The notes under the pieces: model-generated | Database searches by the model: none | What the model saw: the letters and a program-made list of their open reading frames with translations, nothing else | Told to the model about the DNA's origin: nothing | Translations under genes and position numbers: made by a program | Source: Haloarcula sp. H-GB4 | Lineage (GTDB): Archaea > Halobacteriota > Halobacteria > Halobacteriales > Haloarculaceae | Reading direction: 5' to 3' | Assembly (NCBI RefSeq): GCF_030848575.1 | Contig: NZ_JAVDDX010000006.1 | Location: forward strand, 62,001 to 126,000 | Length of the DNA stretch: 64,000 nt | Shown: positions 1-64,000 of the stretch, in pieces | How positions within the stretch are numbered: position 1 is the first letter of the stretch | Layout of the letters: each line of letters starts with the position of its first letter

Positions 1-1500
1 CGGCTGGAGCAGGGCCAACAATCTCCATTCGACGAAGCAGAGCAAGAGACGACCAATCAAACTGTTTTCGACCACATCTACGACGATGACATCTTGCTCC
101 ATCATCCGTACCACGACTTCGACAGGACGGTCCAGCGGTTCTTGACCGAAGCAGCGAACGACCCTGACGTGCTGGCGGTGAAGGCAGCTATCTACAGAAC
201 TGCAAGCGACTCGCAGGTCATCGAGTCGCTCATCGAGGCCGCGGAGAACGGTAAACAGGTCGCGGTAATGGTCGAACTGAAAGCTCGCTTCGACGAGCAG
301 AACAATCTTCAGTGGGTCCGACGTCTGGAGGAAAACGGCATCCACGTCGCGTACGGGACAATCGGATTGAAAACCCACACGAAAACTGCGCTCGTGGTCC
401 GCGAGGAGGGTAACGATGTTAACCTGTACTCACACGTCGGGACTGGGAACTACCACTCTGAGACTGCAAAGGGGTACGTCGACCTTGGGCTGTTGACCGC
501 CGACAGAGATATTGGGCAGGACTTGGTGACACTGTTTAATTCATTTACCGGGCCGGGTCTAGATAACCAGTTCCGGAAACTGTTGGTCGCGCCGGTGACG
601 ATGCGCCAGGAGTTTACCCGATACATTCGTCGCGAGGCCCAGCACGCACAGGCCGGGCGTCCGGCACGGATTGTGGCAAAAGTCAATGGCCTCGAAGACC
701 CAGTAATAGTCGAAGAACTGTACCGGGCGGCAATGGCCGGGGTCGAGATCGACCTCATCGTCCGCGATATCTGTCGTCTCCGGCCCGGAATCGACGGTAT
801 TAGTGAGAATATCTCGGTTCACTCTGTTGTGGGTCGATTTCTTGAACACTCCCGCATCTTCTATTTCGAGAACGGTGCACAGGCGAACGACTCCGAAGAG
901 ACGGGTCCACAGGGCCATGGTGGGCAACCCGAATATTATATTGGCAGTGCTGATTGGATGACCCGGAATCTCGACAGCCGAGTTGAGGCAGTGACGCCCG
1001 TTGAGGACCCGGTGATTCGGCAACAGCTGAAATTCATTCTCGATCTCATACTCTCTGACAACCGTAAACGCTGGACGATGAATCCTGATGGGAGCTACGA
1101 CCAGCAGTACCCTGCCGACAGCGAGAGGGTAGTCGATACGCAGTCAGTTCTGATGAGCGAGACGAGACGGGCAGCAACGGACGATGACATCACTACGGGT
1201 GTCGCGACGGATTTTCCTGTGGAGAGTAATATTCTTGTTCAGGCTAATACTGATGAGGGCGCCGCGGAGATATCCGAAGATCAAGACACTCAGTCAACTC
1301 TGAATCAGCAAACAAGCGATGGGGGGACGGTTACGGGGGATCCGCTTCATCGCCATCCAGAGAAGTGGTACCGGCCTGACAGCAACATCTACGAGTTTAC
1401 TGTTCGAACCCCGGAGGGTGGTCGCCGTTACCTGAAGACGAGAGGGGGCGCTGAAGCGGCACTCCGGAGACTATATGGCAAAAAGACGGACGAAAACTGA
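1..1500 (+). CDS. ppk1: Polyphosphate kinase 1, C-terminal part (5' end outside window)
   Basis: The enzyme makes polyphosphate reversibly from the gamma phosphate of ATP through a phosphohistidine. The frame is open from base 1, so about 499 residues of the C-terminal half are visible. Seen: the family block VELKARFDEQNN, KTHTK with the expected autophosphorylated histidine (bases about 370-385), GTGNYH, and the second catalytic histidine in GRFLEHSRIFYF. After the usual end of the fold come about 60 low-complexity residues and then a compact basic C-terminal segment containing WYRPDSNIYEF and RRYLKTRGG, which I do not recognise from bacterial PPK1. The downstream phosphatase and CHAD genes on the same strand fit a polyphosphate locus. 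Confidence 0.95.
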   Translation, partial: RLEQGQQSPFDEAEQETTNQTVFDHIYDDDILLHHPYHDFDRTVQRFLTEAANDPDVLAVKAAIYRTASDSQVIESLIEAAENGKQVAVMVELKARFDEQNNLQWVRRLEENGIHVAYGTIGLKTHTKTALVVREEGNDVNLYSHVGTGNYHSETAKGYVDLGLLTADRDIGQDLVTLFNSFTGPGLDNQFRKLLVAPVTMRQEFTRYIRREAQHAQAGRPARIVAKVNGLEDPVIVEELYRAAMAGVEIDLIVRDICRLRPGIDGISENISVHSVVGRFLEHSRIFYFENGAQANDSEETGPQGHGGQPEYYIGSADWMTRNLDSRVEAVTPVEDPVIRQQLKFILDLILSDNRKRWTMNPDGSYDQQYPADSERVVDTQSVLMSETRRAATDDDITTGVATDFPVESNILVQANTDEGAAEISEDQDTQSTLNQQTSDGGTVTGDPLHRHPEKWYRPDSNIYEFTVRTPEGGRRYLKTRGGAEAALRRLYGKKTDEN

Positions 1501-1589
1501 TCCAAACGGCCAGGAGGGACACCGCTACATACATAGAACACAATAGCCATCATAGCAGCGTATTTTTTCTGCAAACATTATTACCCCGT

Positions 1590-1859
1590 ATGGTTGCACT
1601 GGGAGTACTCCAATGCCCCGTTTGTGAGAAAGTATGCTTTTATCAACAAAAGGCAACCACCACACGGGACCGGTTGAAAGAGTTAGCATCAGACCATCTC
1701 TCGTCTCATAGGCTTGATGAGAGTAAACAGGGCATCTATCGGGTCATGATGGCTGATAAAACTGGAGACATTCAACTAAGTGATGCCAACGACACCCCGA
1801 CCAGAGAGTGGATACCACCGACGGATGGCCTCCCTCAGCAGGCACGAAGCGAACTATAA
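1590..1859 (+). CDS. Small zinc-finger-like protein, function unknown
   Basis: An 89-residue protein. It has a CPVC pair near residues 9-12 and a later SDHLSSH histidine pair, spaced like a C2H2 zinc site. It lies 90 bp after ppk1 on the same strand with a start at ATG 1590. No family was recognised. An overlapping frame (1780-1971) has no recognisable content, so this frame is preferred. Its place between ppk1 and a phosphatase gene makes a role in polyphosphate or phosphate control possible, but that is inference only. Confidence 0.5.
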   Translation: MVALGVLQCPVCEKVCFYQQKATTTRDRLKELASDHLSSHRLDESKQGIYRVMMADKTGDIQLSDANDTPTREWIPPTDGLPQQARSEL

Positions 1860-1951
1860 CTACGCTAGTGAAGATGGAATATATATTCGACAATACCATT
1901 CTCTATCCCTATTAGAAATGCACTTGAAGTCCAATAGCTATCGTAATTACA

Positions 1952-2671
1952 ATGACTCACTTGTTTTCTGAGACTGTCGCGGCACAAACCAAGCAAATCG
2001 ACCCGGCCGCCTGGGACCAATTGTATATTATTGGCGATGTCCACGGCTGTCGCTCCACTCTTGAGCGTCTCTTGACAGAACTTGGGCCGACATCCGAAGA
2101 CCTTGTTTTGTTTGTCGGTGATCTTGTACGGAAGGGCCCGGACAGTGCGGGAGTAGTCGATCTCGTCCGGTCGCGTCCGAATTTCTTGTCTGTCCGCGGC
2201 AATAACGAAGAAAAGCTCCTCCGGGGCGAGAAAGACCTTGCCACACTCGACGATGATGACCTAGAATATTTGGCATCGCTCCCAGTCGCCATTACTTGGG
2301 ATGAGGGAATTGTCATCCACGGGGGCATTGACCCGTCCCGACCGCTGGCTGCACACTCGGCAACGGACCTCCAGAACATTGCCGAAGTAAACGACGGCTT
2401 CTGGTGGGAGTCCTATACCGGTTCTCGTCGGGTCTTTTTCGGCCACAAACCGTTAGCTGACCCAGTCGTTGGATCACACGCCCTGGGTCTTGACACCGGT
2501 TGTGTGTACGGCAATGTATTGACTGCATACGAGTACGCTGCAGACCGGTTAATCAGCGTTGCCCCCGAACAGACCTACGAGAACCGTGCAGAGCACAAGT
2601 GGGTCCACCCAACCGGGGCGACACCTGTCGGAGACAGTAGCCAGTCTACACCTGCGGTCTTTGCCGACTGA
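1952..2671 (+). CDS. Calcineurin-like (PPP-type) metallophosphatase
   Basis: A 239-residue metal-dependent phosphatase of the PPP/bis(5'-nucleosyl)-tetraphosphatase type. Motifs in order: GDVHGC (about residue 28), GDLVRKGPDS (about 55; family form GDxVDRG), VRGNNEEK (about 80), HGGIDPSRPL (about 125) and FFGHKPLAD (about 165). All metal-binding blocks are present. The family GNHE block reads GNNE, so the usual histidine that helps protonate the leaving group is replaced by asparagine. Placement between ppk1 and a CHAD gene suggests a substrate in polyphosphate or nucleotide-polyphosphate turnover. Protein phosphatase activity is an alternative. Confidence 0.85.
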   Translation: MTHLFSETVAAQTKQIDPAAWDQLYIIGDVHGCRSTLERLLTELGPTSEDLVLFVGDLVRKGPDSAGVVDLVRSRPNFLSVRGNNEEKLLRGEKDLATLDDDDLEYLASLPVAITWDEGIVIHGGIDPSRPLAAHSATDLQNIAEVNDGFWWESYTGSRRVFFGHKPLADPVVGSHALGLDTGCVYGNVLTAYEYAADRLISVAPEQTYENRAEHKWVHPTGATPVGDSSQSTPAVFAD

Positions 2672-2837
2672 GACTGAGAAGGTATCATTCGACGCCGTTG
2701 AGTGACACTCTGCCGTTGAGCAGTTCGCCGCTCTTTCGTCTGCTTCCACATCTGGAATTATTTGAACAAGCAACAAGAAAAGCGGAACATGGTGTTTGGA
2801 CGGAGCTTTTTATTTCCACAAAAAAGTCGTTCTTGAT

Positions 2838-3746
2838 ATGGAGTACACGCTGCAACCCGACGAACGAGTCTCTGAGGGTATCAAGCGAATAATCGATGGC
2901 AAGGTCGAACGGGGTATCGAACACATCGACGGCGATATGGATCGTCACGAGACCGTCCACGAGGTTCGGAAACGGTGCAAAGAGGTGCGTGCGGCGGTCA
3001 GGCTCGTTCGACCTGTCCTTCCGACCTACAGCGCTGAGAACGCCCATTATCGTGATGCCGGACGGCGTATCTCCGATATTCGGGACGCGCAAGCGGCCAT
3101 CGAGACCTTTGACGACCACGTTCAGCCAATGGCGGCCGATCACGGATCACTGACTGATGAGACGTTGGCTGACCTTCGGGGGATCCTAGTCGACCGCCGT
3201 GAGCAAGTCGCGGCCGAGCAGGACCTCGACGCCCGACTGGCAGAAGTCCGAGCTGACCTCGTAGAAGGTCGAGAACGGGTGGATACGCTTCCCATCGCAA
3301 CCGAGGGGTACGACGCGGTCGCCGGCGGGCTCAGAAAGTCGTACAAGCGCGCTCGGAATCGGATGGATGACGCCTACGATGACCCGGAGTTCGAGCGGTT
3401 TCACGAATGGCGCAAGCGGATCAAGTACCACCGATATCACTGTCGGTTGCTCCGCCGGGTGTGGGTGGGCCCGATGAAAGCTCGCCGTAACGAACTCAAG
3501 ACCCTCTCGGACATCATCGGTGACGAAAATGACCTCGCGGAGTTCAGTATCATGATGCACGAGGAGGAACTGTTCGACGGGACGACGCGATCGACACTTG
3601 AAGAACTCATCACTGGCCGGCGCTCTGAATTACATCGCCAAGGGCGCGCACTCGGTGAACGGTTGTTTGCCGAGCATCCTGACGAACTCGTTGACCGGAT
3701 TGGGAGCTATTGGGACGCGGCCCAGGAGTACGATCCTGATCCCTGA
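2838..3746 (+). CDS. CHAD domain protein (polyphosphate-binding family)
   Basis: About 302 residues from ATG 2838 (start MEYTLQPDE). An upstream in-frame ATG at 2796 would add a non-conserved stretch, so the internal start is preferred. The CHAD fold consists of two helical repeats with conserved histidines and basic residues. Here repeat 1 has VHEVRKRCKEVRAAVRL and repeat 2 has FHEWRKRIKYHRYHCRLL. CHAD proteins are known to bind polyphosphate granules and often lie beside ppk genes, as here. No fused CYTH domain is present, so this is a stand-alone CHAD protein, probably a binding or targeting factor rather than an enzyme. Confidence 0.88.
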   Translation: MEYTLQPDERVSEGIKRIIDGKVERGIEHIDGDMDRHETVHEVRKRCKEVRAAVRLVRPVLPTYSAENAHYRDAGRRISDIRDAQAAIETFDDHVQPMAADHGSLTDETLADLRGILVDRREQVAAEQDLDARLAEVRADLVEGRERVDTLPIATEGYDAVAGGLRKSYKRARNRMDDAYDDPEFERFHEWRKRIKYHRYHCRLLRRVWVGPMKARRNELKTLSDIIGDENDLAEFSIMMHEEELFDGTTRSTLEELITGRRSELHRQGRALGERLFAEHPDELVDRIGSYWDAAQEYDPDP

Positions 3747-4025
3747 TTCGGAGCCGACAATTGCCGATTACAGGCGGAACAGGATGATTTCTCGGGGTCG
3801 TCGGGAAATCTGAATTTCCACACTCACGGTATTCTGTTAGGAGCCATTCCGTCACATACTCATCGGTCAATACGGCCTCTTTTCGGCTGGATCGACGGCG
3901 GGCGACGCCGACCCGATGACGCCGGCCCCGGTTCCCACTGGCTCAGGGGACGTGAGGGGGACAGTTCCGACCAGCGACGGGGCGGTCGACGTGGACCGAC
4001 TGCTCGACCGCTGGACGTTGATCGA

Positions 4026-6362
4026 TCAGTCGTCCCCTGTTGACTCTGCTCCTGTGCGGTCCTCGACCGCCACCTCGAACACGTCAGCCCCGTTGTCGAT
4101 AGTGAACGTTTCCAGCAACTGCCCGAGGTCGGTGGCACGGTCGGAGAGTTGCGCGACGGAGGATTCGACGTCGTCGACGGCCACGACCTGCTCAGTCGCC
4201 GCGTCGGCGACGGTGGCCGCTTCGACAGCCGTGTCGTCGCTAATGTCGCCAACTGTCTCGACCATCGAGACGACCTCCTGTGTCGACTCGGCCTGCTCAT
4301 CGGTCGCACGGTCGATCTCTCGCATCCCGCTGGTCGCGTCCTCGATATCGCCGACGATGTTGTCGAACGCATTGAGGGCGTCGCTGACGGTCTCGGTTCC
4401 AGTGTCGACCTTCGACTGGGTGGCATGCATCTCGTCGACGGTGCGCTCGACCTGCTGACGCATCTCGTCGATAGCGGTTTCGATGTCAGCAGTCGCTGCC
4501 ACCGTCTCGTCGGCGAGCGCCTTCACCTCGTCGGCGACGACGGCAAAACCGTCGCCATCGCCTCCGTTCTCGGCACGGGCGGCCTCGATGTTGGCGTTCA
4601 ACGCAAGCATCGTCGTCTGGTCGGCGATATCGGTGATGAGGTTGGTGACGGACTCGATCTCTCCCATCAGCGCGTCCAGTTCTTCGACTTGTGCGACGGT
4701 CTCGTCGGTCGACCGCTCGATATCGTCGAGAGCCGTCGCCGCCCGCTTGGCGGCCGTTCGCCCGCTCTGTGACCGACTGAGGGCTTCATCAGCCCGATTC
4801 CTGACTGTGTCGGCGGCGGTAGACACCTCTTCGACGGTCGCCGAGAGGTCCTCCAGCTCCTTCCAGACGGTTTCGAGTTTCTCCGACTGTGTCTCTGCCC
4901 CGTCGGCCATCTCTGCGGCCGAGGATTTCACGCTGGTGCTGCGGTCCTGAACCGCGTCGACGTTCTCCGAGACCGTCTCGCTCGCGGTGTCGACGGCCTC
5001 GCTGAACGACCGGACCTCGCGGATGGTGTCTTCCCACTCGTCGAGCAGGTCGTTGTAGGCTGTTGCGATCCGGGCCATCGACTCGGCGTCCGTGTCGGAC
5101 GACATCCGCGCCGTCAGGTCCCCATCGGCACAGGCGGCCATGACCTCGGCGTAGTCCTTGGCGCGGTTCTGGAGGCTCTCGCTGAGTTCCTCTGCGGCCT
5201 CACGAGCCGCTTCGGCCTCTCTTTTCGCCGATTCAGCCTCGTTTCTGGCGGATTCGGCATTTTCTCTGGCCGCCTCCGCGTCAGCGATTTGCTCGCGGAG
5301 CGACTGCCTCATCTCGTCGAAGGCGTCGAACAGCCGGCCGATCTCGTCGGACCGGGATGTTTCGAGCGTCACGTCGAGGCCACCGGCTCGCATCTCGTCG
5401 GCTGTCTCGGCGAGCTCCGAGAGGGCTGTCGCCGAGCGCCTGCTCATCGCGATGGTCACGCCGCCGAGGACCACCACTGCGGACACGAGCGTCAGGACAA
5501 GGCTGGTGGCGATCTGGTTCCGGAGGGCATAGGCGCTCGACGCCGGCACCTGCGTTACGACTGTCCACCGAACACTATCGAGGCTCGCGTACCCGTATAC
5601 CGTCTCCGATGACTGGGTAAAGCCATTGGCACCCCCGTTCGTGACCGTAGTGGCGGTCTCCTCTGGCACGCTTTTACCGACGACGGCCGCGCCCTCCGAT
5701 CCGAGAATCGTCGTCTCGCTGTCGGCCAGCGACCCGCGGAACGATTCGGTGCGGGCGGAGAGGTTCGCCTCGACGACGACGACGTGTTCTGTGTTCTGTG
5801 GTGCGGAGCTGACGAATGCCAGAACGCTATCGTTTGTCACCGGCGACCGGTAGGGCTCCGCCGGAACGACAACACTCCCCGGCGTGTCGGTCTCGTCGTC
5901 GATGGCTGTCATTTCCGACCCCCACGGAACGCCGAGGGATGCCAGTGTCTCCCCGCTGACGCCGCTTGCGGTGCTAGCTTCTACCGTGCCGTCGGAAGCT
6001 TGGACGTAGTGGACGGCCACGAACTCGGACGTGAGGTCGTCCGATTCGAGCAAGAGGTAGTCCCTGATGACGCCCGGTTGCCCGTTCTGGAACTCCTTGA
6101 CCGACGAGAGCGTGCGGGTCTGCCGCCGGAAGCCGTCAACCCAGTTGTCGAGGCCGTCAGCCTGTAATTCGGCGGTCGAGACGACCTGTGCCTCTACGCG
6201 CTGGTCAAGCGTTCGCGTCGTATCAGTGTAGAACACCGCTCCGATTCCTCCGGCAACCAGGACCGCCACCAGCACCGCGGCCACGAACTTCCGGACGAAG
6301 CTCCCTCGCACAGCGGCCGGGACGAGGTGGGCGACTCGGGGACGGAAATCTCGGCTCACCAT
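4026..6362 (-). CDS. Methyl-accepting chemotaxis transducer (halobacterial transducer)
   Basis: A 778-residue membrane receptor. Order: a basic cytoplasmic N-terminus, TM1 (about residues 25-47, [19 protein letters not shown]), an extracellular ligand-binding region of about 230 residues with Cache-like predicted topology, TM2 (about 285-307), HAMP, a coiled-coil rich in Ala/Glu with a second HAMP-like stretch, then the MCP signalling hairpin with the tip sequence [12 protein letters not shown] near residue 600. It would couple an external ligand to CheA/CheW. The ligand cannot be read from the sequence. It is transcribed alone and converges on the CHAD gene. The long + strand frames over it are shadows of its coding bias. 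Confidence 0.95.
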
Positions 6363-6606
6363 TCGTTCGGCGATTTCCAGTTATCGTACAAAAAACTACG
6401 AGATATATAGAAGTACTGACAAAGGTATATACGAACAATCTGGATAAATTCCGGCAATAGAACGTCTAATAGGCTGTCTCCAGAACCACCTGTCTGATAA
6501 TCCGACATCGATATCCATCCGCCCATTATCAAGTTCAATATTTCAGTGTGATACGGCTCAATTGAATCTACAGACAGTGCCGGGACAGGTCGTTAGAATC
6601 ACGAGT

Positions 6607-6897
6607 ATGAAGCGGGAGAGTGATGTTATGTCCAGCACCCTCTTCCGCTTCATGAAGCAGGTGGCTTCACTCGCTCAAAAGCTTACTGACGCTGTGCTGA
6701 TGGAACTGAGTGATCCAGTCGGCAACGGGTTTGCTGGCTGGAAGCACGCAGTCTTGGTCTATCTGCGTGAACGTATGAGCGCGGAATACAAGGAAATTAT
6801 CGACTGGGCCGAAGAGATGGAGCGTGTTCGAGCGGTATTGAACCTTCAGCGCGTGGAGTTCCCCGCGCATTCGACGCTGTTTGACATCCTCCCAGCG
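6607..6897 (+). pseudogene. Fragment of an IS5-type transposase, N-terminal part
   Basis: About 95 residues resemble the N-terminal region of haloarchaeal IS5-group transposases (GFAGWKHAVLVYLRERM, IDWAEEMERVRAVLNL, VEFPAHSTLF). After about base 6897 the reading frame loses similarity and no DDE catalytic region follows. The region to 7162 contains no intact gene. This is a dead IS remnant between the transducer and the histidine kinase. I could not define its inverted repeats. Confidence 0.6.
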
Positions 6898-7162
6898 TTA
6901 AACAGTAGTTGCCGAATCAGATTCACATCGAAGCAGCTAGGGCGGTGTTTGCTCCAGAATCGCAGCGAGTGTGACTCTTCTCCCAGCTGTGAGGCTCGGA
7001 GCCAGCGAGGGAACGCCGCCGGCGGGACGCCGCCAGGCTTCACACCGCATCCAAGCAGACGCTTCCTCTAACCTGATGTGATCGACTGAAGCTGAGTGAG
7101 CAAGAAAGAGTTGATCACTAGAACGCCTACGCCAGCGGCATACTTGCCGTCCACAGCGGTAG

Positions 7163-8209
7163 TTACTGGTCTGACGGACTTGCTTCTGGAGGGAAATAGA
7201 AAGAGACAGTATTACCGGAATTAGTCCGATCAAATGTAATTTCGCCACCAAGGGATTCGACACACCACTTCATTACAAACAGTCCAACCCCGGTGCCATG
7301 TGAAACATCCGTATTTTCTATCGATTCATCGAGCGCATTCAGCTCAATGTCTGGGATAGGAGGGCACGAATCACTGATACTGACTTCGACCCGACCGGTA
7401 TTCGGTGATTCGCCAACAGTTATCGTGACTGATGGGGCTGTACTGTTGCTGTGGACGATGCCATTCTCAATAGCGTGCCTCAGTGCCTGATTGAATGCCG
7501 AATCAATACTGAACCACATCTCTGTCTGTTTCTCAACAGTGAGCTTCGCGGTGGGGTACTTATCAGATAATTTTTCAACAGTCTCCGTGACGGCATCGAA
7601 GGTATTCCTGCGGACCCGCTTGGTTTGGGCTGGCGTTGTCGCACGTTCGATCTCTCTCACAGAGTCCGTTATCCGATCGATGTCATTCGTCTTCTCTTCA
7701 ATTTTCTCTGTATGTTTTCTGATGTGATCAGTATCAACCTCTGACTGTATTTGCTGTGCCCGCCCAGCGATGACAGTCAAGTCGTTTCGGAGGTTATGAC
7801 GCATAATACGGGAGAGTAAGCTTACTCTGCGGCTAGTGTTTGTGTATTCGGTAATATCCCGTATCTCGGCGAGGGCGAACGGTTCCCCATCAATAATAAG
7901 TTGTGAGAGATCAATCTGGGTCCAGATTAGCCTCCCGTCTTGTCGTTTAATCCGCCACTTGAAACGCTGGGGCTGACCATCGATTGCCAGTTGGATCTGT
8001 TGAACGACATCGTCTCTGGAAAACGCATACGTATTTGCACTGTATGCTTCAACGCTCATCTTACGGAGAGCTTCCGTAGAGTACCCGAACATTGACTCCA
8101 GACTCTCGTTGGCATCAACGATCGTCCCCGACTCAGGGTCAAACAGTGCAATCCCGATACGGAGTTGTTCAAACTGCTTCGGGAGCCGAGTGGGTACCTG
8201 AGAGGCCAT
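7163..8209 (-). CDS. PAS-domain sensor histidine kinase
   Basis: A 348-residue soluble kinase. An N-terminal PAS domain (about residues 15-130, with ANESLESMFGYS and IRDITEYT) is followed by the dimerisation histidine box RIMRHNLRNDL (about 148), and a HATPase domain with the N box around ENGIVHSNS and the G box GTGVGLFVMKWCVESLGG. No membrane segments or receiver domain are visible. This PAS-HisKA type is common in haloarchaea, often without a linked response regulator, and none is seen here. The signal is unknown. Together with the neighbouring transducer it gives this part of the replicon a sensory role. Confidence 0.92.
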   Translation of the reverse strand: MASQVPTRLPKQFEQLRIGIALFDPESGTIVDANESLESMFGYSTEALRKMSVEAYSANTYAFSRDDVVQQIQLAIDGQPQRFKWRIKRQDGRLIWTQIDLSQLIIDGEPFALAEIRDITEYTNTSRRVSLLSRIMRHNLRNDLTVIAGRAQQIQSEVDTDHIRKHTEKIEEKTNDIDRITDSVREIERATTPAQTKRVRRNTFDAVTETVEKLSDKYPTAKLTVEKQTEMWFSIDSAFNQALRHAIENGIVHSNSTAPSVTITVGESPNTGRVEVSISDSCPPIPDIELNALDESIENTDVSHGTGVGLFVMKWCVESLGGEITFDRTNSGNTVSFYFPPEASPSDQ

Positions 8210-8322
8210 GGTTACCCATGTCTAATTAAGCGGTATCATTGTTCCTATGAAATATATATAGTCTGCACCGACCACTCTTGTCCGAGAAGAGAATCACGCT
8301 TTAACCAGCTCTAGTCACCGAA

Positions 8323-8380
8323 TTTTCTGCGCCCCAGCGGGGTGAGGGGCGTCCCACAGAGGGCGTGCCGCCTGTCATTC
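8323..8380 (+). promoter_or_regulatory. Hairpin leader (copy 1), long form
   Basis: TTTTCTG is followed by the stem GCCCC/GGGGC (8331-8335 with 8346-8350), a loop rich in G, and a 30-base tail containing GTCCC and GGGCGTGCC before ATG 8381. It belongs to a family of 13 such leaders in the window. Confidence 0.7.
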
Positions 8381-9067
8381 ATGGCTACTACAGAATCCCG
8401 TAGCGACGCCAGCAGCATCGACGAGAGCGAACTGGAGGAGGCTAACCCGAACAACCGGACCGTTCGGGCGCTGACCGAAGTCATGACCGTGTTAGACTCA
8501 ATTGGTCGGGCACGAAACGCCGACGACCTCTTCCTGGTCAACTCTGGCTCCGGTTCAGAGTACCTTGTCGACACTCGAACAGGGAGTTGTGAGTGCAAGT
8601 GGAAGCAGTACAACCCCGACAAAGAGTGCAAGCACCAGAAGCGAGTCGCCTTCGCCACCGGCGAGCGACCTATCCCGCAGTGGGCTGACGACGACGCCCT
8701 AGACGACCAGTTCGGATTGCACGTCGACGGCGAACCCCGCAAAGCAGTCGCTGACGGCGGAGTCATGCAGGTTCGGTTCAACGACGGCGGCGTCACGGAT
8801 CCCAAAGATGACCCCTTGGCCGTCACCTCCGAGGATGAACCACGCACGAAACGAGCGAAGCAGGAAGATATCGACGTTTCCTTCCTCGCAAAGCCCGGTC
8901 GATACGAGGTCCACTCAGCGTCGGATAGCCGGTACGAGGTGGATGTGCTTGAGGAGACGTGCAGTTGTCCCGATGTCGCCGAGCGATGCAAACACCGTCG
9001 CCGGGTCGAGATCGAGATCGAAGCCAAGCGAGTCCCTCGCCCGGATGGAAAACTGCCAGACGCCTAA
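8381..9067 (+). CDS. Double SWIM zinc-finger protein
   Basis: 228 residues from ATG 8381, which follows the hairpin leader directly. The longer open frame upstream would run through that leader, so it is rejected as the start. Two SWIM-type zinc sites of the form CxC...CxH are visible: CECKWKQ...CKHQKRV (about residue 65) and CSCPDVAERCKHRRRV (about 195). SWIM domains bind DNA or protein partners, so a regulatory or recombination-accessory role is possible. A smaller SWIM protein is encoded at 11124-11513. The TFB gene follows 45 bases downstream. Confidence 0.8.
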   Translation: MATTESRSDASSIDESELEEANPNNRTVRALTEVMTVLDSIGRARNADDLFLVNSGSGSEYLVDTRTGSCECKWKQYNPDKECKHQKRVAFATGERPIPQWADDDALDDQFGLHVDGEPRKAVADGGVMQVRFNDGGVTDPKDDPLAVTSEDEPRTKRAKQEDIDVSFLAKPGRYEVHSASDSRYEVDVLEETCSCPDVAERCKHRRRVEIEIEAKRVPRPDGKLPDA

Positions 9068-9084
9068 CCGGGGGCCGCAGTGTG

Positions 9085-9112
9085 TTTTCTGCCCCTCCGG
9101 TCAGGTGAGAGG
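9085..9112 (+). promoter_or_regulatory. Hairpin leader (copy 2), short form
   Basis: TTTTCTG is followed by CCCCTC...GAGAGG (one mismatch), ending directly at ATG 9113 of the TFB gene. The 3' arm GAGAGG is purine-rich and overlaps the place where a ribosome-binding site would lie. Confidence 0.6.
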
Positions 9113-10024
9113 ATGTCTCGAAATATGTCTTCACAAACCGTCCAGACGGCGTTGTCTGCAGCTACGCCGGGTTGTCCCGAGTGTGGCGGCACGCTCGATA
9201 CCAGCGGGCGAGAAACGCACTGTGAGAACTGTGGCCTGGTGACCGAGCAAGACCAGATCGACCGCAGGCCAGCATGGCGGACGTACGACAAGGAGGAACA
9301 GCAGCGGACGGGCGCACCCCGGACGGCCACTCGACATGATCGAGGCTTGTCGACGAACATCGGAAGCGTCGATAGTGCAGACATCTCTCCGAGACGGCGT
9401 CGACGGCTTGCTCGCCAGCGACGACTCCACGGCCGGTCGAAGTTCACCAGCAAGCGCGACCGGAATCTCGCTCACGGGCTCGGTGAAATCCGACGCATCG
9501 CGAGTGCGCTGTCTGAGAGCAAGGCGGTGAAAGAGCAGGCAGCCACGTTCTTCAGGGAAGCCCAAGACAAGGACCTCCTGATCGGACGGTCGATTGAGGG
9601 CGGTGCAGCGGCCGCTGTATACGCTGCCTGCCGATGCAACGGCCTCGTGACGATGGAGACGGTAGCCGACGTTGCCCGGTGTTCTGCATCGCATATCTGG
9701 AACTGCTACCGGACGTTCTTGGTGGAACTTGACCTCCCGATTCCAGTGTCGCTTCCGGTGGACTGGGTGGCACGGATTTGTTCAGACCTTCCATTCAACG
9801 TTTCCCCGGAGATTCGCCAGCGGGCGCTCGAACTTGCAGAGCAGGCGACCGAGTCCACTGAGGTCAACGGGCGACCAGACGGTATCGCAGCCGGCGCTCT
9901 GTATCTCGCCGGGAAAGAGTCAGACATCCGGCTCACGCAGGCGACGATCTGCGAGCCGCTGGATGTGCATATTACGACGGCCCGGCAGTGGTTCCAAGAG
10001 ATCGAGGAGTATATCGTTGCGTGA
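9113..10024 (+). CDS. tfb: Transcription initiation factor IIB, plasmid-type paralogue
   Basis: About 303 residues from ATG 9113; ATG 9125 is also possible. The N-terminal zinc ribbon has CPECGG and CENCG, followed by a B-reader-like stretch (RPAWRTYD) and two cyclin repeats (about residues 115-205 and 210-300, with IEGGAAAAVYAACR in the first and IAAGALYLAG in the second). TFB recruits RNA polymerase to the TBP-promoter complex. Haloarchaea carry many TFB paralogues that direct partly different gene sets, so this one may serve the replicon's own promoters. It carries a hairpin leader like its neighbours. Confidence 0.93.
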   Translation: MSRNMSSQTVQTALSAATPGCPECGGTLDTSGRETHCENCGLVTEQDQIDRRPAWRTYDKEEQQRTGAPRTATRHDRGLSTNIGSVDSADISPRRRRRLARQRRLHGRSKFTSKRDRNLAHGLGEIRRIASALSESKAVKEQAATFFREAQDKDLLIGRSIEGGAAAAVYAACRCNGLVTMETVADVARCSASHIWNCYRTFLVELDLPIPVSLPVDWVARICSDLPFNVSPEIRQRALELAEQATESTEVNGRPDGIAAGALYLAGKESDIRLTQATICEPLDVHITTARQWFQEIEEYIVA

Positions 10025-10040
10025 GCGCTCGCGACCGTTG

Positions 10041-10099
10041 TTTTGCGTGCCCCGGCGAGGGTGCAGGGCGAGCCAGCAAGCACGTCCTGAGAGAGACAT
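10041..10099 (+). promoter_or_regulatory. Hairpin leader (copy 3), long form
   Basis: TTTTGCG is followed by GCCCC...AGGGC (four pairs, one mismatch), then CGAGCCAGCAAGCACGTCCT before ATG 10100. AGGGCG can also pair with the downstream CGTCCT, giving a second possible stem. Confidence 0.6.
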
Positions 10100-10486
10100 A
10101 TGTCAGTTACTGATACTCCAGAATCGGCGGCACAGCACGACTCTTCAAGTGTTTTTGCGTCGGTCCCAGCGCCACGGTCGCCAACGAAAGTCGCATCGTT
10201 TGTCGAACGAGTCCTCGTCGAACTTCGCCACGAAGCGGTGGCTGCTCGGTACGTGACTGATCTAGACCAAGCCGGAGCGAAGACGATCTGGTGTCGGGTC
10301 GAGCACACGCCGTTGGACGTCGACGCAGAGTACGTCCAGATTCGAGACGATCCGCGGTTAGGCGTTGGCGTCGAGCCGTGTTCGCAGGCGACGGTTCGAG
10401 AACGACTGTGCCAGTGTCTTGACCACGACCGGACTGGGCGCGTCGACGTTCGGCCGCTGGCCGACGTTTCGATGGGCGATGGCTGA
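10100..10486 (+). CDS. Hypothetical haloarchaeal accessory protein
   Basis: 128 residues, soluble, no recognised domain. Visible features: a Ser/Pro-rich N-terminus and a central mixed segment (VERVLVELRHEAVAARYV) followed by a tail with paired cysteines (CSQATVRERLCQCLDH). It starts directly after a hairpin leader and follows TFB on the same strand, so it belongs to the leader-gene set. Function unknown. Confidence 0.65.
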   Translation: MSVTDTPESAAQHDSSSVFASVPAPRSPTKVASFVERVLVELRHEAVAARYVTDLDQAGAKTIWCRVEHTPLDVDAEYVQIRDDPRLGVGVEPCSQATVRERLCQCLDHDRTGRVDVRPLADVSMGDG

Positions 10487-10571
10487 TGAGACGATACCAC
10501 TGCTCGACAGCGCAGCTGTACGTCTCAGAATAGGTGAAGAATTATACTACACCAGCGTATAGCATTCGTAT

Positions 10572-10868
10572 ATGTCTGATACAGACAGCGATACTGGAAA
10601 CGGTGGTCCAGAGATGGTACAAATAAACCTCCGATTGAGCAAATCGTTTCTTGAAGACATCGATGCAACGTGGCAAGAAGAAGGATTCAACTCACGGAGT
10701 GAGTTCCTTCGCCACGTCGCTCGGGATGCAGTGAAGCACCCCGCATTTAGTCGGAGTGGGTGGAAACAGATTGCCGCGAGCGAGCACGATCTTCGGGCGG
10801 ATAATGCTGAACTGGTTTCGCGTGAAGACGTCCGTGCGATGATGGATCAAGACGGTAATGACGAGTGA
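10572..10868 (+). CDS. Ribbon-helix-helix antitoxin (pair 1)
   Basis: 98 residues. After a 14-residue acidic lead comes an RHH fold: the beta strand MVQINLRLSKSF, helix SFLEDIDATWQEEGF, and helix SRSEFLRHVARDAV. The C-terminal half would bind the toxin. It overlaps the toxin gene by 11 bases, so the two are translationally coupled. RHH antitoxins normally repress their own promoter and the same is likely here. No hairpin leader precedes it. It is a paralogue of the antitoxin at 12192. Confidence 0.82.
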   Translation: MSDTDSDTGNGGPEMVQINLRLSKSFLEDIDATWQEEGFNSRSEFLRHVARDAVKHPAFSRSGWKQIAASEHDLRADNAELVSREDVRAMMDQDGNDE

Positions 10869-11145
10869 CGCTGAGTGGACGTGGAAGTTCACTGAGCGTG
10901 CGACTGAGCAGTTTGGTGATCTCGATACGCACGTTCAGGATCGAATCGTTTCGAAACTAGACGAGGTTGTCGACTCAACATGGCGCGAGCCCAAGGACTT
11001 CCTAGAACCACTGACTGGCGGGCCGTTCTGGAAACTCCGCGTTGGAACGTACCGCCTTGCATGTGTGCTTGCACATGATGCCTCAGTGCTTGAAATCCAC
11101 AGAATCGAACACCGGAGTGGTGCTTACACGGCTGACGACGACTGA
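10858..11145 (+). CDS. RelE/ParE-family toxin (pair 1)
   Basis: 95 residues with the RelE-type order: WKFTERATEQFGDLD, then VQDRIVSKLDEVV, then FWKLRVGTYRLACVLAHDASVLEIHRIEHR. The KLRVGTYR core and the final basic helix fit RelE-like mRNA interferases, or ParE-like toxins. The tail GAYTADDD is identical to the tail of the toxin at 12466. It is the downstream partner of the overlapping antitoxin. The last 22 bases overlap the convergent SWIM gene. Confidence 0.82.
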   Translation: MTSDAEWTWKFTERATEQFGDLDTHVQDRIVSKLDEVVDSTWREPKDFLEPLTGGPFWKLRVGTYRLACVLAHDASVLEIHRIEHRSGAYTADDD

Positions 11146-11513
11146 CCGTCGCTTGTTCGCTTTGGAAGGTCAAGATCACCGAGGGCAGCGTGCTGGCGAA
11201 GGACACAGAGATGTGGGCAGACGGTCGTCGCCTGGAAGACTTCGCAGCTGCACCAGCCAGCGTGGGTCCCGTTGGGATGCTCGGCCAGCGAGCAATTAAC
11301 CGGACAGTCGTCGTCGACGGAGACAAGAAACAGGTCCGGACGACCACCCTCCGTTACGTCGACACTGGCATCGAGAGCAGCGTTCCACGTTGCTGACCGG
11401 TCGTCACGAATCCGCCGGAAGTCGAGATCACGGGTGCCGCTGGGCTGGCGGGATATCCACTGGTCTGGGGGCGAACACTCGCTAGTCGTGGTGGGGGACT
11501 CGGCTGTTTTCAT
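11124..11513 (-). CDS. Small SWIM zinc-finger protein
   Basis: About 129 residues from ATG 11513 (start MKTAESPT). ATG 11546 would add an unconserved hydrophobic lead. The SWIM site CSCEVFQATTVCPHLCVLRQ lies near residue 85, in the CxC...CPH form. The N-terminal part contains the WNAALDASV and VDDDCPVNCSL stretches with two extra cysteines. It is the only minus-strand gene between 8.3 and 14.4 kb, lies between the two toxin-antitoxin pairs, and has no hairpin leader. A DNA- or partner-binding role is likely but unproven. Confidence 0.7.
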   Translation of the reverse strand: MKTAESPTTTSECSPPDQWISRQPSGTRDLDFRRIRDDRSATWNAALDASVDVTEGGRPDLFLVSVDDDCPVNCSLAEHPNGTHAGWCSCEVFQATTVCPHLCVLRQHAALGDLDLPKRTSDGQSSSAV

Positions 11514-11584
11514 GATGAGTCCTCGTACTAACACGTATATTCTCAAACAGCAAGAACGTTGCTATAGAGGCGATATAGAGCGTA

Positions 11585-11619
11585 TTTTGTGTTTCTCTAG
11601 TGGCTGAGAGAATCCAACA
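11585..11619 (+). promoter_or_regulatory. Hairpin leader (copy 4), short form
   Basis: TTTTGTG is followed by a perfect 6-bp stem TTCTCT/AGAGAA (11593-11598 with 11607-11612), loop AGTGGCTG, then 7 bases to ATG 11620. The A/T-rich stem keeps full pairing while differing from the GC stems of other copies. Confidence 0.75.
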
Positions 11620-12060
11620 ATGAGTAGTGGATACCGACGAGGGAACACCGGGCCGAAAAAGTTGAAGTGGCGCTGGAAAGATGAGACTGACAATCGGTCG
11701 CTGCCCCAATCGTGGGCCGACAACGGTCGCACAGAATCTCCCGAGGAGAACGAAGTGCAGTTGTACGCAATCCAGTGCCGGGCTGGGCTCTTACTTGAGT
11801 GGCTGGTCAATACACGAACTGGAAAGCTACTCAGGGGCCCGCTGAGCGAGAAGCCGGGAATTCGTGTTCTGTACGTCACCGCTGGTGGTGAGTATGCAGT
11901 CCTGAAAGAGTCCGAAGCCCGCGAAATTGACGATAGTTGGAAGCCACCCAAGCAGTTCGCCAGTATCATCGCGAAGGACATAGAGGGGGCTGATCCTGTT
12001 CCAGACTCCAGCCAGGACTACTACCGACGCTTGGTCGAAGACCTATACGACCCGTCGTAG
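11620..12060 (+). CDS. Hypothetical protein, leader-gene set
   Basis: 146 residues, basic N-terminus (YRRGNTGPKKLKWRWKDE), then a region of predicted beta strands (VQLYAIQCRAGLLLEWLVNTR and IRVLYVTAGGEYAVLKESE). No family recognised and no membrane segment. It begins 7 bases after a hairpin leader. A conserved accessory protein of unknown job. Confidence 0.65.
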   Translation: MSSGYRRGNTGPKKLKWRWKDETDNRSLPQSWADNGRTESPEENEVQLYAIQCRAGLLLEWLVNTRTGKLLRGPLSEKPGIRVLYVTAGGEYAVLKESEAREIDDSWKPPKQFASIIAKDIEGADPVPDSSQDYYRRLVEDLYDPS

Positions 12061-12191
12061 CTGTTGTGAATACGGGCTCTTCATCCGTGAAAGCAATTGA
12101 AACGACCGCTCAGTATGCGTGTAGACGTATCGATGTGTTCAGTATGAACCCGGCAAAATCATTAATAGTACTACTAACGTATTACGGACGT

Positions 12192-12473
12192 ATGTCTGAA
12201 GCAACCACAGGAGGAGACGAGGAGGATAAAATCGTCACAGTGAATTTCAAAGCCACAGAGTCATTCCTCGACGAAATCGACAAGACGTGGCAAGGACGCG
12301 GTTTCAACAGCCGGAGCGAGTTTATTCGTTACACACTCCGAGATGCTGTCGAGTTCCCGACGTTCGACCGCGACGAACTTATCGCACTCCTCGCTGCTGA
12401 GGAAGAAAGTCGTGAAGGAAAAACGATGGACGCCGAAGAAGCGCGTGAGAGGTTTGGAACAAGCGATGAGTGA
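12192..12473 (+). CDS. Ribbon-helix-helix antitoxin (pair 2)
   Basis: 93 residues from ATG 12192. A longer open frame from 12066 has no conserved content. The RHH core is KIVTVNFKATESFLDEIDKTW followed by GFNSRSEFIRYTLRDAVEFP, closely parallel to the antitoxin at 10572 (shared GFNSRSEF). The stop codon overlaps the ATG of the downstream toxin. An AT-rich stretch just upstream (12155-12190) probably holds its promoter. Likely autoregulated as a toxin-antitoxin complex. Confidence 0.82.
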   Translation: MSEATTGGDEEDKIVTVNFKATESFLDEIDKTWQGRGFNSRSEFIRYTLRDAVEFPTFDRDELIALLAAEEESREGKTMDAEEARERFGTSDE

Positions 12474-12750
12474 TGACGAGTGGACGTGGGAACTCTCTTC
12501 CACGGCACAGGATGATCTTAACTCACTCTCACCAGAGGTACAGGACCGAATCCTCGATAAACTCACTGAGATCGTCACCTCGCCGTGGCGCGACCCGCCA
12601 GAGTACGGCGAACCACTTCAGAACAGCCCACACAAGAAAATTCGAATCGGACAGTTCCGTCTCTCCGTGACGTTTCGGCAAGAAGAACAGTTGCTTGTTG
12701 TCGCCAGGATCAAACGCCGTGGTGGCGCATATACGGCTGACGACGACTGA
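12466..12750 (+). CDS. RelE/ParE-family toxin (pair 2)
   Basis: 94 residues from ATG 12466, which overlaps the end of the antitoxin. Same order as the toxin at 10858: WTWELSSTAQDDLNSL, VQDRILDKLTEIV, KKIRIGQFRLSVTF and a basic KRRGGAYTADDD tail. Upstream extension of the frame overlaps the antitoxin and is not conserved. Sequence divergence from pair 1 is large outside the core motifs, so each toxin may be neutralised mainly by its own antitoxin. Confidence 0.82.
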   Translation: MSDDEWTWELSSTAQDDLNSLSPEVQDRILDKLTEIVTSPWRDPPEYGEPLQNSPHKKIRIGQFRLSVTFRQEEQLLVVARIKRRGGAYTADDD

Positions 12751-12836
12751 ACAGGCTCTATATTCACTCGGTCCCTATCCTGACTCGATCACTTGGCAAA
12801 TAGAACTCTCAAAGTGACGCTCTCCAGCAGGCCAGA

Positions 12837-12865
12837 TTTTGTGACTCTCTGGTGGCCGAGAGAGC
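12837..12865 (+). promoter_or_regulatory. Hairpin leader (copy 5), short form
   Basis: TTTTGTG is followed by a perfect 6-bp stem CTCTCT/AGAGAG (12845-12850 with 12859-12864), loop GGTGGCCG, then one base before ATG 12866. The 3' arm sits where the ribosome-binding site would be. Confidence 0.75.
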
Positions 12866-13690
12866 ATGGCTTCGCCACAGATCGACGTCGACGAGATTGT
12901 TGCAACGCTTGAGCAAATACGCCAGCGCGGGCACAGCTCGCACACGGTCTTCAGAGACTGGGTCAACCTCATGCTGTTCGCACTGCAGGACCGAGACGAT
13001 CCGTATCTAGAGATTGTCGACGACTATCGCGAGCGCGGCGACATGGATCACCCACACGGGCAGCGGTCGGTCGACCTCTTCGCTAAGGTGTTCGGCCAGC
13101 TCCAAGAACGGATGGCGGCTACCAACGCTGACGTTCTGGGTGCTGTCTACGAGGAATACGGGATGTCCAGCGATGCGTTCGGCCAGCACTTCACGCCCCA
13201 CTCTGTTTGCGAGACAATGGCTGAAATCGCCGGCATCGGAGACGCGAGTGATATCGAGGACCGACAGACGGTCCTTGACCCGGCCTGTGGGAGCGGTCGG
13301 ACGCTACTGGTCGCCGGTCGAAAGCAGCCAGACGCGCTGTTTGTCGGGCAAGACAAGGACCCACTGTGTGCCCGAATGACGGCGCTGAACTGCTGTTTCC
13401 TGAATCTGGATGCCTACGTTATCCAGGGCGACTCACTGACTGTCGAGTTCCAGCGAGCGTGGCAGACGTCGTACTCTTCGCTGGGTGGGAGCGTTCGCGA
13501 ACTCGACGATGAGGGGGTGTCCGAACTTCACGAGTGGGTGACCGACGCCTTCGAGAACACGGTCGAGGCGGAGAACCAGCCCAGTCCAACGCAGGGGACA
13601 GACACGGGCGCGGAAGACCAAGCATCTCCTGTTGCGACGTCTGTCCCAAGTGAGCAGGCCAGTCTGGATGCGTTCGAGGGCAGCGATTGA
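12866..13690 (+). CDS. N6-adenine methylase-like SAM-binding protein without a clear catalytic motif
   Basis: 274 residues. It resembles the core of type I HsdM-like methylases: a helical N-terminal part, the FGQHFTPHSVCETMAE element (about residue 112), and SAM motif I DPACGSGRTLL (about 140) followed by an acidic motif II region (GQDKDPLCARM). Where the family has the catalytic NPPY/F motif after the IQGDSL strand, this protein reads TVEFQRAWQTSYSS, so no NPPY is visible. The last 90 residues are acidic and low in complexity. It may bind SAM without methylating DNA, or act with a partner. No specificity or restriction subunit is adjacent. Confidence 0.75.
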   Translation: MASPQIDVDEIVATLEQIRQRGHSSHTVFRDWVNLMLFALQDRDDPYLEIVDDYRERGDMDHPHGQRSVDLFAKVFGQLQERMAATNADVLGAVYEEYGMSSDAFGQHFTPHSVCETMAEIAGIGDASDIEDRQTVLDPACGSGRTLLVAGRKQPDALFVGQDKDPLCARMTALNCCFLNLDAYVIQGDSLTVEFQRAWQTSYSSLGGSVRELDDEGVSELHEWVTDAFENTVEAENQPSPTQGTDTGAEDQASPVATSVPSEQASLDAFEGSD

Positions 13691-13696
13691 CGGCTG

Positions 13697-13753
13697 TTTT
13701 GTGTGCCCCAGTCGGGTGCGGGGCGTTCCAGTGAGAGCGTCCCGAGAAGACCC
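13697..13753 (+). promoter_or_regulatory. Hairpin leader (copy 6), long form
   Basis: TTTTGTG is followed by a perfect stem GCCCC/GGGGC (13705-13709 with 13720-13724), loop AGTCGGGTGC, then GTTCCAGTGAGAGCGTCCC before ATG 13754. GGGGCG can alternatively pair with the downstream CGTCCC. Confidence 0.75.
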
Positions 13754-14017
13754 ATGTCAAGTGAACCAGATGTAGAGCCAGACACGGCTCCAGACTCAGT
13801 CGAAAAGGTCGAACGAACGGACTTTGGATGCAGTATGGAAGCACGGTTGGATCGAGGCACTGACACTCGCGATCAAGACAGAGTGACCATCAAGTCGAAG
13901 GGTGAGACTGCTGCGGAGACGATTGCAGAGTTCTACAAGCTCTTGGAAGAGTACGAGCAGGAGATCGGTGGCCGGCTTCGGGATGTTCAGCCAGGGGAAG
14001 ACGAGGCAGGCGAGTAA
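13754..14017 (+). CDS. Small hypothetical protein, leader-gene set
   Basis: 87 residues from ATG 13754; the frame upstream runs through the leader. The N-terminal third is acidic. The centre reads DFGCSMEARLDRGTDTRDQD and is followed by a predicted helix (AAETIAEFYKLLEEYEQEI). I believe similar short proteins occur on haloarchaeal plasmids but recognise no named function. Last gene of the first leader-gene block. Confidence 0.65.
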   Translation: MSSEPDVEPDTAPDSVEKVERTDFGCSMEARLDRGTDTRDQDRVTIKSKGETAAETIAEFYKLLEEYEQEIGGRLRDVQPGEDEAGE

Positions 14018-14144
14018 GACGGGGATTGACAACCATTTAACATCAGATTTCAGCCGCTTTCGAGACCGGTCCTAGCCATCAATGCGTCTGGATTTTGGTC
14101 AATTTCAGTAAACTTAATGGCGCAAAGTTGTTAGTTATCCTAAG

Positions 14145-14432
14145 ATGTTTGACCTCACCGGTTTTCAGCGTGATTTACTGTACGTGGTGTGCGGTCTAGA
14201 CGGCCCACATGGCCTCGCGATCAAAGAGGAGATGGAGGAATACTACGAGGGAGAAATCCATCACGGGAGGCTATACCCGAACCTTGACACACTTGTCGAC
14301 AAAGGGCTCGTTGAGAAGGCACAAAAAGACAGACGGACCAACATCTACTCAATCACGCGACGTGGCGAACGAGAGATAGCTGCTCGAAACGAGTGGGAAC
14401 AACAATACAGAGCGGGTGAGCCTTCTGGATGA
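14145..14432 (+). CDS. PadR-family winged-helix regulator (beside origin)
   Basis: 95 residues, nearly all a PadR winged helix: QRDLLYVVCGLDGPHGLAIKE, the HGRLYPNLDTLVDKGLV recognition region and the wing RRTNIYSITRRGERE. It lies 215 bp upstream of the first ORB repeat and has a paralogue next to the partition operon (50833-51126) with matching RLYPNLD/RVYPQLD and NEWEQQY/REWENQY segments. It may control replication genes or its own promoter. Ligand unknown. Confidence 0.85.
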   Translation: MFDLTGFQRDLLYVVCGLDGPHGLAIKEEMEEYYEGEIHHGRLYPNLDTLVDKGLVEKAQKDRRTNIYSITRRGEREIAARNEWEQQYRAGEPSG

Positions 14433-14612
14433 CTTCCGACTCTGAATGGCCACGCCGCAGTCAAGATTGAGAACGTGGTTCACGCGGTCGTCTCAAAATA
14501 CGATGAACAGGGTTATAAGGGGTAATTTACAGAGTGTGGCACCAGATTGGAAGACTTTCCAGACGGCGAAATCATCCGCGGTGATCGCAAGGAGGAGAGG
14601 GTGTGTGACGTA

Positions 14613-14628
14613 CTCTATGACACGCTAG
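14613..14628. repeat. Orphan terminal inverted repeat of the 2.1-kb cargo element family
   Basis: CTCTATGACACGCTAG matches, apart from its first bases, the right terminal repeat of the element at 61278-63381 (TTTCTATGACACGCTG). No partner repeat is visible within 2 kb. The 14446-14630 stretch before it has no convincing gene and may be a decayed element. Confidence 0.4.
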
Positions 14629-14649
14629 TATTAGACTAGTCTGCAGTCG

Positions 14650-14672
14650 CACCCCTCGTTGCCGCTGTAAAC
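14650..14672 (+). repeat. ORB repeat 1 (forward)
   Basis: CACCCCTCGTTGCCGCTGTA at its start. It has the G/C string on one side and the TTGCCGCTGTAA core expected of an Orc1 binding site. Confidence 0.85.
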
Positions 14673-14722
14673 AATCGAGAACAGTTGCCTGTCTCTTATT
14701 TTTATGCGAGGTCATGTTTGTA

Positions 14723-14744
14723 CACCCCTCATTGCCGCTGTAAG
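14723..14744 (+). repeat. ORB repeat 2 (forward)
   Basis: CACCCCTCATTGCCGCTGTA at its start, differing from repeat 1 at one central position. Same orientation, 73 bp from repeat 1. Confidence 0.85.
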
Positions 14745-14860
14745 TGAATAGGTAAAGCAGCCACAGCGTGTTACCATATCAAGTTGATAACTCCGCGTAG
14801 CCACTAAATTAGGACAGGCATCATCAGTTTTATTATGATCTATGCTGTTTGGTACCATAC

Positions 14861-14897
14861 CACGCTTTAGCGTACTAAAATAACGACGCTTTAGCGT
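14861..14897. repeat. Paired palindromes inside the origin
   Basis: ACGCTTTAGCGT occurs at 14861-14872 and 14886-14897, exactly 25 bp apart. The second extends to CGACGCTTTAGCGTCG. Each is a 5-7 bp palindrome with a TT centre. They sit midway between the forward and reverse ORB repeats, so they may bind a second replication or control protein. Confidence 0.6.
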
Positions 14898-15021
14898 CGG
14901 TAGCGTGAAATACCGGTTTTCACCCCTTCTACACAGGATCTGTTCAAGCGCGTGTAGATAGCGTGTAAGTATGCTATCACTCATTATTGTGCCCGCTTTC
15001 ATCTGGAAACTCATCTCAACT

Positions 15022-15043
15022 GTTACAGCGGCAACACGGGGTG
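15022..15043 (-). repeat. ORB repeat 3 (reverse)
   Basis: GTTACAGCGGCAACACGGGG at its start: the reverse complement of the ORB core with its G string downstream. Confidence 0.82.
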
Positions 15044-15159
15044 TGGGAGTACTACTACCTTCTAAATTCATACAGTATTCTGGAGTAGAATATCACCAAT
15101 AGATGAGGACTGAGCGACTGATATACGACTTTTCAAATATAGCATATCAATCTTACCTG

Positions 15160-15181
15160 TTTTACAGCGGCAAGGTGGTGG
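15160..15181 (-). repeat. ORB repeat 4 (reverse), proximal to orc1
   Basis: TTTTACAGCGGCAAGGTGGT at its start, the most diverged copy. It lies 37 bp upstream of the orc1 start, where binding could also autoregulate orc1. Confidence 0.78.
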
Positions 15182-15217
15182 ACAATATTAATATGAAGTC
15201 CATGAGATTGTGTTGGT

Positions 15218-16414
15218 ATGAATGAGTCTGAGTCGTTCTTCGGCAATCCAGATCCAATCTTTGCTGACAAGGAACTCCTTAGAGTGAGCCACCTTCCGGA
15301 GAGTGACCGGATAATCGGACGCGACACTGAACTTCGAAAGCTCGCTAATGCTATCAAAGACGCCCAGCGGGGAGACACCCCGAACAACGTATTGGTTTAC
15401 GGAAAAACGGGTACGGGCAAAAGCCTGTGTTCAAAGTATATAACTCGCGATCTCACTGAGGCGGCCGCCGACAACGGTGTCAAAATCGGCGTCGCATACG
15501 TGGACTGTTTCCAAGAATCAACTGAGACACAGACAGTCCGCACAATTGCTCAAGCACTCAATAGCCCAGAAGAGACAGAAATAACAGTTCCACATACTGG
15601 GGTGAGTACCTCGGACTATTACCGCCGTCTCTGGGATATTCTTGATGCACGGCTGGATGTTGGAATCATTATTCTTGACGAAATAGATAAATTAGAAGGT
15701 GACAACGTTCTAATGCAACTGTCACGCGCTGCCGAAGCAGGCAAGGTGACAGAAAGTACTCTTGGTGTGATTGGTATCAGTAACAAAATCCGTTACAAAG
15801 ACTCTCTCAATGAACGAGTTAAATCAAGCCTGTCGGAACGAGACTTCGTTTTCCCACCGTATGATGCGAACCAGCTCCGTGAGATCCTCAAATCTCGTTC
15901 CGATGCTTTTCGTGAGGATGTTCTAGATGAAGATGTTATCCCGAAAGTAGCAGCACTCGCGGCGAAGGAACATGGAGACGCGCGCAAGGCAATCGATATC
16001 CTCCGATATGCAGGGGAGATTGCCGACGAACACGACGATGATACAGTAAAAATCGAATATGTTGATGAGGCGCATGACCGTGAAGAGCAGGCTAGACTTT
16101 CTGAGCTTATTGCCAAGCAGCCAGAACACTCAAAACACCTGTTACAGTCGCTTGCGTTACAAGTACAGGATACGTCAGGTGAGAACCCTCCAATCCCAAC
16201 GAAAAGCGTCTATTCGGTGTATGAACGCCTTTGTGAGAGCAATGGGGTCGATCCACTGAAAGTGCGACGTGTTCGGGATCTACTCTCTGAACTTGCGTTT
16301 CTCTCGCTCGTTGAGCAGGAGCGCAAAGGGCGGGGAAAGGGCAAGGGTGCACACACAGTAAACCAACTTGTTGACGACCCTGAAGTTGTGATTAAAGCGT
16401 GCAAGTCAGCGTAA
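15218..16414 (+). CDS. orc: Orc1/Cdc6 replication initiator
   Basis: 398 residues. AAA+ ATPase: Walker A GKTGTGKS (about residue 63), Walker B IIILDEIDKLE (about 145), the sensor region around GVIGISNKIRY, and a C-terminal winged helix (from about 310, with SVYERLCESNGVDPLKVRRVRDLLSEL). It would recognise the ORB repeats just upstream and load the replicative helicase. Position and orientation relative to the repeats fit an initiator that serves its own origin. The replicon therefore probably fires from here. Promoter lies in the AT-rich repeat-4 area. Confidence 0.95.
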   Translation: MNESESFFGNPDPIFADKELLRVSHLPESDRIIGRDTELRKLANAIKDAQRGDTPNNVLVYGKTGTGKSLCSKYITRDLTEAAADNGVKIGVAYVDCFQESTETQTVRTIAQALNSPEETEITVPHTGVSTSDYYRRLWDILDARLDVGIIILDEIDKLEGDNVLMQLSRAAEAGKVTESTLGVIGISNKIRYKDSLNERVKSSLSERDFVFPPYDANQLREILKSRSDAFREDVLDEDVIPKVAALAAKEHGDARKAIDILRYAGEIADEHDDDTVKIEYVDEAHDREEQARLSELIAKQPEHSKHLLQSLALQVQDTSGENPPIPTKSVYSVYERLCESNGVDPLKVRRVRDLLSELAFLSLVEQERKGRGKGKGAHTVNQLVDDPEVVIKACKSA

Positions 16415-16559
16415 ATCGCCCGAGGCCAAGCTCTATTCGCCTTGACCACGAGTGAAAATCGCGAATGTGACTGAACCCGTAATTGTGATCTGGGGTGACA
16501 GGCACGGATCGCACTCCAGAGCCCGAACTACTCAGCACCCTTTGCAATAGCTGTATCTT

Positions 16560-17582
16560 TCACTGCTTTCCAATGATATCGTTCGCTTCATCGCGTGTCC
16601 GCTTTGCGGCCTCCTGTGCGTAGCCTTTGTGGGTCGTCTCGATAGACTTGTGTCGGAGTACGTCTTGTGCCAGCTGTGGGTTCTCGCGATAGATCTCCCG
16701 CCCGAGGCCACGGCGGGCACCGTGTGGCTTCAGTGGCTCCTCGAACTCGTAGTCGGACCACTCGCAGAGTTTGGCGAGGATATCCCGAGCCGACTGCGTT
16801 GTGATCGACGGCGTCGGGTCCAGTGCCTTCGCCGCGTTGTCGAGTCTTGGGAAGACGGCCTCATTCTCGTCGGGCTCTCGGAGTTGCTTCCAGCGCCGGA
16901 GTGGACGGATAGCGTCATCGAGGATCGGCGCAGACTCGCGGGAACGGTTCTTGCCGAATACTTGCATTGTACCAGCCTCTAAATCGGCGTGACGCCACCG
17001 CAGGCCGTTCCGTTCTTCATCATCAGAGACGGCGACCAGTTCTGCACTACGCGCACCGGAGTAGGCGAGGAGGAAGACGAGTGCCTGGTCACGGTAGGCT
17101 GCCGTGCGGTCGACGTCGTCGCTTTCGCCGGCGTCGTCGACGCGGGCGGTCGCAGTAGCGCAGATAGCATCGCGGTCGCGTGCCGTCCAGTACTGCTGGT
17201 CTGTTTCAGTTTCGTCGGTTGGCAGCGGGCCTTCGGCGTGGTTGGTCTTGGCTGGGTTCGTCGGGATCAGGCCCTCGTAGACGGCCCATGTGAGAAACGA
17301 GCGGACGTAGGCGAAGTAGCGACGGGCAGTCTCTGGTGAGATATTGTCTCTGTCGTCGGCCCGGGCAAGGTCACGAGCGTACTGCCGACAAAGGTCGTCG
17401 TCGATATCCTCGGGACCGGAGATACCGTGCTGGTCCCGGGACCAAGCTGCAAACTTCCGCAGCACGCTCGCGACGTTCGTTCGGTAGCGCCCGGAGTCGA
17501 TATCGACTAGTCGTTTCTCGATGGCTACTTCGAGGGCATCACCCCCGGGAGTAGCGTCGTATGCAGGCGGAAGACGATCCAT
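16560..17582 (-). CDS. Tyrosine recombinase (XerC/D-like integrase)
   Basis: About 340 residues from ATG 17582. An ATG 57 bases upstream would add a non-conserved lead. A SAM-like N-terminal core-binding domain (about residues 20-120) precedes the catalytic domain. Catalytic residues visible: Arg in YSGARSAELVAV, Lys in VFGKNRSRE, HxxR in KPHGARRGLG, His in VLRHKSIETT and Tyr in HKGYAQ. It converges on orc1. It could resolve plasmid dimers or integrate the replicon. No tRNA or att site is seen within the window. Confidence 0.92.
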   Translation of the reverse strand: MDRLPPAYDATPGGDALEVAIEKRLVDIDSGRYRTNVASVLRKFAAWSRDQHGISGPEDIDDDLCRQYARDLARADDRDNISPETARRYFAYVRSFLTWAVYEGLIPTNPAKTNHAEGPLPTDETETDQQYWTARDRDAICATATARVDDAGESDDVDRTAAYRDQALVFLLAYSGARSAELVAVSDDEERNGLRWRHADLEAGTMQVFGKNRSRESAPILDDAIRPLRRWKQLREPDENEAVFPRLDNAAKALDPTPSITTQSARDILAKLCEWSDYEFEEPLKPHGARRGLGREIYRENPQLAQDVLRHKSIETTHKGYAQEAAKRTRDEANDIIGKQ

Positions 17583-17747
17583 GCTTCCCGTACAGCGGCG
17601 GTCCGGGTAAAACTGATGGTGCTTATTAGAGTAATACAAACCTAATCTACGAACCAGAATATCGACGTTTCAGACACTCTGTGTGTGAATATTCGGGCTT
17701 TCTGTGTCTGATAAAGTTTATGTGGCTATATCAATCTCGCTCAATTG

Positions 17748-17753
17748 GGGAGT
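17748..17753. repeat. Target-site duplication of the 2.1-kb IS (left)
   Basis: GGGAGT, repeated at 19877-19882. The two copies flank a pair of inverted repeats exactly. Confidence 0.8.
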
Positions 17754-17887
17754 CACGTTTTCGGGATCTCAAGTTCTACCAACCACTAGCTCACTGATAT
17801 GTTATTTCGACGGCAGTACCGTAAGACGAGACAGCTATGAGTTCAACAGAGATCTGAACCAGTCGATTTGGCGACCAATGTGACGAC

Positions 17888-19675
17888 TTGAAACCTCTCG
17901 GTGACGGGCTCAGAACTACGATGACTTCTGAGCAGATGTCGGCAGGTGACGACGACGCCCCCGCGCTCGCGGGGGCGATCGTCTATCACGCTGGGGAAGT
18001 CTGTGAAACCGTGGATCATCTCTGGCGTGTCCTCGGAGAGGTTTCGATTCCAGTTGACGGGCTTACCGACCACCGCCAGCAACACAAGGTCGCAAACGGC
18101 ACCGAATCGATGGCTCGAGTGTATCTCTATCAGAAGATCTACGACCTCGCCCAGAGCGAGGTCGCAGATCGCCTCGAAAGCCGGCCATCACTCCTGAAGA
18201 CACTTGATTTGGAGAAGGTACCGTCCCAGCAATCACTCTCGTACGTGTGGGAACAGTTTACCGAACAAACCAAACGGACGCTTAACACCGCAGCTACAGG
18301 TATCGCACAAGAAGCCGTTGACAGCGGCGTCGTGTTGGAAGCACGGGTTCCGATTATCCCAGGTGAAGACGATATCGAAGAGGACGGTGACGAACCGACC
18401 GCAACACGCGAGCACGTTCGAAAGCAGGGGAACAAAATTGTCGAGCTCGCCCGAAGGCATGCCTTCGGCGAGTTCGACTCTCACAGAGCCGATAACAGAG
18501 TCTACGAGGACGAACAGATCCTCGATCTGTTCGCCTCGGCATGCCTCACCCAAGGAAGCGCCCATTCGGAGGGTGAAGCTGGCTGGTTTCTCGACGAGAA
18601 CGATGCCTGTGACGACTCTACGTTCCTCCGAGTGATCAAGCAGTTCGCAATGCCGGCTGATCAGGAAGTCACTGTCCCACTCCAAAACCAACAGATCGAG
18701 GATATCGTTGCGTTTACCGAGGTATTCCGAGAGTATCTCATGGACGCGTTCGACACCGCGACCGAGAATATCCTTCAGACGATTCGGTATGAAGATCCAT
18801 TCGACGACCGCCACGTCGTGGCGGCCGTCGATTTCACCCACGTCCCCTACCACGTCTGGCCGTGGATCGACAAAGACGACCAGATCCCAAAGTCGACGTA
18901 CCCGCCTATGGTGAGCGGGTACGTCGACGACGGTGAGTTGAAGCACGGCTACACGTTCGCGACGATCACAATCGTCGGGAACGATGTTCCGATCATTTTG
19001 GGGATTGAGGGCGTCAAGGAACACTCAGACTGGGAACCAACTGAGACGCCCGCTGACTCGAAAGCAGACGTCGTTGCGCGTCTGCTTTCGAGAGCCCAGC
19101 AGTACGTCGATCTGGACGAAGTTCTGCTGGACGGTGGCTTTTACGCTAGAAACGTCCGTGCAGAGATCAACAGTCGTGGACTGTTATATACGATGCCAGT
19201 GCCGAAATACGAGTCAGATTACGAGACGATCAAGCACATCAAGAGCAAAGATGGGGTAGACGCTGCTGTTAACCACGATGTCCCCGTCGGAATCGACGGT
19301 GATGTCGATCATACTGCAGAATATCTGTACGTTCCAGCCACCAGTGACGACGCTGACGGTGAGTACGCTGTATTTGTGACGAACCGCGATCACGTCGATC
19401 CCGACGAGATCGCTCATGTGACGAACAGCTACAGCCGTCGCTGGGATATCGAAAACCAGTACAAGTCGGTGAAAGCGTACCTCCCGAAGACCTCCTCAAC
19501 CGACTACCGAGTGCGGTTGTTCAACTTCACGTTCGCAGCGTTACTGTACAATCTGTGGCGGCTCACCGACTTTCTGGTGAAAGTCGGCATAGAGGGAGAA
19601 ATCAGGTCGCCGCCAGTCGTGACCGCCAGGACGTTCGTCCGGGCGGTCGGTAACTCTCTCCGGAAAGCCGGATAA
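17888..19675 (+). CDS. Transposase, IS4-like DDE superfamily
   Basis: 595 residues in the longest form; starts at 17921 or 17936 are equally plausible. DDE-type core: VAAVDFTHVPYH (first Asp, about residue 313), VLLDGGFYARNVRAEI (second Asp, about 412) and the YSRRWDIENQYKSVK motif (Glu, about 520), the last of the Y-(2)-R-(3)-E-(6)-K type that marks IS4-like families. A hydrophobic C-terminal helix (LFNFTFAALLYNLWRLTDFLV) follows, shared with the other large transposases here. The gene holds at least six inverted repeats with 10-15 bp arms. A perfect 8-bp hairpin at 19702-19719 after the stop may act as a terminator. Confidence 0.88.
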   Translation: MKPLGDGLRTTMTSEQMSAGDDDAPALAGAIVYHAGEVCETVDHLWRVLGEVSIPVDGLTDHRQQHKVANGTESMARVYLYQKIYDLAQSEVADRLESRPSLLKTLDLEKVPSQQSLSYVWEQFTEQTKRTLNTAATGIAQEAVDSGVVLEARVPIIPGEDDIEEDGDEPTATREHVRKQGNKIVELARRHAFGEFDSHRADNRVYEDEQILDLFASACLTQGSAHSEGEAGWFLDENDACDDSTFLRVIKQFAMPADQEVTVPLQNQQIEDIVAFTEVFREYLMDAFDTATENILQTIRYEDPFDDRHVVAAVDFTHVPYHVWPWIDKDDQIPKSTYPPMVSGYVDDGELKHGYTFATITIVGNDVPIILGIEGVKEHSDWEPTETPADSKADVVARLLSRAQQYVDLDEVLLDGGFYARNVRAEINSRGLLYTMPVPKYESDYETIKHIKSKDGVDAAVNHDVPVGIDGDVDHTAEYLYVPATSDDADGEYAVFVTNRDHVDPDEIAHVTNSYSRRWDIENQYKSVKAYLPKTSSTDYRVRLFNFTFAALLYNLWRLTDFLVKVGIEGEIRSPPVVTARTFVRAVGNSLRKAG

Positions 19676-19676
19676 G

Positions 19677-20065
19677 AGAGTGATTCAACACCTGTCGCTC
19701 GCCTGCGGCAAGCCGCAGGACTCTCGGTCTGAGCACGATATCGGTTGTGCTCTCCCAATCGGTCCGTGACTTCTCGCCAACCGGCGACCAATGCATAGCA
19801 TCTCCGCGAGAACATCTCAAACTTCGTCTGATTCGACCGCTATTCGTTTGTAGACGCTCTATATCCCGAAAACGTGGGGAGTTGAGACTACAGTGGTTTT
19901 AGCGGAGCTGTGATGCGTGGTTTCGGGCGAACTTTCGAGGCGAAACTGCTTCGGATCTACTCTCGATAGTCTTCTCGTGTCGTACTACCAACTAGACCGG
20001 TGAATTTCCAAGATCCCCGACAGCGTTGCCACTCAGGAATCCGATTGCCCCGGACAGAGATCTCT
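19677..20065. other. Non-coding: IS right end and left end of transposon copy 1
   Basis: Holds the terminator-like hairpin, the right inverted repeat and target repeat of the 2.1-kb IS, and from 19880 the left end (AGTTGAGACTAC) and about 180 bp of 3' non-coding sequence of transposon copy 1. I see no gene. Confidence 0.7.
19702..19719 (+). terminator. Hairpin after the 595-aa transposase gene
   Basis: CCTGCGGC-AA-GCCGCAGG, a perfect 8-bp stem 27 bases after the stop codon. No T-run follows directly, so termination is an inference from position. Confidence 0.4.
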
Positions 20066-21823
20066 CTATCCGATTCCGGTCTCCTTCTTCAGCAGCGTGA
20101 GCGTATTGTCGGCCGTCACAATGGGTGAGTGTTCGTACTCACCCGTCAACTCAACCTGCACGAGCAGATCGACAGCTCGCCAGATCGAGTACAACAGGCA
20201 AGCGAATGCGAAGTAGAAGAACCGTAGCCCGAAATTCTTCGACGTCGTCGCCGCCATGAACCGCTTTATCGATCTGTACCCGCTCTCGATTTCCCACCGA
20301 TACCCGTACTCAGTAAGGTGCCCACTCCCGCAATTCGTCATGAACACCGAGTATTGCCGGTGGTCGTCGTGCTCGGAGTCCTCTTTCCGGCGGTAGATCA
20401 GCGTCGTCTCGTGCCACTCATTCTTTCCGAGATGGAGTTTCCGGTCGGTCTCGTAGCGGTCCTGACTCCGTTGGAGTAACCGCTTGGCTTGGGCTTTCTC
20501 GCTGGTCTGCATCCGCTTGGGAACGACGTAGGAGAGCCCGCGCTGGCTGATCATATCCAAGACGTGCTGGCTATCGAACTCCCTGTCCATCAGCACGTTA
20601 TCGACGTGGACGAGCTCTTCAGCTGAATCTAGCAAATCATCGACAATTTCTAGTCGTGACTCGCCTTTCCGTACCGGGCGGGCATCGAGGACCAGCGGGA
20701 CGGCGTTGCCGACTAACTGGACGGTCGCCCACTGGTAAGCATACTCGTCGGTCTTCTCCTTCGTCCCGATGATCTCATCCTCGTGGCCCGTGCGGTTACC
20801 TTTGAAAGGATCAGCTTCGGTAATGTCGATCGCGACGATTCCGGCTCGAAAGAACTGCTCTGTCTCCGCAACTTCGTTCAGGAGCTGAGTGATGGCCTGT
20901 CGGTACATCGCTCGCACTTGGTCAATCGAGAGGTCTCGAATCTGCTCCCGATGGGCATGCCCCAGCGGCGTCCGATCCCGAGTTGATTCGTAGACGAAAC
21001 TACGAGCCCCTTCGTTCGCAGCCAGCCGTTCGCGAAGTCCGAGATATGTCTGCAGGCCCCAGTAGGCGTTCTCGTGGATCTCACACCCCTTGCCACGGTC
21101 CAGCGAGAACGCCGGGAAGACGACACGGCTGACGTGATCGCTGATCTTCGCTGCTTCTGCCAAAACAGTCTGGTCGTCCGGATCGGTCGCCTCAGACTCG
21201 TCATCATAGTACTGGAGCTTCCGTTCCGGGTTACGGGGAACCGCAACACTGGCGTTCTGTGCGTTGATGAGGATCGTCCGAGCCGTTCTCTCGACTGTCT
21301 CACGGAGGTCGGCACTGAAGCGCTTGTTCCAACTGCGCCAGAGTGTCGACTGGTCGGGAACGGAATCAAACCCGAGCGAGCGACGGGTTTCTGAGTGTTG
21401 CCGGAGATACTCGACGAGCGCGGTTTCGTGGCCCCAGCCGTGTATCTCTTTCAGCAGGAATGCCCTGAAGAGCTGTGGCATCTCGTATTGAGTCGAACCC
21501 GGGTACTGGTCGTGGGGACTGAACTCCACGTAGGACAGTGGATACTGACAGACGAACCCCTCAACTGAGTCGTGGGCGTTGTGTTCGAACCAGATCCCCG
21601 AGACGGTCCGGATATCCTCTGTGAGCGCTGTCAGTGAACTTTGGTCGTACAGTGGCGTCGAGTCGTAGGCCGGCCAATCAACGTGTGGGCGTTGAGCGAT
21701 TCGTCGAAAGACATCACGGCGGGAAGTGTCACTCGGAACCACTAGAACTCCATGCCCCTGACTCGTGTACGGACTCCTCTCCACCGAAAGATGTGCGGCA
21801 CTGTCCGAAACGGGCCAATTCAA
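20066..21823 (-). CDS. IS4-like DDE transposase, family copy A
   Basis: 585 residues in the longest form. Similarity among the three copies begins at about residue 27 (VVPSDTS...), so the true start may be an internal GTG. Catalytic blocks: IVAIDITEADPF, VLMDREFDSQHVL and YGYRWEIESGYRSIKRF (Y-(2)-R-(3)-E-(6)-K type), then a hydrophobic C-terminal helix (FYFAFACLLYSIWRAVDLLV). Copies at 26761 and 43406 share nearly the whole sequence, with the 43406 copy the closest. It lies at one end of a block whose other genes are redox proteins, so it is the candidate mobiliser. Confidence 0.9.
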   Translation of the reverse strand: MNWPVSDSAAHLSVERSPYTSQGHGVLVVPSDTSRRDVFRRIAQRPHVDWPAYDSTPLYDQSSLTALTEDIRTVSGIWFEHNAHDSVEGFVCQYPLSYVEFSPHDQYPGSTQYEMPQLFRAFLLKEIHGWGHETALVEYLRQHSETRRSLGFDSVPDQSTLWRSWNKRFSADLRETVERTARTILINAQNASVAVPRNPERKLQYYDDESEATDPDDQTVLAEAAKISDHVSRVVFPAFSLDRGKGCEIHENAYWGLQTYLGLRERLAANEGARSFVYESTRDRTPLGHAHREQIRDLSIDQVRAMYRQAITQLLNEVAETEQFFRAGIVAIDITEADPFKGNRTGHEDEIIGTKEKTDEYAYQWATVQLVGNAVPLVLDARPVRKGESRLEIVDDLLDSAEELVHVDNVLMDREFDSQHVLDMISQRGLSYVVPKRMQTSEKAQAKRLLQRSQDRYETDRKLHLGKNEWHETTLIYRRKEDSEHDDHRQYSVFMTNCGSGHLTEYGYRWEIESGYRSIKRFMAATTSKNFGLRFFYFAFACLLYSIWRAVDLLVQVELTGEYEHSPIVTADNTLTLLKKETGIG

Positions 21824-21873
21824 ACTTTACCGTCATTCCTCTACTATCAGGCTGAGTCGAGACCACGAAAAGG

Positions 21874-22584
21874 TCAGTCACCGATTGCGGTGATAATGTG
21901 GAGAACGAGGACGATAGCAGTGACAACAGTCAGCAAGACGTGTACTCGTCGCCATCGTGAAAAGAGAGTCTCTTTGGTGACGGTCAGCACACGGCCAACG
22001 ACTGACGGTGTCTCGTCTCCTCGTCCACGCCGGACGACGTGTCGATGTAGATATCGACCGTACAGGCCACTCGCCACCTCTACACCGAGTAAGACAGCAA
22101 CTGCGAGACCGAGGCCTTCCCACTCTTCGACAGCAATGAAGTGTGGCAGCGTTAGTGCCGTCCCGATGAGAACAATCCACTGGTGTGTCTGTAACTGATA
22201 CCGACGGTATTGCACCGGCAGGAATCGCTTTCGCTTTGCAAGACTGTACCCGAGGACACCGACGACGAGAAAGACAACGCCGGCTTCAACCACACCGATG
22301 TACGGGGCCTCACTCACTTCGCCACCAAGGCCCCACCAATCTCCAATCAGACTAGCGCCTGTCTCATCTTCGTCCGAATCCTCTGCATCTTCACGTTCTT
22401 CTTCCTCACCATCCCATTCATCAACGTCCGCAACAGGGGAGAGTGACTGTTCTGTTGCGTCAAGGTTATTTACGACTCCATTTTCACCCGTCGCTGGCGA
22501 TGCTTCCGTTTGAACAGCGCCGACTCCGCTAACGACCAGAATGAGCACAACGGCGAGACCGACTTGCGATAATCGATTATACAT
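21874..22584 (-). CDS. Membrane b-type cytochrome-like protein with extracellular acidic TGAS segment (copy 1)
   Basis: About 236 residues from ATG 22584. An N-terminal signal segment (LAVVLILVVSGVGAV) is followed by about 60 acidic residues outside the membrane, including DEDETGAS, then four membrane helices. Two helices carry histidine pairs 14 apart: HQWIVLIGTALTLPH and HVLLTVVTAIVLVLH, the pattern by which ferric-reductase-like proteins hold two b hemes. TGAS resembles the ApbE flavinylation motif Dxx[ST]GA[ST], with Glu at the first position, and an apbE gene lies nearby. A membrane flavocytochrome is inferred. An operator box lies 32 bases upstream. Confidence 0.75.
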   Translation of the reverse strand: MYNRLSQVGLAVVLILVVSGVGAVQTEASPATGENGVVNNLDATEQSLSPVADVDEWDGEEEEREDAEDSDEDETGASLIGDWWGLGGEVSEAPYIGVVEAGVVFLVVGVLGYSLAKRKRFLPVQYRRYQLQTHQWIVLIGTALTLPHFIAVEEWEGLGLAVAVLLGVEVASGLYGRYLHRHVVRRGRGDETPSVVGRVLTVTKETLFSRWRRVHVLLTVVTAIVLVLHIITAIGD

Positions 22585-22615
22585 ATCCAGCTGTGGGTAC
22601 GGTATCAAAAAGTGT

Positions 22616-22637
22616 GTTCGCGTCCAGTCATCGAATC
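22616..22637 (-). promoter_or_regulatory. Operator box upstream of the membrane cytochrome gene (copy 1)
   Basis: GTTCGCGTCCAGTCATCGAA at its start; as read in the gene's direction it is GATTCGATGACTGGACGCGA. It lies 32 bases upstream of ATG 22584, where an archaeal TATA/BRE region would be for a leaderless transcript. The same box recurs at six other places in the two transposon copies. Confidence 0.7.
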
Positions 22638-22752
22638 GTATGCGTCCACACAGTATTCTGGCATAATACGAAGGGCTCAACGCAGGTGCCCGGGACTACT
22701 GTGCCTGCAGACGGTTACTATACAATAGCGGATAGGTTTGATCCGGTATCAG

Positions 22753-23268
22753 CTAATCTTCGTCATCATCGTCGGACTGGTCGTCGGAGTCATCATCGTC
22801 GGACTGGTCGTCGGAGTCAGAGTCTGAATCAGGATCGCCGGCGTCATCCTCATCAGAGCTTTCGTCACCTTCGTTCTCGTTGGAGCTGTCGTCAGAAACC
22901 GCATCCTCTGAATCCGAATTGTCGTCGGTGTCGGTTTCGTTGAGATCGTCGGTGTCGGTTTCGTTGAGATCGTCGGTGTCGGTTTCGTTGAGATCGTCGA
23001 TATCGATGGTCTCACTTGGGGTGTCGACAGTCAAGCTATCGGATGCACTATCATCCGAAAAGGGCGCTCCGAGCGAATCAAATAGCGATAGTCCGCTGAG
23101 TGACTCTATTCCCATCTCACTCGTCCACGTCGTAGTACTGTTCGTTTCCTGATCAGCATCTGCTGTTTGGTTCGCGGGCGCGGCGCTGACGGAACCAGTT
23201 GCTGCTGCGCCTGCACTCAATATGAGCAGGGTAGCGAGGGCGATACTGGCTATCTTATTGCGTGGCAT
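22753..23268 (-). CDS. Secreted highly acidic repeat protein (copy 1 only)
   Basis: 171 residues from ATG 23268. A Sec signal peptide (IASIALATLLILSAGAAATGSVSA) is followed by a Ser/Thr-rich segment, three exact copies of the 8-residue unit DDLNETDT (24-bp DNA repeats at 22924-22995), and a C-terminal run of Asp/Ser/Glu. No membrane anchor follows, so it is secreted or peripherally bound. NET sites could be N-glycosylated. The gene has its own operator boxes (23303, 23328) and has no counterpart in the second transposon copy. A cation-binding or surface role is possible; function unknown. Confidence 0.72.
   Translation of the reverse strand: MPRNKIASIALATLLILSAGAAATGSVSAAPANQTADADQETNSTTTWTSEMGIESLSGLSLFDSLGAPFSDDSASDSLTVDTPSETIDIDDLNETDTDDLNETDTDDLNETDTDDNSDSEDAVSDDSSNENEGDESSDEDDAGDPDSDSDSDDQSDDDDSDDQSDDDDED
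22924..22995 (-). repeat. Three 24-bp tandem repeats in the acidic protein gene
   Basis: Unit GTCGGTGTCGGTTTCGTTGA plus GATC, three identical copies in tandem, in frame, encoding DDLNETDT repeats. The exact identity points to recent expansion by slippage or unequal crossing over. Confidence 0.85.
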
Positions 23269-23302
23269 CACAATCCCACATAGGTACCGTTTACAAAATA
23301 GC

Positions 23303-23343
23303 GTTCGCGTCCATCTATCGAATCGTCGTACAACCATCGAATC
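23303..23343 (-). promoter_or_regulatory. Double operator upstream of the secreted acidic protein
   Basis: GTTCGCGTCCATCTATCGAA (from 23303) and GTACAACCATCGAATC (23328-23343), two half-related boxes 25 bp apart. The proximal box ends 35 bases upstream of ATG 23268. Its closest relative is the pair at 45938-45978 in copy 2. Confidence 0.7.
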
Positions 23344-23438
23344 GTTTGCATGCACAGGATTAGACAGAGCACTGATTGCACCGGATGCCTAGTAACCGAG
23401 TGACATAGGTTCTCAGAACTTACTTCACGTCCTGAACA

Positions 23439-23479
23439 GATTCGATAGCTGTACGAACATTCGATGGTTGGACGCGAAC
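23439..23479 (+). promoter_or_regulatory. Double operator upstream of the + strand redox operon (copy 1)
   Basis: GATTCGATAGCTGTAC (23439-23454) and ATTCGATGGTTGGACGCGAA (from 23459). It mirrors the double operator at 23303-23343 in reverse orientation, making the intergenic region a symmetric divergent promoter. The proximal box ends 34 bases before ATG 23514 of the 19-codon ORF. Confidence 0.7.
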
Positions 23480-23513
23480 GCCTTACTACGGCTGTCTCAA
23501 CCCTCTATCTGCA

Positions 23514-23573
23514 ATGGCAGAACGCAACGACCGACACGCCGAGGATAGTGGTTCGAAACTGAGAGGTAGCTAA
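23514..23573 (+). CDS. Conserved 19-codon leader ORF of the redox operon (copy 1)
   Basis: ATG 23514 to TAA 23573, encoding MAERNDRHAEDSGSKLRGS. The same ORF with seven residue changes or fewer occurs at 46150 in copy 2, with the same length, stop and 2-base spacing to the next ATG. It begins about 34 bases after the operator box, so it would be the first codon block of a leaderless message. Its short distance to the next gene suggests translational coupling. Peptide function unknown. Confidence 0.5.
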   Translation: MAERNDRHAEDSGSKLRGS

Positions 23574-23575
23574 TC

Positions 23576-23926
23576 ATGCGCGTTCCCGTCCCGAAGAACA
23601 CACTCGTCGCCTTCACGCTCGTCGGTGCGCTTCTCACAGCCGGTGTTGCCGGGGCCCTTGCTATTCCCGGTGGGGGACTCGCGCAAGTTGGCGAGCAAGA
23701 TGACTCACCCGGTTCAACGGCGTCGGATGCAGCACAACAGGCCGCTTCGGATGCGCCGACGCCAAATCAGGAGTTCACCCCAGCAGTCCAGACACAGTCG
23801 GGATACGAAGACGAAGAACACGAGGAGTATGAAGAGGACGACGAGGATGAAGAAGACGAAAATGAAGACGACGAGGAAGAATACGAAGAGGAACACGAGG
23901 ACGAAGAACACGAAGAGGACGAGTGA
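23576..23926 (+). CDS. Secreted His/Glu-rich acidic protein (copy 1)
   Basis: 116 residues. A signal segment (LVAFTLVGALLTAGVAGALA) and a short linker (PTPNQEFTPAVQTQSGYED) are followed by about 40 residues made almost only of Glu, Asp, His and Tyr, such as EEHEEYEEDDEDEEDENEDD. No transmembrane anchor follows the signal. Such a tail could bind metal ions, for example ferric iron or copper, outside the cell, which would suit the adjacent cytochrome and flavin-transferase genes. Its stop codon overlaps a GTG start of apbE. Metal binding is an inference from composition. Confidence 0.75.
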   Translation: MRVPVPKNTLVAFTLVGALLTAGVAGALAIPGGGLAQVGEQDDSPGSTASDAAQQAASDAPTPNQEFTPAVQTQSGYEDEEHEEYEEDDEDEEDENEDDEEEYEEEHEDEEHEEDE

Positions 23927-23931
23927 CCGAG

Positions 23932-24801
23932 ATGATGGGATCGCTCGCATCGGTCTACGAACGGTTCGGGGACACCCAACGCGAGTTCGAGTGTTGTGAC
24001 ACGACGTTTCGGATTCAGGCGACGGGCGTTCGGGCCGAGGCTGGGACAACTGCGGCCCGAAAAACGGCTGAATCACTCGAAGCCCAGCTGAACGCCTTCG
24101 ATGAGGCGAGTGCCGTCAGCCAGCTCAACCGTGAAGGAGAAGTCAGTAACGAACACGTTGCCCAAATCGTTCGCCGTGGAATCGAATACAACGACCGGAC
24201 CGACGGGGTGTTCGATATTCATCAGGGCCGCGTCGAACACACCCTCAAAACATTCCTGCGCGGTGACAGCGAAACACCACCAACGGAGTTTGATACCGGA
24301 ACTGTCCGAACCAGCGGGTCGCACGTCACGACCGACGTCGAACTCGACCTGAATGGCCTCGCCAAGGGATACATCGTGGATCGAACCGCCGAGACGCTCA
24401 CGGGACTCGGCCGATGCGGGTTCGTCAGTGGTGGTGGGGATATGTCTCCACCGACGGGACCGGTCGCCATCGAGAGCCCATACGGTGACGACACACCGCT
24501 GAAGATCCTCGACACAGACTGGTATGTCGCAACATCCGGCGGATACCGACGGTCGCGAAACGGCACTGACCACGTCTACGATCCGACCACCGAATCGCTC
24601 GGCTCTCGCCATGAATCGGTCACCGTCGTGGCGCACCGAGACTGTATGGAAGCCGACGCCCTGGCGACGACCCTCGCGGCACTCCCACTTGCCAAGGCAC
24701 GCGAATTAGCATCGGAATGGGAGGGTCTAGAGGCGCTCATCATCCACGATGGCGTCTTTCATACGACAGATGGCTTTGAGACACATGTCTTGGACACATA
24801 A
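23932..24801 (+). CDS. apbE: ApbE-type FAD:protein FMN transferase (copy 1)
   Basis: About 290 residues from ATG 23932; GTG 23923 overlaps the upstream stop and is an alternative. ApbE moves FMN from FAD onto a Thr or Ser of a target protein. Motifs: NAFDEASAVSQLNREG (substrate lobe), DLNGLAKGYIVDR (about residue 140), SGGGDMS, DHVYDPTTE and the ADALATTLAALP region, all in family order. No signal peptide or lipobox is visible, unlike most exported bacterial ApbE proteins, so the site of flavinylation is unclear. It is embedded between secreted and membrane redox genes, and the likely target is the TGAS-bearing cytochrome. Confidence 0.92.
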   Translation: MMGSLASVYERFGDTQREFECCDTTFRIQATGVRAEAGTTAARKTAESLEAQLNAFDEASAVSQLNREGEVSNEHVAQIVRRGIEYNDRTDGVFDIHQGRVEHTLKTFLRGDSETPPTEFDTGTVRTSGSHVTTDVELDLNGLAKGYIVDRTAETLTGLGRCGFVSGGGDMSPPTGPVAIESPYGDDTPLKILDTDWYVATSGGYRRSRNGTDHVYDPTTESLGSRHESVTVVAHRDCMEADALATTLAALPLAKARELASEWEGLEALIIHDGVFHTTDGFETHVLDT

Positions 24802-25072
24802 GCAACGAATCACTGTCGTGGCGATGGTCGTCTTAGTGGTGGCTGTCCCTGCTCTTTGGCAGATCGGAGACGTGCGTGCCGCCCAAGCGACCGAACAAAA
24901 ACAAAGCGACCTCGTCGACCAGACCGTTTCGACGAGACAGGCCCCAGCTGATTACGACGGGGATGGTATCAACGACTCCGCCGATAAGTGTCCGACACGA
25001 CCGGAAAGGAAAAACGGGTTCCAGGACGCGGACGGCTGTCCCGATGTTGTCGAAACGACGGGGGCATCGTAA
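24785..25072 (+). CDS. Membrane-anchored thrombospondin type 3 repeat protein (copy 1)
   Basis: 95 residues from ATG 24785, overlapping apbE by 17 bases. One N-terminal membrane segment (ITVVAMVVLVVAVPALW) serves as signal anchor. An extracellular linker follows, then a TSP3-type calcium-binding unit DYDGDGINDSADKCPTRPE with a second half ending GFQDADGCPD; the two cysteines may form a disulphide. Calcium-binding TSP3 units act as stiff spacers. Here it may hold an extracellular redox partner. The TAA stop overlaps the ATG of the next gene. Confidence 0.8.
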   Translation: MSWTHKQRITVVAMVVLVVAVPALWQIGDVRAAQATEQKQSDLVDQTVSTRQAPADYDGDGINDSADKCPTRPERKNGFQDADGCPDVVETTGAS

Positions 25073-25614
25073 TGTCACAACTCGTCTGGCTCCTCGACCG
25101 AGGTGCCGCACTCGTGACGTATCCGGCGTTGTATTTCGCGGTCCTCACGGGTATTCTCTATAACACCGAGTCGTTCGGCGTGCTCCACGAGGGTGCCCGA
25201 CGTATCCATATTGAACTGTCCGTGTTCGCGATGATCGTCACGTTGCTACACGCGGGACTCGGTGTACTCGATGCATGGTTCGTCGTCACTGGACAGGTTC
25301 CGGCGCCGGCATACTCGATGCCGTACTTCCTCGGTGGCGTCATCGTGGGTGCGGGGGCACTGCTCATGCTCGTCGTCGCGGTGCTGGGATTTACTGACGC
25401 AAAACGCTTCCAGCGACCGTGGGGGCCACGCGTCGTCCACTCGTTCGCGTACGCTGGGTTCGCGTTCGGGACGATTCACGCGGCCGCAATCGGGACTGAT
25501 CTGACTGGACTCGTCCGTCCCCTGCTGGGCCCCTCGGTGGCGTTTCTCGTGTACGTGCTCCTGTTGCGCCTGCTGGTGCTTCGAGGGCTCCCATCGAACG
25601 CGACCCCGAACTAG
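25072..25614 (+). CDS. Five-helix b-type cytochrome-like membrane protein (copy 1)
   Basis: About 180 residues from ATG 25072, which overlaps the TAA of the previous gene. Five membrane helices. Helix 2 carries HIELSVFAMIVTLLH (His 14 apart) and helix 4 HSFAYAGFAFGTIH (His 13 apart), the two-heme arrangement of ferric-reductase-like membrane domains. No flavin or NAD domain is fused. Translational coupling of acidic protein, apbE, TSP3 and this gene suggests one complex that moves electrons across or along the membrane. It converges on the regulator gene. Confidence 0.78.
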   Translation: MSQLVWLLDRGAALVTYPALYFAVLTGILYNTESFGVLHEGARRIHIELSVFAMIVTLLHAGLGVLDAWFVVTGQVPAPAYSMPYFLGGVIVGAGALLMLVVAVLGFTDAKRFQRPWGPRVVHSFAYAGFAFGTIHAAAIGTDLTGLVRPLLGPSVAFLVYVLLLRLLVLRGLPSNATPN

Positions 25615-26132
25615 TAGCGGTCCCAGAGGCCCAGAATACGGTCGACGACTTTGTCCGTGAACGAGCGCCGGTAAATCGTATAGAGGTAGTTGACGCGATC
25701 GGGATCGCTGACCTCGTAGACGACACTTCGGCCGTCGCGCTCTTTCGTCACGAGTTCGGCTTCGGCGAGCTTCGAGAGGTGCCACGAGACGGTCGATTGG
25801 GCCTTGTCGATGCGGTCGCTCAGTTCGGTCGTCGAGAGCGGGCCGTCCGCGAGCAGGTGCGCGAGAATACGGCGACTGTACTCTCGTCGCAGCGCGTTCA
25901 TCACTGCCTGATCGGCTTCGTCGAACTCGGTAGACGGATAGTACCGCGTGTACTTGCCGTCATCCGAGACATCGATCAGGCCCTCGTCAGCGAGCCACCG
26001 CAGCTGATACTGGAGCGTCCCCTGCGCGTACTCGAGATCGTCGAGGAGCGCGCGGAAATGAACGCCCGGCGTGTCGGCTATCCGCTGGTAGATCGTCCGC
26101 CGGGAGGCCAGTTCGAGGTTCGGATCCGACAT
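25611..26132 (-). CDS. Tandem winged-helix transcription regulator (copy 1)
   Basis: 173 residues with two winged helices. The first (about residues 10-70) contains GTLQYQLRWLADEGLIDVSDDG and the second (about 85-150) STTELSDRIDKAQSTVSWHLSKL, of the ArsR/MarR type. No metal-binding cysteines are present. It ends 4 bases into the redox operon's last gene from the other strand and is followed upstream by the 3-TM gene on its own strand, so the two form an operon. It is the best candidate to bind the GATTCGAT operator boxes. Confidence 0.85.
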   Translation of the reverse strand: MSDPNLELASRRTIYQRIADTPGVHFRALLDDLEYAQGTLQYQLRWLADEGLIDVSDDGKYTRYYPSTEFDEADQAVMNALRREYSRRILAHLLADGPLSTTELSDRIDKAQSTVSWHLSKLAEAELVTKERDGRSVVYEVSDPDRVNYLYTIYRRSFTDKVVDRILGLWDRY

Positions 26133-26135
26133 TGC

Positions 26136-26423
26136 TCAGTCCCGCGTCAAAGCGATGAAGAATGCCAGGAGGCCAGCGAGAATTAGGATCGCACTCCCGT
26201 GTTCGAGTAATTCCAGGGTAGCGTTCGGGAAATACGGGAGCAACAGATACTCGAGAAACACGATGAGTCCGTAGACGGCGAACATCGCGTATCCGAGCGT
26301 GACGATCCGCATACGAACATCACGTTCCCGTCGCCACGCAAGGAAGCTAAGGACGCTGAGCCCTGCAGCGAGGACGAAGATGCCCAGACTGATGTACTGT
26401 TCGAGGATTTGAGCGAGTGGCAT
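26136..26423 (-). CDS. Small three-helix membrane protein (copy 1)
   Basis: 95 residues with three membrane helices (LGIFVLAAGLSVLSFLAW, VTLGYAMFAVYGLIVFLEYL, GSAILILAGLLAFFIAL) and basic residues after the first. Small haloarchaeal membrane proteins of this kind often sit beside winged-helix regulators. The gene lies 3 bases upstream of the regulator on the same strand. It may sense membrane or redox state for the regulator. An operator-like box lies 84 bases upstream. Confidence 0.75.
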   Translation of the reverse strand: MPLAQILEQYISLGIFVLAAGLSVLSFLAWRRERDVRMRIVTLGYAMFAVYGLIVFLEYLLLPYFPNATLELLEHGSAILILAGLLAFFIALTRD

Positions 26424-26760
26424 AGGTTACTGTCTGTACATACGGCCTGCGACGTGCTCGGCGATCGATACAACTCAACCGAGGGGGGTAGCGGGGAAAA
26501 CAATTGGCGTTCAACCGTCGAATCTAATCCTATGCATTGAGAGGGCCGGTCTCAACTACTGTCTGCGTTTGGAAGTTGAGACTACGTGCGTTATAGAGGC
26601 GCTGTGATGCGCGATATTTGTGGATGTGGTTCGTTGGAACGCTCGCGAATCGCTTCACAGCTGCTTGTTCCTGCTATGATCACGACGAGGAACTGATCTC
26701 CTGAGTCGCCCGCCAGTGTCGCCACTGGGAAATCGCGTTCAATCGGAGTAAGGGGCTTCC
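26424..26760. other. Non-coding: regulator promoter, transposon right end and IS copy B left end
   Basis: Contains the operator-like box GCGTTCAACCGTCGAATC (26507-26524), the conserved TATGCATTGAGA (26531), the right end GTCTCAACT (26549-26557) of transposon copy 1, and the AGTTGAGAC left end (26574-26582) plus 3' non-coding part of the next transposase copy. The two ends form a 9-bp inverted repeat with a 16-base loop. No gene seen. Confidence 0.7.
26507..26524 (-). promoter_or_regulatory. Operator-like box upstream of the regulator operon (copy 1)
   Basis: GCGTTCAACCGTCGAATC; in gene direction GATTCGACGGTTGAACGC, a close relative of the GATTCGATGGTTGGACGC boxes. It lies 84 bases upstream of ATG 26423, farther than the other boxes, and is conserved at 49141 in copy 2. 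Likely autoregulation. Confidence 0.6.
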
Positions 26761-28437
26761 CTAGCCGATTCCCGTCTCTTTCTTGAGCAACGTCAGCGTG
26801 TTATCTGCTGTCACAATGGGCGAATGTTCGTACTCACCAGTCAGTTCGACCTGGACGAGCAGATCGACTGCCCGCCAGATCGAGTACAGGAGACACGCGA
26901 ATGCGAAGTAGAAGAACCGTAGCCCGAAATCCTTCGACGTCGTCGCGGCCATGAATCGCTTGATCGATTTGTAGCCACTCTCAATCTCCCACCGGTACCC
27001 GTACTCGGTGAGGTGTCCGCTGCCTCGATTCGCCATGAACACCGAGTACTGCCGGTGATCGTCATGCTCGGAGTTCTCTTTCCGACGATAGATTAGCGTC
27101 GTCTCGTGCCACTCGTTCTTCCCAAGATGGAGCTTCCGGTCGGTTTCGTATCTGTCCTGACCCCGTTGGAACAACCGCTTTGCTTGGGCTTTCTCGCTTG
27201 TCTGCATCCGCTTCGGAACCACGTACGAGAGCCCGCGCTGACTAATCATCTCCAACACGTGCTGGCTATCGAACTCCCGGTCCATCAGCACTTTATCGAC
27301 GTGAACGAGGTCCTGGGCCGAGTCGAGGAGATCCTCGACGATTTCTTTCCGTGACTCACCCCGTCGGACTGGCCGCGCATCCAGTACGATGGGAACGGCG
27401 TTCCCGACCAGTTGGATCGTCGCCCACTGATAGGCGTACTCGTCGGTGTTCTCTTTCGTCCCAATTATTTCGTCCTCGTTGCCCGTTCTATCCCCGGTGA
27501 AAGGGTCGGCTTCGGTGATGTCGATGGCGACGATCCCTGCGCGGAAGAACTGCTCTGTCCCCGCGACTTCGGTCAGAAGCCGCTTGACAGTCTGCCGGTA
27601 CATCTTCCTTATCTCCGCGATGGTAAGGTTACGAATCTGTTCTCGATGAGCGTGACCCAACGGCGTCCGGTCCCGATCCGATTCGTAAACAAAGCTTCGA
27701 GCACCCTCGTTGGCGGCCAGATTCTCACGGAGCCCTAGATACGTCTGTAAGCTCCAGTAGGCGTTCTCATGGATCTCGCAGCCCTCGCCACGGTTCAGTG
27801 AGAACGCGGGGAAGACGACGTGGCTGACATAGTCAGTAATTTCCTCAGCTTGTTTTAGGACTAATTGATCGTCGGGCTCTGAGTCCTCACGATCGTCGTC
27901 ATGGTACTGAAGCTTTCGATCCGGTTCACGTGGAACCGCGACACCCGCATTCTGAGCTTTGATGAGAATCGTTTGAGCTGTGGTCTCGACGGTCTCTTGG
28001 AGATCAGCAGTGAAGCGGTGGTGCCAGCTCCGCCACAGTGTGGACTGGTTCGGAACCGATCCCAGGCCGATCTGTTCGCAGAGATTGGGGTGGTGGGTGA
28101 GGTATTCGACGAGGGTGGTCTCATGGTTCCAGCCGTGGCATTCTTTCAGCAGGAACAGCCGAAATAGCGTCTCCATTTTGTAGCTTGTCGACTCTGCGTA
28201 ACGGTCGTGTGCATCGAACTGGACGTATGCCAGCGGCAATGCGCGAACGAATGGTTCGACGGTCTCGTGTTCATTCTGGTTGAACCACGCTTCTGCGACA
28301 ACGCGGACGTCCGATTTCAGCGCTGGGAGGGATGACCGATCGAATAGTGGGGTAGAATCATACGTTGGCCAGTCGACGTAGGATTGCTGGGCGATCTGGC
28401 GGAAGACAGCATAACGAGTCTCACAGGTTGGTGCCAC
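26761..28437 (-). CDS. IS4-like DDE transposase, family copy B (more diverged)
   Basis: 558 residues. It shares the catalytic blocks of the copies at 20066 and 43406 (IVAIDITEADPF, VLMDREFDSQHVL, YGYRWEIESGYKSIKRF) but differs more in the N-terminal 150 residues. A GTG just upstream (VVAPTCETR) matches the VVPSDTS start region of the others. The AGTTGAGAC left end is present at 26574, but no matching right end is found upstream of the gene and no redox cargo follows, so this copy is a truncated or cargo-free form. Confidence 0.9.
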   Translation of the reverse strand: MAPTCETRYAVFRQIAQQSYVDWPTYDSTPLFDRSSLPALKSDVRVVAEAWFNQNEHETVEPFVRALPLAYVQFDAHDRYAESTSYKMETLFRLFLLKECHGWNHETTLVEYLTHHPNLCEQIGLGSVPNQSTLWRSWHHRFTADLQETVETTAQTILIKAQNAGVAVPREPDRKLQYHDDDREDSEPDDQLVLKQAEEITDYVSHVVFPAFSLNRGEGCEIHENAYWSLQTYLGLRENLAANEGARSFVYESDRDRTPLGHAHREQIRNLTIAEIRKMYRQTVKRLLTEVAGTEQFFRAGIVAIDITEADPFTGDRTGNEDEIIGTKENTDEYAYQWATIQLVGNAVPIVLDARPVRRGESRKEIVEDLLDSAQDLVHVDKVLMDREFDSQHVLEMISQRGLSYVVPKRMQTSEKAQAKRLFQRGQDRYETDRKLHLGKNEWHETTLIYRRKENSEHDDHRQYSVFMANRGSGHLTEYGYRWEIESGYKSIKRFMAATTSKDFGLRFFYFAFACLLYSIWRAVDLLVQVELTGEYEHSPIVTADNTLTLLKKETGIG

Positions 28438-28611
28438 TACGAGACGCTAGACACGACACGGCCAAGAACTCCTTCTCTTCGACAGACAACCAAGGGAACA
28501 TACTACAGATACCGTCCACATCCCAAAGTAATATAATCTCAACATTTTTATTTTCTGAATGCTTCTCCGTTACCATACCCTAGATCTCCCCGATTTTCTC
28601 ATACCAGTTAC

Positions 28612-29373
28612 TCAGCGGTTCCGCCTATAGGCAAGGATGGTAACCGATAGTAATCCAAACAACGCCCCAACAGCTAGCGTCGGAAACGCGAGGGCATATC
28701 CACTACGGTCAAGCGCGAAACCGAACACGACCGGAGAGACGACCGTAGTGGAAAACCCAGCCAAGGACTGGATAGAGAGGGCCTTTCCAACATGGTCGTC
28801 TGCAACGACCTCCGTTACGAGCGTTGATGTTGGGGCGCTATCCACAGAAATAATGAATCCATAGCACAAAGTCACTAAAATTAGTATCATAAACGGAAGC
28901 GACCCCAATCCCCCAAAACCCGCACTCAGCACAACACCGCCTCCAAGACCCACTGCGATGGTGCGAAGTCGTCCTATGCGGTCACTGAGCAACCCACCTG
29001 CAATATTACCGAATCCACCCATAATGATCGTCCCACCGACAACGAGGCCAGGAGCGATGGCTGACCCGACAGTTGCGAAGGCTGAAGACGTGATCAAAAA
29101 GGGTAATAACCAATTTCTGAGCCCGAACAGTTCCCAGTTGTGCCATGAGTAGGCGCTGACTGCGGCGAGGAAGTCGCGGTTCAAAAATAATGACCGGTCG
29201 AATATGACTGTATCAGACGATTTCCGGTCCGGATTGTCCCGTGTAAATCCCAAAATTAAGGGTGCAACAAATAACGCGCCAATGCTGGTGGCGGCGATGG
29301 CAAGTCGCCAGTTGACGGCCTCTGCGGCTACTGTTGCAAATACAAACGATAAACCACTACCCAGTTTGCTCCG
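28612..29373 (-). pseudogene. MFS transporter, C-terminal part (split by IS)
   Basis: The open frame continues without a start to about 29373 and encodes the second half of a 12-helix MFS permease, including the MFS loop motif GLLSDRIGRLRTI and six helices. The first half is at 30475-30932, separated by an IS5-type element. Neither half should give a working permease. Substrate unknown. It lies downstream of the C-P lyase operon on the same strand. Confidence 0.8.
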
Positions 29374-29374
29374 T

Positions 29375-30474
29375 TGATCGCAAGACGGCTGCCGTATTGA
29401 GAAACTGATATGCTAAATTCTGCGCGTAGAAGCGTCAGCAATCCAGATTCTCAAACACATATTCCGCATGTTGAGAGAATCAAAGCCGTTTCGAACTATC
29501 AGAACTGTGTTATATTCTTGGGAGGTTCAGATAGATGACAGCGATACCTCTAAAACATACATTCGAAGAAGGAGCGGGCGGCGAGGCTCAGCTCGCCGCC
29601 CGCGATAGGTTGTGCACGATGCACTTACGAGTGAGCTCCCGGAACTGGCCGTGCCACGTTCGGGAGCGTAACCGTTCTCCGTCCTTCTTGAGCATGGAGA
29701 ACGCTGTCTCACTCATTGTTCGCTGGTTGTACGTATCATCGTCAATTCGGGCGTTATGAGCCTTCTTTAGTCCATTGTGTTCTTTGTGTTTGATCACTGG
29801 CCGCGTATTTCCTTCGCGGCATTCGCCACGAAAATACCCCCACGAATAGTTCGCATCCGCCAGTAGCTCTTGCAGGTCATCGGCGTTGCGCCGATAGACC
29901 TGCAGCCCAATGTGGCCGTCCCATTTCCGTTTCGTGGTGAAATGGGCGTCTCTAATGGCTAATGTGTCCGTATCGACCAGTACGGTAGTCTTGATTTTCT
30001 GGAATGAAAAGTCGGCTCGGGTACGATAGTAGCAACTTGTCTGATCTCGCTGGAAGCCGCTGGCATCAATAGCTGCGGTTCCTGACCAGCCAGCCTGCTG
30101 CGCGCTTCGGCGCAGCAGGCTTCGAAGCTCTCGCATTGAAACATTCTGCTCCCATCGGCAGAGTGTCGTGTGGTCCGGCGTTTTCGATAGTTTGAGCTCT
30201 TCATGAAGTGGTTTGGAGTCGTGAAACCACGCCTCTGTCTCTCGAAAGCTCTTGTTGAGCTCTGTGTGCAGGAGAATGAGAGTGATCTGTACCCACTCAG
30301 CGAACCCGCTGTCGCCAGTCGGCGCAGCGGGTTCATCTGGATTGTCAACGTGCTCTTTGGCAAGATGCTTACACTGTCGTATGGTTGATCGCTTCGACCT
30401 CATATCGCCAGACAGCGCCCTATTCCTTACGAGTTTCACGAAAACCAAACGCAGAAGGACTGAAACTACCGTCA
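29375..30474. mobile_element. IS5-type insertion sequence interrupting an MFS gene
   Basis: About 1.1 kb with one transposase gene. The borders are placed where the MFS reading frame stops matching on each side. I could not define clean terminal repeats by eye. Several long inverted repeats lie inside the element (29574-29603, 29871-29904, 30092-30121, 30302-30334). Confidence 0.7.
29588..30403 (-). CDS. IS5-family transposase
   Basis: About 271 residues from ATG 30403 (MRSKRSTIRQCKHL). DDE blocks: AAIDASGFQRDQTSCYY (first Asp), LADANYSWGYFRGEC (second Asp) and YNQRTMSETAFSMLKKDGE (Glu of the R-(3)-E-type end). The N-terminal helical region (GFAEWVQITLILLHTELNKSF) fits IS5-group transposases. 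It appears intact. A 12-bp perfect hairpin (29574-29603) spans the stop codon and may end transcription. Confidence 0.9.
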   Translation of the reverse strand: MRSKRSTIRQCKHLAKEHVDNPDEPAAPTGDSGFAEWVQITLILLHTELNKSFRETEAWFHDSKPLHEELKLSKTPDHTTLCRWEQNVSMRELRSLLRRSAQQAGWSGTAAIDASGFQRDQTSCYYRTRADFSFQKIKTTVLVDTDTLAIRDAHFTTKRKWDGHIGLQVYRRNADDLQELLADANYSWGYFRGECREGNTRPVIKHKEHNGLKKAHNARIDDDTYNQRTMSETAFSMLKKDGERLRSRTWHGQFRELTRKCIVHNLSRAAS

Positions 30475-30932
30475 ATTAGCGGTGCAACGAGGCAACCCAG
30501 TTCGAAGGTTCCAATATAGAGACCGAGTGCTCGACCTCTTGTGGATTCGGAGTACCAGCCACTGATGAATCGCATACCTGGAATGTAGACGCCTGCGATG
30601 AACACACCTGATACAAACCGCAGGATGGTACCGACAACAACGTCATCGGCCACTCCGGCGAACACGAGACTTGGTATTGCAGTTCCAACAGAACCGATTG
30701 CGATTACCCAGCGTGGTGAATACTGGTCGGAGAGCCATCCTGCTGGGACAATCGCAACGAGATAGCCAGCCTGGAAGGCAGCGAAGACGACTCCTGCTTC
30801 TGTACTGGAGAGTTCCCACTCCTCAACAACGAACGGGAGTACAGCCGAGTAATTGAACCACACGAGAACAGAAAGGAACAACGCGACGGACGTAACCACG
30901 AGAGCACGAGTAGAGTTCTGCATCAAGGACAC
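30475..30932 (-). pseudogene. MFS transporter, N-terminal part (split by IS)
   Basis: About 153 residues from ATG 30932: four to five membrane helices, with the MFS loop motif GWLSDQYSPRWVIAIGS after helix 2. Similarity to the family ends at about GCLVAPLI, where the IS5-type element begins; the open frame runs on into the IS to 30420. The remaining half is at 28612-29373. Confidence 0.82.
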
Positions 30933-31073
30933 CCAGGCCGGATCTCACTTGCAGACGTGAGCCCCAGCCCAACCGACGTGGACGAGCAGATGATTAAATC
31001 ATAGACAGGCCACAGAGCCACTCGTAACGATGATTCCAACATTAATATGAGGAGAAGATTCTTAACGGGAGGT

Positions 31074-31850
31074 CTAATTGGTCGCGCCAGGACGGACACA
31101 CTGAGCGATATCAGCCGTGTCTTTCATTTCGAATACAAATGTGTCAGCTGGGATAGCGTCCACGAGATGCTTATACTCCGTCAAGGGTTCGTGTGTGTCC
31201 TCGTTCCCATCGTTATCGTGCAGGTGACAAATGTGTATTCGGTCCCCGAACTGGTCTACGAACTCTTGCCAGTGTTCACCGTTCGCTTTCGCGTGCCCGA
31301 TATCGAGAGTGACCTGGAGCGTTTCAGCTGAGACAGGGACCTCTGCAAGCGTCTTGGCGAGGGTCGTTGGCGTGGTCGTATAGCGATGTTTCGCATCGTT
31401 TCGAGGCTGATTCTCCAAGCAGAGTGGGACTCCGACGTCGTCAGCGTATTCGGCGCATTCGACTAGTGAGCGATGTGCATTTGCAGCCGCCTCTTGACGA
31501 ACCCACTTTGGGTAGCGATGCGGAACCGAGCCGCCATGGAGGACAACTCCTTCGGCGTCTGCGGCAAGTGCATCGTCAAGCGTGTCTCGGACCTGATCGA
31601 CGCTTGCTTCCCGGATAGCATCGTTGAAGCTGCCAATATTCCAGTCCCTGAACGGTGCGTGGTACGTCACAGAGATGTCGTACTGTTCGGCCAACTCGCC
31701 GACTGCGGCAGCCGACGGTGCGTCGGGGTGTCCTTCGAGATACTCACGCTTGAGTTCGATGTGGTTCAGACCTAATGAGGTGATTAGTTCGATGAACTCT
31801 TCGACCGACTCCTCGAACCGAACGTCCATTGCGGCCCCAAGTCGAGTCAT
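31074..31850 (-). CDS. TIM-barrel (AP endonuclease 2/xylose isomerase-like) protein in the phn operon
   Basis: 258 residues of the AP_endonuc_2 sugar-isomerase/epimerase fold. Metal-ligand positions are visible in order: VTYHAPF, VVLHGGS, CLENQPR, LDIGHAKANG, CHLHDNDG and VFEMKD. It overlaps phnM by 4 bases and is the last gene of the C-P lyase operon. No PhnP, the metallo-beta-lactamase that opens ribose 1,2-cyclic phosphate 5-phosphate, is present in the window, so this metal-dependent barrel protein may fill that step or a later one. That is inference from position. Confidence 0.8.
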   Translation of the reverse strand: MTRLGAAMDVRFEESVEEFIELITSLGLNHIELKREYLEGHPDAPSAAAVGELAEQYDISVTYHAPFRDWNIGSFNDAIREASVDQVRDTLDDALAADAEGVVLHGGSVPHRYPKWVRQEAAANAHRSLVECAEYADDVGVPLCLENQPRNDAKHRYTTTPTTLAKTLAEVPVSAETLQVTLDIGHAKANGEHWQEFVDQFGDRIHICHLHDNDGNEDTHEPLTEYKHLVDAIPADTFVFEMKDTADIAQCVRPGATN

Positions 31851-33013
31851 TGCGTACCCTCCGCGTGGAAGACTGGGTCCCCGGCGACGAACGCACGGAC
31901 CACTGTCGGCGTCGGTTCTTCGTCGACTACCACGAGATCAGCCCGGGCATCCTCGATAATCCGCCCTCTATCTGTCAGTCCAACGGCTTCGGCCGGATTC
32001 TTTGTGACGCGGGCGACTCGGGTCGGAAGCGGTTCTCCTGTGTCGACGAACGGCGCCGCCAGAAGCGACATCGGATAGTAATCCGCGACCAATGCGTCGA
32101 CTGCGTCGGCGTCTATCGCATCTGCTGTTCGGAGGTTCCCCCACTGGCTCTCGCCACGGACGAGATTCGGTGCCCCCATTGTGACAGTCATCCCGAGGTC
32201 GTGGGCTCGCTGTGCTGTCTCGATCGTAATCGGGTACTCACTTATGTCGACACCGACATCGTCGAGGTGTTCGACCTCACCGGCATTTTCGTCGTCATGT
32301 GACGCTACGGGGATATTATGACGCGTGGCCGTCGAGACAATGTCGGTCACTCGGTCACGTATCGTCTCGACATTCGGCCGCTGACGCCGCTGAATTATGT
32401 TTTCTATCTCCTCAGCCGAGTGATCGCGTGAGCCCTGGTAGTACTGACGGAACGCCTCCTCGTCCTCGAACTGTCCTTTTCCTGGTACATGGCTCATCAC
32501 CGAGACGAGGCTCACCGTTTCGTCATTGATGACAGCATTCACCGCGTCGACTGACTCCTCCTGTGTTACTTCACACCGAGCGTGGATTCGGTGATCGGCT
32601 ATGAGGTCGTCGGAGTCTCGGACGGCAGCCGTAATTTCTGACGCTATTTCAGGTGACCGATCGGCCTCGTGATCGACCTCGAAGGAGATCGCGTGGAACT
32701 TCGTCGTGATTCCGGCTGCGACGTTCGCACGGTCACTTGCAGCCAAGGCGAGTCCCGTGTCCATACGTGCCCCTGACCGCGGATACAGTTCGGTTTCGAT
32801 GTCGTCGCCGTGGAGGTCGATCAGTCCGGGGAGTACCAAACACCCTTCGGCGTCGATACGCTGATCTGCCTGACGGTCGACATCGCCGATGCCGGCGAGG
32901 CGGTCACCCTCAATTCGGATTGCTCCTTCGATGATATCAGTGGGCGTAACGATGCGTGCGTTTTTAATGACCCTCGTCGCGGTCGACATCTGATCGTCGT
33001 ATTGGCTACTCAT
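31847..33013 (-). CDS. phnM: PhnM, ribose 1-methylphosphonate 5-triphosphate diphosphatase
   Basis: 388 residues of the amidohydrolase superfamily. It removes diphosphate from the ribosyl triphosphate intermediate to give the C-P lyase substrate. Visible: VLPGLIDLHGDDIE (metal site replacing the usual HxH), ITTKFHAISFE, SHVPGKGQF, VASHDDENAGEV and the late MGAPNLVRGES block typical of PhnM. ATG 32989 (MSTATRV) is a possible shorter start. It overlaps both neighbours by 4 bases. Confidence 0.93.
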   Translation of the reverse strand: MSSQYDDQMSTATRVIKNARIVTPTDIIEGAIRIEGDRLAGIGDVDRQADQRIDAEGCLVLPGLIDLHGDDIETELYPRSGARMDTGLALAASDRANVAAGITTKFHAISFEVDHEADRSPEIASEITAAVRDSDDLIADHRIHARCEVTQEESVDAVNAVINDETVSLVSVMSHVPGKGQFEDEEAFRQYYQGSRDHSAEEIENIIQRRQRPNVETIRDRVTDIVSTATRHNIPVASHDDENAGEVEHLDDVGVDISEYPITIETAQRAHDLGMTVTMGAPNLVRGESQWGNLRTADAIDADAVDALVADYYPMSLLAAPFVDTGEPLPTRVARVTKNPAEAVGLTDRGRIIEDARADLVVVDEEPTPTVVRAFVAGDPVFHAEGTQ

Positions 33014-33738
33014 ACTACCACCCCCTGATACTCGTCCACGTCTACGATGCGTTGTAGCTGTGCCTGGTCGACGACGACGACACGGTCTGCCACTGCCTCG
33101 ACGACGTCAGCGTTGTGGAAGACACCGATAACGGTGGTGCCGTCATCAAGTGCGTCACGAAGGAGCTCGATCGCGGCTTCCCGGGTATCCGGGTCGAGGG
33201 CACTGGTCGGTTCATCGAGTAACAGGAGGTCTGGATCTGTGGCCAGCGCCTGCGCGAGATTTACTCGTTGTCGTTCGCCACCACTGAAGGTCGCAGGATA
33301 CGCTTCCCACAGTTCCGACGGCAACTGTAACCGGGAGAGTAGCTCTTCTGCACGTTGACGGGCGGCGTCGGTGGCCATTCCCTGCTCACGGAGTGGACGA
33401 GCGACAACATCGACTGCCGGTACCCGAGGAATCTCTGTGAGGAACTGGGAAGTGTACCCGATGGCGTTCTCACGGAGTCGGAGAACCTCGCGCTCGTCAC
33501 AGGTCGCCAGATCGACCTCATCGCCGCCGTTCTGATAGAGGATCGATCCACTCGACGGTTCGTAGGTTCGATAAATGCATTTTAGCAGTGACGACTTTCC
33601 GCTGCCGGATTCACCGACGACGGCGACGAACTCTCCATCGTCGACTGTGAATGAGATGTCGTCTAGACCGACGACTTGCTTATGGTCCAGAATGTGCATC
33701 TCGAAAGTCTTGCTCAGGTTCTCGATTGATAGTACCAT
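33010..33738 (-). CDS. phnL: PhnL, ABC-type ATPase of the C-P lyase system
   Basis: 242 residues. Walker A GESGSGKSS (about residue 39), signature FSGGERQRVNLAQAL, Walker B LLLLDEPTSALD and a switch histidine in GVFHN. The N-terminal stretch FEMHILDHKQVVGLDDISF is typical of PhnL rather than a transporter ATPase. It is thought to work with PhnK on the PhnGHIJ core and not in import. It lies 3 bases after phnK and overlaps phnM by 4. Confidence 0.92.
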   Translation of the reverse strand: MVLSIENLSKTFEMHILDHKQVVGLDDISFTVDDGEFVAVVGESGSGKSSLLKCIYRTYEPSSGSILYQNGGDEVDLATCDEREVLRLRENAIGYTSQFLTEIPRVPAVDVVARPLREQGMATDAARQRAEELLSRLQLPSELWEAYPATFSGGERQRVNLAQALATDPDLLLLDEPTSALDPDTREAAIELLRDALDDGTTVIGVFHNADVVEAVADRVVVVDQAQLQRIVDVDEYQGVVV

Positions 33739-33741
33739 TCT

Positions 33742-34572
33742 TTATATCACCGAATTGATCAGCATCTGCGTGTATTCGTGGTGTGGGTCTTCCATAATGC
33801 GGTCAGTGAGACCGGACTCAATGACGCGTCCGTGACGCATCACGAGCGTCCGATCGGCCAGTAACCGAACCACTTCGAGGTCGTGTGAGACGACGATCGC
33901 AGCCACATCTTGCTCGCGTTGGATACGTCGGAACGTATCTAGGACCTGTGCTTGGACACTCACGTCCAGCCCTGTCGTCGGCTCGTCGAGGACGACGAGT
34001 TCGGGATTGGTAGCGAGTGCACGAGCAATCTGGACACGCCGTTTCATCCCACCAGAGTAGGTGTGTGTCGGGTCGTCCATTCGGTCGACCGGAACTTCCG
34101 TTTCCTCGAACAATTCTCGGACACGGGTTCGGACATCTTCGTAATTACGCCATCCGGCAGCGAGGAGCTTCTCTGCGACGTTCCCACCGCCGGAAAACTC
34201 CAGTTGGAGCCCGTCACGAATGTGCTGGTGGACGAGACTAATGTGGTCGTTACGCAAGCGCTGTCGCGTCTGGTAGTCGGCCTGTAGCAGGTTTCCGTCG
34301 TACTGTTCGTACCGAAGGTCACCGTCGACGGTACCGTCCTCAGCGGGTTCGATCGCGAGCATTTCCGCGAGACTCGACTTGCCCGACCCTGACTCGCCGA
34401 CGATACCGAGCACTTCGCCCATTTCGACGGTCAGATCGACATCGGCACAGGCGACGATGCTTCCGCATGTCGGACACTGGTTCGTCCCGGCTGCGTCACC
34501 GGTTCGACTGATACAGTCCGGACAACCGTCACCGTATCGTTTGGTCAAGCCGTCGGCTTCAAACAGATTCAT
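33742..34572 (-). CDS. phnK: PhnK, ABC-type ATPase of the C-P lyase system, with a cysteine insertion
   Basis: 276 residues. Walker A GESGSGKSS, signature YSGGMKRRVQIARAL, Walker B VVLDEPTTGLDVS, and the C-terminal HHEYTQMLINS tail of PhnK. PhnK docks on PhnJ and its ATPase helps open the core complex. Unlike Escherichia coli PhnK, the N-terminal region carries an extra segment of about 30 residues with two CPxC pairs (CPDC and CPTC), resembling a zinc ribbon, before the CADVDLTVEMGEVLGIVGES strand. Overlaps phnJ by 4 bases. Confidence 0.93.
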   Translation of the reverse strand: MNLFEADGLTKRYGDGCPDCISRTGDAAGTNQCPTCGSIVACADVDLTVEMGEVLGIVGESGSGKSSLAEMLAIEPAEDGTVDGDLRYEQYDGNLLQADYQTRQRLRNDHISLVHQHIRDGLQLEFSGGGNVAEKLLAAGWRNYEDVRTRVRELFEETEVPVDRMDDPTHTYSGGMKRRVQIARALATNPELVVLDEPTTGLDVSVQAQVLDTFRRIQREQDVAAIVVSHDLEVVRLLADRTLVMRHGRVIESGLTDRIMEDPHHEYTQMLINSVI

Positions 34573-35576
34573 GCGTCGTCACCTCCCGAATCGCCGGCCG
34601 CATCTGGTGTTCCAGGACCCCAGTCAACCCCGTCACTGTCGCACTGGTGGTCTTTGGTGAGATCGGGAGCATCCTGCCGTTTCAGGCAGAACGACGTATC
34701 GTTGCACGCATAGACGCGCTGGCCGTCGTCAGTCTCGACTTCGATCAAGAATGTGTCCGTCGATCCGCAGGCGTGACAGCGCGTTTCGGGGAACCGCTCA
34801 ACCTGAAACTCGCGGTCCTCGAAGGCCAGCGGCTTGATGTCCGTGTGTGGTGGCACGGCGTAGATGCGGGCCTCACGGCCAGCAGCGAACACGAACAGGT
34901 TGTCTGCATCGTCCAGTTTGGGAACGTCCCAGCGCGGGATCGGCGACGGATCCATCAGATAGCGCCCGGCGACCATCACCGGGTACCGGGCTGCGATGTT
35001 GATTTCGCCGTATTCGACGACGTTTTCATAAAGATGCACCCACATCTTCCCGTAGTTCTTGTGGGCATGTCGACGCCGGTTGGCCGCGTCCGAGCCATCG
35101 ACCTTTCTGAGAGCGTCCGTGATAGGCACCTGTAATACGAGAATCTGCTCGTCAGTCAGTACTTCCTCGGGGATGCGGTGGCGGGTCTGAATAACGTCTG
35201 CGTCTGTGGTATCGGTTGTTGTTTCTACATCTGCGGTGTTAGCGGCTAATCGGCGAATATTTGCCGCGTTGACCGACTCGTCGGAGCCCTGATCGATAAC
35301 TTTGAACGTATCCTTGGGACCCAGAAGCGACAGTGATGCCTGAATACCCCCGGTACCCCAGCCGCGAGCTAGCGGCATCGGTCGCGATGCGTACGGTACT
35401 TGATGGCCCGGGAGTGCAATAGCTTTGAGAAGGGCACGCCGGACCTCGCGTTTCGTGTGTTCGTCCAGGTAGGCGTAGTTGTAGCCCTCCAGTCCGTCAC
35501 CGTTAAGCGCTTCTAAAGCCGCATCAACCGAATTAACAGAAACTGTCCCGTCGGAAACAGCGTTGTTGTCAGTCAT
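34569..35576 (-). CDS. phnJ: PhnJ, carbon-phosphorus lyase catalytic subunit
   Basis: 335 residues. PhnJ is the radical-SAM enzyme that breaks the C-P bond of ribose 1-alkylphosphonate 5-phosphate, giving alkane and ribose cyclic phosphate. Conserved YNYAYLDEHTKREVRR and HQVPYASRPMPLARGWGTGG at the N-terminus; HKNYGKMWVHLYENV in the middle; and the iron-sulphur and thiyl cysteines CHACG...CNDTSFC near residues 270-300, with the last cysteine matching the catalytic Cys272 of E. coli. All key residues are present. Overlaps phnI by 8 bases and phnK by 4. Confidence 0.96.
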   Translation of the reverse strand: MTDNNAVSDGTVSVNSVDAALEALNGDGLEGYNYAYLDEHTKREVRRALLKAIALPGHQVPYASRPMPLARGWGTGGIQASLSLLGPKDTFKVIDQGSDESVNAANIRRLAANTADVETTTDTTDADVIQTRHRIPEEVLTDEQILVLQVPITDALRKVDGSDAANRRRHAHKNYGKMWVHLYENVVEYGEINIAARYPVMVAGRYLMDPSPIPRWDVPKLDDADNLFVFAAGREARIYAVPPHTDIKPLAFEDREFQVERFPETRCHACGSTDTFLIEVETDDGQRVYACNDTSFCLKRQDAPDLTKDHQCDSDGVDWGPGTPDAAGDSGGDDA

Positions 35577-36699
35577 CGGCGTTCACCTCTGAGCTATCCG
35601 CGTCGGGTCTGCCTGATTCGGACCCGTTCTTGAGCCCCTTCCGGTCACGAATACCACGAATCCGATCGAGGATCGACTGGAACGTGACGTAGTGGGGGAG
35701 TTTGAGGTGTTCGATAAACCCGAAGGAATCCATTCCATCAATCGTGTCGAGGACGAACTCGGGGTCTTCAGCCGGCTCGTCCTCACCATCAAGTTGTATC
35801 GACGCGTCCAGAATAGTCATCGAGATTGCTTTGCGCTCGTTACGTCCAAACGTTAACCCGTAACCGAACGCGAACTGCGGATCGTCACGCTTTGCATACA
35901 CCGGGACAACAGCCTCGCTTTCGCTCACCTCGACTTCGGTAACGGTCACTGAATCTCCAGTGTACGGATGGTCGATTGTCACCGGCAATCGGCCGACCTT
36001 GACTTCGGCGAGTGTCGGGTGAACCTGACCGTATCCTCGGAGCGCCGAATAGCCAAGTGCGGTAACGGCGCCGGTTTCACCGCGAGCAAGTTCTTGCAAG
36101 ATGGTATCACGACTGGCCGGATGTGTCACGGACTCTCGTGTCGTGTCCGTTGGTGAAGATTCGTAGTCGCTATCCGGTTCGTGTACAAGCCCCTCATCAC
36201 GGAGGAGGTCCATTACGTTCGTCAGCGTCTCGGGAGACTCCTCATCGATATCCCACTCATCCGTCGGATTCACGGATTTGTTGGTTTCAGATTCATCCGC
36301 AAGATCAAAATCGAGTAAGCGCTGTGTGTAGTCCTTTGTAGGACCGAGAATCTGTCCGCCCGGGACGTCTTTGTATGCAGGAGAGACCCGCCTGATCGCA
36401 AACATTTCGTCTGGATCCACCGGATCTGTTTCCCCCCAACGTTCCAAGGTTGAGCGGTACGCGCGCAACAAGAACGAAGCCTCGACAGTGTCACCCTGAG
36501 CCTGTTTCACCGCAAGGGCAGCGAGTCGCGGGGCGTAGAGACCGCTATCGCTCATGACCTGTGCGCTCAGACGCCCAAGCTGTCCCTCAATTTCATCCAA
36601 AGAGAGGACTTCACCAGTGGTGTTTAAACGCTGTTTTTCGAACAACTGCTCCGCACGATCGATGAGTTCTTCGCCGGCCTTGACGGCGACGTACCCCAT
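35569..36699 (-). CDS. phnI: PhnI, C-P lyase core subunit
   Basis: 376 residues. PhnI joins the purine base exchange in which phosphonate replaces adenine on ATP (with PhnG, H and L). Family features: the start YVAVKAGEELIDRAEQLFE, the RLSAQVMSDSGLYAPRLAALA block, and the late GYGLTFGRNERKAISM and SFGFIEHLKLPHYVTFQSIL blocks. Starts 1 base after phnH ends. The middle (about residues 150-210) is longer and more acidic than in bacteria, as expected for a halophile. Confidence 0.94.
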   Translation of the reverse strand: MGYVAVKAGEELIDRAEQLFEKQRLNTTGEVLSLDEIEGQLGRLSAQVMSDSGLYAPRLAALAVKQAQGDTVEASFLLRAYRSTLERWGETDPVDPDEMFAIRRVSPAYKDVPGGQILGPTKDYTQRLLDFDLADESETNKSVNPTDEWDIDEESPETLTNVMDLLRDEGLVHEPDSDYESSPTDTTRESVTHPASRDTILQELARGETGAVTALGYSALRGYGQVHPTLAEVKVGRLPVTIDHPYTGDSVTVTEVEVSESEAVVPVYAKRDDPQFAFGYGLTFGRNERKAISMTILDASIQLDGEDEPAEDPEFVLDTIDGMDSFGFIEHLKLPHYVTFQSILDRIRGIRDRKGLKNGSESGRPDADSSEVNADD

Positions 36700-36700
36700 C

Positions 36701-37252
36701 TCAAACCACCTCCATAGAGACAGACCGTGGTACTGCGACGATCTGGTCTCCGACGGTGAACACTACGTCGATACCGCGTGGATACGTCGACTGAGCTTGG
36801 TGAATCGAATCGAGTTCGGCGGCTGGTAGCCCAATGTGCACCGTCGTCGCATCTGAGACTCCCGGCCCTGACAGCGTAACGCTCGTCGAGCCGTTGGTAT
36901 TACTGTTCGAAACCGACTCGACACGATATATTACTGTCGCCCCGTCACTGGGTTCAACGAGTGATCCACGGTCCAGCTCACCGACATCCCACGATGGCGC
37001 GCCGTGGGTGTGAACGATATCAGCATCTTCCGGTTGTGCGTCCTGCAGGCGGCCCTGCTCTGAAAGAGCCTTTTTTAGCGTACTATCTGGCGTGTAGGTT
37101 TTGACCTCGTGGTCAACGAGAGTCGCTACAACGGCATAGTCGGCCGGTTCATTCGGCGTCTGCTGGATCGTTCCAGGCCGACTCATCGCGTCACAAAGTG
37201 TTCGGAAGGTCTCACGTGTCCCGTGGACAGGATCGAGACCGAGTGATCTCAT
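36701..37252 (-). CDS. phnH: PhnH, C-P lyase core subunit
   Basis: 183 residues, PLP-transferase-like fold without the cofactor site. Recognised by HGTRETFRTLCDAMSRPGTI at the N-terminus and the YPRGIDVVFTVGDQIVAVPRS end. Structural subunit of the PhnGHIJ core. Its ATG overlaps the phnG stop (37249-37252), so the two are translationally coupled. Confidence 0.92.
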   Translation of the reverse strand: MRSLGLDPVHGTRETFRTLCDAMSRPGTIQQTPNEPADYAVVATLVDHEVKTYTPDSTLKKALSEQGRLQDAQPEDADIVHTHGAPSWDVGELDRGSLVEPSDGATVIYRVESVSNSNTNGSTSVTLSGPGVSDATTVHIGLPAAELDSIHQAQSTYPRGIDVVFTVGDQIVAVPRSVSMEVV

Positions 37253-37692
37253 AATTCGTCCTCCATCGTCTCGAATTCGACCGCAGTATGACGGCTCTCA
37301 TTCCACTCGTGTGTCTGTTCGGCTCGGCGGCTCTTGCCGACCGCTTCGAGCTTTTCCACTATTTTATCGCTCAACTCGTGGCGGGCCGCGACAGCAGCAT
37401 CAACGATAGCCCCAGAAAGTGCGGCTCGTTCGGATTTCCCAGGCTGCATCGCAAAGCCGCGGTTCTGACTGAGCTTTACCTCCGCAGGAGTGACCACGAC
37501 TTCGCCTAGGTTGAACGGGCGATGCTCAACAGGCTCACGTACCTGCTGCATAAGCAACTGTGGCTTCGGTTCCTGAAGGACCGTCATATTCGGATTCGGC
37601 TCGAGAATTTCATTCGCGAATCGAGCGAGTACGTCCTCATCACATGCAGCGATGAGCTCGAACCGATCCGAGCGGTCGTAGGCATCGTTCAT
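37249..37692 (-). CDS. phnG: PhnG, C-P lyase core subunit, first gene of the operon
   Basis: 147 residues. Typical PhnG blocks: LLMQQVREPVEHRPFNLGEV, VTPAEVKLSQNRGFAMQPG and AALSGAIVDAAVAARHEL. First gene of an eight-gene operon phnG-H-I-J-K-L-M plus TIM-barrel gene with overlaps or gaps of a few bases throughout. Transcribed divergently from phnD; the 270-bp space between them should hold both promoters. Confidence 0.9.
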   Translation of the reverse strand: MNDAYDRSDRFELIAACDEDVLARFANEILEPNPNMTVLQEPKPQLLMQQVREPVEHRPFNLGEVVVTPAEVKLSQNRGFAMQPGKSERAALSGAIVDAAVAARHELSDKIVEKLEAVGKSRRAEQTHEWNESRHTAVEFETMEDEL

Positions 37693-37968
37693 ACAAGCAA
37701 CTTACAAAAGCCCCAACAATCCATTAAGCATTCTCTGAGTACTCTCTATTGGAATTTTCGAATGGAGGAAAAATGACCACCCCATGAAACAGAGTTTATA
37801 GAGCTATGTACGAAGGTTCAGGATACACATTCAAACCCAGATCAAAACGGATCGGTATCGAAAACAAGTCCTTCAGACGGTGATGGTAGCATAATTCGCT
37901 AACGGGGAAGGTCGCCTATACTCTACTCAGACAACGGTTATTGGGGAATCACCTAATCTTCAGTGTGT
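37693..37968. promoter_or_regulatory. Divergent promoter region of the phnG and phnD operons
   Basis: 276 bp, AT-rich. It contains TATAGAGCTATGTACGAAG (37797-37815), which resembles the two TAGAGA...TATGTAC boxes between the PhoU-like genes at 41.7 kb, and CTCTCTATTGG (37743-37753), part of the same motif in reverse. These may be phosphate- or phosphonate-responsive sites. No known archaeal Pho box was confirmed. Confidence 0.5.
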
Positions 37969-39030
37969 ATGACCGCTAACCCAGAGGGATTCGATACCGA
38001 GCCAACATTCGATGTCAGCACTGAATCGACTGACCGTGCAGGATCGACAACTCGGCGAGGATTCATTGCTGGAGGTGTTGTAGCAATGGCCGGTGCTGCA
38101 GGGTGTCTTGGAAGCAGCCAAGGATCCGAAACAGACGGGGAAACTGTAACGTTTCTCCTCAAGCCCGTCGAGAACCCGCAGGACATGAAAGCCCAGTACG
38201 AGCCAGTAAAAAAACATCTCGAAGCGGAGATCGACGGTATTACAGTCGAAACGCCGGTATCTAATGGGTACTCCGGTGTCGAGCGGTCTCTAAAAAGTGG
38301 ACGGGCTGAGTTATCGATTGGAGATATTGTTGCCTTTTCTTTCCCCGACCTCGTCGATGTTCTCGGAACGCAGTATCTCGCCGGAACATCATCGTTCTAC
38401 TTCTCTATGCTCGTCACTAAACCAGAATACAATATTGAGAGCCTTACCGATCTCAGAGGAGCAGAAATTTCGTTCTGTGACGTCTTGTCAACGAGTGGAT
38501 CTGTGTATCCGCTCTATGCACTCAAGGAAGCTGGACTTGATATCGGTGATGCGCCGACCGGAGATCCTGTCGATTTCAGTGGTACGTGGTCGAATCACGA
38601 CCAATCGTTCAAGACCTTCATCGACAGAGAAAATATCAAAGCGAACGCCAACTACGGGAAACCCGCTTATCCTTACCTGACAGAAAGCCATCTCCAGGAG
38701 ATCGGCGTGTTAGATCAAATTACTGAATACTCACCGTGGGCGGACAAGATCGGAACAAAAACTGATGAGCAGGAACTCGAAATCGCCTGGATCTCCGAGC
38801 GCGTTCCCTACGAGCCGGTAATCACGCGCGCTGATTGGGACTCTCCGAAACGTGAGGCAGTCGAACAGGCACTCATAGATATGACAGCCAGTGATCTTGA
38901 AGAATACCGATCGGGTGAAGACGTGTCACTGCCCATGACGGGGATCACCGACACGAGTATGGAAGACTACGAGGAAGTTCGAAAGCGAGTCACAGATCTT
39001 GGCGTTCTGGAAGCGAAAAAGGAAGAATAA
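37969..39030 (+). CDS. phnD: PhnD, phosphonate-binding lipoprotein
   Basis: About 353 residues from ATG 37969. A Tat signal (STTRRGFIAGGVVAMAG) ends in the lipobox GCLG, so the mature protein is exported folded and lipid-anchored, as usual in haloarchaea. The mature part is a periplasmic-binding-protein-type fold with FLLKPVENPQDMKAQYEPV, NGYSGVERSLKSGRAELSIGD and the GKPAYPYLTESH region. It captures phosphonates for PhnE/PhnC. 9 bases before phnC. Confidence 0.93.
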   Translation: MTANPEGFDTEPTFDVSTESTDRAGSTTRRGFIAGGVVAMAGAAGCLGSSQGSETDGETVTFLLKPVENPQDMKAQYEPVKKHLEAEIDGITVETPVSNGYSGVERSLKSGRAELSIGDIVAFSFPDLVDVLGTQYLAGTSSFYFSMLVTKPEYNIESLTDLRGAEISFCDVLSTSGSVYPLYALKEAGLDIGDAPTGDPVDFSGTWSNHDQSFKTFIDRENIKANANYGKPAYPYLTESHLQEIGVLDQITEYSPWADKIGTKTDEQELEIAWISERVPYEPVITRADWDSPKREAVEQALIDMTASDLEEYRSGEDVSLPMTGITDTSMEDYEEVRKRVTDLGVLEAKKEE

Positions 39031-39039
39031 GACTCAATT

Positions 39040-39819
39040 ATGTTGAAGATATCAAATTTATCAAAGCGGTACGACGATACGACCGCATTAGAGGATGTTT
39101 CATTCGAAATAAACAACGATGAGTTCGTAGTTCTCCTCGGACCATCCGGCGCAGGAAAATCTACGCTTCTTCGTTGCTTGAATAACCTCACTACCCCTTC
39201 ATCAGGCGAAATAACGATTGACGGGAAGACGCTAAACGACTCTCGGGCGGACGTCGGGATGGTATTTCAACAGCACAACCTCGTCGAGGATATGAGTGCT
39301 TTCAAAAACGCGCTAACGGGCGCGTTGCATGACACGCGGTTCGTCCGAAGTCTACTGGGGTGGTACGGAGAAGAGTCGAAGGCTGCCGCGCTAGAAGCCC
39401 TCCAAACAGTCGGACTTTTGGAAGAATCCCATCAGTCTGTTCAGAGCATGAGCGGTGGTCAACAGCAGCGAGTCGGGATCGCCCGCGCCCTCGTTCAGGA
39501 GCCCAGCCTCATGTTGGCCGACGAGCCAGTTGCGAGCCTTGATCCAGGAAGTGCAGAGGAGGTGATGGACTGTCTCCGCAGAGCTTCCCGGGAATGGAAC
39601 ACGCCGGTGATCGCAAGCCTGCATCAAATCAATATCGCCCAGGCGTTCGGAGACAGATTCATCGGCCTCCGCGAAGGTCAAGTAGTGTTCGATGGTGGTC
39701 CAAGTGAATTGACCACAGCGGTTCTTGATGATCTCTATCAAGGCGTTACAACAGTAACTGGCTCGCCGTCGACAACTCCGAACGACAGTGAGCAGCCCGT
39801 TACGGAGCTCAGAACATGA
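39040..39819 (+). CDS. phnC: PhnC, phosphonate transporter ATPase
   Basis: 259 residues. Walker A GPSGAGKST, Q loop GMVFQQHNLVED, signature MSGGQQQRVGIARAL, Walker B LMLADEPVASLD, switch SLHQ. The GALHDTRFVRSLLGWYG insert after the Q loop is characteristic of PhnC. It energises import through PhnE. Overlaps phnE by 4 bases. Confidence 0.94.
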   Translation: MLKISNLSKRYDDTTALEDVSFEINNDEFVVLLGPSGAGKSTLLRCLNNLTTPSSGEITIDGKTLNDSRADVGMVFQQHNLVEDMSAFKNALTGALHDTRFVRSLLGWYGEESKAAALEALQTVGLLEESHQSVQSMSGGQQQRVGIARALVQEPSLMLADEPVASLDPGSAEEVMDCLRRASREWNTPVIASLHQINIAQAFGDRFIGLREGQVVFDGGPSELTTAVLDDLYQGVTTVTGSPSTTPNDSEQPVTELRT

Positions 39820-40781
39820 AAAAAGGGGTGTTCAAGCGGATTGGTCTCAATTCAGATGACTCCGCGAGGGGACGTAAACTGGCAGAACTCAAACGACGAA
39901 CGTTTGTGAGTCGGATTAAAACAGTAACTATTCTTATATTCTTGGGATTCGGGCTGATGTTCGCGTACGATCAAGTCGGCTTCTCACTCCATGAGCTGGC
40001 AAAGTTTCTCCCCGACTTTCTGATTGCGATGGGAGACTATTTCCCAACCACAGCAGTATTCGGACTTCCAATCCTTGATTTCGGGCGGTACTGGTCATTC
40101 ATCCAAGAGGAACAACTGTTCCGGGCAGCCATTGTTACGGTTTCCATCGCGTTTGCGGGTACGCTAATGGGAACGCCCGGCGCATTCCTACTGGGGGTGC
40201 TCGGAAGTGAGCGAGTAACACCGTTCCCGTTCAATTTCATCTTTCGGTCGGTTATGAGCATTATCCGATCTATCCCTGCATTGGTGTGGGCACTCATTTT
40301 CATCCCGCTTGGCGGGGTCTCACCGCTGACCGGGACGCTCGCGATCACCGTCGACACGATGGGATATCTCGGACGGTTGTTCACTGACGAACTCGAAGAA
40401 ATCGATACAGGGGTAATAGAGGGAGTTGCAAGTACTGGAGCGAGTAAACCCCAAACTGTGATTTTCGGGATGATTAGCCAGGTCGCACGTCAGTATCTCG
40501 CTTGGTTTCTATTTATCCTCGAATTCAACGTGCGGGTGGCTGTCCAACTCGGCCTGATCGGGGCTGGTGGACTCGGGTACACCTTGCTCGTGCAGCGCCA
40601 GACGTTCAACTACACCAATATGATGGCGACTATCCTTGTTGTCATCGTCGTCGTTCTGAGCGTTGAAATAACGAGCACACGAATTAGGGCCCGCCTCCGG
40701 AAAGAAGAAGCCCCCGGCATAATTGAACTCATACTCGGGTTACCGGAGCGGTTAGCGAGAATGTCTCCCTCAAAAGATTAG
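39816..40781 (+). CDS. phnE: PhnE, phosphonate transporter permease
   Basis: 321 residues with a basic N-terminus and six predicted membrane helices. The ABC permease coupling motif region is LEEIDTGVIEGVASTGASKP, after AITVDTMGYLGRLFTDEL. One permease gene only, so a homodimer is expected. It completes the phnDCE operon and converges on the regulator gene with a 4-base overlap. Confidence 0.93.
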   Translation: MKKGVFKRIGLNSDDSARGRKLAELKRRTFVSRIKTVTILIFLGFGLMFAYDQVGFSLHELAKFLPDFLIAMGDYFPTTAVFGLPILDFGRYWSFIQEEQLFRAAIVTVSIAFAGTLMGTPGAFLLGVLGSERVTPFPFNFIFRSVMSIIRSIPALVWALIFIPLGGVSPLTGTLAITVDTMGYLGRLFTDELEEIDTGVIEGVASTGASKPQTVIFGMISQVARQYLAWFLFILEFNVRVAVQLGLIGAGGLGYTLLVQRQTFNYTNMMATILVVIVVVLSVEITSTRIRARLRKEEAPGIIELILGLPERLARMSPSKD

Positions 40782-41659
40782 AGTTCGACGTGACCGGGAT
40801 CGAGTCCAGTATGAACCTGGACGGCGAGTTCACCGACGTTGACCCAGTGGTGAATGATCCGTTCCACCGTTCTGATTAAGACCACCAGATGTCCGTAGAT
40901 ATCGACATCAAACGCTGTCGCCAGTTCATACAATTCGGACATCTGACGGTGGATCTGTTTCTCGGTACTGTGTAGTGTTGATATCTGTGAGACATCGCCC
41001 TCGAAAAGAATTGTCTCAACGATATCAGAAATTTTCTCACCTGAGTCAAAAATATCGAGGAGCCGGGTTTTGACTGTTCCAGAAGGAGCGGCGTCTGCTT
41101 GGGAGATGACCTCTGAAATAAAGCTGGAACGGTCACCGACGATTTCGAGGTCCTTCGCGATTGATGCCAAATCTGCCGCTACCCGATTGCCTGGCCACTT
41201 AGTCGAGAGCGTGTACGATCTAAGTTCGCTTAGTACAGCGCCGTATCGTTCGTTTGTTACGGGCTCTAATTCCTCGGCTGTTCGCGGAGGATTGTCACCC
41301 AAAAAGGTAGTCTTTGCCGCTTGGTATTGTTTAAGAACGTTATCATAAAGCGATTGGAATAAATCAAGTATATGATTTCCATCGTCAGTCCCATCCAAAG
41401 TCTTGTTCTGCAGGGGTGATACAGCGTCTGCGGTCTTGTATACCGCATCGTTGTCGATGACGTAGGACTTCGTAATCACTCCTTCTGATTTGAGTTCCTG
41501 AAATATCTCTGATATATAATGGGTCGATAAATCCAGCTGGTCTGCAAGGTCCTCTTTGGTTTCAGGGGCGGTCGCGTCGATTGCTTCGATGACGTGTGAA
41601 ACGGTCGCTTCTCTGCCAGTTGGCTGGTTCAATTGATGCCAAGACATCTCTGTTACCAC
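40778..41659 (-). CDS. Winged-helix regulator with PhoU-like helical domain
   Basis: 293 residues. The N-terminal winged helix (about residues 20-80, SHVIEAIDATAPETKEDLAD and LSTHYISEIFQELKSEGV) is followed by about 200 residues of helices with the PhoU-like pattern (ILDLFQSLYDNVLKQYQ, DLASIAKDLEIVGDRSSF, ISDIVETILFEGDV). ATG 41647 is a nearby alternative start. It lies next to phnDCE and divergent from phoU, so it probably regulates phosphonate or phosphate uptake. The ligand and targets are inferred. Confidence 0.75.
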   Translation of the reverse strand: MVTEMSWHQLNQPTGREATVSHVIEAIDATAPETKEDLADQLDLSTHYISEIFQELKSEGVITKSYVIDNDAVYKTADAVSPLQNKTLDGTDDGNHILDLFQSLYDNVLKQYQAAKTTFLGDNPPRTAEELEPVTNERYGAVLSELRSYTLSTKWPGNRVAADLASIAKDLEIVGDRSSFISEVISQADAAPSGTVKTRLLDIFDSGEKISDIVETILFEGDVSQISTLHSTEKQIHRQMSELYELATAFDVDIYGHLVVLIRTVERIIHHWVNVGELAVQVHTGLDPGHVEL

Positions 41660-41694
41660 AGATCCATCCAGTGAGTCTTAACGGTGGCCTGTGG

Positions 41695-41796
41695 AGAGTA
41701 TAGAGACTATGTACAGCAGAAACCAATCTGGGACAAACACAGATAGTGCTCAATGGTAGGTATACCTAGGATACTATTAGAGAGATATGTACAGCA
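41695..41796. promoter_or_regulatory. Repeated box between the two PhoU-like regulator genes
   Basis: TAGAGACTATGTACAGCA (41701-41718) and TAGAGAGATATGTACAGCA (41778-41796) are near-identical direct repeats in the divergent promoter region. A related sequence lies between phnG and phnD at 37797. Candidate operators for one of the adjacent regulators. Confidence 0.55.
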
Positions 41797-41850
41797 CTAT
41801 ATTGGTGTTATAAGATTTTAAGGATAATTCCTAAAGAGTGTAGAGTATCT

Positions 41851-42873
41851 ATGGAGACACGAAAGGTGCAGCTAACCGGCGGCACGACGTATACAGTCTC
41901 ACTTCCAAAGCCATGGGCTTCTGAACACGGCATCGAGTCCGGGTCACTTTTGTACCTATATCCGAACGAGGATGGGTCCATTCTTATCGAACCTGAATCG
42001 TCTTCTGCAGGAGGTGCATACACAGCAACCGTCGATATTCAGTCATACAGCGAGGACGAACTGATTCAAGCAGTTTATGCGCTGTATCTCTGTGGATGCG
42101 ATTCAATTACGCTCGTCGATTCAACAGGAGATGTGTCGGACCGAAAACAAACTATTCAGTCTTTCCTCCCACATCTCATCGGCTTCGAAGTTATGGAAGC
42201 AACAAACAAAAAATTGATTTTGGAGAATCTTACCAATGCTGAGAGTATCTCTGTTCGGAAGAGCGCACTACGCCTACGACTTATTGTACTCTCAATGCAA
42301 GAGGATGCACTCGTCGCTTTCGTTGAAAATGACCACAAGCTAGCTGAGCAGGTTATTGACCGTGATGACGAGGTTGATAAACTTCTTGCACTGGTAATGC
42401 GGCACTTCCAACGGTCCTTGGAGAGTCTGGACGAGATTGCACAACTCAATATGTCGCGTGCAGAACTCTTCGAGTACTATTACACCACACGGCAACTTGA
42501 ACGCGTAGGCGATCACGCTGAAAAAATAGCTGAGTTAGTTATGAGCCAATCAGAACCGATTCCAGAAGAATTACGTGAAAAAATATGCCAGCTCGGGGAA
42601 GCATCTCGCAAAATAATAGAAGATTCATCAAACATCATTTTGTCTGATATTGATATCTCAAAAGCGTTCAAAATATTACAGGTTCGTGATGATGTTGTAT
42701 CCGACATCACGCAGCTGGATCGCGAACTCTACGATCACGAGAATGCAAAAATCGCGCATCAGCTTGGTCTGATACTCGATAGTCTCAGAAGGAGTGCTGA
42801 CTATGGGGCGAATATTGCTGAAGCAGCAATTCAAAATTCGGCCCGTACTGGCACGCTCCCGGACCAACGGTGA
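41851..42873 (+). CDS. phoU: PhoU-family regulator with N-terminal AbrB-like domain
   Basis: 340 residues. An AbrB/SpoVT-like swapped-hairpin DNA-binding domain (METRKVQLTGGTTYTVSLPK...) precedes a tandem PhoU three-helix bundle region (about residues 115-330), with the PhoU metal-binding type sequences RDDEVDKLLALVMRHFQRSL and YYTTRQLERVGDHAEKIAEL. This AbrB-PhoU type is the common archaeal form and probably controls phosphate uptake genes. It is close to the phn genes, supporting a phosphorus regulon on this replicon. Confidence 0.88.
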   Translation: METRKVQLTGGTTYTVSLPKPWASEHGIESGSLLYLYPNEDGSILIEPESSSAGGAYTATVDIQSYSEDELIQAVYALYLCGCDSITLVDSTGDVSDRKQTIQSFLPHLIGFEVMEATNKKLILENLTNAESISVRKSALRLRLIVLSMQEDALVAFVENDHKLAEQVIDRDDEVDKLLALVMRHFQRSLESLDEIAQLNMSRAELFEYYYTTRQLERVGDHAEKIAELVMSQSEPIPEELREKICQLGEASRKIIEDSSNIILSDIDISKAFKILQVRDDVVSDITQLDRELYDHENAKIAHQLGLILDSLRRSADYGANIAEAAIQNSARTGTLPDQR

Positions 42874-42899
42874 ATGACATCGATTCCAGTATGATTTTT

Positions 42900-43121
42900 T
42901 TAACAGTCGATATCAAGTAGCATCGCTGGATTGGCAGCAGTAATTCGCTCGCGTCCGAGAACAAAACCATAAGTGTATACGCTCTGTTTCGTGGTCCTCG
43001 GAGTATTGATGGGCGAACTCGCGTAGTGCATCGCTCTTAATTCCCCGAACACACCAGTCTCGACAGCATCCTCGATGAGGAGATCCAAGCCGTCAGGGTA
43101 AAAACCAGTAATTCGTATCAT
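42900..43121 (-). CDS. Small hypothetical protein
   Basis: 73 residues from ATG 43121 (MIRITGFYPDGLDLLIEDAV). A short mixed alpha/beta protein with no recognised motif. It converges on phoU and lies just outside the transposon border. It has plausible composition for a halophile but only weak support as a gene. Confidence 0.4.
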   Translation of the reverse strand: MIRITGFYPDGLDLLIEDAVETGVFGELRAMHYASSPINTPRTTKQSVYTYGFVLGRERITAANPAMLLDIDC

Positions 43122-43190
43122 AGTTCTATTCCAAACGACCACTCGATACTATTTGTGAACAACGCCAGATTCCGTATGCATTGAGAAAGC

Positions 43191-43229
43191 TAGTCTCAAC
43201 TACTGCGCTCAATTGGGAAGTTGAGACTA
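43191..43229. repeat. 11-bp inverted repeat at the left border of transposon copy 2
   Basis: TAGTCTCAACT (43191-43201) and AGTTGAGACTA (43219-43229), perfect arms with a 17-base loop. The left arm, with TATGCATTGAGA just before it, matches the right end of the transposon at 26531-26557 and 49165-49191; the right arm is the left end of copy 2. The structure looks like a right-end/left-end junction of two elements. Confidence 0.7.
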
Positions 43230-43405
43230 CGGCGGGTTTAGCGGGGCTGTAATGCGTTAATTTGGCCGATTCGGTCAGCGGAAACTGCCCCAGATGGCTC
43301 TCCAAGCGGCTGTTCTTATCACATAGACAACTATAGGGGCTAATTTTCGAGACTTCCAGCAGCGTAGCCACTCAGACGGCACGCTAATCCGAACAGAGTA
43401 CCTCA

Positions 43406-45112
43406 CTACCCGATTCCAGTTTCTTTCTTCAGCAGTGTCAGCGTATTGTCGGCTGTCACGATCGGCGAGTGCTCGTACTCCCCAGTCAATTCAACCTGGA
43501 CGAGCAGATCGACTGCCCGCCAGATAGAGTACAGCAGACACGCGAACGCGAAGTAGAAGAACCGAAGCCCGAAATTCTTTGATGTAGTGGCAGCCATGAA
43601 TCGCTTTATCGACCTGTAGCCACTCTCGATTTCCCACCTGTAGCCATACTCCGTGAGGTGGCCACTGGCCCCATTCGTCATGAACACCGAGTACTGCCGA
43701 TGATCGTCGTGTTCAGAGTTCTCTTTGCGTCGGTAGACCAGCGTCGTCTCGTGCCACTCGTTCTTCCCGAGATGGAGTTTGCGGTCAGTCTCGTACCGGT
43801 CCTGGTCACGCTGAAGCAATCGCTTGGCCTGGGCCTTCTCGCTGGTCTGCATCCGCTTGGGAACGACGTACGAGAGTCCGCGCTGGCTGATCATCTCCAG
43901 AACGTGCTGGCTATCGAACTCCCGATCCATCAGCACGTTATCGACGTGAACGAGGTCCTCAGCCGAATCCAGCAAGTCCTCGACGATTTCCTTGCGTGAC
44001 TCGCCTTTCCGCACGGGGCGAGCATCGATGACGAGTGGAACAGCGTTACCGACCAGCTGGACTGTCGCCCACTGGTAGGCGTATTCGTCGGTCTTCTCCT
44101 TCGTTCCGATGATCTCGTCCTCGTGGCCCGTACGGTCGCCCGTGAAGGAGTCAGCTTCGGTGATGTCGATTGCGATGACCCCCGCTCGAAAGAACTGCTC
44201 TGTCTCCGCAACTTCGTTCAGAAGCCGAGTGATGGCTTGCCGGTACATCTCTCGCATTTGGTCAATCGAGAGATCGCGAATCTGCTCGCGATGGGCGTGA
44301 CCTAACGGCGTTCGCTCACGAGTCGACTCGTAGGTGAAACTACGAGCGCCCTCGTTCGCGGCGAGCCGCTCGCGAAGTCCGAGATACGTCTGTAAGTCCC
44401 AGTAGGCGTTCTCGTGTATCTCACAGCTGTCGCCACGGTCCAGCGAGAACGCCGGAAAGACGACACGGCTGACGTAGTCAGTGATCTTCGCTGCTTCTTC
44501 CAAAACGGTCTGTTCGTCCGGATCGGTCGCACTAGACTCGTCGTCGTGGTACTGGAGCTTCCGTTCCGGGTCACGAGGAATCGCAACACCGGCATTCTGT
44601 GCGTTGATGAGAATCGTCCGCGCCGTCCTCTCGACTGTCTCACGGAGGTCAGCACTGAATCGCTGGTTCCAACTGCGCCAGAGTGTCGACTGGTCGGGGA
44701 CGGAGTCGAACCCGAGCGAGTGACGGGGTCCCGGGTGCTGCCGGAGATACTCGACGAGCGCGGTTTCGTGGCTCCAGCCGTGTATCTCTTTCAGCAGGAA
44801 CGCCCTGAAGAGCTGTGGCATCTCGTATCGAGTCGGACCAGAGTACTGGTCGTGGGAATTGAACTCCACGTAGGATAGTGGATACTGACAGACGAACCCC
44901 TCGACCGAGTTGTGAGCGCTGTGTTCGAACCAGATCCCCGAGACGGTCCGGATATCCTCTGTGAGCGCTGTCAGTGAACTTTGGTCGTACAGTGGCGTCG
45001 AGTCGTAGGCCGGCCAATCGACGTGCGGGCGTTGAGCGATTCGTCGAAAGACATCACGACGGGAAGTGTCACTCGGGACCACTAGAACACCCTGCCTCTG
45101 ACTCGTGTCCAT
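43406..45112 (-). CDS. IS4-like DDE transposase, family copy C
   Basis: 568 residues, very close to the copy at 20066. Catalytic blocks IAIDITEADSF, VLMDREFDSQHVL and YGYRWEIESGYRSIKRF are intact, as is the hydrophobic C-terminal helix. Probably active. It occupies the left end of transposon copy 2 and is transcribed away from the redox genes. Confidence 0.9.
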   Translation of the reverse strand: MDTSQRQGVLVVPSDTSRRDVFRRIAQRPHVDWPAYDSTPLYDQSSLTALTEDIRTVSGIWFEHSAHNSVEGFVCQYPLSYVEFNSHDQYSGPTRYEMPQLFRAFLLKEIHGWSHETALVEYLRQHPGPRHSLGFDSVPDQSTLWRSWNQRFSADLRETVERTARTILINAQNAGVAIPRDPERKLQYHDDESSATDPDEQTVLEEAAKITDYVSRVVFPAFSLDRGDSCEIHENAYWDLQTYLGLRERLAANEGARSFTYESTRERTPLGHAHREQIRDLSIDQMREMYRQAITRLLNEVAETEQFFRAGVIAIDITEADSFTGDRTGHEDEIIGTKEKTDEYAYQWATVQLVGNAVPLVIDARPVRKGESRKEIVEDLLDSAEDLVHVDNVLMDREFDSQHVLEMISQRGLSYVVPKRMQTSEKAQAKRLLQRDQDRYETDRKLHLGKNEWHETTLVYRRKENSEHDDHRQYSVFMTNGASGHLTEYGYRWEIESGYRSIKRFMAATTSKNFGLRFFYFAFACLLYSIWRAVDLLVQVELTGEYEHSPIVTADNTLTLLKKETGIG

Positions 45113-45201
45113 CGAAAGATGTGCGGCACTGTCCGAAACGGGCTAATTCAAACTTTGCCGTCATTCCTCTACTATCAGGCTGAGTCGAGACCACGGGAAG
45201 G

Positions 45202-45906
45202 TCAGTCACCGATTGCGGTGATAATGTGGAGGACGAGGACGATAGCAGTAACAACAGTCAGCAAGACGTGTACTCGTCGCCATCCTGAAAAGAGAGTCTC
45301 TTTGGTGACGGTCAGCACACGGCCAACGACTGACGGTGTCTCATCTCCTCGTCCAAGCCGGACGACGTGTCGATGTAGATATCGACCGTACAGGCCACTC
45401 GCCACCTCTACACCGAGTAAGACAGCAACTCCGAGACCGAGGCCTTCCCACTCTTCGACAGCAATGAAGTGTGGCAGCGTTAGTGCCGTCCCGATGAGAA
45501 CGACCCACTGGTGTGTTTGTAACTGATATCGACGGTATTGCACTGGCAGCAATCGCTTTCGCTTTACAATACTGTACCCGAGGACACCGAGGACGAGAAA
45601 GACAATGCCAGCTTCAACCACACCAATGTACGGGGCCTCACTCACTTCGCCACCAATGCCCCACCAATCTCCAATCAGACTAGCGCCTGTCTCATCTTCG
45701 TCCGAATCCTCTGCATCTTCACTTTCCTCACCATCCAATTCGTCCACGCCCGCAATAGGGGAAAGTGACTGTTCTGTTGCGTTGAGATTTTCCACAACTG
45801 CATGATCACCACCTACTGGTGATGCCCCTGCTTGAACAGTGCCGACTCCACTAACGACTAGCAGGAGTACAACGACCAGACTTGCTCGCTGTAAACGAGT
45901 CTGCAT
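45202..45906 (-). CDS. Membrane b-type cytochrome-like protein with extracellular TGAS segment (copy 2)
   Basis: About 234 residues from ATG 45906. Signal segment (RASLVVVLLLVVSGVGTVQA), acidic extracellular part with DEDETGASLIGDWWG, then four membrane helices with histidine pairs HQWVVLIGTALTLPH and HVLLTVVTAIVLVLH. Most changes from copy 1 are in the signal and acidic linker, while the TGAS segment and the helices are nearly unchanged. It lies under a double operator that, in copy 1, belongs to the secreted acidic protein gene. Confidence 0.75.
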   Translation of the reverse strand: MQTRLQRASLVVVLLLVVSGVGTVQAGASPVGGDHAVVENLNATEQSLSPIAGVDELDGEESEDAEDSDEDETGASLIGDWWGIGGEVSEAPYIGVVEAGIVFLVLGVLGYSIVKRKRLLPVQYRRYQLQTHQWVVLIGTALTLPHFIAVEEWEGLGLGVAVLLGVEVASGLYGRYLHRHVVRLGRGDETPSVVGRVLTVTKETLFSGWRRVHVLLTVVTAIVLVLHIITAIGD

Positions 45907-45937
45907 AGAAATACGTAGATACAACGCCGAAAAGTTC

Positions 45938-45978
45938 GTTCGCGTCCATCTATCGAATCCTCGTACAACCGCCGAATC
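45938..45978 (-). promoter_or_regulatory. Double operator upstream of the membrane cytochrome gene (copy 2)
   Basis: GTTCGCGTCCATCTATCGAA (from 45938) and GTACAACCGCCGAATC (45963-45978). The proximal box ends 32 bases before ATG 45906. Its sequence is closer to the 23303 double operator than to the single 22616 box of the orthologous gene. Confidence 0.7.
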
Positions 45979-46074
45979 ATTCCGTACGCAGAGCAAACCG
46001 GGGATCGCCAGTAGTGCCAGCTGCTCGATAACGAAGTCACAGACATACTCAGAATCCACCTCGCGCTCTGAACC

Positions 46075-46115
46075 GATTCGATAGCTGTACGAAAATTCGA
46101 TGGTTGGACGCGAAC
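46075..46115 (+). promoter_or_regulatory. Double operator upstream of the + strand redox operon (copy 2)
   Basis: GATTCGATAGCTGTAC (46075-46090) and ATTCGATGGTTGGACGCGAA (from 46095), identical to the copy 1 boxes at 23439 and 23459. It ends 34 bases before ATG 46150 of the 19-codon ORF. Confidence 0.7.
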
Positions 46116-46149
46116 GCCTTACTAAGGCTGTCTCAACCCTCTATCTGCA

Positions 46150-46209
46150 ATGGCAGAACGCAACGACCGACACATCGAAAATAGTGGTTCTGAACCGAGG
46201 GGTAGCTAA
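46150..46209 (+). CDS. Conserved 19-codon leader ORF (copy 2)
   Basis: Encodes MAERNDRHIENSGSEPRGS, aligned without gaps to the copy 1 peptide. The first eight residues and the C-terminal RGS are unchanged. It is followed after two bases by the ATG of the acidic protein gene. Confidence 0.5.
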   Translation: MAERNDRHIENSGSEPRGS

Positions 46210-46211
46210 TC

Positions 46212-46559
46212 ATGCGCGTTCCCGTCCCGAAAAACAAACTCGTCGCCTTCACGCTCGTCGGTGCGCTCCTCACAGCTGGTGTCGCCGGATCCCTTGCGCT
46301 GCCCGGTGGCGGCCTCGCGCAGACTGGCGAGCAACCTAACTCACCAGATACGCCTGGGTCAGACGACTCACAACAGGTTACTGCGGATGCGCCGACGCCG
46401 AATCAGGAGTTTACCCCCGCAGTCCAGACACAGTCCGGATACGAGGACGAAGAACACGAGGAGTATGAAGAGGACGACGAGGATGAAGACGACGAGAAAG
46501 AATACGAAGAGGAACACGAGGACGAAGAACACGAGGAAGAACACGAAGAGGACGAGTGA
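46212..46559 (+). CDS. Secreted His/Glu-rich acidic protein (copy 2)
   Basis: 115 residues. Same layout as the protein at 23576: a signal segment, the linker PTPNQEFTPAVQTQSGYED and a tail of Glu, Asp, His and Tyr (EEHEEEHEEDE at the end). The tail differs in length between copies through small in-frame repeats, while the composition is kept, which fits selection on charge and metal-binding capacity rather than on exact sequence. Stop overlaps the GTG upstream of apbE. Confidence 0.75.
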   Translation: MRVPVPKNKLVAFTLVGALLTAGVAGSLALPGGGLAQTGEQPNSPDTPGSDDSQQVTADAPTPNQEFTPAVQTQSGYEDEEHEEYEEDDEDEDDEKEYEEEHEDEEHEEEHEEDE

Positions 46560-46564
46560 CCGAG

Positions 46565-47434
46565 ATGATGGGATCGCTCGCATCGGTCTACGAACGGTTC
46601 GGGGACACCTACCGCGAGTTCGAGTGTTGTGACACGACGTTTCGGATTCAGGCGACGGGTGTTCGGGCCGAGGCTGGGGCAACTGCGGCTCGAAAAACGG
46701 CTGAATCACTCGAAGCCCAGCTGAACGCCTTCGATGCGGCGAGTGCCGTCAGTCAGCTCAACCGTGAAGGAGAAGTCAGGAACGAACACGTTGCCCGAAT
46801 CGTTCGCCGTGGAATCGAATACAACGACCGGACCGGCGGGGTGTTCGATATTCACCAGGGCCGCGTCGAACACGACCTCAAGACGTTCCTGCGTGGTGAC
46901 AGCGAAACACCACCAACGGAGTTTGATACCGGAACTGTCCAAACCCGCGGATCTCACATCACGACTGACGTCGAACTCGACCTCAATGGCCTTGCCAAAG
47001 GGTACATCGTTGATCGGGCCAGCGAGGCACTCGGCGGCGTCGGCCGACGTGGGTTCGTCAGTGGTGGCGGTGATATGTCCCCACCGACGGGACCTGTCGC
47101 CATCGAGAGCCCGTACGGTGACGACACACCGCTGAAGGTCCTCGACACGGACTGGTACGTCGCAACATCCGGCGGATACCGACGGTCGCGAAACGGTACT
47201 GACCACGTCTACGATCCGACCACCGAATCGCTCGGCTCCCGTCACGAGTCCGTCACCGTCGTGGCGCGCCGAGACTGTATGGAAGCCGACGCCCTGGCGA
47301 CAACCCTCGCAGCACTCCCACTTGCCGAGGCACGCGAATTAGCATCAGAATGGGAGGGTCTGGAGGCACTCATCATCCACGACGGCGTCTTTCATCCAAC
47401 AGAAGGGTTTGAGACACATGTCCTGGACACATAA
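46565..47434 (+). CDS. apbE: ApbE-type FAD:protein FMN transferase (copy 2)
   Basis: About 290 residues from ATG 46565; GTG 46556 is an alternative. All ApbE blocks are intact: NAFDAASAVSQLNREG, DLNGLAKGYIVDR, SGGGDMS, DHVYDPTTE and ADALATTLAALP. Closely similar to the copy at 23932. No signal peptide is visible here either. Overlaps the TSP3 gene by 17 bases. Confidence 0.92.
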   Translation: MMGSLASVYERFGDTYREFECCDTTFRIQATGVRAEAGATAARKTAESLEAQLNAFDAASAVSQLNREGEVRNEHVARIVRRGIEYNDRTGGVFDIHQGRVEHDLKTFLRGDSETPPTEFDTGTVQTRGSHITTDVELDLNGLAKGYIVDRASEALGGVGRRGFVSGGGDMSPPTGPVAIESPYGDDTPLKVLDTDWYVATSGGYRRSRNGTDHVYDPTTESLGSRHESVTVVARRDCMEADALATTLAALPLAEARELASEWEGLEALIIHDGVFHPTEGFETHVLDT

Positions 47435-47705
47435 GCAACGAATCACCGTCGTAGCAATCGTCGTCTTAGTGGTGGCTGTCCCTGCGCTCTGGCAGATCGG
47501 AGACGTGCGTGCCACCCAAGCGACCGAACAAAAACAAAGCGACCTCGCCGACCAGACCGTTTCGACGCGACAGGCCCCAGCCGATTACGATGGTGATGGT
47601 ATCAACGACTCCGCGGATAAGTGTCCGACACGACCGGAAACGAAAAACGGGTTCCAGGACGCGGACGGCTGTCCCGATGTCGTCGAAACGACGGGGGCAT
47701 CGTGA
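47418..47705 (+). CDS. Membrane-anchored thrombospondin type 3 repeat protein (copy 2)
   Basis: 95 residues from ATG 47418. Membrane anchor ITVVAIVVLVVAVPALW, extracellular linker and the TSP3 unit DYDGDGINDSADKCPTRPE with GFQDADGCPD. It differs from copy 1 at only a few positions. The TGA stop overlaps the ATG of the cytochrome gene. Confidence 0.8.
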   Translation: MSWTHKQRITVVAIVVLVVAVPALWQIGDVRATQATEQKQSDLADQTVSTRQAPADYDGDGINDSADKCPTRPETKNGFQDADGCPDVVETTGAS

Positions 47706-48247
47706 TGTCACAGCTCATCTGGCTCCTCGACCGAGGTGCCGCACTCGTGACGTATCCGGCGTTGTATCTGGCAGTTCTCACGGGAATTCTCTACAACACG
47801 GAGTCGTTTGGAATGCTCCACGAGGCCGCTCAACGAATCCATATCGAACTGTCCGTGTTCGCGATGATCGTCACGTTGCTACACGCGGGACTCGGTGTCC
47901 TTGATGCGTGGTTCGTCGCCACCGGACAGGTTCCAGCGCCGGCATACTCGATGCCGTACTTTCTGGGCGGCATCGCCGTCGGTGCGGGGGCACTGCTTAT
48001 GCTCGTCGTCGCGGTGCTTGGCTTTACTGATGCAAAACGCTTCCAGCGCCCCTGGGGCCCACGCGTCGTCCACTCATTCGCATATGCTGGGTTCGCCTTC
48101 GGGACAATTCACGCGGCCGCAATCGGGACTGATCTGACGGGACTCATCCGTCCTCTGCTGGGACCCTCAGTGGCGTTTCTCGTGTACGTGCTCCTGTTGC
48201 GTCTGTTGGTGCTTCGGGGGATTCCGCCGAACACGACCCCGGGTTAG
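47705..48247 (+). CDS. Five-helix b-type cytochrome-like membrane protein (copy 2)
   Basis: About 180 residues from ATG 47705. Histidine pairs HIELSVFAMIVTLLH (helix 2) and HSFAYAGFAFGTIH (helix 4) are identical to copy 1, with most substitutions in loops. Last gene of the translationally coupled operon; its end overlaps the convergent regulator gene by 4 bases. Confidence 0.78.
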   Translation: MSQLIWLLDRGAALVTYPALYLAVLTGILYNTESFGMLHEAAQRIHIELSVFAMIVTLLHAGLGVLDAWFVATGQVPAPAYSMPYFLGGIAVGAGALLMLVVAVLGFTDAKRFQRPWGPRVVHSFAYAGFAFGTIHAAAIGTDLTGLIRPLLGPSVAFLVYVLLLRLLVLRGIPPNTTPG

Positions 48248-48765
48248 TAGCTGTCCCAGAGGCCTAGGATACGGTCGACGACTTTGTCTGTGAACGAGCG
48301 CCGGTGAACCGTATAGAGGTACTCGACGCGATCGGGATCGCTGACCTCGTAGACGACACTCCGGCCGTCGCGTTCTTTCGTGACGAGGTCAGCCTCGGCG
48401 AGCTTCGAAAGATGCCACGAGACGGTCGATTGGGCCTTGTCGATTCGGTCGCTCAGTTCGGTCGTCGAGAGCGGACCGTCCGTGAGAAGATGTGCGAGGA
48501 TGCGGCGACTGTATTCCCGGCGCAGCGCGTTCATCACTGTTCGATCGGCTTCGTCGAACTCGGCAGCCGGATAGTACCGCGTGTACTTGCCGTCGTCCGA
48601 GACGTCGATCAGGTCTTCATCGGCGAGCCACCTGAGCTGGTACTGGAGCGTCCCTTGTGCGTACTCAAGATCGTCAAGGAGCGCGCGAAAGTGAATCCCG
48701 GGCGTATCGGCTATCCGCTGGTAGATTTCCCGCCGAGAGGCCAATTCGAGATCCGGGTCCGACAT
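48244..48765 (-). CDS. Tandem winged-helix transcription regulator (copy 2)
   Basis: 173 residues. Both winged helices are kept (GTLQYQLRWLADEDLIDVSDDG, STTELSDRIDKAQSTVSWHLSKL) with identical recognition helices to copy 1, so the two regulators should read the same operator and cross-regulate both copies. Downstream of the 3-TM gene in a two-gene operon. Confidence 0.85.
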   Translation of the reverse strand: MSDPDLELASRREIYQRIADTPGIHFRALLDDLEYAQGTLQYQLRWLADEDLIDVSDDGKYTRYYPAAEFDEADRTVMNALRREYSRRILAHLLTDGPLSTTELSDRIDKAQSTVSWHLSKLAEADLVTKERDGRSVVYEVSDPDRVEYLYTVHRRSFTDKVVDRILGLWDSY

Positions 48766-48768
48766 TGC

Positions 48769-49056
48769 TCAGTCCCGCGTCAAAGCGACGAAAAACGCCA
48801 GGAGGCCACCGAGGATCAGGATTGCACTCCCGTGTTCGAGTAATTCCAGCGTAGCGTACGGGAAGTACGGGAGCAGCGGGTACTCGAGAAACACGATGAG
48901 TCCGTAGATAGCGAACATCGCGTACCCGAGCGTAACGATCCACATACGACGATCACGTTCCCGCCGCCATGCGAGGAAGCTGAGTACACTCAGGCCTGCA
49001 GCGAGGACGAAGATACCCAGACTGACGTATTGTTCGAGGAGTTGAGCGAGTGGCAT
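48769..49056 (-). CDS. Small three-helix membrane protein (copy 2)
   Basis: 95 residues from ATG 49056 (MPLAQLLEQY). The longer frame upstream is not conserved in copy 1. Three helices as in the 26136 protein. The operator-like box GCGTTCAACCGTCGAATC lies at 49141-49158, 85 bases upstream, the same spacing as in copy 1. Confidence 0.75.
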   Translation of the reverse strand: MPLAQLLEQYVSLGIFVLAAGLSVLSFLAWRRERDRRMWIVTLGYAMFAIYGLIVFLEYPLLPYFPYATLELLEHGSAILILGGLLAFFVALTRD

Positions 49057-49379
49057 ACGTTGTACCTGTGCACACAGCCGGTGCGACGTGCTCGGCGATC
49101 GATACAATTCAATCGAAGGGGGTAGCGGGGAAAACGATTGGCGTTCAACCGTCGAATCCAATCTTATGCATTAAGACTACCAGTCTCAACTACTCCGCTC
49201 AAATTCTGTCCTTTGACAAACAACATAATTCTAGGACTCTAAGATAGGCCGGCTAGTTCGTGGGAATTCAGAGGTCTCAGCGGTTACGATAGCTCGGAGA
49301 CGATTCCATGTCTGACTATATTTTATATAGCATGAACCTATAGGATATACCTATATGGTACAGTTACAGGGTGGTAATG
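49057..49379. other. Non-coding: regulator promoter, transposon right end, parA promoter
   Basis: Holds the operator-like box (49141-49158), TATGCATTAAGA (49165), the transposon right end AGTCTCAACT (49182-49191), then an AT-rich stretch with the upstream iterons of the partition operon. No gene seen. Confidence 0.7.
49326..49358. repeat. Upstream iterons of the partition operon
   Basis: CCTATAGG at 49337 and CCTATATG at 49350 are 13 bp apart; a weaker TATAG lies 13 bp further upstream (49326-49330). They sit in the promoter 20-55 bases before the parA start, so binding there would both repress parAB and mark the centromere. Confidence 0.65.
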
Positions 49380-50252
49380 ATGTCTGAGACACGCCGTGCA
49401 GCACTATACCTCGATAAAGGAGGTACCGGAAAAACAACAAGTGCGGTTCATTTGGGCGCTGCACTCAATGACCTCGGTTATAGTGTGCTTGTAGTAGACT
49501 TAGCCGGGAAGCAGGGGGATTGCGCTGATGCACTCGGCATTCTCGGAGAGGTCCAGACTGACATTGAGAATGAGGACGACTTCCCAAATGTTGCGACAAC
49601 GATGGGAAGTCGGTGGAGCGACGTAGCAGATATGGTCGGAGACGAGGAGGCTGTTGACCGACTGGTCTACCAGACTAACGCCGGCATCGATCTTATTCCG
49701 GCACACCCGGATCTTGATGGACTGGATGCAGACCTAGGCAACATTGATAACGTTGACGAACGGTATAATCGACTCCAAACATTCTTAGACGAGTTTGTGG
49801 AGCCAGTCAACCGGTGGGACGTAGTCCTACTGGATATGCCAGGACTCGCTAACAATATCACTTATAATGGCCTTTGGGCCGCTCAGAACGTTGTGACACC
49901 AGTCAGTATGGGTAGTTTCGAGCTTAAGCAAGCGCGCTCGCTTGAAGATGATCTTGAACAGATCCGCTCGAACTACGGGCAAGAAGTACGACTAAGAATG
50001 CTCATTCCGAATCTGTTTGACAGGCGGACTACGCTTCATGCTGACCTCTTGGAACGCTTCGAGAACGAGTTCGCGGATCTCGTGGCTCCAGAATTTGTCG
50101 TTGACTCACAGCAAATTCGGACCGTCACTGAAGCGGGTCAAACGTTGTTTGATCTCAATGAAGATAACCTTCTAAAGACTGGCAAAGATGCGCGTGATGC
50201 ATTCCTTGCAAACGCTGAAGAACTGTACTACCGACTTGGAGAGAGCCAATGA
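49380..50252 (+). CDS. parA: ParA-family partition ATPase
   Basis: About 290 residues from ATG 49380 (ATG 49377 equally possible). Deviant Walker A KGGTGKTTSA (about residue 14), VLVVDLAGKQGD (Walker A' region), and Walker B VVLLDMPGLANN. The final part (SYGQEV-like RLRMLIPNLFDRRTTLHADL) fits ParA/Soj. It moves plasmid copies apart with a centromere-binding partner. The small downstream gene overlaps by 4 bases and iterons lie on both sides of the pair. Confidence 0.92.
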   Translation: MSETRRAALYLDKGGTGKTTSAVHLGAALNDLGYSVLVVDLAGKQGDCADALGILGEVQTDIENEDDFPNVATTMGSRWSDVADMVGDEEAVDRLVYQTNAGIDLIPAHPDLDGLDADLGNIDNVDERYNRLQTFLDEFVEPVNRWDVVLLDMPGLANNITYNGLWAAQNVVTPVSMGSFELKQARSLEDDLEQIRSNYGQEVRLRMLIPNLFDRRTTLHADLLERFENEFADLVAPEFVVDSQQIRTVTEAGQTLFDLNEDNLLKTGKDARDAFLANAEELYYRLGESQ

Positions 50253-50644
50253 CAGATAACGATATTGATGAGAGATTAGATGAACTGCGAGAAGAGGAAT
50301 CAACCGGAAACCGCTTAGATCGCGATGATCCCCAAAATCAGGCCTCTTTCGTTGATGTCCTTGTTGACGCGCTTGACTCAGCCGAAGCTGGGGACCTCTC
50401 TGAGACAGTTACTGCATATGACCCGACACTTGCAGCTGTCCTTCAGGCACTTGAGGAGGATGATCGAATGGACGATATATTTAATCAATTACGTGAGGCG
50501 TACGACGGAGAGTCAGGCCTCACAGACGAAAGCCGAAGCGCTATTATTCGACTAGCCGTCCGTGTAGGGCTTCAAGAGGGTACTGACGATGTCATGGATG
50601 ACCTCAAGCAAGCCGTTGAAGATCGCCGGACAACCACCATCTAG
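50249..50644 (+). CDS. Probable ParA partner (centromere-binding) protein
   Basis: 131 residues, very acidic N-terminus (ERLDELREEESTGNRLDRDD) and a helical C-terminal half (SRSAIIRLAVRVGLQEGTDD) that could form a small DNA-binding or dimer unit. Not a classical ParB; no HTH is obvious. The 4-base overlap with parA and the iterons directly after its stop make it the likely adaptor that binds the 13-bp repeats. Assigned by context. Confidence 0.7.
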   Translation: MTDNDIDERLDELREEESTGNRLDRDDPQNQASFVDVLVDALDSAEAGDLSETVTAYDPTLAAVLQALEEDDRMDDIFNQLREAYDGESGLTDESRSAIIRLAVRVGLQEGTDDVMDDLKQAVEDRRTTTI

Positions 50645-50678
50645 TCCCTGTTAGTACAGCTGTAGCCAATGGAATTGT

Positions 50679-50724
50679 CCTATACCTAAACCCTATAGCA
50701 AAAACCTATAGTTTTAGCCTATAG
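50679..50724. repeat. Four downstream iterons at exact 13-bp spacing
   Basis: CCTATA at 50679, 50692, 50705 and 50718, the last three as CCTATAG. The strict 13-bp period, and the same motif and spacing upstream of parA, point to a centromere (parS-like) array bracketing the operon. Confidence 0.75.
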
Positions 50725-50832
50725 CTTGAGACTCAGGGTTGAAGTCGTGTAACCGCTTCTTGAAAACTATCACTAACCTCGGTCACGTAACCAATTCTCT
50801 GGAAAATTCCGATCTACACTCTTTCAAGATCA

Positions 50833-51126
50833 CTACACAGAAAGCTCGTCAATCGGAGCCAGATACTGATTTTCCCACTCTCGATGGCCTTGGAGGTCTC
50901 GCACGCCACGCCTTGTCAGTCGATACTTGTTTCCTCGTCCGTTCTTATCCATTTTCTTGATAAGCCCTTTCTCAGCCATTTCGTCCAGTTGCGGATACAC
51001 ACGTCCGACTGTGATCTCCTCGGCATAGTATTCCTGCAGTTCGGCGGTGAGTTCTGTCCCCATCGGATCGTCCATGCCTGCGATCACGACTAGCATATCA
51101 CGTTTGAAACTATTCACATCGTACAT
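50833..51126 (-). CDS. PadR-family winged-helix regulator (beside partition operon)
   Basis: About 97 residues from ATG 51126 (MYDVNSFKRDMLVVIAGM). PadR blocks: RDMLVVIAGMDDPMGTEL, VGRVYPQLDEMAEKGLI and the wing RGNKYRLTRRGVRDL. Paralogue of the gene at 14145, next to the origin. The upstream frame extension is unconserved. It may link partition and replication gene control. Confidence 0.83.
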   Translation of the reverse strand: MYDVNSFKRDMLVVIAGMDDPMGTELTAELQEYYAEEITVGRVYPQLDEMAEKGLIKKMDKNGRGNKYRLTRRGVRDLQGHREWENQYLAPIDELSV

Positions 51127-51244
51127 CCTGTCAAACCAAACGCCACGTCCGAGAGTCATAATCTTATTTATTCGCACTCATCTGAACCCGCCTTGGTAGC
51201 CTCCTGAAGCGCTGTATCGACCCTTTACCTTACACACAATGTTG

Positions 51245-51279
51245 TTTTATGCAGCCCTCGCAGCCGGAGGCATCACACA
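51245..51279 (+). promoter_or_regulatory. Hairpin leader (copy 7), short form
   Basis: TTTTATG then CCTC/GAGG (51256-51259 with 51267-51270), loop GCAGCCG, 9 bases to ATG 51280. The stem can extend on each side with mismatches. Confidence 0.6.
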
Positions 51280-51558
51280 ATGTCCAATCCATCAGACGAC
51301 GCATTGCTGACAGAACTCGCAACCTACCAGAACCGGAAGCTCCTACTCTGGCAGCTCGCAGCAGACGGACGCTCGTTCTGTGGTATCCAGTTTGTCGCTC
51401 GGGAGCACGACCTGCAGAACGCGCCCGTCGACAAACAAGTCCAAGCCTTCGTCGATGATATGCTCTCGGATGGAGAGGTTCGACCAGAATACGACGCAAT
51501 GGCGGACTGGGAAGCCCTGGAAGCGAACCACGGCGACACCGCCGACCAGTACCTCTAG
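51280..51558 (+). CDS. Small hypothetical protein, leader-gene set
   Basis: 92 residues, acidic, mostly helical (DDALLTELATYQNRKLLLWQ, VDKQVQAFVDDMLSDGEV). No recognised domain. It starts 9 bases after a hairpin leader and is followed by another leader gene. Confidence 0.65.
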   Translation: MSNPSDDALLTELATYQNRKLLLWQLAADGRSFCGIQFVAREHDLQNAPVDKQVQAFVDDMLSDGEVRPEYDAMADWEALEANHGDTADQYL

Positions 51559-51580
51559 GTCAGGCTCACTCCAGTAGCGA

Positions 51581-51614
51581 TTTTGTGTCGCCTCCATGGC
51601 TGGAGGCTTTCCAG
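51581..51614 (+). promoter_or_regulatory. Hairpin leader (copy 8), short form
   Basis: TTTTGTG then a perfect 6-bp stem GCCTCC/GGAGGC (51590-51595 with 51602-51607), loop ATGGCT, then 7 bases to ATG 51615. GGAGG in the 3' arm is a perfect ribosome-binding sequence that would be hidden when the stem forms. Confidence 0.8.
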
Positions 51615-52439
51615 ATGTTGCCTACAGACGAACCACCGTTTGACCCGATCTTCGTCGATGAACCGCTGCTGATCCCAAACTACAAAAAGACGATCATCAG
51701 CAAAGTCGGCTTACCGTTCTACGCCGACGTTGACCGCCCCGATGAAGTGCCCGCTGATGAGCGCGAGCGAACCATCGACCTCGCAGAACGAATCCTGCGC
51801 GCCGGCGGCGTCCGAACCGGCTTCGGGCACCACGAAGAAGTCCGAACCTCGATGGAGTCGTGGGCTCCCGATGCTGGCGAGGATCGCGACGCTGACCCCG
51901 GTTACTGGCGGTCGTCAGTCCTCTTGATGTCGCCCCAAGAGATGAACTTCGGACAACTAAACGGCGAACCCGAGGAGAGGTACAAGAAGGCCAAGACCGT
52001 GCTTGCGTGGGCCGCCGACTGTATCGACAGCGACGTCCCTCAGGAGATCGAGCGGTCCCAAGCCGGGGACATCAAGCAAGCATGGCGCGACGCCGCAGAA
52101 GCCGAACTGACTCAACGAAAGATCGACCGGTTTGCTGAGGACCCGCCAGACAAACTCGATGGGTGGACGAAACTTGACGCCAACCACGACGCTGTTGAAG
52201 TGGCCTACGTCGCTGACAACCACGGGACGCCGTCGGTTGCAGCCGTGTTTGAGGGTGCCGACGGCGATTTAGAGGCCCACGAGTTCACGCTAGAAGAGTG
52301 GCAAGAGAACGACGGCAATCCTCGCGAGGCAAGGCCAAATCGGTACTGTGTCACGACTGACGGCGACGGGGCCTACGCCCAACTCCGCTCCCATCTGTTG
52401 ACCTTCGAGGTCGAGCCGATGGAGGCACTCGAAGTGTAG
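51615..52439 (+). CDS. Hypothetical protein, leader-gene set
   Basis: About 274 residues from ATG 51615. The GTG at 51585 lies inside the leader motif and is rejected. N-terminal part IPNYKKTIISKVGLPFYADV, middle with ERERTIDLAERILRAGG and RSSVLLMSPQEMNFGQLNGE, and an acidic C-terminal half (VEVAYVADNHGTPSVAAVF, VTTDGDGAYAQLRSHLLTF). No family recognised. Soluble. Confidence 0.7.
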   Translation: MLPTDEPPFDPIFVDEPLLIPNYKKTIISKVGLPFYADVDRPDEVPADERERTIDLAERILRAGGVRTGFGHHEEVRTSMESWAPDAGEDRDADPGYWRSSVLLMSPQEMNFGQLNGEPEERYKKAKTVLAWAADCIDSDVPQEIERSQAGDIKQAWRDAAEAELTQRKIDRFAEDPPDKLDGWTKLDANHDAVEVAYVADNHGTPSVAAVFEGADGDLEAHEFTLEEWQENDGNPREARPNRYCVTTDGDGAYAQLRSHLLTFEVEPMEALEV

Positions 52440-52799
52440 ATCATTCCTTCGCTCAGTACAGAGGAGCGAGATATCGTACCGCTCTGTGTTTTATTCGGTG
52501 CTTGTCAACTATACCATACGGGATACAGAGGAGTAGAGGAGGCATCGGTCACGTTGACCGTGATTTATTCACGGTTCATCTGGCGAATCCGATGTGTAGA
52601 CCGTGGGTGCATATAGTTACTACATACATCCGAGCGGGCCTCGTGGCGTTCCCATGCTCACAATGAGCGTGCTTGGAGCGCTCGGATTGACCAGTGTCAT
52701 AACTCTATGGCCGATACTCACCGCGGTCCTTCTCGGCATCGTCATCATATTGTCGTACAACGGTGTACGATCAACCAATCCCAACCGACTAGAAACGCC
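52440..52799. other. Mostly non-coding stretch with one possible tiny membrane ORF
   Basis: Between convergent genes. It contains a frame (ATG 52654 to 52803) for a 49-residue peptide with two hydrophobic segments (SVLGALGLTSVITLW, ILTAVLLGIVIILSY). It may be a real small membrane protein, but there is no leader or partner to support it. Nothing else recognised. Confidence 0.4.
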
Positions 52800-53951
52800 C
52801 TAGTCCGTCCCCCACGAATCCGATTCATCCAACTCTGTTTTCAATGAATCAGTAGGCTCGAACTCGGCACGAGCTTGGTCATAAGCATCCTCTGCCATTT
52901 TAATCGGTGTTCGATACTCGATGTATTTCGGTTTGATGTGCTCCGGAACCTGTGTAGGCATCCCAGTCGGATAGCGCAGACGGAAATCCCGATTCGTATT
53001 GATGTTGCTATTCGACCCCGAGTACACCATCCCCGCATCATCAGCCACCACCAGCAGAGTACTTGCCCGTGAACGAATCACGTCAACCTTTTCGTCGGGT
53101 GGATCGGAAACCTGTGTTTGTCTCGTCAGTTCGTCTACGAAATCGACTCGGTCGAATTCACGAGGCTGTTCCTTGTCCGCGGCATGCTGTTTGAGCATCA
53201 GCCCCATGAACGTCTCACGGAGCGCAATGAAGTCATGACTGTTGAGCGTACAATTGATTTCCGTGTTCTCTCCTTTCCCGTAATCGAACCCCGATTTAAG
53301 CACAGTCCGTAGCTGCCGATGAGCAACCGTACCATACTCCTTCCGCAACTCAACCTGCCGATCCCCGTTCCCCTCGTAGTCGTCGTCAACCACCCACAAC
53401 GAGTAATTATCCGGAGAGACACTACCCTTCATGTACTTGAAATCGATATCCGGCAGATCCTCTTTGGGAGCCGCGGTGACGAACTGGACATGGCCGGGGT
53501 CAAGACCCTCAATCGGGATTTGCTCTAGAAGTTCCTCTTCGTGACCAGTGTATAAGTCGCTAACTTTATTGATGTTTTTCGCCCACTCAATGTAGTTCTC
53601 ACCGCCTGCCTCACACACCACGAAACAGAGATGAACCTCTCGATAGTCTTGCGCCGTTAACAGCAGGTCGGCGGGGGTCTCTTGAATCTCGCACAATGGG
53701 TTCGTAAGCGCAACCTCATACTCTGTCTCCATACCTTCATCGTTGTATGGATGGAACCCATCAGCAATCGCTTCGAACACCTCATGCTGGGGCTCGTGCT
53801 TGTTCCGGAGTAATGCCTTTACAGCAGTATCAGAAGCGTCGTACGACAGCTCTCTGTGCTTCTCCTCGTACTTCTCCCGGAAGTCAGACTCATCCCGATC
53901 AGAAAGCCTGGGAAGGTAGTTATCCGAGTCTACATCTTCCGGCGAAATCAT
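52800..53951 (-). CDS. Unknown 383-aa protein, second gene of a minus-strand cassette
   Basis: 383 residues, soluble. N-terminal charged helical part (FREKYEEKHRELSYDASDTA), a strand-rich centre (REVHLCFVVCEAGGENYIEW, GHVQFVTAAPKEDLPDIDF, YSLWVVDDDYEG) and a helical late part (FIALRETFMGLMLKQHAADK). No motif recognised. It starts 1 base after the 361-aa gene ends, so both are co-expressed. Composition is less acidic than in neighbouring genes. Could belong to a defence or conflict system; no direct evidence. Confidence 0.75.
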   Translation of the reverse strand: MISPEDVDSDNYLPRLSDRDESDFREKYEEKHRELSYDASDTAVKALLRNKHEPQHEVFEAIADGFHPYNDEGMETEYEVALTNPLCEIQETPADLLLTAQDYREVHLCFVVCEAGGENYIEWAKNINKVSDLYTGHEEELLEQIPIEGLDPGHVQFVTAAPKEDLPDIDFKYMKGSVSPDNYSLWVVDDDYEGNGDRQVELRKEYGTVAHRQLRTVLKSGFDYGKGENTEINCTLNSHDFIALRETFMGLMLKQHAADKEQPREFDRVDFVDELTRQTQVSDPPDEKVDVIRSRASTLLVVADDAGMVYSGSNSNINTNRDFRLRYPTGMPTQVPEHIKPKYIEYRTPIKMAEDAYDQARAEFEPTDSLKTELDESDSWGTD

Positions 53952-53952
53952 G

Positions 53953-55038
53953 TTAGACCTCTACTGCTCGGCAGGTAGGATCGAAGTGGTCCTGAACGAA
54001 GTTGTAGATACGGAAGTGCTGGTCAATTCCTGAACCCTGATGTGGGTATACTCGAATCGTCTTTCGCCGCCCACGGAGTTTGGTGCTACCGTAGCTGTTC
54101 GTATCGACCAGTTGCGCGTCGAAACCGGGAGTGTTTGGCTTTGCTTTGTAGCCTGCAACACTGAACTCCATTTCCTCCTCGCTGATGTGGGGAGCGAAGC
54201 TTTCGAGCGGTTCGGTGCTCATTGCTTCATCCATCTCTACAGCCCATGGTCTGCTGCCCGAAATAGTACGATCTTCGAACTGCTCGCTCCGTGCATCGGT
54301 ATCGTACCCACCGCTGTTAATCGCGTTCTTCACGCGACTTTTTCGGGTCCGTTCACTTCGATATAGCTCCCACGTCTCTGTAATCGAGCCACCTTGGTGC
54401 TTGAAGACACCTTCCTGTTTAATTCCGAACTTGAAATGGTTCGGGCGTTCGAACACGAGGTTTGTCGGGAGAACTCCATATTTGATGCGCATCTCCTTGT
54501 ACGCCTGACGACCATCCTCACCCCAATACGAAACGGTACGGTCGACTTCGTCGCGTTTCTCTGCTGGAATTTCTGTATATTCGGACCGATGGCCAGTAAA
54601 GAACGGAATAATCAGATCATCATATTCGCGTGACATCTCTGCGCGTAGCAACTCCATTTGTTCCATGGAGAGCCAGAATCGACCCAGGTTTGGGTCAGAT
54701 TTAAGGAAGTTTTCGATGGTTCCCGGCATCTCGTCTGTGATGTTTGCGGTGGTGAGGAACACGGGGAAGTCCTCATCGAGATACACGTAGTATGGAATTG
54801 AGGACGATTCGGTGTGGGCTGCCAAGAGATAGAGATTGTCGGTTGACCAAATGGTTTCGAAGCCATTTTCGAGAGTTTGGACGAACTCCTCTTTGGTGAG
54901 GTAGTCGCTAACGGACCCAATCAGATTGATGTTCCCATCGACATCGTCTAAATCAACATCGTTGGTGATGTACTGGAAGAAATCGGACTCTGAGGAGAAA
55001 GAGAGATCTTTCGCTTCAAGGAAGTCTAGTTCACTCAT
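53953..55038 (-). CDS. Unknown 361-aa protein, first gene of a minus-strand cassette
   Basis: 361 residues, soluble. N-terminal half (FFQYITNDVDLDDVDGNINL, IWSTDNLYLLAAHTE, PYYVYLDEDFPVFLTTANIT) looks like alternating strands and helices; the C-terminal half is basic (KFGIKQEGVFKHQGGSITE, YRSERTRKSRVKNAINSGGY, LRGRRKTIRVYPHQGSGIDQ) and may bind nucleic acid. No family recognised. Pairs with the 383-aa gene. Confidence 0.75.
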   Translation of the reverse strand: MSELDFLEAKDLSFSSESDFFQYITNDVDLDDVDGNINLIGSVSDYLTKEEFVQTLENGFETIWSTDNLYLLAAHTESSSIPYYVYLDEDFPVFLTTANITDEMPGTIENFLKSDPNLGRFWLSMEQMELLRAEMSREYDDLIIPFFTGHRSEYTEIPAEKRDEVDRTVSYWGEDGRQAYKEMRIKYGVLPTNLVFERPNHFKFGIKQEGVFKHQGGSITETWELYRSERTRKSRVKNAINSGGYDTDARSEQFEDRTISGSRPWAVEMDEAMSTEPLESFAPHISEEEMEFSVAGYKAKPNTPGFDAQLVDTNSYGSTKLRGRRKTIRVYPHQGSGIDQHFRIYNFVQDHFDPTCRAVEV

Positions 55039-55129
55039 GATGGGTGTCCGATGGATAATGCTCTCGGCTGTGTGGGTGTAATAACTGAATTAGCGGCCCA
55101 ACATAAGTGTTCACTATCTCACCTACTTT

Positions 55130-55621
55130 TCAATCATCAGCGGTTCCGTCGTCCTCAGTATCTGGCATCCAGTCTTCCCCGAAAAGAGACTGACGACGAT
55201 GCTCTAAGGAACTAATCGAGTCGTAGAGGTCTTTTTGATCTGGTTCAGGAATGTCCTCGCCGGATCTGACAGCAGTGATGATTGCCTTGTATCGGAGCAC
55301 ATCAGAATAGAACTCGACAACATCTTTGAGGTCCTTCCGACGAAGCAGCCCCAGCTGACCGACATTCGACTCGTATATCGTGGTCGGAATTGACCCTGCT
55401 GGTGGAACGTCAAAAGGGGAGAGCGGCTTGTCTGAGGGTGGTGATCTCCGGGAATTCATCGAGTTCTTGCAATTCTCAAGACCCTTCATTGATTGAATCT
55501 CGGCCTTGAGCGCCTTTTTCAGTTTGTGACCGCTCCAGACTTGGCGAACGCCATATGCTAAAATACCACCTCCGAGAAGTGTGGCCGCTATTGATACCCA
55601 GGCTGGAACGGTCATTGGCAC
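55130..55621 (-). CDS. Membrane-anchored hypothetical protein
   Basis: 163 residues (ATG 55615 is an alternative start). One N-terminal membrane segment (WVSIAATLLGGGILAYGV) then a cytoplasmic basic stretch (RQVWSGHKLKKALKAEIQS) and a helical domain (LRRKDLKDVVEFYSDVLRY). 90 bp upstream of the 361-aa gene on the same strand, so possibly the first gene of the same cassette. Function unknown. Confidence 0.65.
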   Translation of the reverse strand: MPMTVPAWVSIAATLLGGGILAYGVRQVWSGHKLKKALKAEIQSMKGLENCKNSMNSRRSPPSDKPLSPFDVPPAGSIPTTIYESNVGQLGLLRRKDLKDVVEFYSDVLRYKAIITAVRSGEDIPEPDQKDLYDSISSLEHRRQSLFGEDWMPDTEDDGTADD

Positions 55622-55777
55622 ACCCCAGTTATTTTCCGTGGTTCACATATCTCTTTTCAAGACGATCTGGTTGGACCCGAGTAAACCAGATGCTGTGGAG
55701 AGAACTACCGAGCGTTACTGGGGTAGGAGGGGTTATTTATATGGGGCCCTTGGTTGGGGTGATTGGATGGCCTGCCC

Positions 55778-55897
55778 ATGACCGATACGCGCTGTGTATC
55801 TTGCATGGCTATCGGAACCGCTCGTCAAACTGGTGATACTATTGACAATAAGTATGCAGATATATCAAGCGGCTGTTTCACTCACTTGCGCAGGTGA
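55778..55897 (+). CDS. Possible 39-aa peptide with an RCVSC motif
   Basis: ATG 55778 to TGA 55897. Starts MTDTRCVSCMAIGTARQTGD and has a third cysteine near the end. The first nine codons nearly match a GTG-started frame at 63296 (VTDSRCVSC) in the cargo element near the right edge. This could be a real mini zinc protein or a mobile-element scar. Confidence 0.3.
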   Translation: MTDTRCVSCMAIGTARQTGDTIDNKYADISSGCFTHLRR

Positions 55898-55940
55898 ATA
55901 AACTATATTCAACGGCTGATATCACAGACCGAGAACGATT

Positions 55941-55995
55941 TTTTGGCCCCCAGTCGGCTGCGGGGCGGTCCAGTGAGAGCGTCCCGACAGTACTC
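55941..55995 (+). promoter_or_regulatory. Hairpin leader (copy 9), long form
   Basis: T-run and GG, then stem GCCCC/GGGGC (55946-55950 with 55962-55966), loop CAGTCGGCTGC, then GGTCCAGTGAGAGCGTCCC before ATG 55996. Nearly identical to copy 6 at 13697, 42 kb away, in front of an unrelated gene. Confidence 0.75.
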
Positions 55996-56577
55996 ATGGC
56001 ATCGAAGACCACCAACAGCGATCAGACCGGAGAACAGCACCCAGCATCTAGCGAAGCGCAGTTCCCAGACCTTACAGTCCGCGCCGAGGGGACCGCAAAC
56101 CGACTTCGGCGCGTGAACGAACCCGGGAAGGCCGATTGTCTCGAAACAGTCGAGGTCGAGCTAGCTGTCGAGTACGATATCGCCTCCTACGACGAGTGGC
56201 GCAATCTCGTCGACCCAGACTACGCCATACACGGACGGACCGTTGAGAAGGGCACGATTATCGACGACCTGCTTGACAGACTTGAAGGCCACTACCGCCG
56301 GCAGTCGTCCTCTAGGTATGAAGCCCCGGACTGGAATCTCACGGTGACCGGCTCGGCGACTGCTTGGCGACGACTCTTGATGGAATTTACCCAGATGCGC
56401 GGTTCAGATTCCGACCGTGCCCACAAAGGCACCCTTCGTCTCAAACGGTTGCTCGCCGCAGACCTCGTAGACACAGGCGCAGCGCTGGCTGCCCTCGAAC
56501 TCATCAACCAGTATGATCTGGACAGGGCCACGGACACGTTCATCGCAGAAGTGACAGACAGCACGGGCGACGAGTAG
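55996..56577 (+). CDS. Hypothetical protein, leader-gene set
   Basis: About 193 residues from ATG 55996; the upstream frame runs through the leader. A Ser/Thr-rich N-terminus, a central region VEVELAVEYDIASYDEWRNL and a helical C-terminal part (KGTLRLKRLLAADLVDTGAA, ALAALELINQYDLDRATDTF). No recognised domain; a conserved haloarchaeal accessory protein in style. Confidence 0.68.
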   Translation: MASKTTNSDQTGEQHPASSEAQFPDLTVRAEGTANRLRRVNEPGKADCLETVEVELAVEYDIASYDEWRNLVDPDYAIHGRTVEKGTIIDDLLDRLEGHYRRQSSSRYEAPDWNLTVTGSATAWRRLLMEFTQMRGSDSDRAHKGTLRLKRLLAADLVDTGAALAALELINQYDLDRATDTFIAEVTDSTGDE

Positions 56578-56820
56578 CCAACCCGTCCTGTCTTGGCCTC
56601 GGCTCTTACCGAAGACAGCAAAACACTGGTATCTGTCTCGAGGTTGGTAGATCGGGCTGTGCAAGATGCACAGCACGAGTCTTGCACGACGGTGCAGTCT
56701 ATTCGAAACCGAAATTATCGGTCAGTTGTGAATACGACAGCCTTGATTATGCTACGTGACGAGCTACTGCGCAGATTTATCATCGTCCTCCTCATAAGTC
56801 AGAGGTGAGGAGAACTACAG

Positions 56821-57129
56821 ATGTGCGGGGAGCAGGTCTCGCTCGACACCATTCTTGATGCTGTCTATGACCTCGGATATGACTCCATTGATCGGGCTGA
56901 AGGGTTTCCAGACGAAGCAAGCGGACAAGTCGCACTCCCAGAAAAACATCGCCGAGAACACCCAGAAGGGCTGCGGCGTTTTCTCCCGCGTGTCTACTGT
57001 GACGCAGGCAATCCAGACCTCGTTCCTGATGACCTCCGCGCGGCTGTTGAAGAGTGCGGCTGGACTGTCCAAGCAATGGGACGGGACGGCCAGACAGTGA
57101 CGGTTGTCATCTCAAGGAATGGTGTGTAG
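56821..57129 (+). CDS. Hypothetical protein
   Basis: 102 residues. Contains LDTILDAVYDLGYDSIDRAE, a charged middle (LPEKHRREHPEGLRRFLPRV) and CDAGNPDLVPDDLRAAVEEC, with the end VTVVISRNGV. No recognised family and no hairpin leader. A GAGGTGAGGAG stretch 10-20 bases upstream of ATG 56821 could serve as ribosome-binding site. Confidence 0.5.
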   Translation: MCGEQVSLDTILDAVYDLGYDSIDRAEGFPDEASGQVALPEKHRREHPEGLRRFLPRVYCDAGNPDLVPDDLRAAVEECGWTVQAMGRDGQTVTVVISRNGV

Positions 57130-57287
57130 TGGGTGAACGTCTCTGACGGATTGATCTACCGATATTGTCGTATCACCAACGGACGCCAATCGCTGCATTG
57201 ATCCTCTACATCTTGCACGGGAACCAGTGACAACATCATCAGGTCGACAACTGTTTCACTGTATCAGAGGGTGTCATAGAACTCTTC

Positions 57288-57896
57288 TCACACCGTGATG
57301 ATCGTGCTTCCCGGATTGTCTCCGCGTTCGTAATTGGTGATTGCGACGACTAGGCGAAGACACAGTGCGAGGAAGACCTGCGCTCGTGCGTGGACGCGGC
57401 CTCGGGCGTGCGTTCGCCCGAGGCCGCAGTCCTTCACTGATTCGTTGGTTCGTTCCACTCCAGTGCGGCGATTGTACGTCTGGTTTAGTATCGATTGTTT
57501 CAGCTGTACATCCTCGCTGTGTTTCTCAATGCGGTCCTCGACCCTGTATTCGATATCTTTCGGGTCGTCAGCGTTTCTAGCATTGTACGGGGCGACTGGC
57601 ACGACCCCTGTGGCCAGCAGGTGGTCGTGCCAGTCGAGGGTGTCGTAGGCGCTGTCACCGACCATCCAAATCGGCTTGGCGACGGCGAGCGCGTCACAGG
57701 TGACGCGCATCGCTGTCTCTTCTGGCGCTTGTTTGCTCTCGGTGAACTCCGCTGCAATCGGTATTTTTTGTCCGGTCGAAACAATCGTACAGCCGTAGCC
57801 GTAGTAGTACTCTTCATCGGTTGGATCGTAGCATTTCGACGCATCTTGGTCAGCGGGCATCGCCCTCACGTCGGTTGAATCGATGCAGTAGGTCAA
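57288..57896 (-). pseudogene. Transposase C-terminal half (interrupted)
   Basis: About 202 residues (continuing upstream in frame to the insertion): CIDSTDVRAMPADQD (first Asp), IWMVGDSAYDTLDWHDHLL (second Asp) and YNRRTGVERTNESVKDCGLG (Glu of an R-(2)-E-type end), so an IS4/IS5-like DDE enzyme. The N-terminal half is at 59042-59437. Four long inverted repeats lie inside this half. Confidence 0.85.
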
Positions 57897-57920
57897 GTCG
57901 AGCAGGCCGCGCCGTAGTAC

Positions 57921-59024
57921 TTAGGAGAAGAACTGCAAGCGAGAGCTGAGGAATTCGTCGATCCATGATTTGGCGAAGCTCAGCCGAGACGTGAGTTGTT
58001 CGAACAGTTCTGAGACGAGAGCGCGGAACTCGTTCGCGCTCTCGACAATCAGTGGAGAGGCTTCCCATTTCAGACTCTTCCAGATCTGCTCGATTGGGTT
58101 GAGGTCTGGGGATCCAACCGGTAAGAAAACGAGATCAATCCCGAGTTGATGGGCACGCTTGCGTGTGAATTCGCACGTGTGCGCGAAGTGATTATCCAAA
58201 ACGAGCAGAATCCGCGTTGCGGGATTCTGCTCGCGGATCCTCTCTAAACACTCACAAATCCGTTCTTTCGTCTGGTCTTCTGGGAAACTGACCACACTCT
58301 CACCGTTGAGTGCGTAGAAGCCGACCGCTGGTTCGAAAATCTTCACCAGCGGTCGTTCATGATGCGGATCATCGACATACCACAACCGGCGCGAGTTATC
58401 GTACGGCTGTGGATGCGATGCATCGAAAAAGCCGACAACAGTGCCTCCATCTGTGCAGACATCCTCATCGACGACCCAGCCTTCCTCGTCGTCGTCTTCG
58501 CGTTTATTGTGTGGTTCCTCAGTATCCTCGGCGAGCGCGTCGTTGACGCGCTCGTCGAGAATTTCTTCGGCATTATCTGGCCGTGACGGACGTTTTGTCC
58601 GTGGAATTGCGTATGACAATCCGAGATCCTTGAGAAACTCACCCAGGTAGACTGGATGGTACTCAACGCCGAACTCGTCGTTGATGAGATGCTGGATTTC
58701 CTGTGGTTGCCACGGTTGGCCGTCACGGAGCATCTCCAAGAGTTGTTCCTGCTCGTCTTCGCCGAGCTTCGGGGGACGTCCGTCCCCGAAGTTCGGCGTT
58801 AATTGGCCAAGACCACCTTCGTTCCAGCGACGTGCCCACCGACTACCCGTCGATTCAGATTTGCCAACGCGGTCAGCTGCCTCCTCAAGGCTGTCGCCCT
58901 TGTAGAGATTTTTCACGAACGTGAGGCGGCGGACGACCTTCGGATCGTCCGCCTCCGATAGCAACCGATTGAGATCATCTTCACTCAGATGGCGGACGAT
59001 CTCTTTGCGTCGGTCCCCACTCAT
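57921..59024 (-). CDS. IS630-family transposase
   Basis: 367 residues. The N-terminal helix-turn-helix pair (SLEEAADRVGKSESTGSRWA, PWQPQEIQHLINDEFGVEYH) is followed by a DDE domain: VGFFDASHP (first Asp), RILLVLDNHFAHTCEFTRKRA (second Asp) and LNPIEQIWKSLKW (Glu), the typical IS630/Tc1-mariner ending. It sits inside another IS between hairpin arms (57897-57920 and 59064-59086). Appears intact, with several internal inverted repeats. Confidence 0.93.
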   Translation of the reverse strand: MSGDRRKEIVRHLSEDDLNRLLSEADDPKVVRRLTFVKNLYKGDSLEEAADRVGKSESTGSRWARRWNEGGLGQLTPNFGDGRPPKLGEDEQEQLLEMLRDGQPWQPQEIQHLINDEFGVEYHPVYLGEFLKDLGLSYAIPRTKRPSRPDNAEEILDERVNDALAEDTEEPHNKREDDDEEGWVVDEDVCTDGGTVVGFFDASHPQPYDNSRRLWYVDDPHHERPLVKIFEPAVGFYALNGESVVSFPEDQTKERICECLERIREQNPATRILLVLDNHFAHTCEFTRKRAHQLGIDLVFLPVGSPDLNPIEQIWKSLKWEASPLIVESANEFRALVSELFEQLTSRLSFAKSWIDEFLSSRLQFFS

Positions 59025-59041
59025 TGCAACACCTTCTCAGG

Positions 59042-59437
59042 CTATCCCCATAACTTCACTTGGGTACTACGGGCGGCCTGCTCGACGAGGTGGTCAAAGA
59101 CTTCGTCGACGACGTGTTCGAGGTCAGTAAGGAACCGATCGACCGCGTCTCTTGACGGCGGTCGATCGAAGCCACAGCTCAGCCAGACAACCGTGTTCTG
59201 AAGCTCCCGCTCAGCAGGACGAATTCCGTAGATATCACGGTAATAGCAGTGGAGGAACCCACGCAGCATCTCTGGTGGTTTATGTTCTCGTGTTCGCCCC
59301 GTCTCCGCCGGGGCGAACACGTCGAACTCGCCAAGAAACTCGAAGGAGAGATGCTCAAACAACGCTAACGTCTCGGTCTCCGCGACATTGAAGAACGACT
59401 CTACCGAAGGCTCATTCTGCAGGGTCGCTGAGTCCAT
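59042..59437 (-). pseudogene. Transposase N-terminal half (interrupted)
   Basis: 131 residues from ATG 59437, including the helical N-terminal region FLGEFDVFAPAETGRTREHK, PPEMLRGFLHCYYRDIYGI and a DNA-binding-like SRDAVDRFLTDLEHV. The frame ends in the IS630 insertion. A perfect 13-bp inverted repeat lies at 59289-59321. Confidence 0.83.
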
Positions 59438-59522
59438 ACCACCTCAGCATTCACCCCGCTCTTTGGTGTGGTAACTGTTCTATGACACCCTCTGTATCAG
59501 GCAAGACTCTCGCTCTCTGTTG

Positions 59523-59557
59523 GTTTGTGCTTCCCTCGGGGCTGGAGTTTAAATACG
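59523..59557 (+). promoter_or_regulatory. Hairpin leader (copy 10), degenerate
   Basis: GTTTGTG then CTTCCCTC and GGGGCTGGAG, a weaker pairing than other copies, and an AT-rich tail to ATG 59558. Kept in the family because of the upstream T-run, loop GGGGCTG and spacing. Confidence 0.45.
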
Positions 59558-60577
59558 ATGACGAACGCAACCAAGCGTGTGACTGACCGAAATCCTGAGT
59601 ACGATCCCGCGGATATCCTCGGTGCCGCGAGTTCCGACCCTGAAACGAGGGGAAACGGACGGGAACGAGTCCTCGAATCCACCGGCTATCCCGACCGTAC
59701 AGAGGATGAGACTCGTACCTGCAGAACCTGCGGACAGGATATCCCACGGGATGAACGCCAGTGTCCGTTCTGCGCTCAAACCGGCGTCTCAGAGATACCT
59801 TCCGACGATCAAGGTAGTAGTCCACTTGGGGAGTGGACATTCGGGCGGGTAGTACTCGCACTCGTCGAAGCGAACACCGACTTCCATGCACGAGCCCTCG
59901 GCGCTGCGGCCTTCTCCGTTTCCGACAGCATCGCGAGCGGCGAAGACACCTCCCATGGAACCGTGAAGTGTCGAGCAGCGTTCGGGACCGAGCCAGCCGC
60001 CACTCTCACGAAGGGCTGGCCCGACCTTCCGACCGAAACCACGATCGACGAGGAACCCGGACAGGCACTCTTGGAGACAGCCGACGAACAGACCAACTGG
60101 GACGGAGATGGAGACGACGTCCAGCCACGGATCTATCTTGAGGACGGGTCGCCAGTCACCGACCGCTCGGAGTTCCAGCAGCTCACGGATGAGTTCCGAG
60201 AGGCTGATGGGATGTACTGGCTTGTTCCCGGTGTCGTGCAGCGCCATCAGGCGAGAGCCGAACCGGAGATAATCGGTGTCGGGTTCCACTGTCGTCAGTG
60301 TGGCGCCGTGACGGGACACGAATCACACGGGCTGGACGGCTTCGAGTGCCACCCACACCTTGACCGCATGATCTGGACCTGCAGGGAGTGTGGGCAGCAC
60401 CGACACGAGCCCGAACAGGAAGATGACACGGCAGACGTCACGGGCTATGAGCATCTTCCCGACGGCGTCTCACCCGAGGACATCCACGGCGACGAGCCAG
60501 ACTTCCAGGAACAAGCGTTTCAGGACCAGATCGGTGCCTATCGCGAGCGGAATGGCTTCTTCCCGTGGGAGCGGTAG
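59558..60577 (+). CDS. Zinc-ribbon-rich hypothetical protein, leader-gene set
   Basis: About 339 residues from ATG 59558. An N-terminal zinc ribbon CRTCGQDI...CPFCAQ (about residues 50-75), a central strand-rich domain starting GEWTFGRVVLALVEANTDFH, and a second Cys/His cluster late in the protein (FHCRQCGAV, ECHPHLDRMIWTCRECGQHR). The ending EQAFQDQIGAYRERNGFFPW is distinctive. Unknown function; zinc sites suggest nucleic-acid or protein binding. Confidence 0.72.
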   Translation: MTNATKRVTDRNPEYDPADILGAASSDPETRGNGRERVLESTGYPDRTEDETRTCRTCGQDIPRDERQCPFCAQTGVSEIPSDDQGSSPLGEWTFGRVVLALVEANTDFHARALGAAAFSVSDSIASGEDTSHGTVKCRAAFGTEPAATLTKGWPDLPTETTIDEEPGQALLETADEQTNWDGDGDDVQPRIYLEDGSPVTDRSEFQQLTDEFREADGMYWLVPGVVQRHQARAEPEIIGVGFHCRQCGAVTGHESHGLDGFECHPHLDRMIWTCRECGQHRHEPEQEDDTADVTGYEHLPDGVSPEDIHGDEPDFQEQAFQDQIGAYRERNGFFPWER

Positions 60578-60596
60578 TCCTCAGTTGAAATTGCAG

Positions 60597-60857
60597 TCAA
60601 TCCGGCAGTAGCCGATCCAAGACGACACTCGTCCCGTCCTCGGTCCGGGGCACTGTATTCTCCAGCAAGTGCTCGTCATTTTCGTCGACGTCGAGAATGC
60701 CGGGTTCGACGATGCGAGGACCGTCCTCCCGTTCGCCGGTGAGGGTCAGGCACAGCTGGCCGTCGACCTTCCCACCGACAACCGAGATCGTCGCAACTTC
60801 GTCGGGAAACGAGACGGTCGTCCAGCCATCGGGTTTCCGGACCCGCAATTCGGTCAT
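60597..60857 (-). CDS. Small hypothetical protein
   Basis: 86 residues, mostly predicted strands (VRKPDGWTTVSFPDEVATIS, VDGQLCLTLTGERED) with an acidic end. On the opposite strand between two leader genes. No hairpin leader. The competing + strand frame here has no halophilic composition, so this strand is preferred. Confidence 0.55.
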   Translation of the reverse strand: MTELRVRKPDGWTTVSFPDEVATISVVGGKVDGQLCLTLTGEREDGPRIVEPGILDVDENDEHLLENTVPRTEDGTSVVLDRLLPD

Positions 60858-60911
60858 CAGTTCTTCTTCTCTCGGCGAAAAGCATCAGCGCTCTGGCTGG
60901 GGTACGAGCCA

Positions 60912-60942
60912 TTTTGTGTCTCCCTCGGAGCCGGAGGAGATC
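60912..60942 (+). promoter_or_regulatory. Hairpin leader (copy 11), short form
   Basis: TTTTGTG then TCTCC...GGAGGAGA (60919-60923 pairing with 60936-60940), loop with GGAGCC, 2 bases to ATG 60943. The 3' arm contains GGAGG. Confidence 0.68.
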
Positions 60943-61188
60943 ATGAGTACCACAGCGCCTTCCTTCGAGGAGTATGACTTCGACCGCGGCGACCACGTCC
61001 GAACCGACTGGACCGACGGAGACGGCCCACTCGATGCAGTCGTCGGAACCGTTACAGAAATTTCGCGTTCCGGCGGCAACGTGATCGTCTCTGTCGAGGC
61101 TGACGACGACCAGTATCCCGACCGCTCGATCTACGGCGGGACCCATGATTGCGCTCCCGAGTGGGTCGAGACAATAGAGCAATCCTAG
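60943..61188 (+). CDS. Small beta-rich hypothetical protein, leader-gene set
   Basis: 81 residues from ATG 60943. FDRGDHVRTDWTDGDGPLDA, VVGTVTEISRSGGNVIVSVE and a final HDCAPEWVETIE suggest a small SH3-like barrel (KOW/hypervirulence-like proteins share such a pattern), though I cannot name the family. Confidence 0.65.
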   Translation: MSTTAPSFEEYDFDRGDHVRTDWTDGDGPLDAVVGTVTEISRSGGNVIVSVEADDDQYPDRSIYGGTHDCAPEWVETIEQS

Positions 61189-61214
61189 TCTGACAGCAAG
61201 GGAACTCATCCCTA

Positions 61215-61272
61215 TTTTCTGAGCCTCTACCGGGCGAGAGGCGTTCCAGAGAGAGCATCTTAATTACCAGCT
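61215..61272 (+). promoter_or_regulatory. Hairpin leader (copy 12), long form, separated from its gene by an insertion
   Basis: TTTTCTG then a perfect 6-bp stem GCCTCT/AGAGGC (61223-61228 with 61237-61242), loop ACCGGGCG, then GTTCCAGAGAGAGCATCT and ATGTC at 61273. The gene that should follow now begins at 63382, after a 2.1-kb element. Confidence 0.75.
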
Positions 61273-61277
61273 ATGTC
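61273..61277. repeat. Target-site duplication ATGTC (left)
   Basis: ATGTC, repeated at 63382-63386 on the other side of the element. It includes the start codon of the target gene. Confidence 0.7.
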
Positions 61278-61444
61278 TAGCGTGTCATAGAAATCGTCAC
61301 ACCCGATTTACTGCGGTGCAACCGGGCGTGAAAATGTTGGGATAGGTATAGTTACAGAAGGTAGTGCAAGATATAGAGGGTCAGAGGGTAGAATCAGCAC
61401 CGTAACCGAAACTAAGACGGGATCTATTTTTGCTCTGTGGTGTC

Positions 61445-61744
61445 TCAGCGGTCGTCACCGCGATTGGGTAGCGGACGCCCCGAACCAAAGTGTGTCCCTC
61501 GCCTCACTGTCTCTTCGCGTCGATTGAACTTGATTACTCCCACAGACTGTAACTCGGGGAGATGGACGTGGTAGAATTCGTACACCAGTGTAACGTACTC
61601 CTCGGAGGAGAGCGTTTCATCATCCCGAACAATCGGCGTCGCGTCGATCGTCTCCTCCGCTGCTAAGGCGGCCACTATTCGTTCTTGTTGCGTTCGCAGC
61701 GCAGTCTGGAAGTCCTCACGACTCGACGCAGTCTGCTCATTCAT
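61445..61744 (-). CDS. Small winged-helix-like haloarchaeal protein (cargo)
   Basis: 99 residues. RIVAALAAEETIDATPIV, SSEEYVTLVYEFYHVHLPEL and LQSVGVIKFNRREETV form the helix-helix-wing pattern of a family of small haloarchaeal HTH proteins whose regulators usually sit beside HalOD1 proteins. Likely DNA-binding regulator. On the same strand as the next two cargo genes. Confidence 0.7.
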   Translation of the reverse strand: MNEQTASSREDFQTALRTQQERIVAALAAEETIDATPIVRDDETLSSEEYVTLVYEFYHVHLPELQSVGVIKFNRREETVRRGTHFGSGRPLPNRGDDR

Positions 61745-61898
61745 CTTCAGTCGTGACTCCGAGGTCGAAATTCACACACCCACACTCCGAGCACTCGTCC
61801 TGATACGGGGTGACCTCTGCACCGGGCGTCCGTTTCCGGCCTATTCGAGGCGTTCTGTAGCTAGCACACTCAATGCGATACGGGAGCATTGGTGCTGA

Positions 61899-62240
61899 TT
61901 ACGCCCCCTCGACAGGATTCGCCTCGATGGCATCTTCACCAGTGACCGTGATCTCGAATCCTTCGTACCTGAAGGAAATATTGACACCGCTCCCCAGGTC
62001 GGCAGACGGCCCCGTCGCCAGTCTGTCAAGCGCGTCTGTATCGACAACGGACTGGAGTGTTGCTAGGTGCTGTGGCTCTCTGTCAAGAGCGGCAGCGACA
62101 ATTGCAATGACCGCTAAACTCGTCGGGTCACGAGTACTATCGTACGTAGCTTTGAACGATTTCCTTTCCGCGTCGAATTCAATCGGGCTCAGTGACTCCG
62201 CAATCCCTCTATCGACAGCCATCGTCTGAGAAGTTTTCAT
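61899..62240 (-). CDS. HalOD1 output-domain protein (cargo)
   Basis: 113 residues. The HalOD1 pattern is visible: FDAERKSFKATYDSTRDPTS, SLAVIAIVAAALDREPQHLA, PLxxVVDTDALDRL-type centre and the late strand pair VNISFRYEGFEITVTGEDAI. HalOD1 domains are thought to be output modules of haloarchaeal signalling proteins. Here it stands alone, between two regulators. Confidence 0.8.
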   Translation of the reverse strand: MKTSQTMAVDRGIAESLSPIEFDAERKSFKATYDSTRDPTSLAVIAIVAAALDREPQHLATLQSVVDTDALDRLATGPSADLGSGVNISFRYEGFEITVTGEDAIEANPVEGA

Positions 62241-62317
62241 TAATAAAACAGAGGTCGTCTACGGGGTTGAGGGTGGCTTTTGCTATAGCAATGTGTTCTT
62301 ATACGAATTTTCTGTGC

Positions 62318-62968
62318 TTATTCTTCAGGAGAGATGAGGGTACTGGCTACGAGGCGTCGGAGACCGCGCTGCAACCGTGATGAGACCGCCTGTCGGGTGA
62401 TGCCGAGTTCATCTGCGAGATCGGCTTGCGTGGCGTCGCGTGGCGAATCGAAGTATCCGCTCGAATACGCCAGTAACAGTGCGTTCCGTTGCCCATCGGT
62501 CAGGTCGTACTCCCGGTCGGATTTGAGTGACGAGATCGCGTGTAGTTCAGTCAGTTCGATCGGGATGTCGTAGTTTTGGCAGTACGTCTGGAAGTCGGCG
62601 AGGTCTTGTTGCTCGTTTGCCCGGACTGCGAACGTCCATTGCTCTTCGCTGCCGATGCCGGACAGGAGGGTGACCTCGGTATTGACGATGGCAGTGAGAA
62701 TGCTCTCGTGATCGAGGTTCCAGTCGATACGGACGAACATCTGTTTCTCGACCTGGTCGATTATTTTGACCTGATCGATTCCGATGTCAGCACTCAGATC
62801 TGTGGTGAGTTTGTCGGTGTCATCAGCGGAGATCCAGAAGTAGGGAATGACAGCCTCGCCCGTCGGGACGACACGATCTAACTCGATTGTGACATCCGTC
62901 AACTGCTCAAACACCACGGCCAACGGGAAATCGTCGTGCTGGATCGTGAACGAGGCCTCGATTGTCAT
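62318..62968 (-). CDS. HTH-10 (bacterio-opsin activator-type) regulator (cargo)
   Basis: 216 residues. N-terminal sensor-like region of strands (MTIEASFTIQHDDFPLAVVF and similar), then the HTH_10 domain at the C-terminus: LTDGQRNALLLAYSSGYFDS, ATQADLADELGITRQAVSSR and LQRGLRRLVASTLI. This family activates metabolic or light-response genes in haloarchaea. Its targets are unknown; carriage inside an element bounded by inverted repeats is notable. Confidence 0.88.
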   Translation of the reverse strand: MTIEASFTIQHDDFPLAVVFEQLTDVTIELDRVVPTGEAVIPYFWISADDTDKLTTDLSADIGIDQVKIIDQVEKQMFVRIDWNLDHESILTAIVNTEVTLLSGIGSEEQWTFAVRANEQQDLADFQTYCQNYDIPIELTELHAISSLKSDREYDLTDGQRNALLLAYSSGYFDSPRDATQADLADELGITRQAVSSRLQRGLRRLVASTLISPEE

Positions 62969-63365
62969 ACTAACCGACTAGTGGGTCTCCCTCTTGTGTC
63001 AGTCGCTGTTGAGACCCATGCGGGGACGGGCGAGATGTAGTCAGTCCAGTTCCTTCGCTGCTCACTGGTGTGTGGGTTCCAACCAGGGAGCTGGAGTGCT
63101 GACTATGCGCTGTGTATTCGGTAAACCCACTAAAACCGATTGCCGCTTGAAGCCTTCAATAAGGGTGCATGAGTGGGAGCGATGGCCTCAGACGCTCCCG
63201 AGGCCCCAACCATTTGTGGAGGCCGCCAAGGTTGTGATACGTTAGCAGAGGTCATAATTCATTCGTCTGTTCTGCTCGGTGGAGTCAGTCCGCTGGTGAC
63301 TGATTCGCGCTGTGTATCTTGCACACGCGTCTTGACAAGACTTGGATAGGCAGACCGTGCGGAGC
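62969..63365. other. Right part of the cargo element, no clear gene
   Basis: About 400 bp. Contains the 63296 VTDSRCVSC frame (18 codons to a stop) and TGCGCTGTGTATTCGG at 63105, both similar to the GCGCTGTGTATCTTGCA sequence at 55789. No convincing gene. Confidence 0.5.
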
Positions 63366-63381
63366 TTTCTATGACACGCTG

Positions 63382-63642
63382 ATGTCGAAAAAACACGCGA
63401 TCCAGACCAAGTTGAAGGGCTACGTCGTCATGACTCAGAGCGGGCCAGACGGCCTCGGCTTTGGCACGTACACACGCACCCATCCTGCGTACCTGAAAGC
63501 GCGCATTGAGGCACAGCAGTCTCCAGCAGCCGTCGTCGTGGTCAACGTCAAGCGAGCACGCCACATCGCTCGCGAGTACCACGGCTGGGACCTGCCAAGC
63601 GAAGACGAACTCTGTCACCAAGCGATGGAGGGCGATGCGTGA
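63382..63642 (+). CDS. Small hypothetical protein whose leader was displaced by a transposon
   Basis: 86 residues from ATG 63382 (MSKKHAIQTKLKGYVVMTQS). Strands and helices GLGFGTYTRTHPAYLKARIE and VVVVNVKRARHIAREYHGWD. The start codon is part of the ATGTC target repeat; its hairpin leader is 2.1 kb upstream at 61215, beyond the cargo element, so expression is probably altered or lost. Confidence 0.68.
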   Translation: MSKKHAIQTKLKGYVVMTQSGPDGLGFGTYTRTHPAYLKARIEAQQSPAAVVVVNVKRARHIAREYHGWDLPSEDELCHQAMEGDA

Positions 63643-63821
63643 TGTCCAGTGACTCGTCCCAGTATATGACCTGCAGAACCGACGAGTGCGACGCGCCGAT
63701 CTTCGACGCCGAGCGCATCGCGTCTGTCGACGGAGAGTACGGGCCGTACATGGCTGTCGGGCGTCACGCCGGCGTCTGTTCGAGCGGCCATCTCTCTGTC
63801 TGGGACGTCGCTGAGGCCTGA
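63642..63821 (+). CDS. Small cysteine-containing protein
   Basis: 59 residues from ATG 63642, which overlaps the stop of the previous gene. Cysteines in TCRTDECDAPIFDAERI and GVCSSGHLSVWDV (with a histidine) could form one zinc site. No leader of its own; co-expressed with the 63382 gene. Confidence 0.6.
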   Translation: MSSDSSQYMTCRTDECDAPIFDAERIASVDGEYGPYMAVGRHAGVCSSGHLSVWDVAEA

Positions 63822-63854
63822 GTCCCGTCGAGTGCGTACTCGTACTGGAAGCAA

Positions 63855-63891
63855 TTTTGTGTCCCCCGAGAGGGTGAGGGGTTTCCCGAAC
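63855..63891 (+). promoter_or_regulatory. Hairpin leader (copy 13), short form
   Basis: TTTTGTG then CCCC/GGGG (63863-63866 with 63878-63881), loop CGAGAGGGTGA, then TTTCCCGAAC to ATG 63892. Confidence 0.7.
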
Positions 63892-64000
63892 ATGAGCACC
63901 GAACAGCAGTCCGTCGACGAACAGTCTCCAAGCACCGAAGCCGACGACCGACCAGACATTCGTGCCCAGCATGAACGGGCACAGGCCAGTGGCGAAGTTT
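63892..64000 (+). CDS. Start of a further leader gene (runs off window)
   Basis: The first 36 codons (MSTEQQSVDEQSPSTEADDR and on) are acidic and open to the window edge. Identified by its hairpin leader and halophilic composition. Product unknown. Confidence 0.55.
   Translation, partial: MSTEQQSVDEQSPSTEADDRPDIRAQHERAQASGEV

What the first reader, a model, noticed from the sequence alone, without database searches (positions are those of the whole stretch)
17956..19092. Long near-perfect inverted repeats inside the 595-aa transposase gene
Seen: arms at 17956-17965/17968-17977 (10 bp), 18136-18150/18156-18170 (15, one mismatch), 18446-18458/18461-18472 (12, one bulge), 18802-18815/18817-18830 (14, one mismatch), 18892-18905/18915-18928 (14, perfect), 19057-19070/19079-19092 (14, perfect). 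Chance is very unlikely for this number in 1.8 kb. They constrain synonymous sites and could reduce translation, terminate transcription from outside, or act in single-stranded DNA.
Basis: seen in the sequence. Interest (0 to 1): 0.74.

Follow-up and report, generated by a model that had tools for sequence, protein, structure and literature searches.

The report
Hairpin arrays inside mobile-element genes
The gene that moves this salt-loving archaeon's mobile element carries about a dozen near-perfect hairpin sequences, far more than chance allows, and the same hidden feature appears in many unrelated mobile elements of salt-loving archaea and of the bacterium Deinococcus, kept nearly unchanged by a process that seems to act on the DNA rather than on the messenger RNA.

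Summary
The 595-aa transposase gene (17888-19675, inside a complete 2123-bp IS with 14-bp terminal repeats and a 6-bp target duplication) holds 11 hairpins; protein- and codon-usage-preserving shuffles give 0.4-0.9 (maximum 4 of 400), and host genes 0.27/kb against 6.2/kb. Hairpin positions are shared with relatives at 71-92% protein identity. Four-fold synonymous sites in the arms change 4-8 times more slowly than elsewhere; the same columns in hairpin-free sister genes do not.

The feature is class-wide. DDE transposases of haloarchaea (ISH3, ISH8, ISH10, ISH11, ISH28, IS1595, IS630, IS5, IS6 types) are enriched 5- to 20-fold; TnpB and ISH7-type genes are not. Deinococcus IS elements are enriched. 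Those sampled from E. coli, alphaproteobacteria and cyanobacteria are not.

Pairs covary, yet G·T mismatches are no commoner than A·C ones and sense and antisense folds gain equally. This argues against selection on mRNA structure. Best-supported reading: the hairpins are written and kept perfect by template switching during repair synthesis through moving elements. Selection at the DNA or RNA level remains possible. I found no earlier description in the open-access library.

The parts
17754..19876 (+). complete insertion sequence, 2123 bp
   Evidence: 14-bp terminal inverted repeats and 6-bp direct repeat; the same TIR motif flanks relatives L084, L085, L018
17748..17753 (.). target-site duplication, left copy GGGAGT
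19877..19882 (.). target-site duplication, right copy GGGAGT
17754..17767 (+). left terminal inverted repeat CACGTTTTCGGGAT
19863..19876 (-). right terminal inverted repeat
17888..19675 (+). 595-aa DDE transposase, distant from ISH3
   Evidence: PF01609 27.1 bits (cut-off 23); NF033541 75.7 bits, below the 225 cut-off
17956..17977 (.). hairpin 1, 10 bp perfect, loop 2
   Evidence: conserved in clades A and B, innermost pair G-C/C-G compensated
18136..18170 (.). hairpin 2, 15-nt arms, 1 mismatch (19-nt arms in L084)
18801..18831 (.). hairpin 5, 15-nt arms, 1 mismatch; arms unchanged (bar one base in L084 and L017) in 11 relatives
18892..18928 (.). hairpin 6, 14 bp perfect, clade A only
18954..18983 (.). 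hairpin 7, 13-nt arms, 1 mismatch
19057..19092 (.). hairpin 8, 14 bp perfect, clade A only; arm 2 rewritten CTGGACAG to CTTTCGAG (D to S)
19386..19413 (.). hairpin 9, 12-nt arms, 1 mismatch
19566..19587 (.). hairpin 10, 9 bp perfect
19621..19648 (.). hairpin 11, 13-nt arms, 1 mismatch
57921..59024 (-). second hairpin-rich transposase in the window (IS630 type, 6 hairpins)
57288..57896 (-). C-terminal part of an IS5-type transposase split by the IS630 element, 3 hairpins
59042..59437 (-). N-terminal part of the same split transposase, 2 hairpins

Best explanation
The hairpins are a DNA-level footprint of template switching. When a DDE element excises, the donor break in a cell with several genome copies can be repaired by new synthesis that copies the element from a sister chromosome. 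During such synthesis the growing strand can fold back on a near-palindrome and copy its own other arm (quasi-palindrome correction). Each event rewrites one arm as an exact inverted copy of the other; repeated events keep the arms perfect and make them evolve together for as long as the lineage keeps moving. Shown here: the excess, the slow arm evolution, covariation, strand symmetry, some changes confined to one arm, and restriction to certain element classes and hosts. Inferred: the repair synthesis, the template switching itself, and the link to transposition and genome copy number.
For: Strand symmetry: G.T and A.C mismatch states one step from a Watson-Crick pair are 65:65 in ISH3 and 28:19 (n.s.) in the window family, and 99:117 overall against a ratio of 0.90 in shuffles; fold stability gained is -2.50 sense and -2.38 antisense, p = 0.17. 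Pairs covary in held-out sequences: compensatory cells 96 against a shuffle maximum of 73, and 17 against 14. Some births or losses between close relatives change only one arm: 0:5, 5:0, 0:3; clade A hairpin 8 arose by four contiguous changes including D to S. Elements with 2 or more near-identical copies are rich in 11 of 11 cases, single-copy ones in 10 of 24 (my tally; one-sided Fisher about 0.0008 by hand). TnpB genes are at flank level. The hypothesis led me to test Deinococcus, whose DDE elements have 2.8/kb against 0.10 expected. Loops are mostly 2-7 nt.
Against: Cyanobacterial and Thermus elements, in hosts I recall as polyploid, had none or one (6 elements tested). Other close-pair differences fall in both arms, birth and loss were not polarised, and the one-arm cases are few. 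Host genes with chance quasi-palindromes show no excess, so the process must be much stronger in IS. Repair synthesis was not observed. Selection for pairing would also give slow, covarying arms.
Confidence: 0.4

Rival explanations
1. RNA-level self-restraint: hairpins along the transposase mRNA slow ribosomes or attract RNA-binding proteins and nucleases, keeping transposase scarce; selection keeps them.
For: All 50 hairpin-rich genes tested fold more stably than codon shuffles on the sense strand (z -2.4 to -10). In H. salinarum transposase mRNAs are abundant but only 4 of 33 mobilome proteins were detected, 3 of them TnpB (PMC10134880); TnpB genes are hairpin-poor here and DDE ISH genes rich.
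Against: G.U is tolerated no better than A.C, and antisense folds gain as much. Hairpins are spread along the gene rather than at the start. A minority signal in favour: the six NRC-1 genes alone gave GT 10, AC 1.
Confidence: 0.25
2. DNA-level selection against mis-repair: folded single strands of the element anneal or recombine poorly with other copies, sparing host genomes that rebuild themselves from broken pieces.
For: Multi-copy elements are richest; strand-symmetric; strong constraint on arms; haloarchaea and Deinococcus share heavy DNA-break repair (general knowledge).
Against: Nothing measures recombination. Clade A of the window family is rich but its near-full-length matches are one per genome. 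Hairpins could equally provoke breaks.
Confidence: 0.2
3. Sense and antisense RNAs of the element both need the hairpins, for example for kissing contacts that start antisense pairing.
For: Strand symmetry; antisense RNAs to transposases are common in H. salinarum (PMC6523106).
Against: No antisense promoter was examined here, and one hairpin would be enough. Reads from near-palindromes may also mimic antisense RNA.
Confidence: 0.1
4. Chance, composition or codon usage.
For: None beyond high GC and RNY-like codons that favour palindromes.
Against: Codon and dicodon shuffles, flanking genes, hairpin-free sisters of the same GC.
Confidence: 0.01

Closest known systems
ISH3 family (ISH3B, ISH27) of Halobacterium
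   Same: DDE transposases of haloarchaeal IS; also hairpin-rich (10-11 per 1167 bp)
   Different: Window protein is 595 aa against about 390; 26% identity over 156 aa; scores 75.7 bits against a cut-off of 225
ISH7 / ISNCY elements
   Same: About 600-aa transposases, 24% identity; a 91% homologue on CP050017 is annotated ISNCY
   Different: ISH7A and ISH7B have no hairpins
Quasi-palindrome correction by template switching (known from model organisms; general knowledge)
   Same: One arm rewritten as an inverted copy of the other; short loops; strand-symmetric
   Different: Not known to me as concentrated in one class of mobile element and kept over long evolutionary distances
Transposase mRNA structures of IS10, IS200 and ISPpu9
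   Same: Hairpins that may limit transposase
   Different: The ISPpu9 structure is in the 5' untranslated region (PMC8450116, title and abstract), sense-RNA; here there are many along the coding region with no G.U tolerance
Genome-scale ordered RNA structure of RNA viruses (general knowledge)
   Same: Dense structure throughout coding sequence, limiting synonymous change
   Different: Acts as RNA; not strand-symmetric DNA

Membership tests
Insertion sequence (DDE type) | terminal inverted repeats, target duplication and a DDE transposase | tested here: met
   14-bp TIR, GGGAGT duplication, PF01609 over cut-off
ISH3 family | NF033541 score over the curated cut-off of 225 | tested here: not met
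   75.7 bits
ISH7 / ISNCY group | close sequence relation to ISH7A | tested here: inconclusive
   24% identity, E 1e-24 in a single comparison; no curated model used
Selected mRNA secondary structure | pairs covary | tested here: met
   held-out covariation above all shuffles
Selected mRNA secondary structure | G.U tolerated better than A.C on the sense strand | tested here: not met
   65:65 and 28:19; 99:117
Quasi-palindrome correction footprint | strand symmetry of residual mismatches | tested here: met
Quasi-palindrome correction footprint | births change one arm only, in clusters | tested here: inconclusive
   0:5, 5:0, 0:3 but also 3:2, 2:3; not polarised
Quasi-palindrome correction footprint | elevated templated mutation rate at the locus | not testable with these tools
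   needs a reversion assay
IS200/IS605 single-strand transposon signals | hairpins recognised near element ends by a Y1 transposase | tested here: not met
   hairpins lie inside a DDE gene; TnpB 0.64/kb, Y1 0.90/kb

The most novel reading that the evidence does not exclude
A previously undescribed, convergent property of active DDE insertion sequences in certain hosts (haloarchaea, Deinococcus, weakly in Methanosarcina-like archaea): their transposase genes are continuously rewritten into arrays of perfect DNA hairpins, either by transposition-coupled repair synthesis or because hairpin-laden copies escape recombination. Hairpin density could then serve as a sequence-only gauge of recent IS activity.
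Probability: 0.4. Interest if true: 0.9.

Novelty: new variant of a known kind. Interest (0 to 1): 0.8.

Why it matters
If right, a large share of haloarchaeal and Deinococcus transposase genes carries a strong, overlooked constraint layered on the protein code. It would distort synonymous-rate estimates, fold-based gene annotation and strand-specific RNA or ribosome profiling of IS genes. It offers a sequence-only marker of element activity, and makes directly testable how transposition, polyploidy and break repair shape mobile DNA and why haloarchaeal transposases are transcribed but rarely seen as protein.

Tried and rejected
Chance and composition: rejected. A general host property: rejected. 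An IS-wide property: rejected, since TnpB, Y1, ISH7-type, the ~50%-identity sister clade and bacterial IS outside Deinococcus lack it. A 5' attenuator: rejected, hairpins are evenly spread. Sense-mRNA structure alone: disfavoured. A first covariation test that pooled unshared hairpins gave almost nothing; restricting to shared hairpins with held-out testing gave a clear signal. PHROGs gave no match. Literature searches found no description of coding-sequence hairpin arrays in IS; subscription journals were not searchable. No structure prediction was run, as the protein's fold was not in question.

Full report
What was claimed and what is there. A uniform scan (ungapped, +1 per pair, -2 per mismatch, loop up to 20, score 9 or more) finds 11 in the 1788-bp gene. 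400 codon shuffles give 0.44 on average (maximum 3), and 400 shuffles that keep protein, codon usage and junction dinucleotides give 0.92 (maximum 4). In 355 ORFs of the sampled host contigs the density is 0.27/kb and no gene has more than 3. In the window and the sampled plasmid contigs every gene above about 3.5/kb is a transposase by family match (window genes; L066 and L064 matches) or, for L080, an ORF next to an IS1595 match that I read as antisense to a transposase.

The element. The gene sits in a complete IS, 17754-19876, with the 14-bp inverted repeat CACGTTTTCGGGAT and the 6-bp duplication GGGAGT. The protein passes PF01609, scores 75.7 bits against ISH3 (cut-off 225) and is 24% identical to ISH7A. 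Four relatives with 91% identity lie in same-genus genomes; named records include Haloarcula japonica and Halomicroarcula rubra.

Evolution of the hairpins. Homologues split sharply. Clade A (about 91%) has 11-12 hairpins, clade B (71-76%) mostly 8-11, while sister groups at similar or greater distance have 0-3 and the roughly 50% clade none or one. Many positions are shared by A and B. Four-fold sites differ 0.138 in shared arms against 0.573 outside (A-B), 0.025 against 0.191 (A-A) and 0.075 against 0.431 (B-B). In hairpin-poor sisters the same columns differ 0.397 against 0.405, so the slow rate is not due to the protein. In the ISH3 family (26 sequences used, about 6.3 hairpins/kb) the figures are 0.069 against 0.460 at 70-85% identity. 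Taking the structure from half the sequences and testing on the other half, Watson-Crick cells are 0.591 against a shuffle maximum of 0.533 and compensatory cells 96 against 73 for ISH3; 0.829 against 0.816 and 17 against 14 for the window family. Relatedness inflates such shuffles, but sliding the partners drops pairing to 0.26-0.30 and 0.17-0.33.

How widespread. In 37 genomes of the same family, hairpins/kb in transposase, shuffled and flanking ORFs are: IS1595 5.16/0.59/0.63; DDE_Tnp_1 3.05/0.40/0.80; IS630 2.81/0.41/1.20; IS6 2.18/0.38/0.50; TnpB 0.64/0.18/0.71. On pNRC100: ISH3B 11, ISH27-2 10, ISH10 7, ISH28 6, ISH11 6, ISH8 copies 5 each; ISH7A and ISH7B 0. E. coli K-12 0.15, rhizobial IS21, IS110 and ISNCY 0, Komagataeibacter 0.12, Thermus 0 and Acaryochloris 0.30, five proteobacterial IS630, two cyanobacterial and one Persicobacter element 0. 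Deinococcus radiodurans IS4- and IS630-type elements 2-4 each, 2.78/kb over the eight elements tested against 0.10 expected, with its IS3 at 0; D. wulumuqiensis and Deinococcus sp. elements are also rich and the closest one shares positions with ISDra7. Haloarchaeal elements with two or more near-identical copies were rich in 11 of 11 cases and single-copy ones in 10 of 24 (my tally).

DNA or RNA. If mRNA structure were selected, G.U pairs should be tolerated and A.C not. They are equal: 65:65 and 28:19, 99:117, and 33:28 at synonymously repairable sites. One small exception is the NRC-1 genes alone, 10:1. Sense and antisense folds gain equally over shuffles. So the constraint acts on DNA, or on both strands' RNA.

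Mechanism. Hairpin 8 shows how one arose: in clade A, CTGGACAG became CTTTCGAG, making arm 2 an exact inverted copy of arm 1 at the cost of an Asp-to-Ser change (ancestral state read from relatives, not reconstructed formally). Between close ISH3 relatives some hairpins differ by 0:5, 5:0 or 0:3 changes in the two arms, though others by 3:2 or 2:3. This resembles quasi-palindrome correction by template switching. Putting it together, I propose that repair synthesis through the donor copy after each excision, in hosts with several genome copies and heavy break repair, writes and maintains the hairpins. That predicts DDE but not TnpB, active but not dormant lineages, strand symmetry and host dependence; Deinococcus was tested because of this idea and fits, while cyanobacteria and Thermus (few elements) do not. 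Host ploidy and repair habits are general knowledge, not tested here. Selection on RNA, helped by the published finding that H. salinarum transposases are transcribed but seldom detected while TnpB is (PMC10134880), and selection against ectopic recombination remain live rivals.

Limits. ORFs were taken as longest open frames, a few on the wrong strand (L383 was dropped); bacterial sampling is small; sequence pairs are not independent; births were not polarised; literature coverage is open-access only.

Noticed in passing
window 57288-59437: An IS630-type element (57921-59024) appears to sit inside an IS5-type transposase gene, splitting it into 59042-59437 and 57288-57896; both are hairpin-rich.
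   Followed up: partly
window 20066-21823, 26761-28437, 43406-45112: Three further transposase-like genes of 558-585 aa near the element (distant homologues at 33-37%; the first is 33% identical to ISH7A) have no hairpins at all.
   Followed up: partly
H. salinarum literature (PMC6523106): Antisense, ribosome-associated RNAs were reported as over-represented at transposases; short reads from near-perfect palindromes can map to both strands, so part of that signal could come from these hairpins.
   Followed up: no
L342, L347, L348: DDE_Tnp_1 genes of low-GC (0.33-0.38) archaea outside the haloarchaea have 2-4 hairpins against 0.1-0.2 expected.
   Followed up: partly
window 19702-19719: Perfect 8-bp hairpin CCTGCGGC-aa-GCCGCAGG just after the transposase stop codon, possibly part of the same set or a 3' end signal.
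   Followed up: no
L106, L110, L122: Frame-broken copies of the window-family transposase still hold 7-8 hairpins, so they can be used to date how fast hairpins decay once a copy dies.
   Followed up: no

Follow-up and report, generated by a model that had tools for sequence, protein, structure and literature searches.

An ATPase gene of the ParA type, a small gene that overlaps its end and two clusters of short tandem repeats (iterons) around the pair raise the question of whether this locus is a plasmid partition operon and, if so, what reads the repeats. The window is the whole stretch of 64,000 nucleotides that was analysed, and the features of the locus are collected in Table 1. We consider it likely, with a probability of roughly 0.8, that the operon is a type Ib/SegAB-like ParA partition system of haloarchaeal plasmids in which, by analogy with known systems, the predicted binding of the iterons by the small partner would make them both centromere and operator.

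Table 1. Features of the probable par locus and of its contig (window coordinates unless prefixed C6, the contig that carries the operon)
Feature	Position	Strand	Basis or proposed role
GTCTGAC conserved element, just 5' of the parA TATA box	49310..49316	+	38/72 non-redundant loci
TATA-box-like TTTTATATA, putative parA promoter	49321..49329	+	sequence
Upstream iterons, two 13-bp units starting CCTATA (49337, 49350)	49337..49362	+	sequence; candidate operator and centromere part
parA, deviant Walker A ATPase (KGGTGKTT)	49371..50252	+	Pfam AAA_31, E 3.8e-20; other ParA/MinD models
Partner gene, 131 aa, predicted ribbon-helix-helix (RHH) adaptor, ParB-like in role	50249..50644	+	no curated family
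Codon of R22, candidate arginine finger	50312..50314	+	Arg in 91/99 members; by analogy with PMC5016525 (available part)
Codons 52-57 (ETVTAY), for the beta-strand predicted to read DNA through residues 53, 55, 57	50402..50419	+	co-variation with iterons
Codons 96-111, for the predicted helix B of an RHH fold (consensus in the family, DRSExLRLAxRxGL)	50534..50581	+	helical in both AF2 models
Downstream iterons, four 13-bp units starting CCTATA (50679, 50692, 50705, 50718)	50679..50730	+	candidate centromere
Orc1/Cdc6 gene	15257-16363 = C6:77257-78363		same contig as par operon
Second Orc1/Cdc6 gene	C6:46198-47298		same contig, beyond the window

The parA operon and its iterons

The window ParA carries its KGGTGKTT motif close to the N-terminus, with no space for an N-terminal helix-turn-helix (HTH). 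Three start codons are candidates (GTG 49371, ATG 49377 and ATG 49380), the last of which agrees with the annotated parA start on plasmid NZ_CP010533, where the partner is 85% identical. The partner gene overlaps parA by 4 bases and its product matches no Pfam or NCBIfam family at that family's cut-off. No ParB family was matched by the window partner at E 1, and the 25 families that are listed as matches of 99 members (for Pfam, 25 of 56) do not include one; the sequence-only reading was of a ParA accompanied by a small, non-ParB protein of 131 aa. Beside the downstream iterons, a PadR-like regulator (E 6.8e-10) is encoded at 50833-51177 on the minus strand, and the NZ_CP010533 relative has a gene annotated as a helix-turn-helix regulator at the corresponding place beside the operon.

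All six copies of CCTATA claimed by the sequence-only reading are confirmed on the plus strand, with a spacing of exactly 13 bp inside each cluster. A possible third upstream copy at 49324, which that reading had allowed for, did not hold: it reads TATATA, with one mismatch to the 13-bp pair pattern, and was not counted because it belongs to the TATA-box-like TTTTATATA. The downstream array, the larger of the two (four units versus two), is placed 3' of the partner stop codon, and the upstream iterons sit, by sequence, downstream of the TATA box and ahead of the parA start codon. Neither in 200 simulated 64-kb windows nor in 2000 simulations of 2 kb of local sequence did a hexamer recur identically four times in a row at a single period between 8 and 25 bp; the longest runs were of three, in 23/200 and 4/2000, respectively. 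The pattern YCTATA-N7-YCTATA, allowing at most one mismatch on both strands, gave 7 matches versus a shuffle mean of 0.23 and a maximum of 2, and the exact pair CCTATA-N7-CCTATA matched four times across the organism's own genome (4,189,745 bases in 15 contigs), all four at the par operon, with 0 matches for the backwards control. The CCTATA hexamer by itself is weaker evidence, with 14 copies versus 8.2 expected, a count equalled in 2 of 100 shuffles. One further run of four hexamers in the window is part of a 24-bp tandem direct repeat that starts at 22922.

The contig is 135,147 bp long and carries two Orc1/Cdc6 genes, and is for these reasons probably a plasmid. Plasmid iterons often are replication sites, and with two Orc1/Cdc6 genes on the same contig one might read the repeats as origin sites for Orc1/Cdc6 or a Rep protein. 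However, the nearer of these genes is ~33 kb away (C6:77257-78363 versus 111337), an annotated Orc1 is a neighbour in 2 of 17 related plasmid stretches (L012 and L026), the rest being without one, and the iterons co-vary with residues 53, 55 and 57 of the partner, as discussed below. We regard an origin as highly improbable, and continue with the iterons as a candidate centromere and operator.

Relatives of the operon and the periodicity of their flanks

A tblastn search with the window partner matched 17 plasmid records, in all of which the feature under the match is annotated as 'hypothetical protein', and the window partner gave no match in phage records. Using a partner profile of 16 rows, matches were obtained at 102 places in 84 of the 391 genomes of the window's class. 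Three weak profile matches outside the class (E 0.004-0.006; 294 genomes) were rejected as members; no ParA was seen there, and by eye in the ORF lists these proteins resemble RHH-type antitoxins adjoining PIN-type toxins. Pattern-filtered scans of genome contigs and of viral contigs yielded no relative. The 115 loci considered here consist of the 17 plasmid stretches minus L018 and L019, in which no ParA is annotated ahead of the match (L018 is seemingly the same place as L083), plus 100 of the 102 genome places, two short fragments being omitted. These loci are partly redundant, with nine pairs of identical partners, and include the window itself (L036). On plasmid NZ_CP082285 (L018), the gene before the partner homologue encodes a family B DNA polymerase.

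Of the 115 loci, 113 yielded the partner; 108 of these have a co-directional ParA directly upstream, and in five no ParA was detected. The latter (L083, L110, L121, L122 and L124, with L122 at a contig end) are possibly orphan binders or broken operons. The partner starts between 8 bases before and 3 bases after the end of parA in 101 of the 108 loci, including 47 with a start 4 bases before it, 17 with 8 before and 32 with 1-3 after. The ParAs have a median length of 285 aa, and 94 of the 108 contain KGGxGKT[TS], located at residue 11-16 in 92 of the 94; among the 12 listed ParAs that lack this motif, five have KGG variants and the others are cut off, mis-started or partly visible. Upstream of parA, GTCTGAC is present within 150 bp in 38 of the 72 non-redundant loci with upstream DNA, and the gap between it and a TTTA-type box is 5 bp in 18 of these 38; the same sources have 74 copies in total when both strands of their 319,583 bp are counted. 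We take this to be a promoter element, which perhaps serves a common host factor.

The flanks of each operon (70 bp upstream and 90 bp downstream) were compared with 100 shuffles for their best period, which was reached by at most one shuffle in 70 of the 108 loci. A non-redundant set of 73 loci was obtained at less than 85% partner identity from 96 loci, leaving out the truncated L053 and L078. Within this set, 49 loci are periodic (p <= 0.01), with periods of 6 (9 loci), 12 (11), 24 (6), 13 (19), 26 (2) and 7 (2) bp and none other, versus 4 of 37 in a control set of long window ORFs, among them parA (periods 9, 9, 6 and 15). The other 24 of the 73 are without significant periodicity, and 49/73 may be low because autocorrelation at a single locus misses arrays that are visible by eye, as in L011. 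Iterons are thus present at orthologous operons, and the sequence-only reading of a par operon with a small partner and iterons is supported both by these periodic flanks and by an iteron sequence that goes with three residues of the partner's predicted strand.

When each side is tested by itself (p <= 0.05), periodicity is seen in the upstream flank of 46 of 72 loci and in the downstream flank of 46, with both flanks periodic in 32; the tests on 72 loci leave out L081, the contig of which begins inside parA. On average, the two sides of an operon have 8.64 hexamers in common, versus 3.46 when the downstream side is that of another locus (8.64 was reached in 0/500 shuffles) and 2.65 with DNA 200-290 bp beyond the partner. 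Therefore, the same repeats are found on both sides of the operon.

The partner should repress its own operon, because the upstream iterons stand between the TATA box and the start codon. This placement would equally suit iterons that are merely operators, with the partner an RHH autorepressor and the true centromere elsewhere on the replicon, the more so as type Ib RHH centromere binders repress too according to the available part of PMC5016525. But the four-unit array stands behind the partner stop codon, the downstream flanks are periodic in those 46 of 72 relatives and have words in common with their own upstream flanks, and no further CCTATA-N7-CCTATA pair is present anywhere in the genome. 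We hold an exclusive operator role to be improbable and prefer iterons that would act as centromere as well as operator.

Partner residues 53, 55 and 57 and the repeats

When the relatives are classed by residues 53, 55 and 57 of the partner, the words repeated in the flanks are CTATAG with Trp or Tyr at position 57, CGTATA/GTATAC for T-S-R, GCAAAC/CGCAAA for T-A-R, GATACA/ATACAG for N-T-R, GGTTAC for N-N-R and CGATAC/ATACCG for S-G-R. Arrays near other haloarchaeal parA genes, for which the sequence-only reading proposed a search, are indeed found, but its CCTATAG is one subfamily's version, others having GTATAC, GTTTGC, GATACA or GGTTAC. Clustering of the DNA alone recovers these classes partly: it groups 9 of 9 T-A-R loci in one cluster and yields a CTATA cluster of 20 loci that is purely aromatic at residue 57, but T-S-R and N-T-R merge in one cluster of 27. 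By a threshold for CTATA-richness that was set by the analyst, and with three loci of other residue 57 left out, 20 of 24 aromatic-57 loci are CTATA-rich versus 0 of 46 Arg/Lys-57 loci. The four exceptions (L075, L084, L086 and L101) are the 4 of 18 T-S-W loci that lie outside the CTATA cluster.

The pooled autocorrelation of the flanks has lags of 13/26 in the Tyr57 class, 12/24 with no lag 6 in the Trp57 class, 6/12/18/24 in the T-S-R and T-A-R classes, 6/12/24 in the S-G-R/K class, 13/26 plus 6, 7, 19 and 20 in the N-T-R class, 13/26 plus 6 and 20 in the N-N-R class, and 7/14/21/28 in the H-A-R class (L115 and L117). The period of 13 bp noted in the sequence-only reading stands for the operon of the window and for the Tyr57 and N-T-R classes but is not universal, as relatives have 12 (6+6) or 7. 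Exceptions among the loci with a clear call are L016 (Tyr57) with 12, L101 (Trp57) with 13, L107 (T-S-R) with 13 and L120 (N-N-R) with 12. Since lag 6 and lag 7 are both enriched in the Tyr57 and N-T-R classes, which have period 13, the unit resembles two half-sites and not one site per 13 bp; the 13-bp lattice looks like 6+7 and the 12-bp lattice like 6+6. The Trp57 class is without lag 6, and therefore has one conserved hexamer per 12 bp. The two H-A-R loci have a 7-bp lattice like the heptads of omega, yet are nested within the 13-bp N-T-R clade.

With partner identity controlled for, residue 57 ranks first of 125 single columns in its association with the iterons, residue 55 is 18th and residue 53 is 95th; in a variant that uses all 5-mers rather than the repeated 5-mers, column 57 comes second to column 67. 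The triplet 53/55/57 goes with iteron similarity at a partial r of 0.336, the top of 56 alternating triplets and matched by 2 of 5000 random triplets; the triplet was chosen after the table of class words, so this is not a blind prediction, and the ranking over all columns serves as the guard. Using the difference at 40-50% partner identity as the measure, 14 of 1804 random triplets equal 53/55/57. In that range, iteron similarity is 0.513 for pairs with the same triplet (n=109) versus 0.061 for pairs with different triplets (n=294). The corresponding values are 0.643 (n=169) versus 0.373 (n=25) at 50-85% identity and 0.195 (n=78) versus 0.142 (n=762) at 30-40%, and at 20-30% the triplet gives no gain (0.059, n=16, versus 0.084, n=1099). 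At the level of sequence, this suggests that the three adaptor residues go with the repeat that is read, as RHH geometry predicts.

Shared ancestry is strong in this family, because k-mers from within parA go with partner identity (rho 0.41) more closely than flank k-mers do (0.26); for DNA 200-378 bp downstream the correlation is 0.006. Ancestry alone could in principle account for the association of strand and iteron, if plasmid families drift in both and there is no recognition code, and both the correlation with parA-internal k-mers and the small number of independent switches are in keeping with this. Aromatic 57 shows 4 changes, and CTATA 6, on a partner tree from which columns 50-58 were left out; the independent pairs for aromatic 57 number 1-4, too few for a test. 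On the other hand, the association survives control for partner identity and is strongest at the alternating positions predicted for an RHH strand, and nested switches coincide, for example that of H-A-R with the 7-bp lattice inside the 13-bp N-T-R clade. We therefore think it unlikely that ancestry alone is at work. A recognition code is part of a wider and tentative proposal, to which we give somewhat less than even odds, of one large unnamed family of haloarchaeal plasmid RHH centromere binders with its specificity in residues 53/55/57 and a tunable segrosome pitch, with a spacing of 6, 6.5 or 7 bp between half-sites. In the code so proposed, an aromatic residue 57 would read CTATAG and Arg 57 would read hexamers with G outside, such as GTATAC; Ala 55 would go with GTTTGC, Asn-Thr-Arg with GATACA and Asn-Asn-Arg with GGTTAC. 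If true, switches at residues 53/55/57 would found new plasmid incompatibility groups.

Fold of the partner, proposed mechanism and known systems

The window partner weakly matches RHH_1 at residues 94-105 (E 0.48). For the 99 members at E 0.1, RHH_1 is found among the Pfam matches of 4, below two unrelated families, and the archaeal RHH regulator aCcr1 is the commonest weak match in NCBIfam (8 of 99, best 0.0013); of ten members scanned, three (L020, L044 and L049) match aCcr1 at residues 78-104. AF2 models were obtained for the window partner (80 rows, pLDDT 83) and for that of L098 (72 rows, pLDDT 82), which are 24% identical to each other. In window numbering, both have a low-confidence N-terminus with a short helix, followed by helices 34-47, 59-70, 74-84, 96-111 and 113-130; residues 48-58 are without helix and no strand is assigned, single chains being unable to display a two-chain ribbon. 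R22 is within the low-confidence N-terminal stretch, with pLDDT below 50 at residues 20-29. We take helix 96-111 to resemble RHH helix B, in which case the models predict an extra helix between RHH helices A and B. The RHH fold that we infer is supported mainly by the co-variation and by helix B.

The best aligned chain for the window model is that of the SegB-DNA complex (7dv2_A) with a Z-score of 6.0, which falls in the range that the comparison tool calls common, and an rmsd of 3.4 over 76 of 76 chain residues; the next Z-score is 4.2. Foldseek alone ranks SegB eighth (E 4.3) with nothing below 0.001, and a viral fold library gave no match below 0.001. The model of L098 did not recover SegB, its best match (Z 3.3) being unrelated, and searches of PDB sequences with family profiles returned unrelated chains only, with no SegB at E <= 10, no ParG and no omega. 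Judging by a fold match in one of two models, without a sequence match, the partner may be kin to SegB. If so, the operon could belong to a plasmid-borne archaeal SegAB lineage, not to type Ib, with the partner a divergent SegB; in the available part of PMC12284271, SegB reads the 13-bp TCTAGA-S-TCTAGA (two hexamers, lag 7) and segA and segB overlap, which would suit such a descent along with the top match of the window model. Against it stand the result for L098, the lack of a SegB chain in the profile searches and, as described in the same part of that source, SegB sites that are dispersed over the chromosome and not tandem at the operon. We find descent from SegAB to be rather unlikely, and keep to a system that resembles both type Ib and SegAB.

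In the mechanism that we propose for it, the partner would be a dimeric RHH centromere-binding protein, in which strand 52-57 pairs with that of the second subunit, and the paired strands would enter the major groove at each hexameric half-site, the half-sites being 6 and 7 bp apart within the 13-bp iterons. Dimers would sit side by side on the downstream (four units) and upstream (two units) arrays to form the partition complex, and the presumably flexible N-terminus with R22 would touch ParA, leading to ATP hydrolysis and to the moving apart of the plasmid copies. Type Ib RHH centromere binders, as portrayed in the available part of PMC5016525, are small proteins that are also repressors and have a flexible N-terminus with an arginine finger. 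Activation of the ATPase in pSM19035 needs contiguous repeats (PMC9499535, available part), and the superhelical wrap of SegB, which resembles that of omega (PMC9178275, available part), is a precedent for a helical wrap on the iterons, an idea put forward in the sequence-only reading.

What appears to be new, as judged from the sequences, is a haloarchaeal family version of the already known ParA/RHH partition, and no haloarchaeal family of this kind is among the literature matches listed, which are mostly freely readable papers. The upkeep of the many large plasmids of haloarchaea has seemingly been little studied, the literature, as far as its available parts go, centring on SegAB of Sulfolobales and on pNOB8, and the family, with matches in 84 of the class's 391 genomes, provides a concrete candidate. 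If the proposed role is true, the family could account for the coexistence of several plasmids in a cell, supply stability cassettes for haloarchaeal vectors and offer a natural data set for the DNA recognition code of RHH proteins.

Among the known systems, type Ia ParABS with its HTH-containing ParB, a CTPase, differs in that no ParB-CTPase/HTH partner is among the family matches listed here. The parC1 and parC2 sites of pB171 par2 reportedly flank its operon, much as arrays do here, though that system is bacterial. In the available part of PMC4270457, parC1 and parC2 are named as two centromere sites around parA and parB. The AspA-ParB-ParA cassette of pNOB8 from Sulfolobus is likewise an archaeal plasmid partition cassette that contains a ParA, but it has three genes, a 470-aa ParB and a 23-bp palindrome (PMC5120986, available part). 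SegAB of Sulfolobales is similar in its archaeal ParA-like ATPase, its RHH protein (RHH being predicted here), encoded by a downstream gene that overlaps that of the ATPase, and its 13-bp site of two hexamers, with sites in the promoter region, as given in the available part of PMC12284271. The overlapping gene order is shared by our family, with 4 bases in the window and 4 or 8 bases in 64 of 108 loci. Unlike the chromosomal action and dispersed palindromic sites of SegAB, the exact iteron pair is confined to the operon in its own genome here; the predicted specificity also varies among subfamilies, and no sequence match to SegB was found.

The ParAs of type Ib systems are not known to carry an N-terminal HTH. 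In the present family too, a Walker ParA without HTH stands just before the gene of a small adaptor. The family differs from type Ib in its mostly 12- or 13-bp lattices with arrays that flank the operon at either end, in the predicted extra helix between RHH helices A and B and in having no ParG or omega match among PDB sequences. Omega reads 7-bp repeats (PMC9499535, available part), and two members of the family have a 7-bp lattice. The type Ib systems described in the available part of PMC5016525 (ParF-ParG of TP228, delta-omega of pSM19035 and pCXC100) resemble the present one in a ParA with a small adaptor, in the conserved arginine of an N-terminus that is flexible there and presumably so here, in the RHH partner, dimeric there and predicted here, and in short repeats by the promoter, which are the centromere there and correspond here to the upstream repeats of the window (49337-49362) and to upstream flanks that are periodic in 46 of 72 relatives.

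Follow-up and report, generated by a model that had tools for sequence, protein, structure and literature searches.

Regulator genes inserted at a start codon in Haloarcula point to exchangeable gene cassettes in haloarchaea

Gene transfer between genera is frequent in haloarchaea. In laboratory RMCE, inverted non-identical sites let a cargo be replaced but not lost. In the dif (pdif) modules of Acinetobacter plasmids, genes lie between short inverted sites that consist of two ~11-bp arms and alternate in orientation, and an enzyme supplied in trans shuffles the modules (PMC13141974; PMC6449649); the spacers are identical in the reported recombination of dif modules (PMC13141974). Mobile insertion cassettes or transporter IS (IS231/MIC231, IS1595) have IS-like tips and passenger genes, carry no transposase and are moved in trans (PMC3129680), and integron arrays, including archaeal integrons and CALINs, are made of small cassettes with a repeated junction and genes in one direction (PMC9668308). 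No mention of haloarchaea was found in the archaeal integron paper (PMC9668308), the word "cassette" is absent from a review of archaeal tyrosine recombinases (PMC8371274), and we found no description of a haloarchaeal cassette-platform system in the open-access literature.

Here we analysed a stretch of 64,000 nucleotides from Haloarcula sp. H-GB4, termed the window, in which comparison with empty sites delimits an insertion of 2,104 bp. Its parts and surroundings are as follows.

61174 to 61272, plus strand: leader of the target gene, which adjoins the gene in relatives and is 86% identical in those with an empty site
61273 to 61277, no strand: left copy of the target duplication ATGTC, present as a single copy in five relatives with an empty site
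61278 to 63381, no strand: inserted element, platform plus cassette
61279 to 61363, plus strand: left outer end with tip AGCGTGTCATAGAAA, conserved in ~110 left ends (model R1)
61364 to 61400, plus strand: left inner site GTGCAAGATAT..GAATCAGCAC, with an 8-bp tandem duplication in the spacer (AGAGGGTC AGAGGGTA) read directly from the sequence
61445 to 61744, minus strand: cargo, DUF7344 protein of 99 aa
61741 to 61889, minus strand: cargo, small CxxC protein of 49 aa, its stop just past the end
61899 to 62240, minus strand: cargo, HalOD1 protein of 113 aa with a weak DdfA match
62318 to 62968, minus strand: cargo, BAT/HTH_10 regulator of 216 aa
63296 to 63324, minus strand: right inner site GTGCAAGATAC-ACAGCGC-GAATCAGTCAC, 33.9 bits with a matrix trained without this genome
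63325 to 63380, minus strand: right outer end with tip AGCGTGTCATAGAAA (model R2)
63382 to 63386, no strand: right copy of ATGTC, the first codons of the downstream gene (from the start of the pNG500 homologue and the empty-site relatives)
63382 to 63642, plus strand: target gene of 86 aa, with its leader now 2.1 kb away and homologues on Haloarcula plasmids

The original prediction described a non-autonomous element placed exactly at a start codon, and this was borne out, with the ATG lying within the duplication and no transposase in the cargo. The inverted repeats, given as complementary at 15 of 16 positions, are 15/15 identical between AGCGTGTCATAGAAA at 61279-61293 and the complement at 63366-63380, while the sixteenth, outermost base is mismatched (T/G); ATGTC was likewise confirmed on both sides of the element. 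In five Haloarcula relatives (L234, L235, L236, L246 and L252) leader and gene are joined by one ATGTC, the empty site that had been looked for, and the three genes were not met at this place without the repeats. Because these relatives carry the empty site, the question is settled: the comparison proves that 2,104 bp were inserted at the start codon and that 5 bp were duplicated there. The target gene is one found on pNG500/pHMA133-type plasmids, and its annotated homologue in Haloarcula marismortui pNG500 begins at the ATG lying in the duplication. A leader-like motif, ATTTTGTGTCYCCC, is repeated in the window at 60907-60924 and 63850-63867, upstream of small plasmid genes.

Of the cargo it had been said that it lacks a transposase and holds three regulator-type genes; these stand (BAT/HTH_10, HalOD1, DUF7344), and a fourth ORF, the CxxC protein, has to be added. 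The HalOD1 protein weakly resembles DdfA, a disk-determining factor of haloarchaea, at 51.3 bits and so short of the 70-bit cut-off. Homologous regulator operons were found elsewhere without platform ends, and a search for the same ends around homologues of the window's cargo in other genera returned none, bar one weak right-end remnant in Halobellus. As the homologues in other genera are without the same ends, this particular set of regulators was not caught moving as a cassette.

The element belongs to a family in which differing cargo lies between a left end of ~114 bp and a right end of ~85 bp, inner sites included, that are both conserved. By BLAST, the left end was found in 13 of the 22 genera of the taxonomic family and the right end likewise in 13/22; models of the two ends match 24 (left) and 44 (right) of 95 genera of the order, some of the right-end matches covering the inner portion only. 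In a phylum-wide draw of 295 genomes, all hits among the matches listed fall in the same order. Left and right ends face each other within 20 kb in 59 pairs, with lengths of 0.25-14 kb, against ~0.1 pairs expected by chance (arithmetic from end density). A direct repeat of at least 5 bp within 2 bp of the ends is present in 37% of 46 family elements vs 1.35% of mismatched flank pairs; given this background, the 5-bp repeat of the window's element would by itself arise by chance about once in 75 cases. Empty sites reveal duplications of other lengths as well: genome G034 carries a 709-bp family member where window positions 60596-60606 are the empty site, with an 11-bp duplication, and a site in Halorientalis, Haloplanus and Halobellus, compared with an empty Halorarius halobius, has the 7-bp duplication TCTCGTA. 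By the three empty sites, target duplications are 5, 7 and 11 bp. Such comparisons show that the platform inserts, apparently by transposition.

Approximately 54 family elements were read for cargo, and content differs nearly every time, a point that the original prediction had proposed to check. Its idea that the element specifically moves regulators was not supported, since, besides HalOD1 and DUF7344 proteins, the platforms carry AspBHI/Mrr, Mrr and DpnII-type restriction enzymes, an N4/N6 methylase, an HNH protein, a PemK toxin, TrkA-TrkH, a histidine kinase, a pilin and lipoproteins. Defence-type genes (Mrr/DpnII-like nucleases, DNA methylase, SocA-like plus PemK pairs) are abundant in L124, L130, L157, L129, L132, L156 and L163. 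The transposases inside a few elements look like nested ISs, with their own ends shown for G156. When an autonomous member was sought among the 13-14 kb elements, the best candidate, G156_1, proved to be a nested IS of the IS1182-like kind that sits in the left inner site and has ends of its own.

The tips lead to the insertion sequence next to the element.

57268 to 59491, minus strand: neighbouring IS with AGGGTGTCATAGAA ends in common with the element and a 9-bp repeat CTGTATCAG; an IS630 (57921-59024) splits its transposase gene

The original prediction that element and adjacent IS have tips in common was correct (GTGTCATAGAA), with the amendment that the DDE_Tnp_1 transposase gene of this IS is interrupted by the IS630. 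The longer motif AG[C/G]GTGTCATAGAA is common to the element, the window IS, MITEs and an intact IS with platform-type tips at C1:1426343-1427402 of the same genome. The MITEs, of ~147 bp, lie at L042:2697-2843 and L047:2279-2427, and their first ~23 bases resemble the platform tips. More AGCGTGTCATA-type pairs lie at L042 16622-16769 and 17263-17409, and a solitary end, AGCGTGTCATAGAGTACGTCACACACCC, at window 14613-14626, for which no partner was found. Movement in trans by a related IS, as suggested before, is plausible with the intact C1 IS and the ~147-bp MITEs bearing the same tips. The tips in common make it most likely that the platform depends on a DDE transposase encoded by an IS whose tips are nearly identical.

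The first reading described the outer shell and overlooked a second layer inside it. Each end carries an inner 29-bp inverted site, GTGCAAGATAC-N7-GTATnnnGCAC, with arms of 11 bp and a spacer of 7 bp, and at both ends conservation stops sharply after position 28-29 of this site. The left consensus is GTGCAAGATAY-AGAGnnT-nnATnCAGCAC and the right one GTGCAAGATAC-AnGGCGC-nnATnnnGCAC. A strict palindrome search of the own genome gave one site, and a weight matrix built without this genome was used instead; it found extra sites in the genome, including a pair at 56659 and 57218, and no site of at least 13 bits in six shuffled windows. No known RNA families were found at the inner sites. Site orientation alternates along the window (55806-, 56659+, 57218-, 61364+, 63324-), as it does for most array sites. 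The window's left inner site may be inactive owing to its duplicated spacer.

The pair at 56659 and 57218 belongs to a second platform, which we call type B.

56601 to 57267, no strand: type B platform with other tips and a different cassette, absent from H. marismortui pHMA133 and with other cargo in two Haloarcula plasmids
56659 to 56687, plus strand: type B right inner site
56821 to 57129, plus strand: type B cargo ORF of 102 aa, no Pfam match
57190 to 57218, minus strand: type B left inner site

At this place three Haloarcula plasmids hold three different cargos, one of them a two-cassette array, and homology is lost at 56681-56687 and 57192-57203, within the inner sites. The type B platform of Haloarcula sp. 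CBA1115 holds a different single cassette, and that of H. sinaiiensis pHsi139 (L257:2221-3550) has two cassettes joined by a double site. The latter locus is a candidate for catching array growth.

Comparisons of the same place with different cargo, and of the same cargo in different places, are what support exchange at the inner sites. Five groups of elements have the insertion place in common and the cargo not. In same-place pairs the outer 60 bp are 80-100% identical on the left and 73-100% on the right, against 63% and 71% in unrelated elements, whereas the 60 bp just inside the sites are 43-57% identical, which is background; in most of these pairs the right outer ends are 93-100% identical up to the site. 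The flanks of G156 and G236 are 99% identical around unrelated contents of 13.0 and 14.2 kb, and one place holds four cargos on six replicons from at least three named genera (plasmids of Halorientalis, Haloplanus and Halobellus) with a right outer end that is 98-100% identical. Conversely, G013 and G204 have cargo with 86% identity along the entire ~1.8 kb from site to site and outer ends at the family level of 62%; it encodes PemK, the only protein matched by Pfam, and a protein that we take to be SocA-like. These comparisons give good support to an exchange at the inner sites that involves the cargo rather than the entire element.

Cassettes also occur in arrays in other haloarchaea, where a right site, a linker of 37-38 bp and a left site make up double units that recur every 0.5-2 kb; 18 were collected. 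The array of G230 has several cassettes, all read in one direction, the first of which carries regulators of the window's gene kinds (by eye HTH_10-like, HalOD1-like and DUF7344-like). No recombinase or integrase gene was found beside the arrays in the three (from three genomes) examined, and several tyrosine recombinases are encoded elsewhere in every genome tested. One cassette contains a C-terminal tyrosine recombinase fragment (PF00589, E 3e-7; L150:2387-2674).

We consider it probable that the element is a transposable platform that is mobilised in trans and holds a cassette, which a recombinase likewise acting in trans exchanges at two dissimilar inverted sites. In the outer layer, the platform (left ~85 bp, right ~56 bp, tips AGCGTGTCATAGAAA) would insert by itself and leave a short target duplication, most likely through a DDE transposase that an IS with nearly the same tips supplies in trans. 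In the inner layer, two 29-bp inverted-repeat sites would face inward with the cargo cassette between them, their spacers dissimilar (AGAGnnT on the left, AnGGCGC on the right), so that a recombinase would swap left with left and right with right, a rule that we infer from the two site classes; the cargo and the inner half of each site would be replaced while the platform stays, and in some genomes cassettes would line up as arrays through the 37-bp linker. The layout of the sites, with inverted arms of 11 bp and 7 bp between them, suits a tyrosine recombinase, and a site-specific recombinase, probably of this type, would carry out the exchange. The ~110 left and ~110 right ends included no empty platform. 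The dissimilarity of the two sites would account both for the cassette not simply being lost and for this lack of empty platforms, which is expected under exchange and not under simple insertion and excision.

Several observations count against this model. Target duplications of 5-11 bp would be odd for one DDE transposase, and no recombinase lies beside the examined arrays. Spacers of alleles at one place are identical at anything from 0/7 to 7/7 positions. At one place small cargo-linked differences reach ~15-30 bp outside the left site, such as homologous recombination would leave. An alternative is a plain IS-derived passenger element, in the manner of a mobile insertion cassette or transporter IS: its ends, inner sites included, would be transposase binding sites, and its cargo would be replaced by homologous recombination between conserved ends. 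The tips matching those of an IS and MITEs in the same genome, the direct repeats at the ends, the left exchange zone beyond the inner site and the lack of a nearby recombinase all agree with this reading, which we nevertheless hold to be unlikely: with ends of unrelated elements only ~63-71% identical, conversion should give mosaic outer ends, yet in most same-place pairs right ends are 93-100% identical up to the site, and the same sites also function in a platform whose tips differ and in arrays that have none. It is very improbable that the inner sites merely bind a regulator or structural protein and are kept for cargo expression, with cargo arriving by illegitimate recombination; inverted 11-bp arms suit a dimeric regulator too, and the cargo reads from right to left more often than not (32/50 elements), but this leaves unexplained the breakpoints at the sites on both sides and the full-length transfer of cargo between platforms. 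That the double site is attC-like and recombined as a folded single strand is hardly tenable, for although the arrays run head to tail, with genes in a single direction and a junction of 93-94 bp that recurs, most junctions fold no better than shuffled sequence (z -2.6 to +2.1), no integron integrase was seen, and every cassette here is bounded by sites on both sides.

Returning to cassette exchange, the data point to an undescribed archaeal gene-cassette system in which the window's regulators are one cargo of one platform. More tentatively, haloarchaea might own a gene-cassette system of several transposable platform types, with exchange at two dissimilar inverted 29-bp sites as a natural device for swapping cassettes, arrays, and a trade of restriction, toxin, regulatory and transport genes among genera. 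If true, a cassette system with recognisable 29-bp sites would be a direct mechanism for shuffling small accessory genes, would make accessory and defence genes findable by position, and would be a candidate for a genetic tool with which to swap cassettes in Archaea. One question also becomes testable, namely which recombinase recognises GTGCAAGATAC-N7-GTATTCAGCAC.

Compared with known systems, RMCE is engineered, whereas the exchange logic proposed here is drawn from comparison of genomes. The arrays resemble those of integrons in their small cassettes, repeated junction and single gene direction, and differ in lacking the single-strand fold, in the site itself and in its presence at both cassette ends; as the fold test is negative and IntI was not seen, we do not file them as integrons. 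As in mobile insertion cassettes, the tips match an IS in the genome and the passengers come without transposase, but here there are inner exchange sites, the cargo is far wider and decoupled from the ends, and duplications are 5, 7 and 11 bp vs 9 bp for the window IS. Since spacer length and spacer identity fail, the modules are not filed as dif modules either: the spacer is 7 bp, not 6, and differs between alleles, and there are two dissimilar site classes (L and R), a 37-bp linker and a setting inside transposable platforms of haloarchaea. Like pdif modules, each module here is flanked by inverted sites made of two 11-bp arms and site orientation alternates along the replicon, and bacterial dif modules are the closest known kind, here set inside IS-derived platforms.
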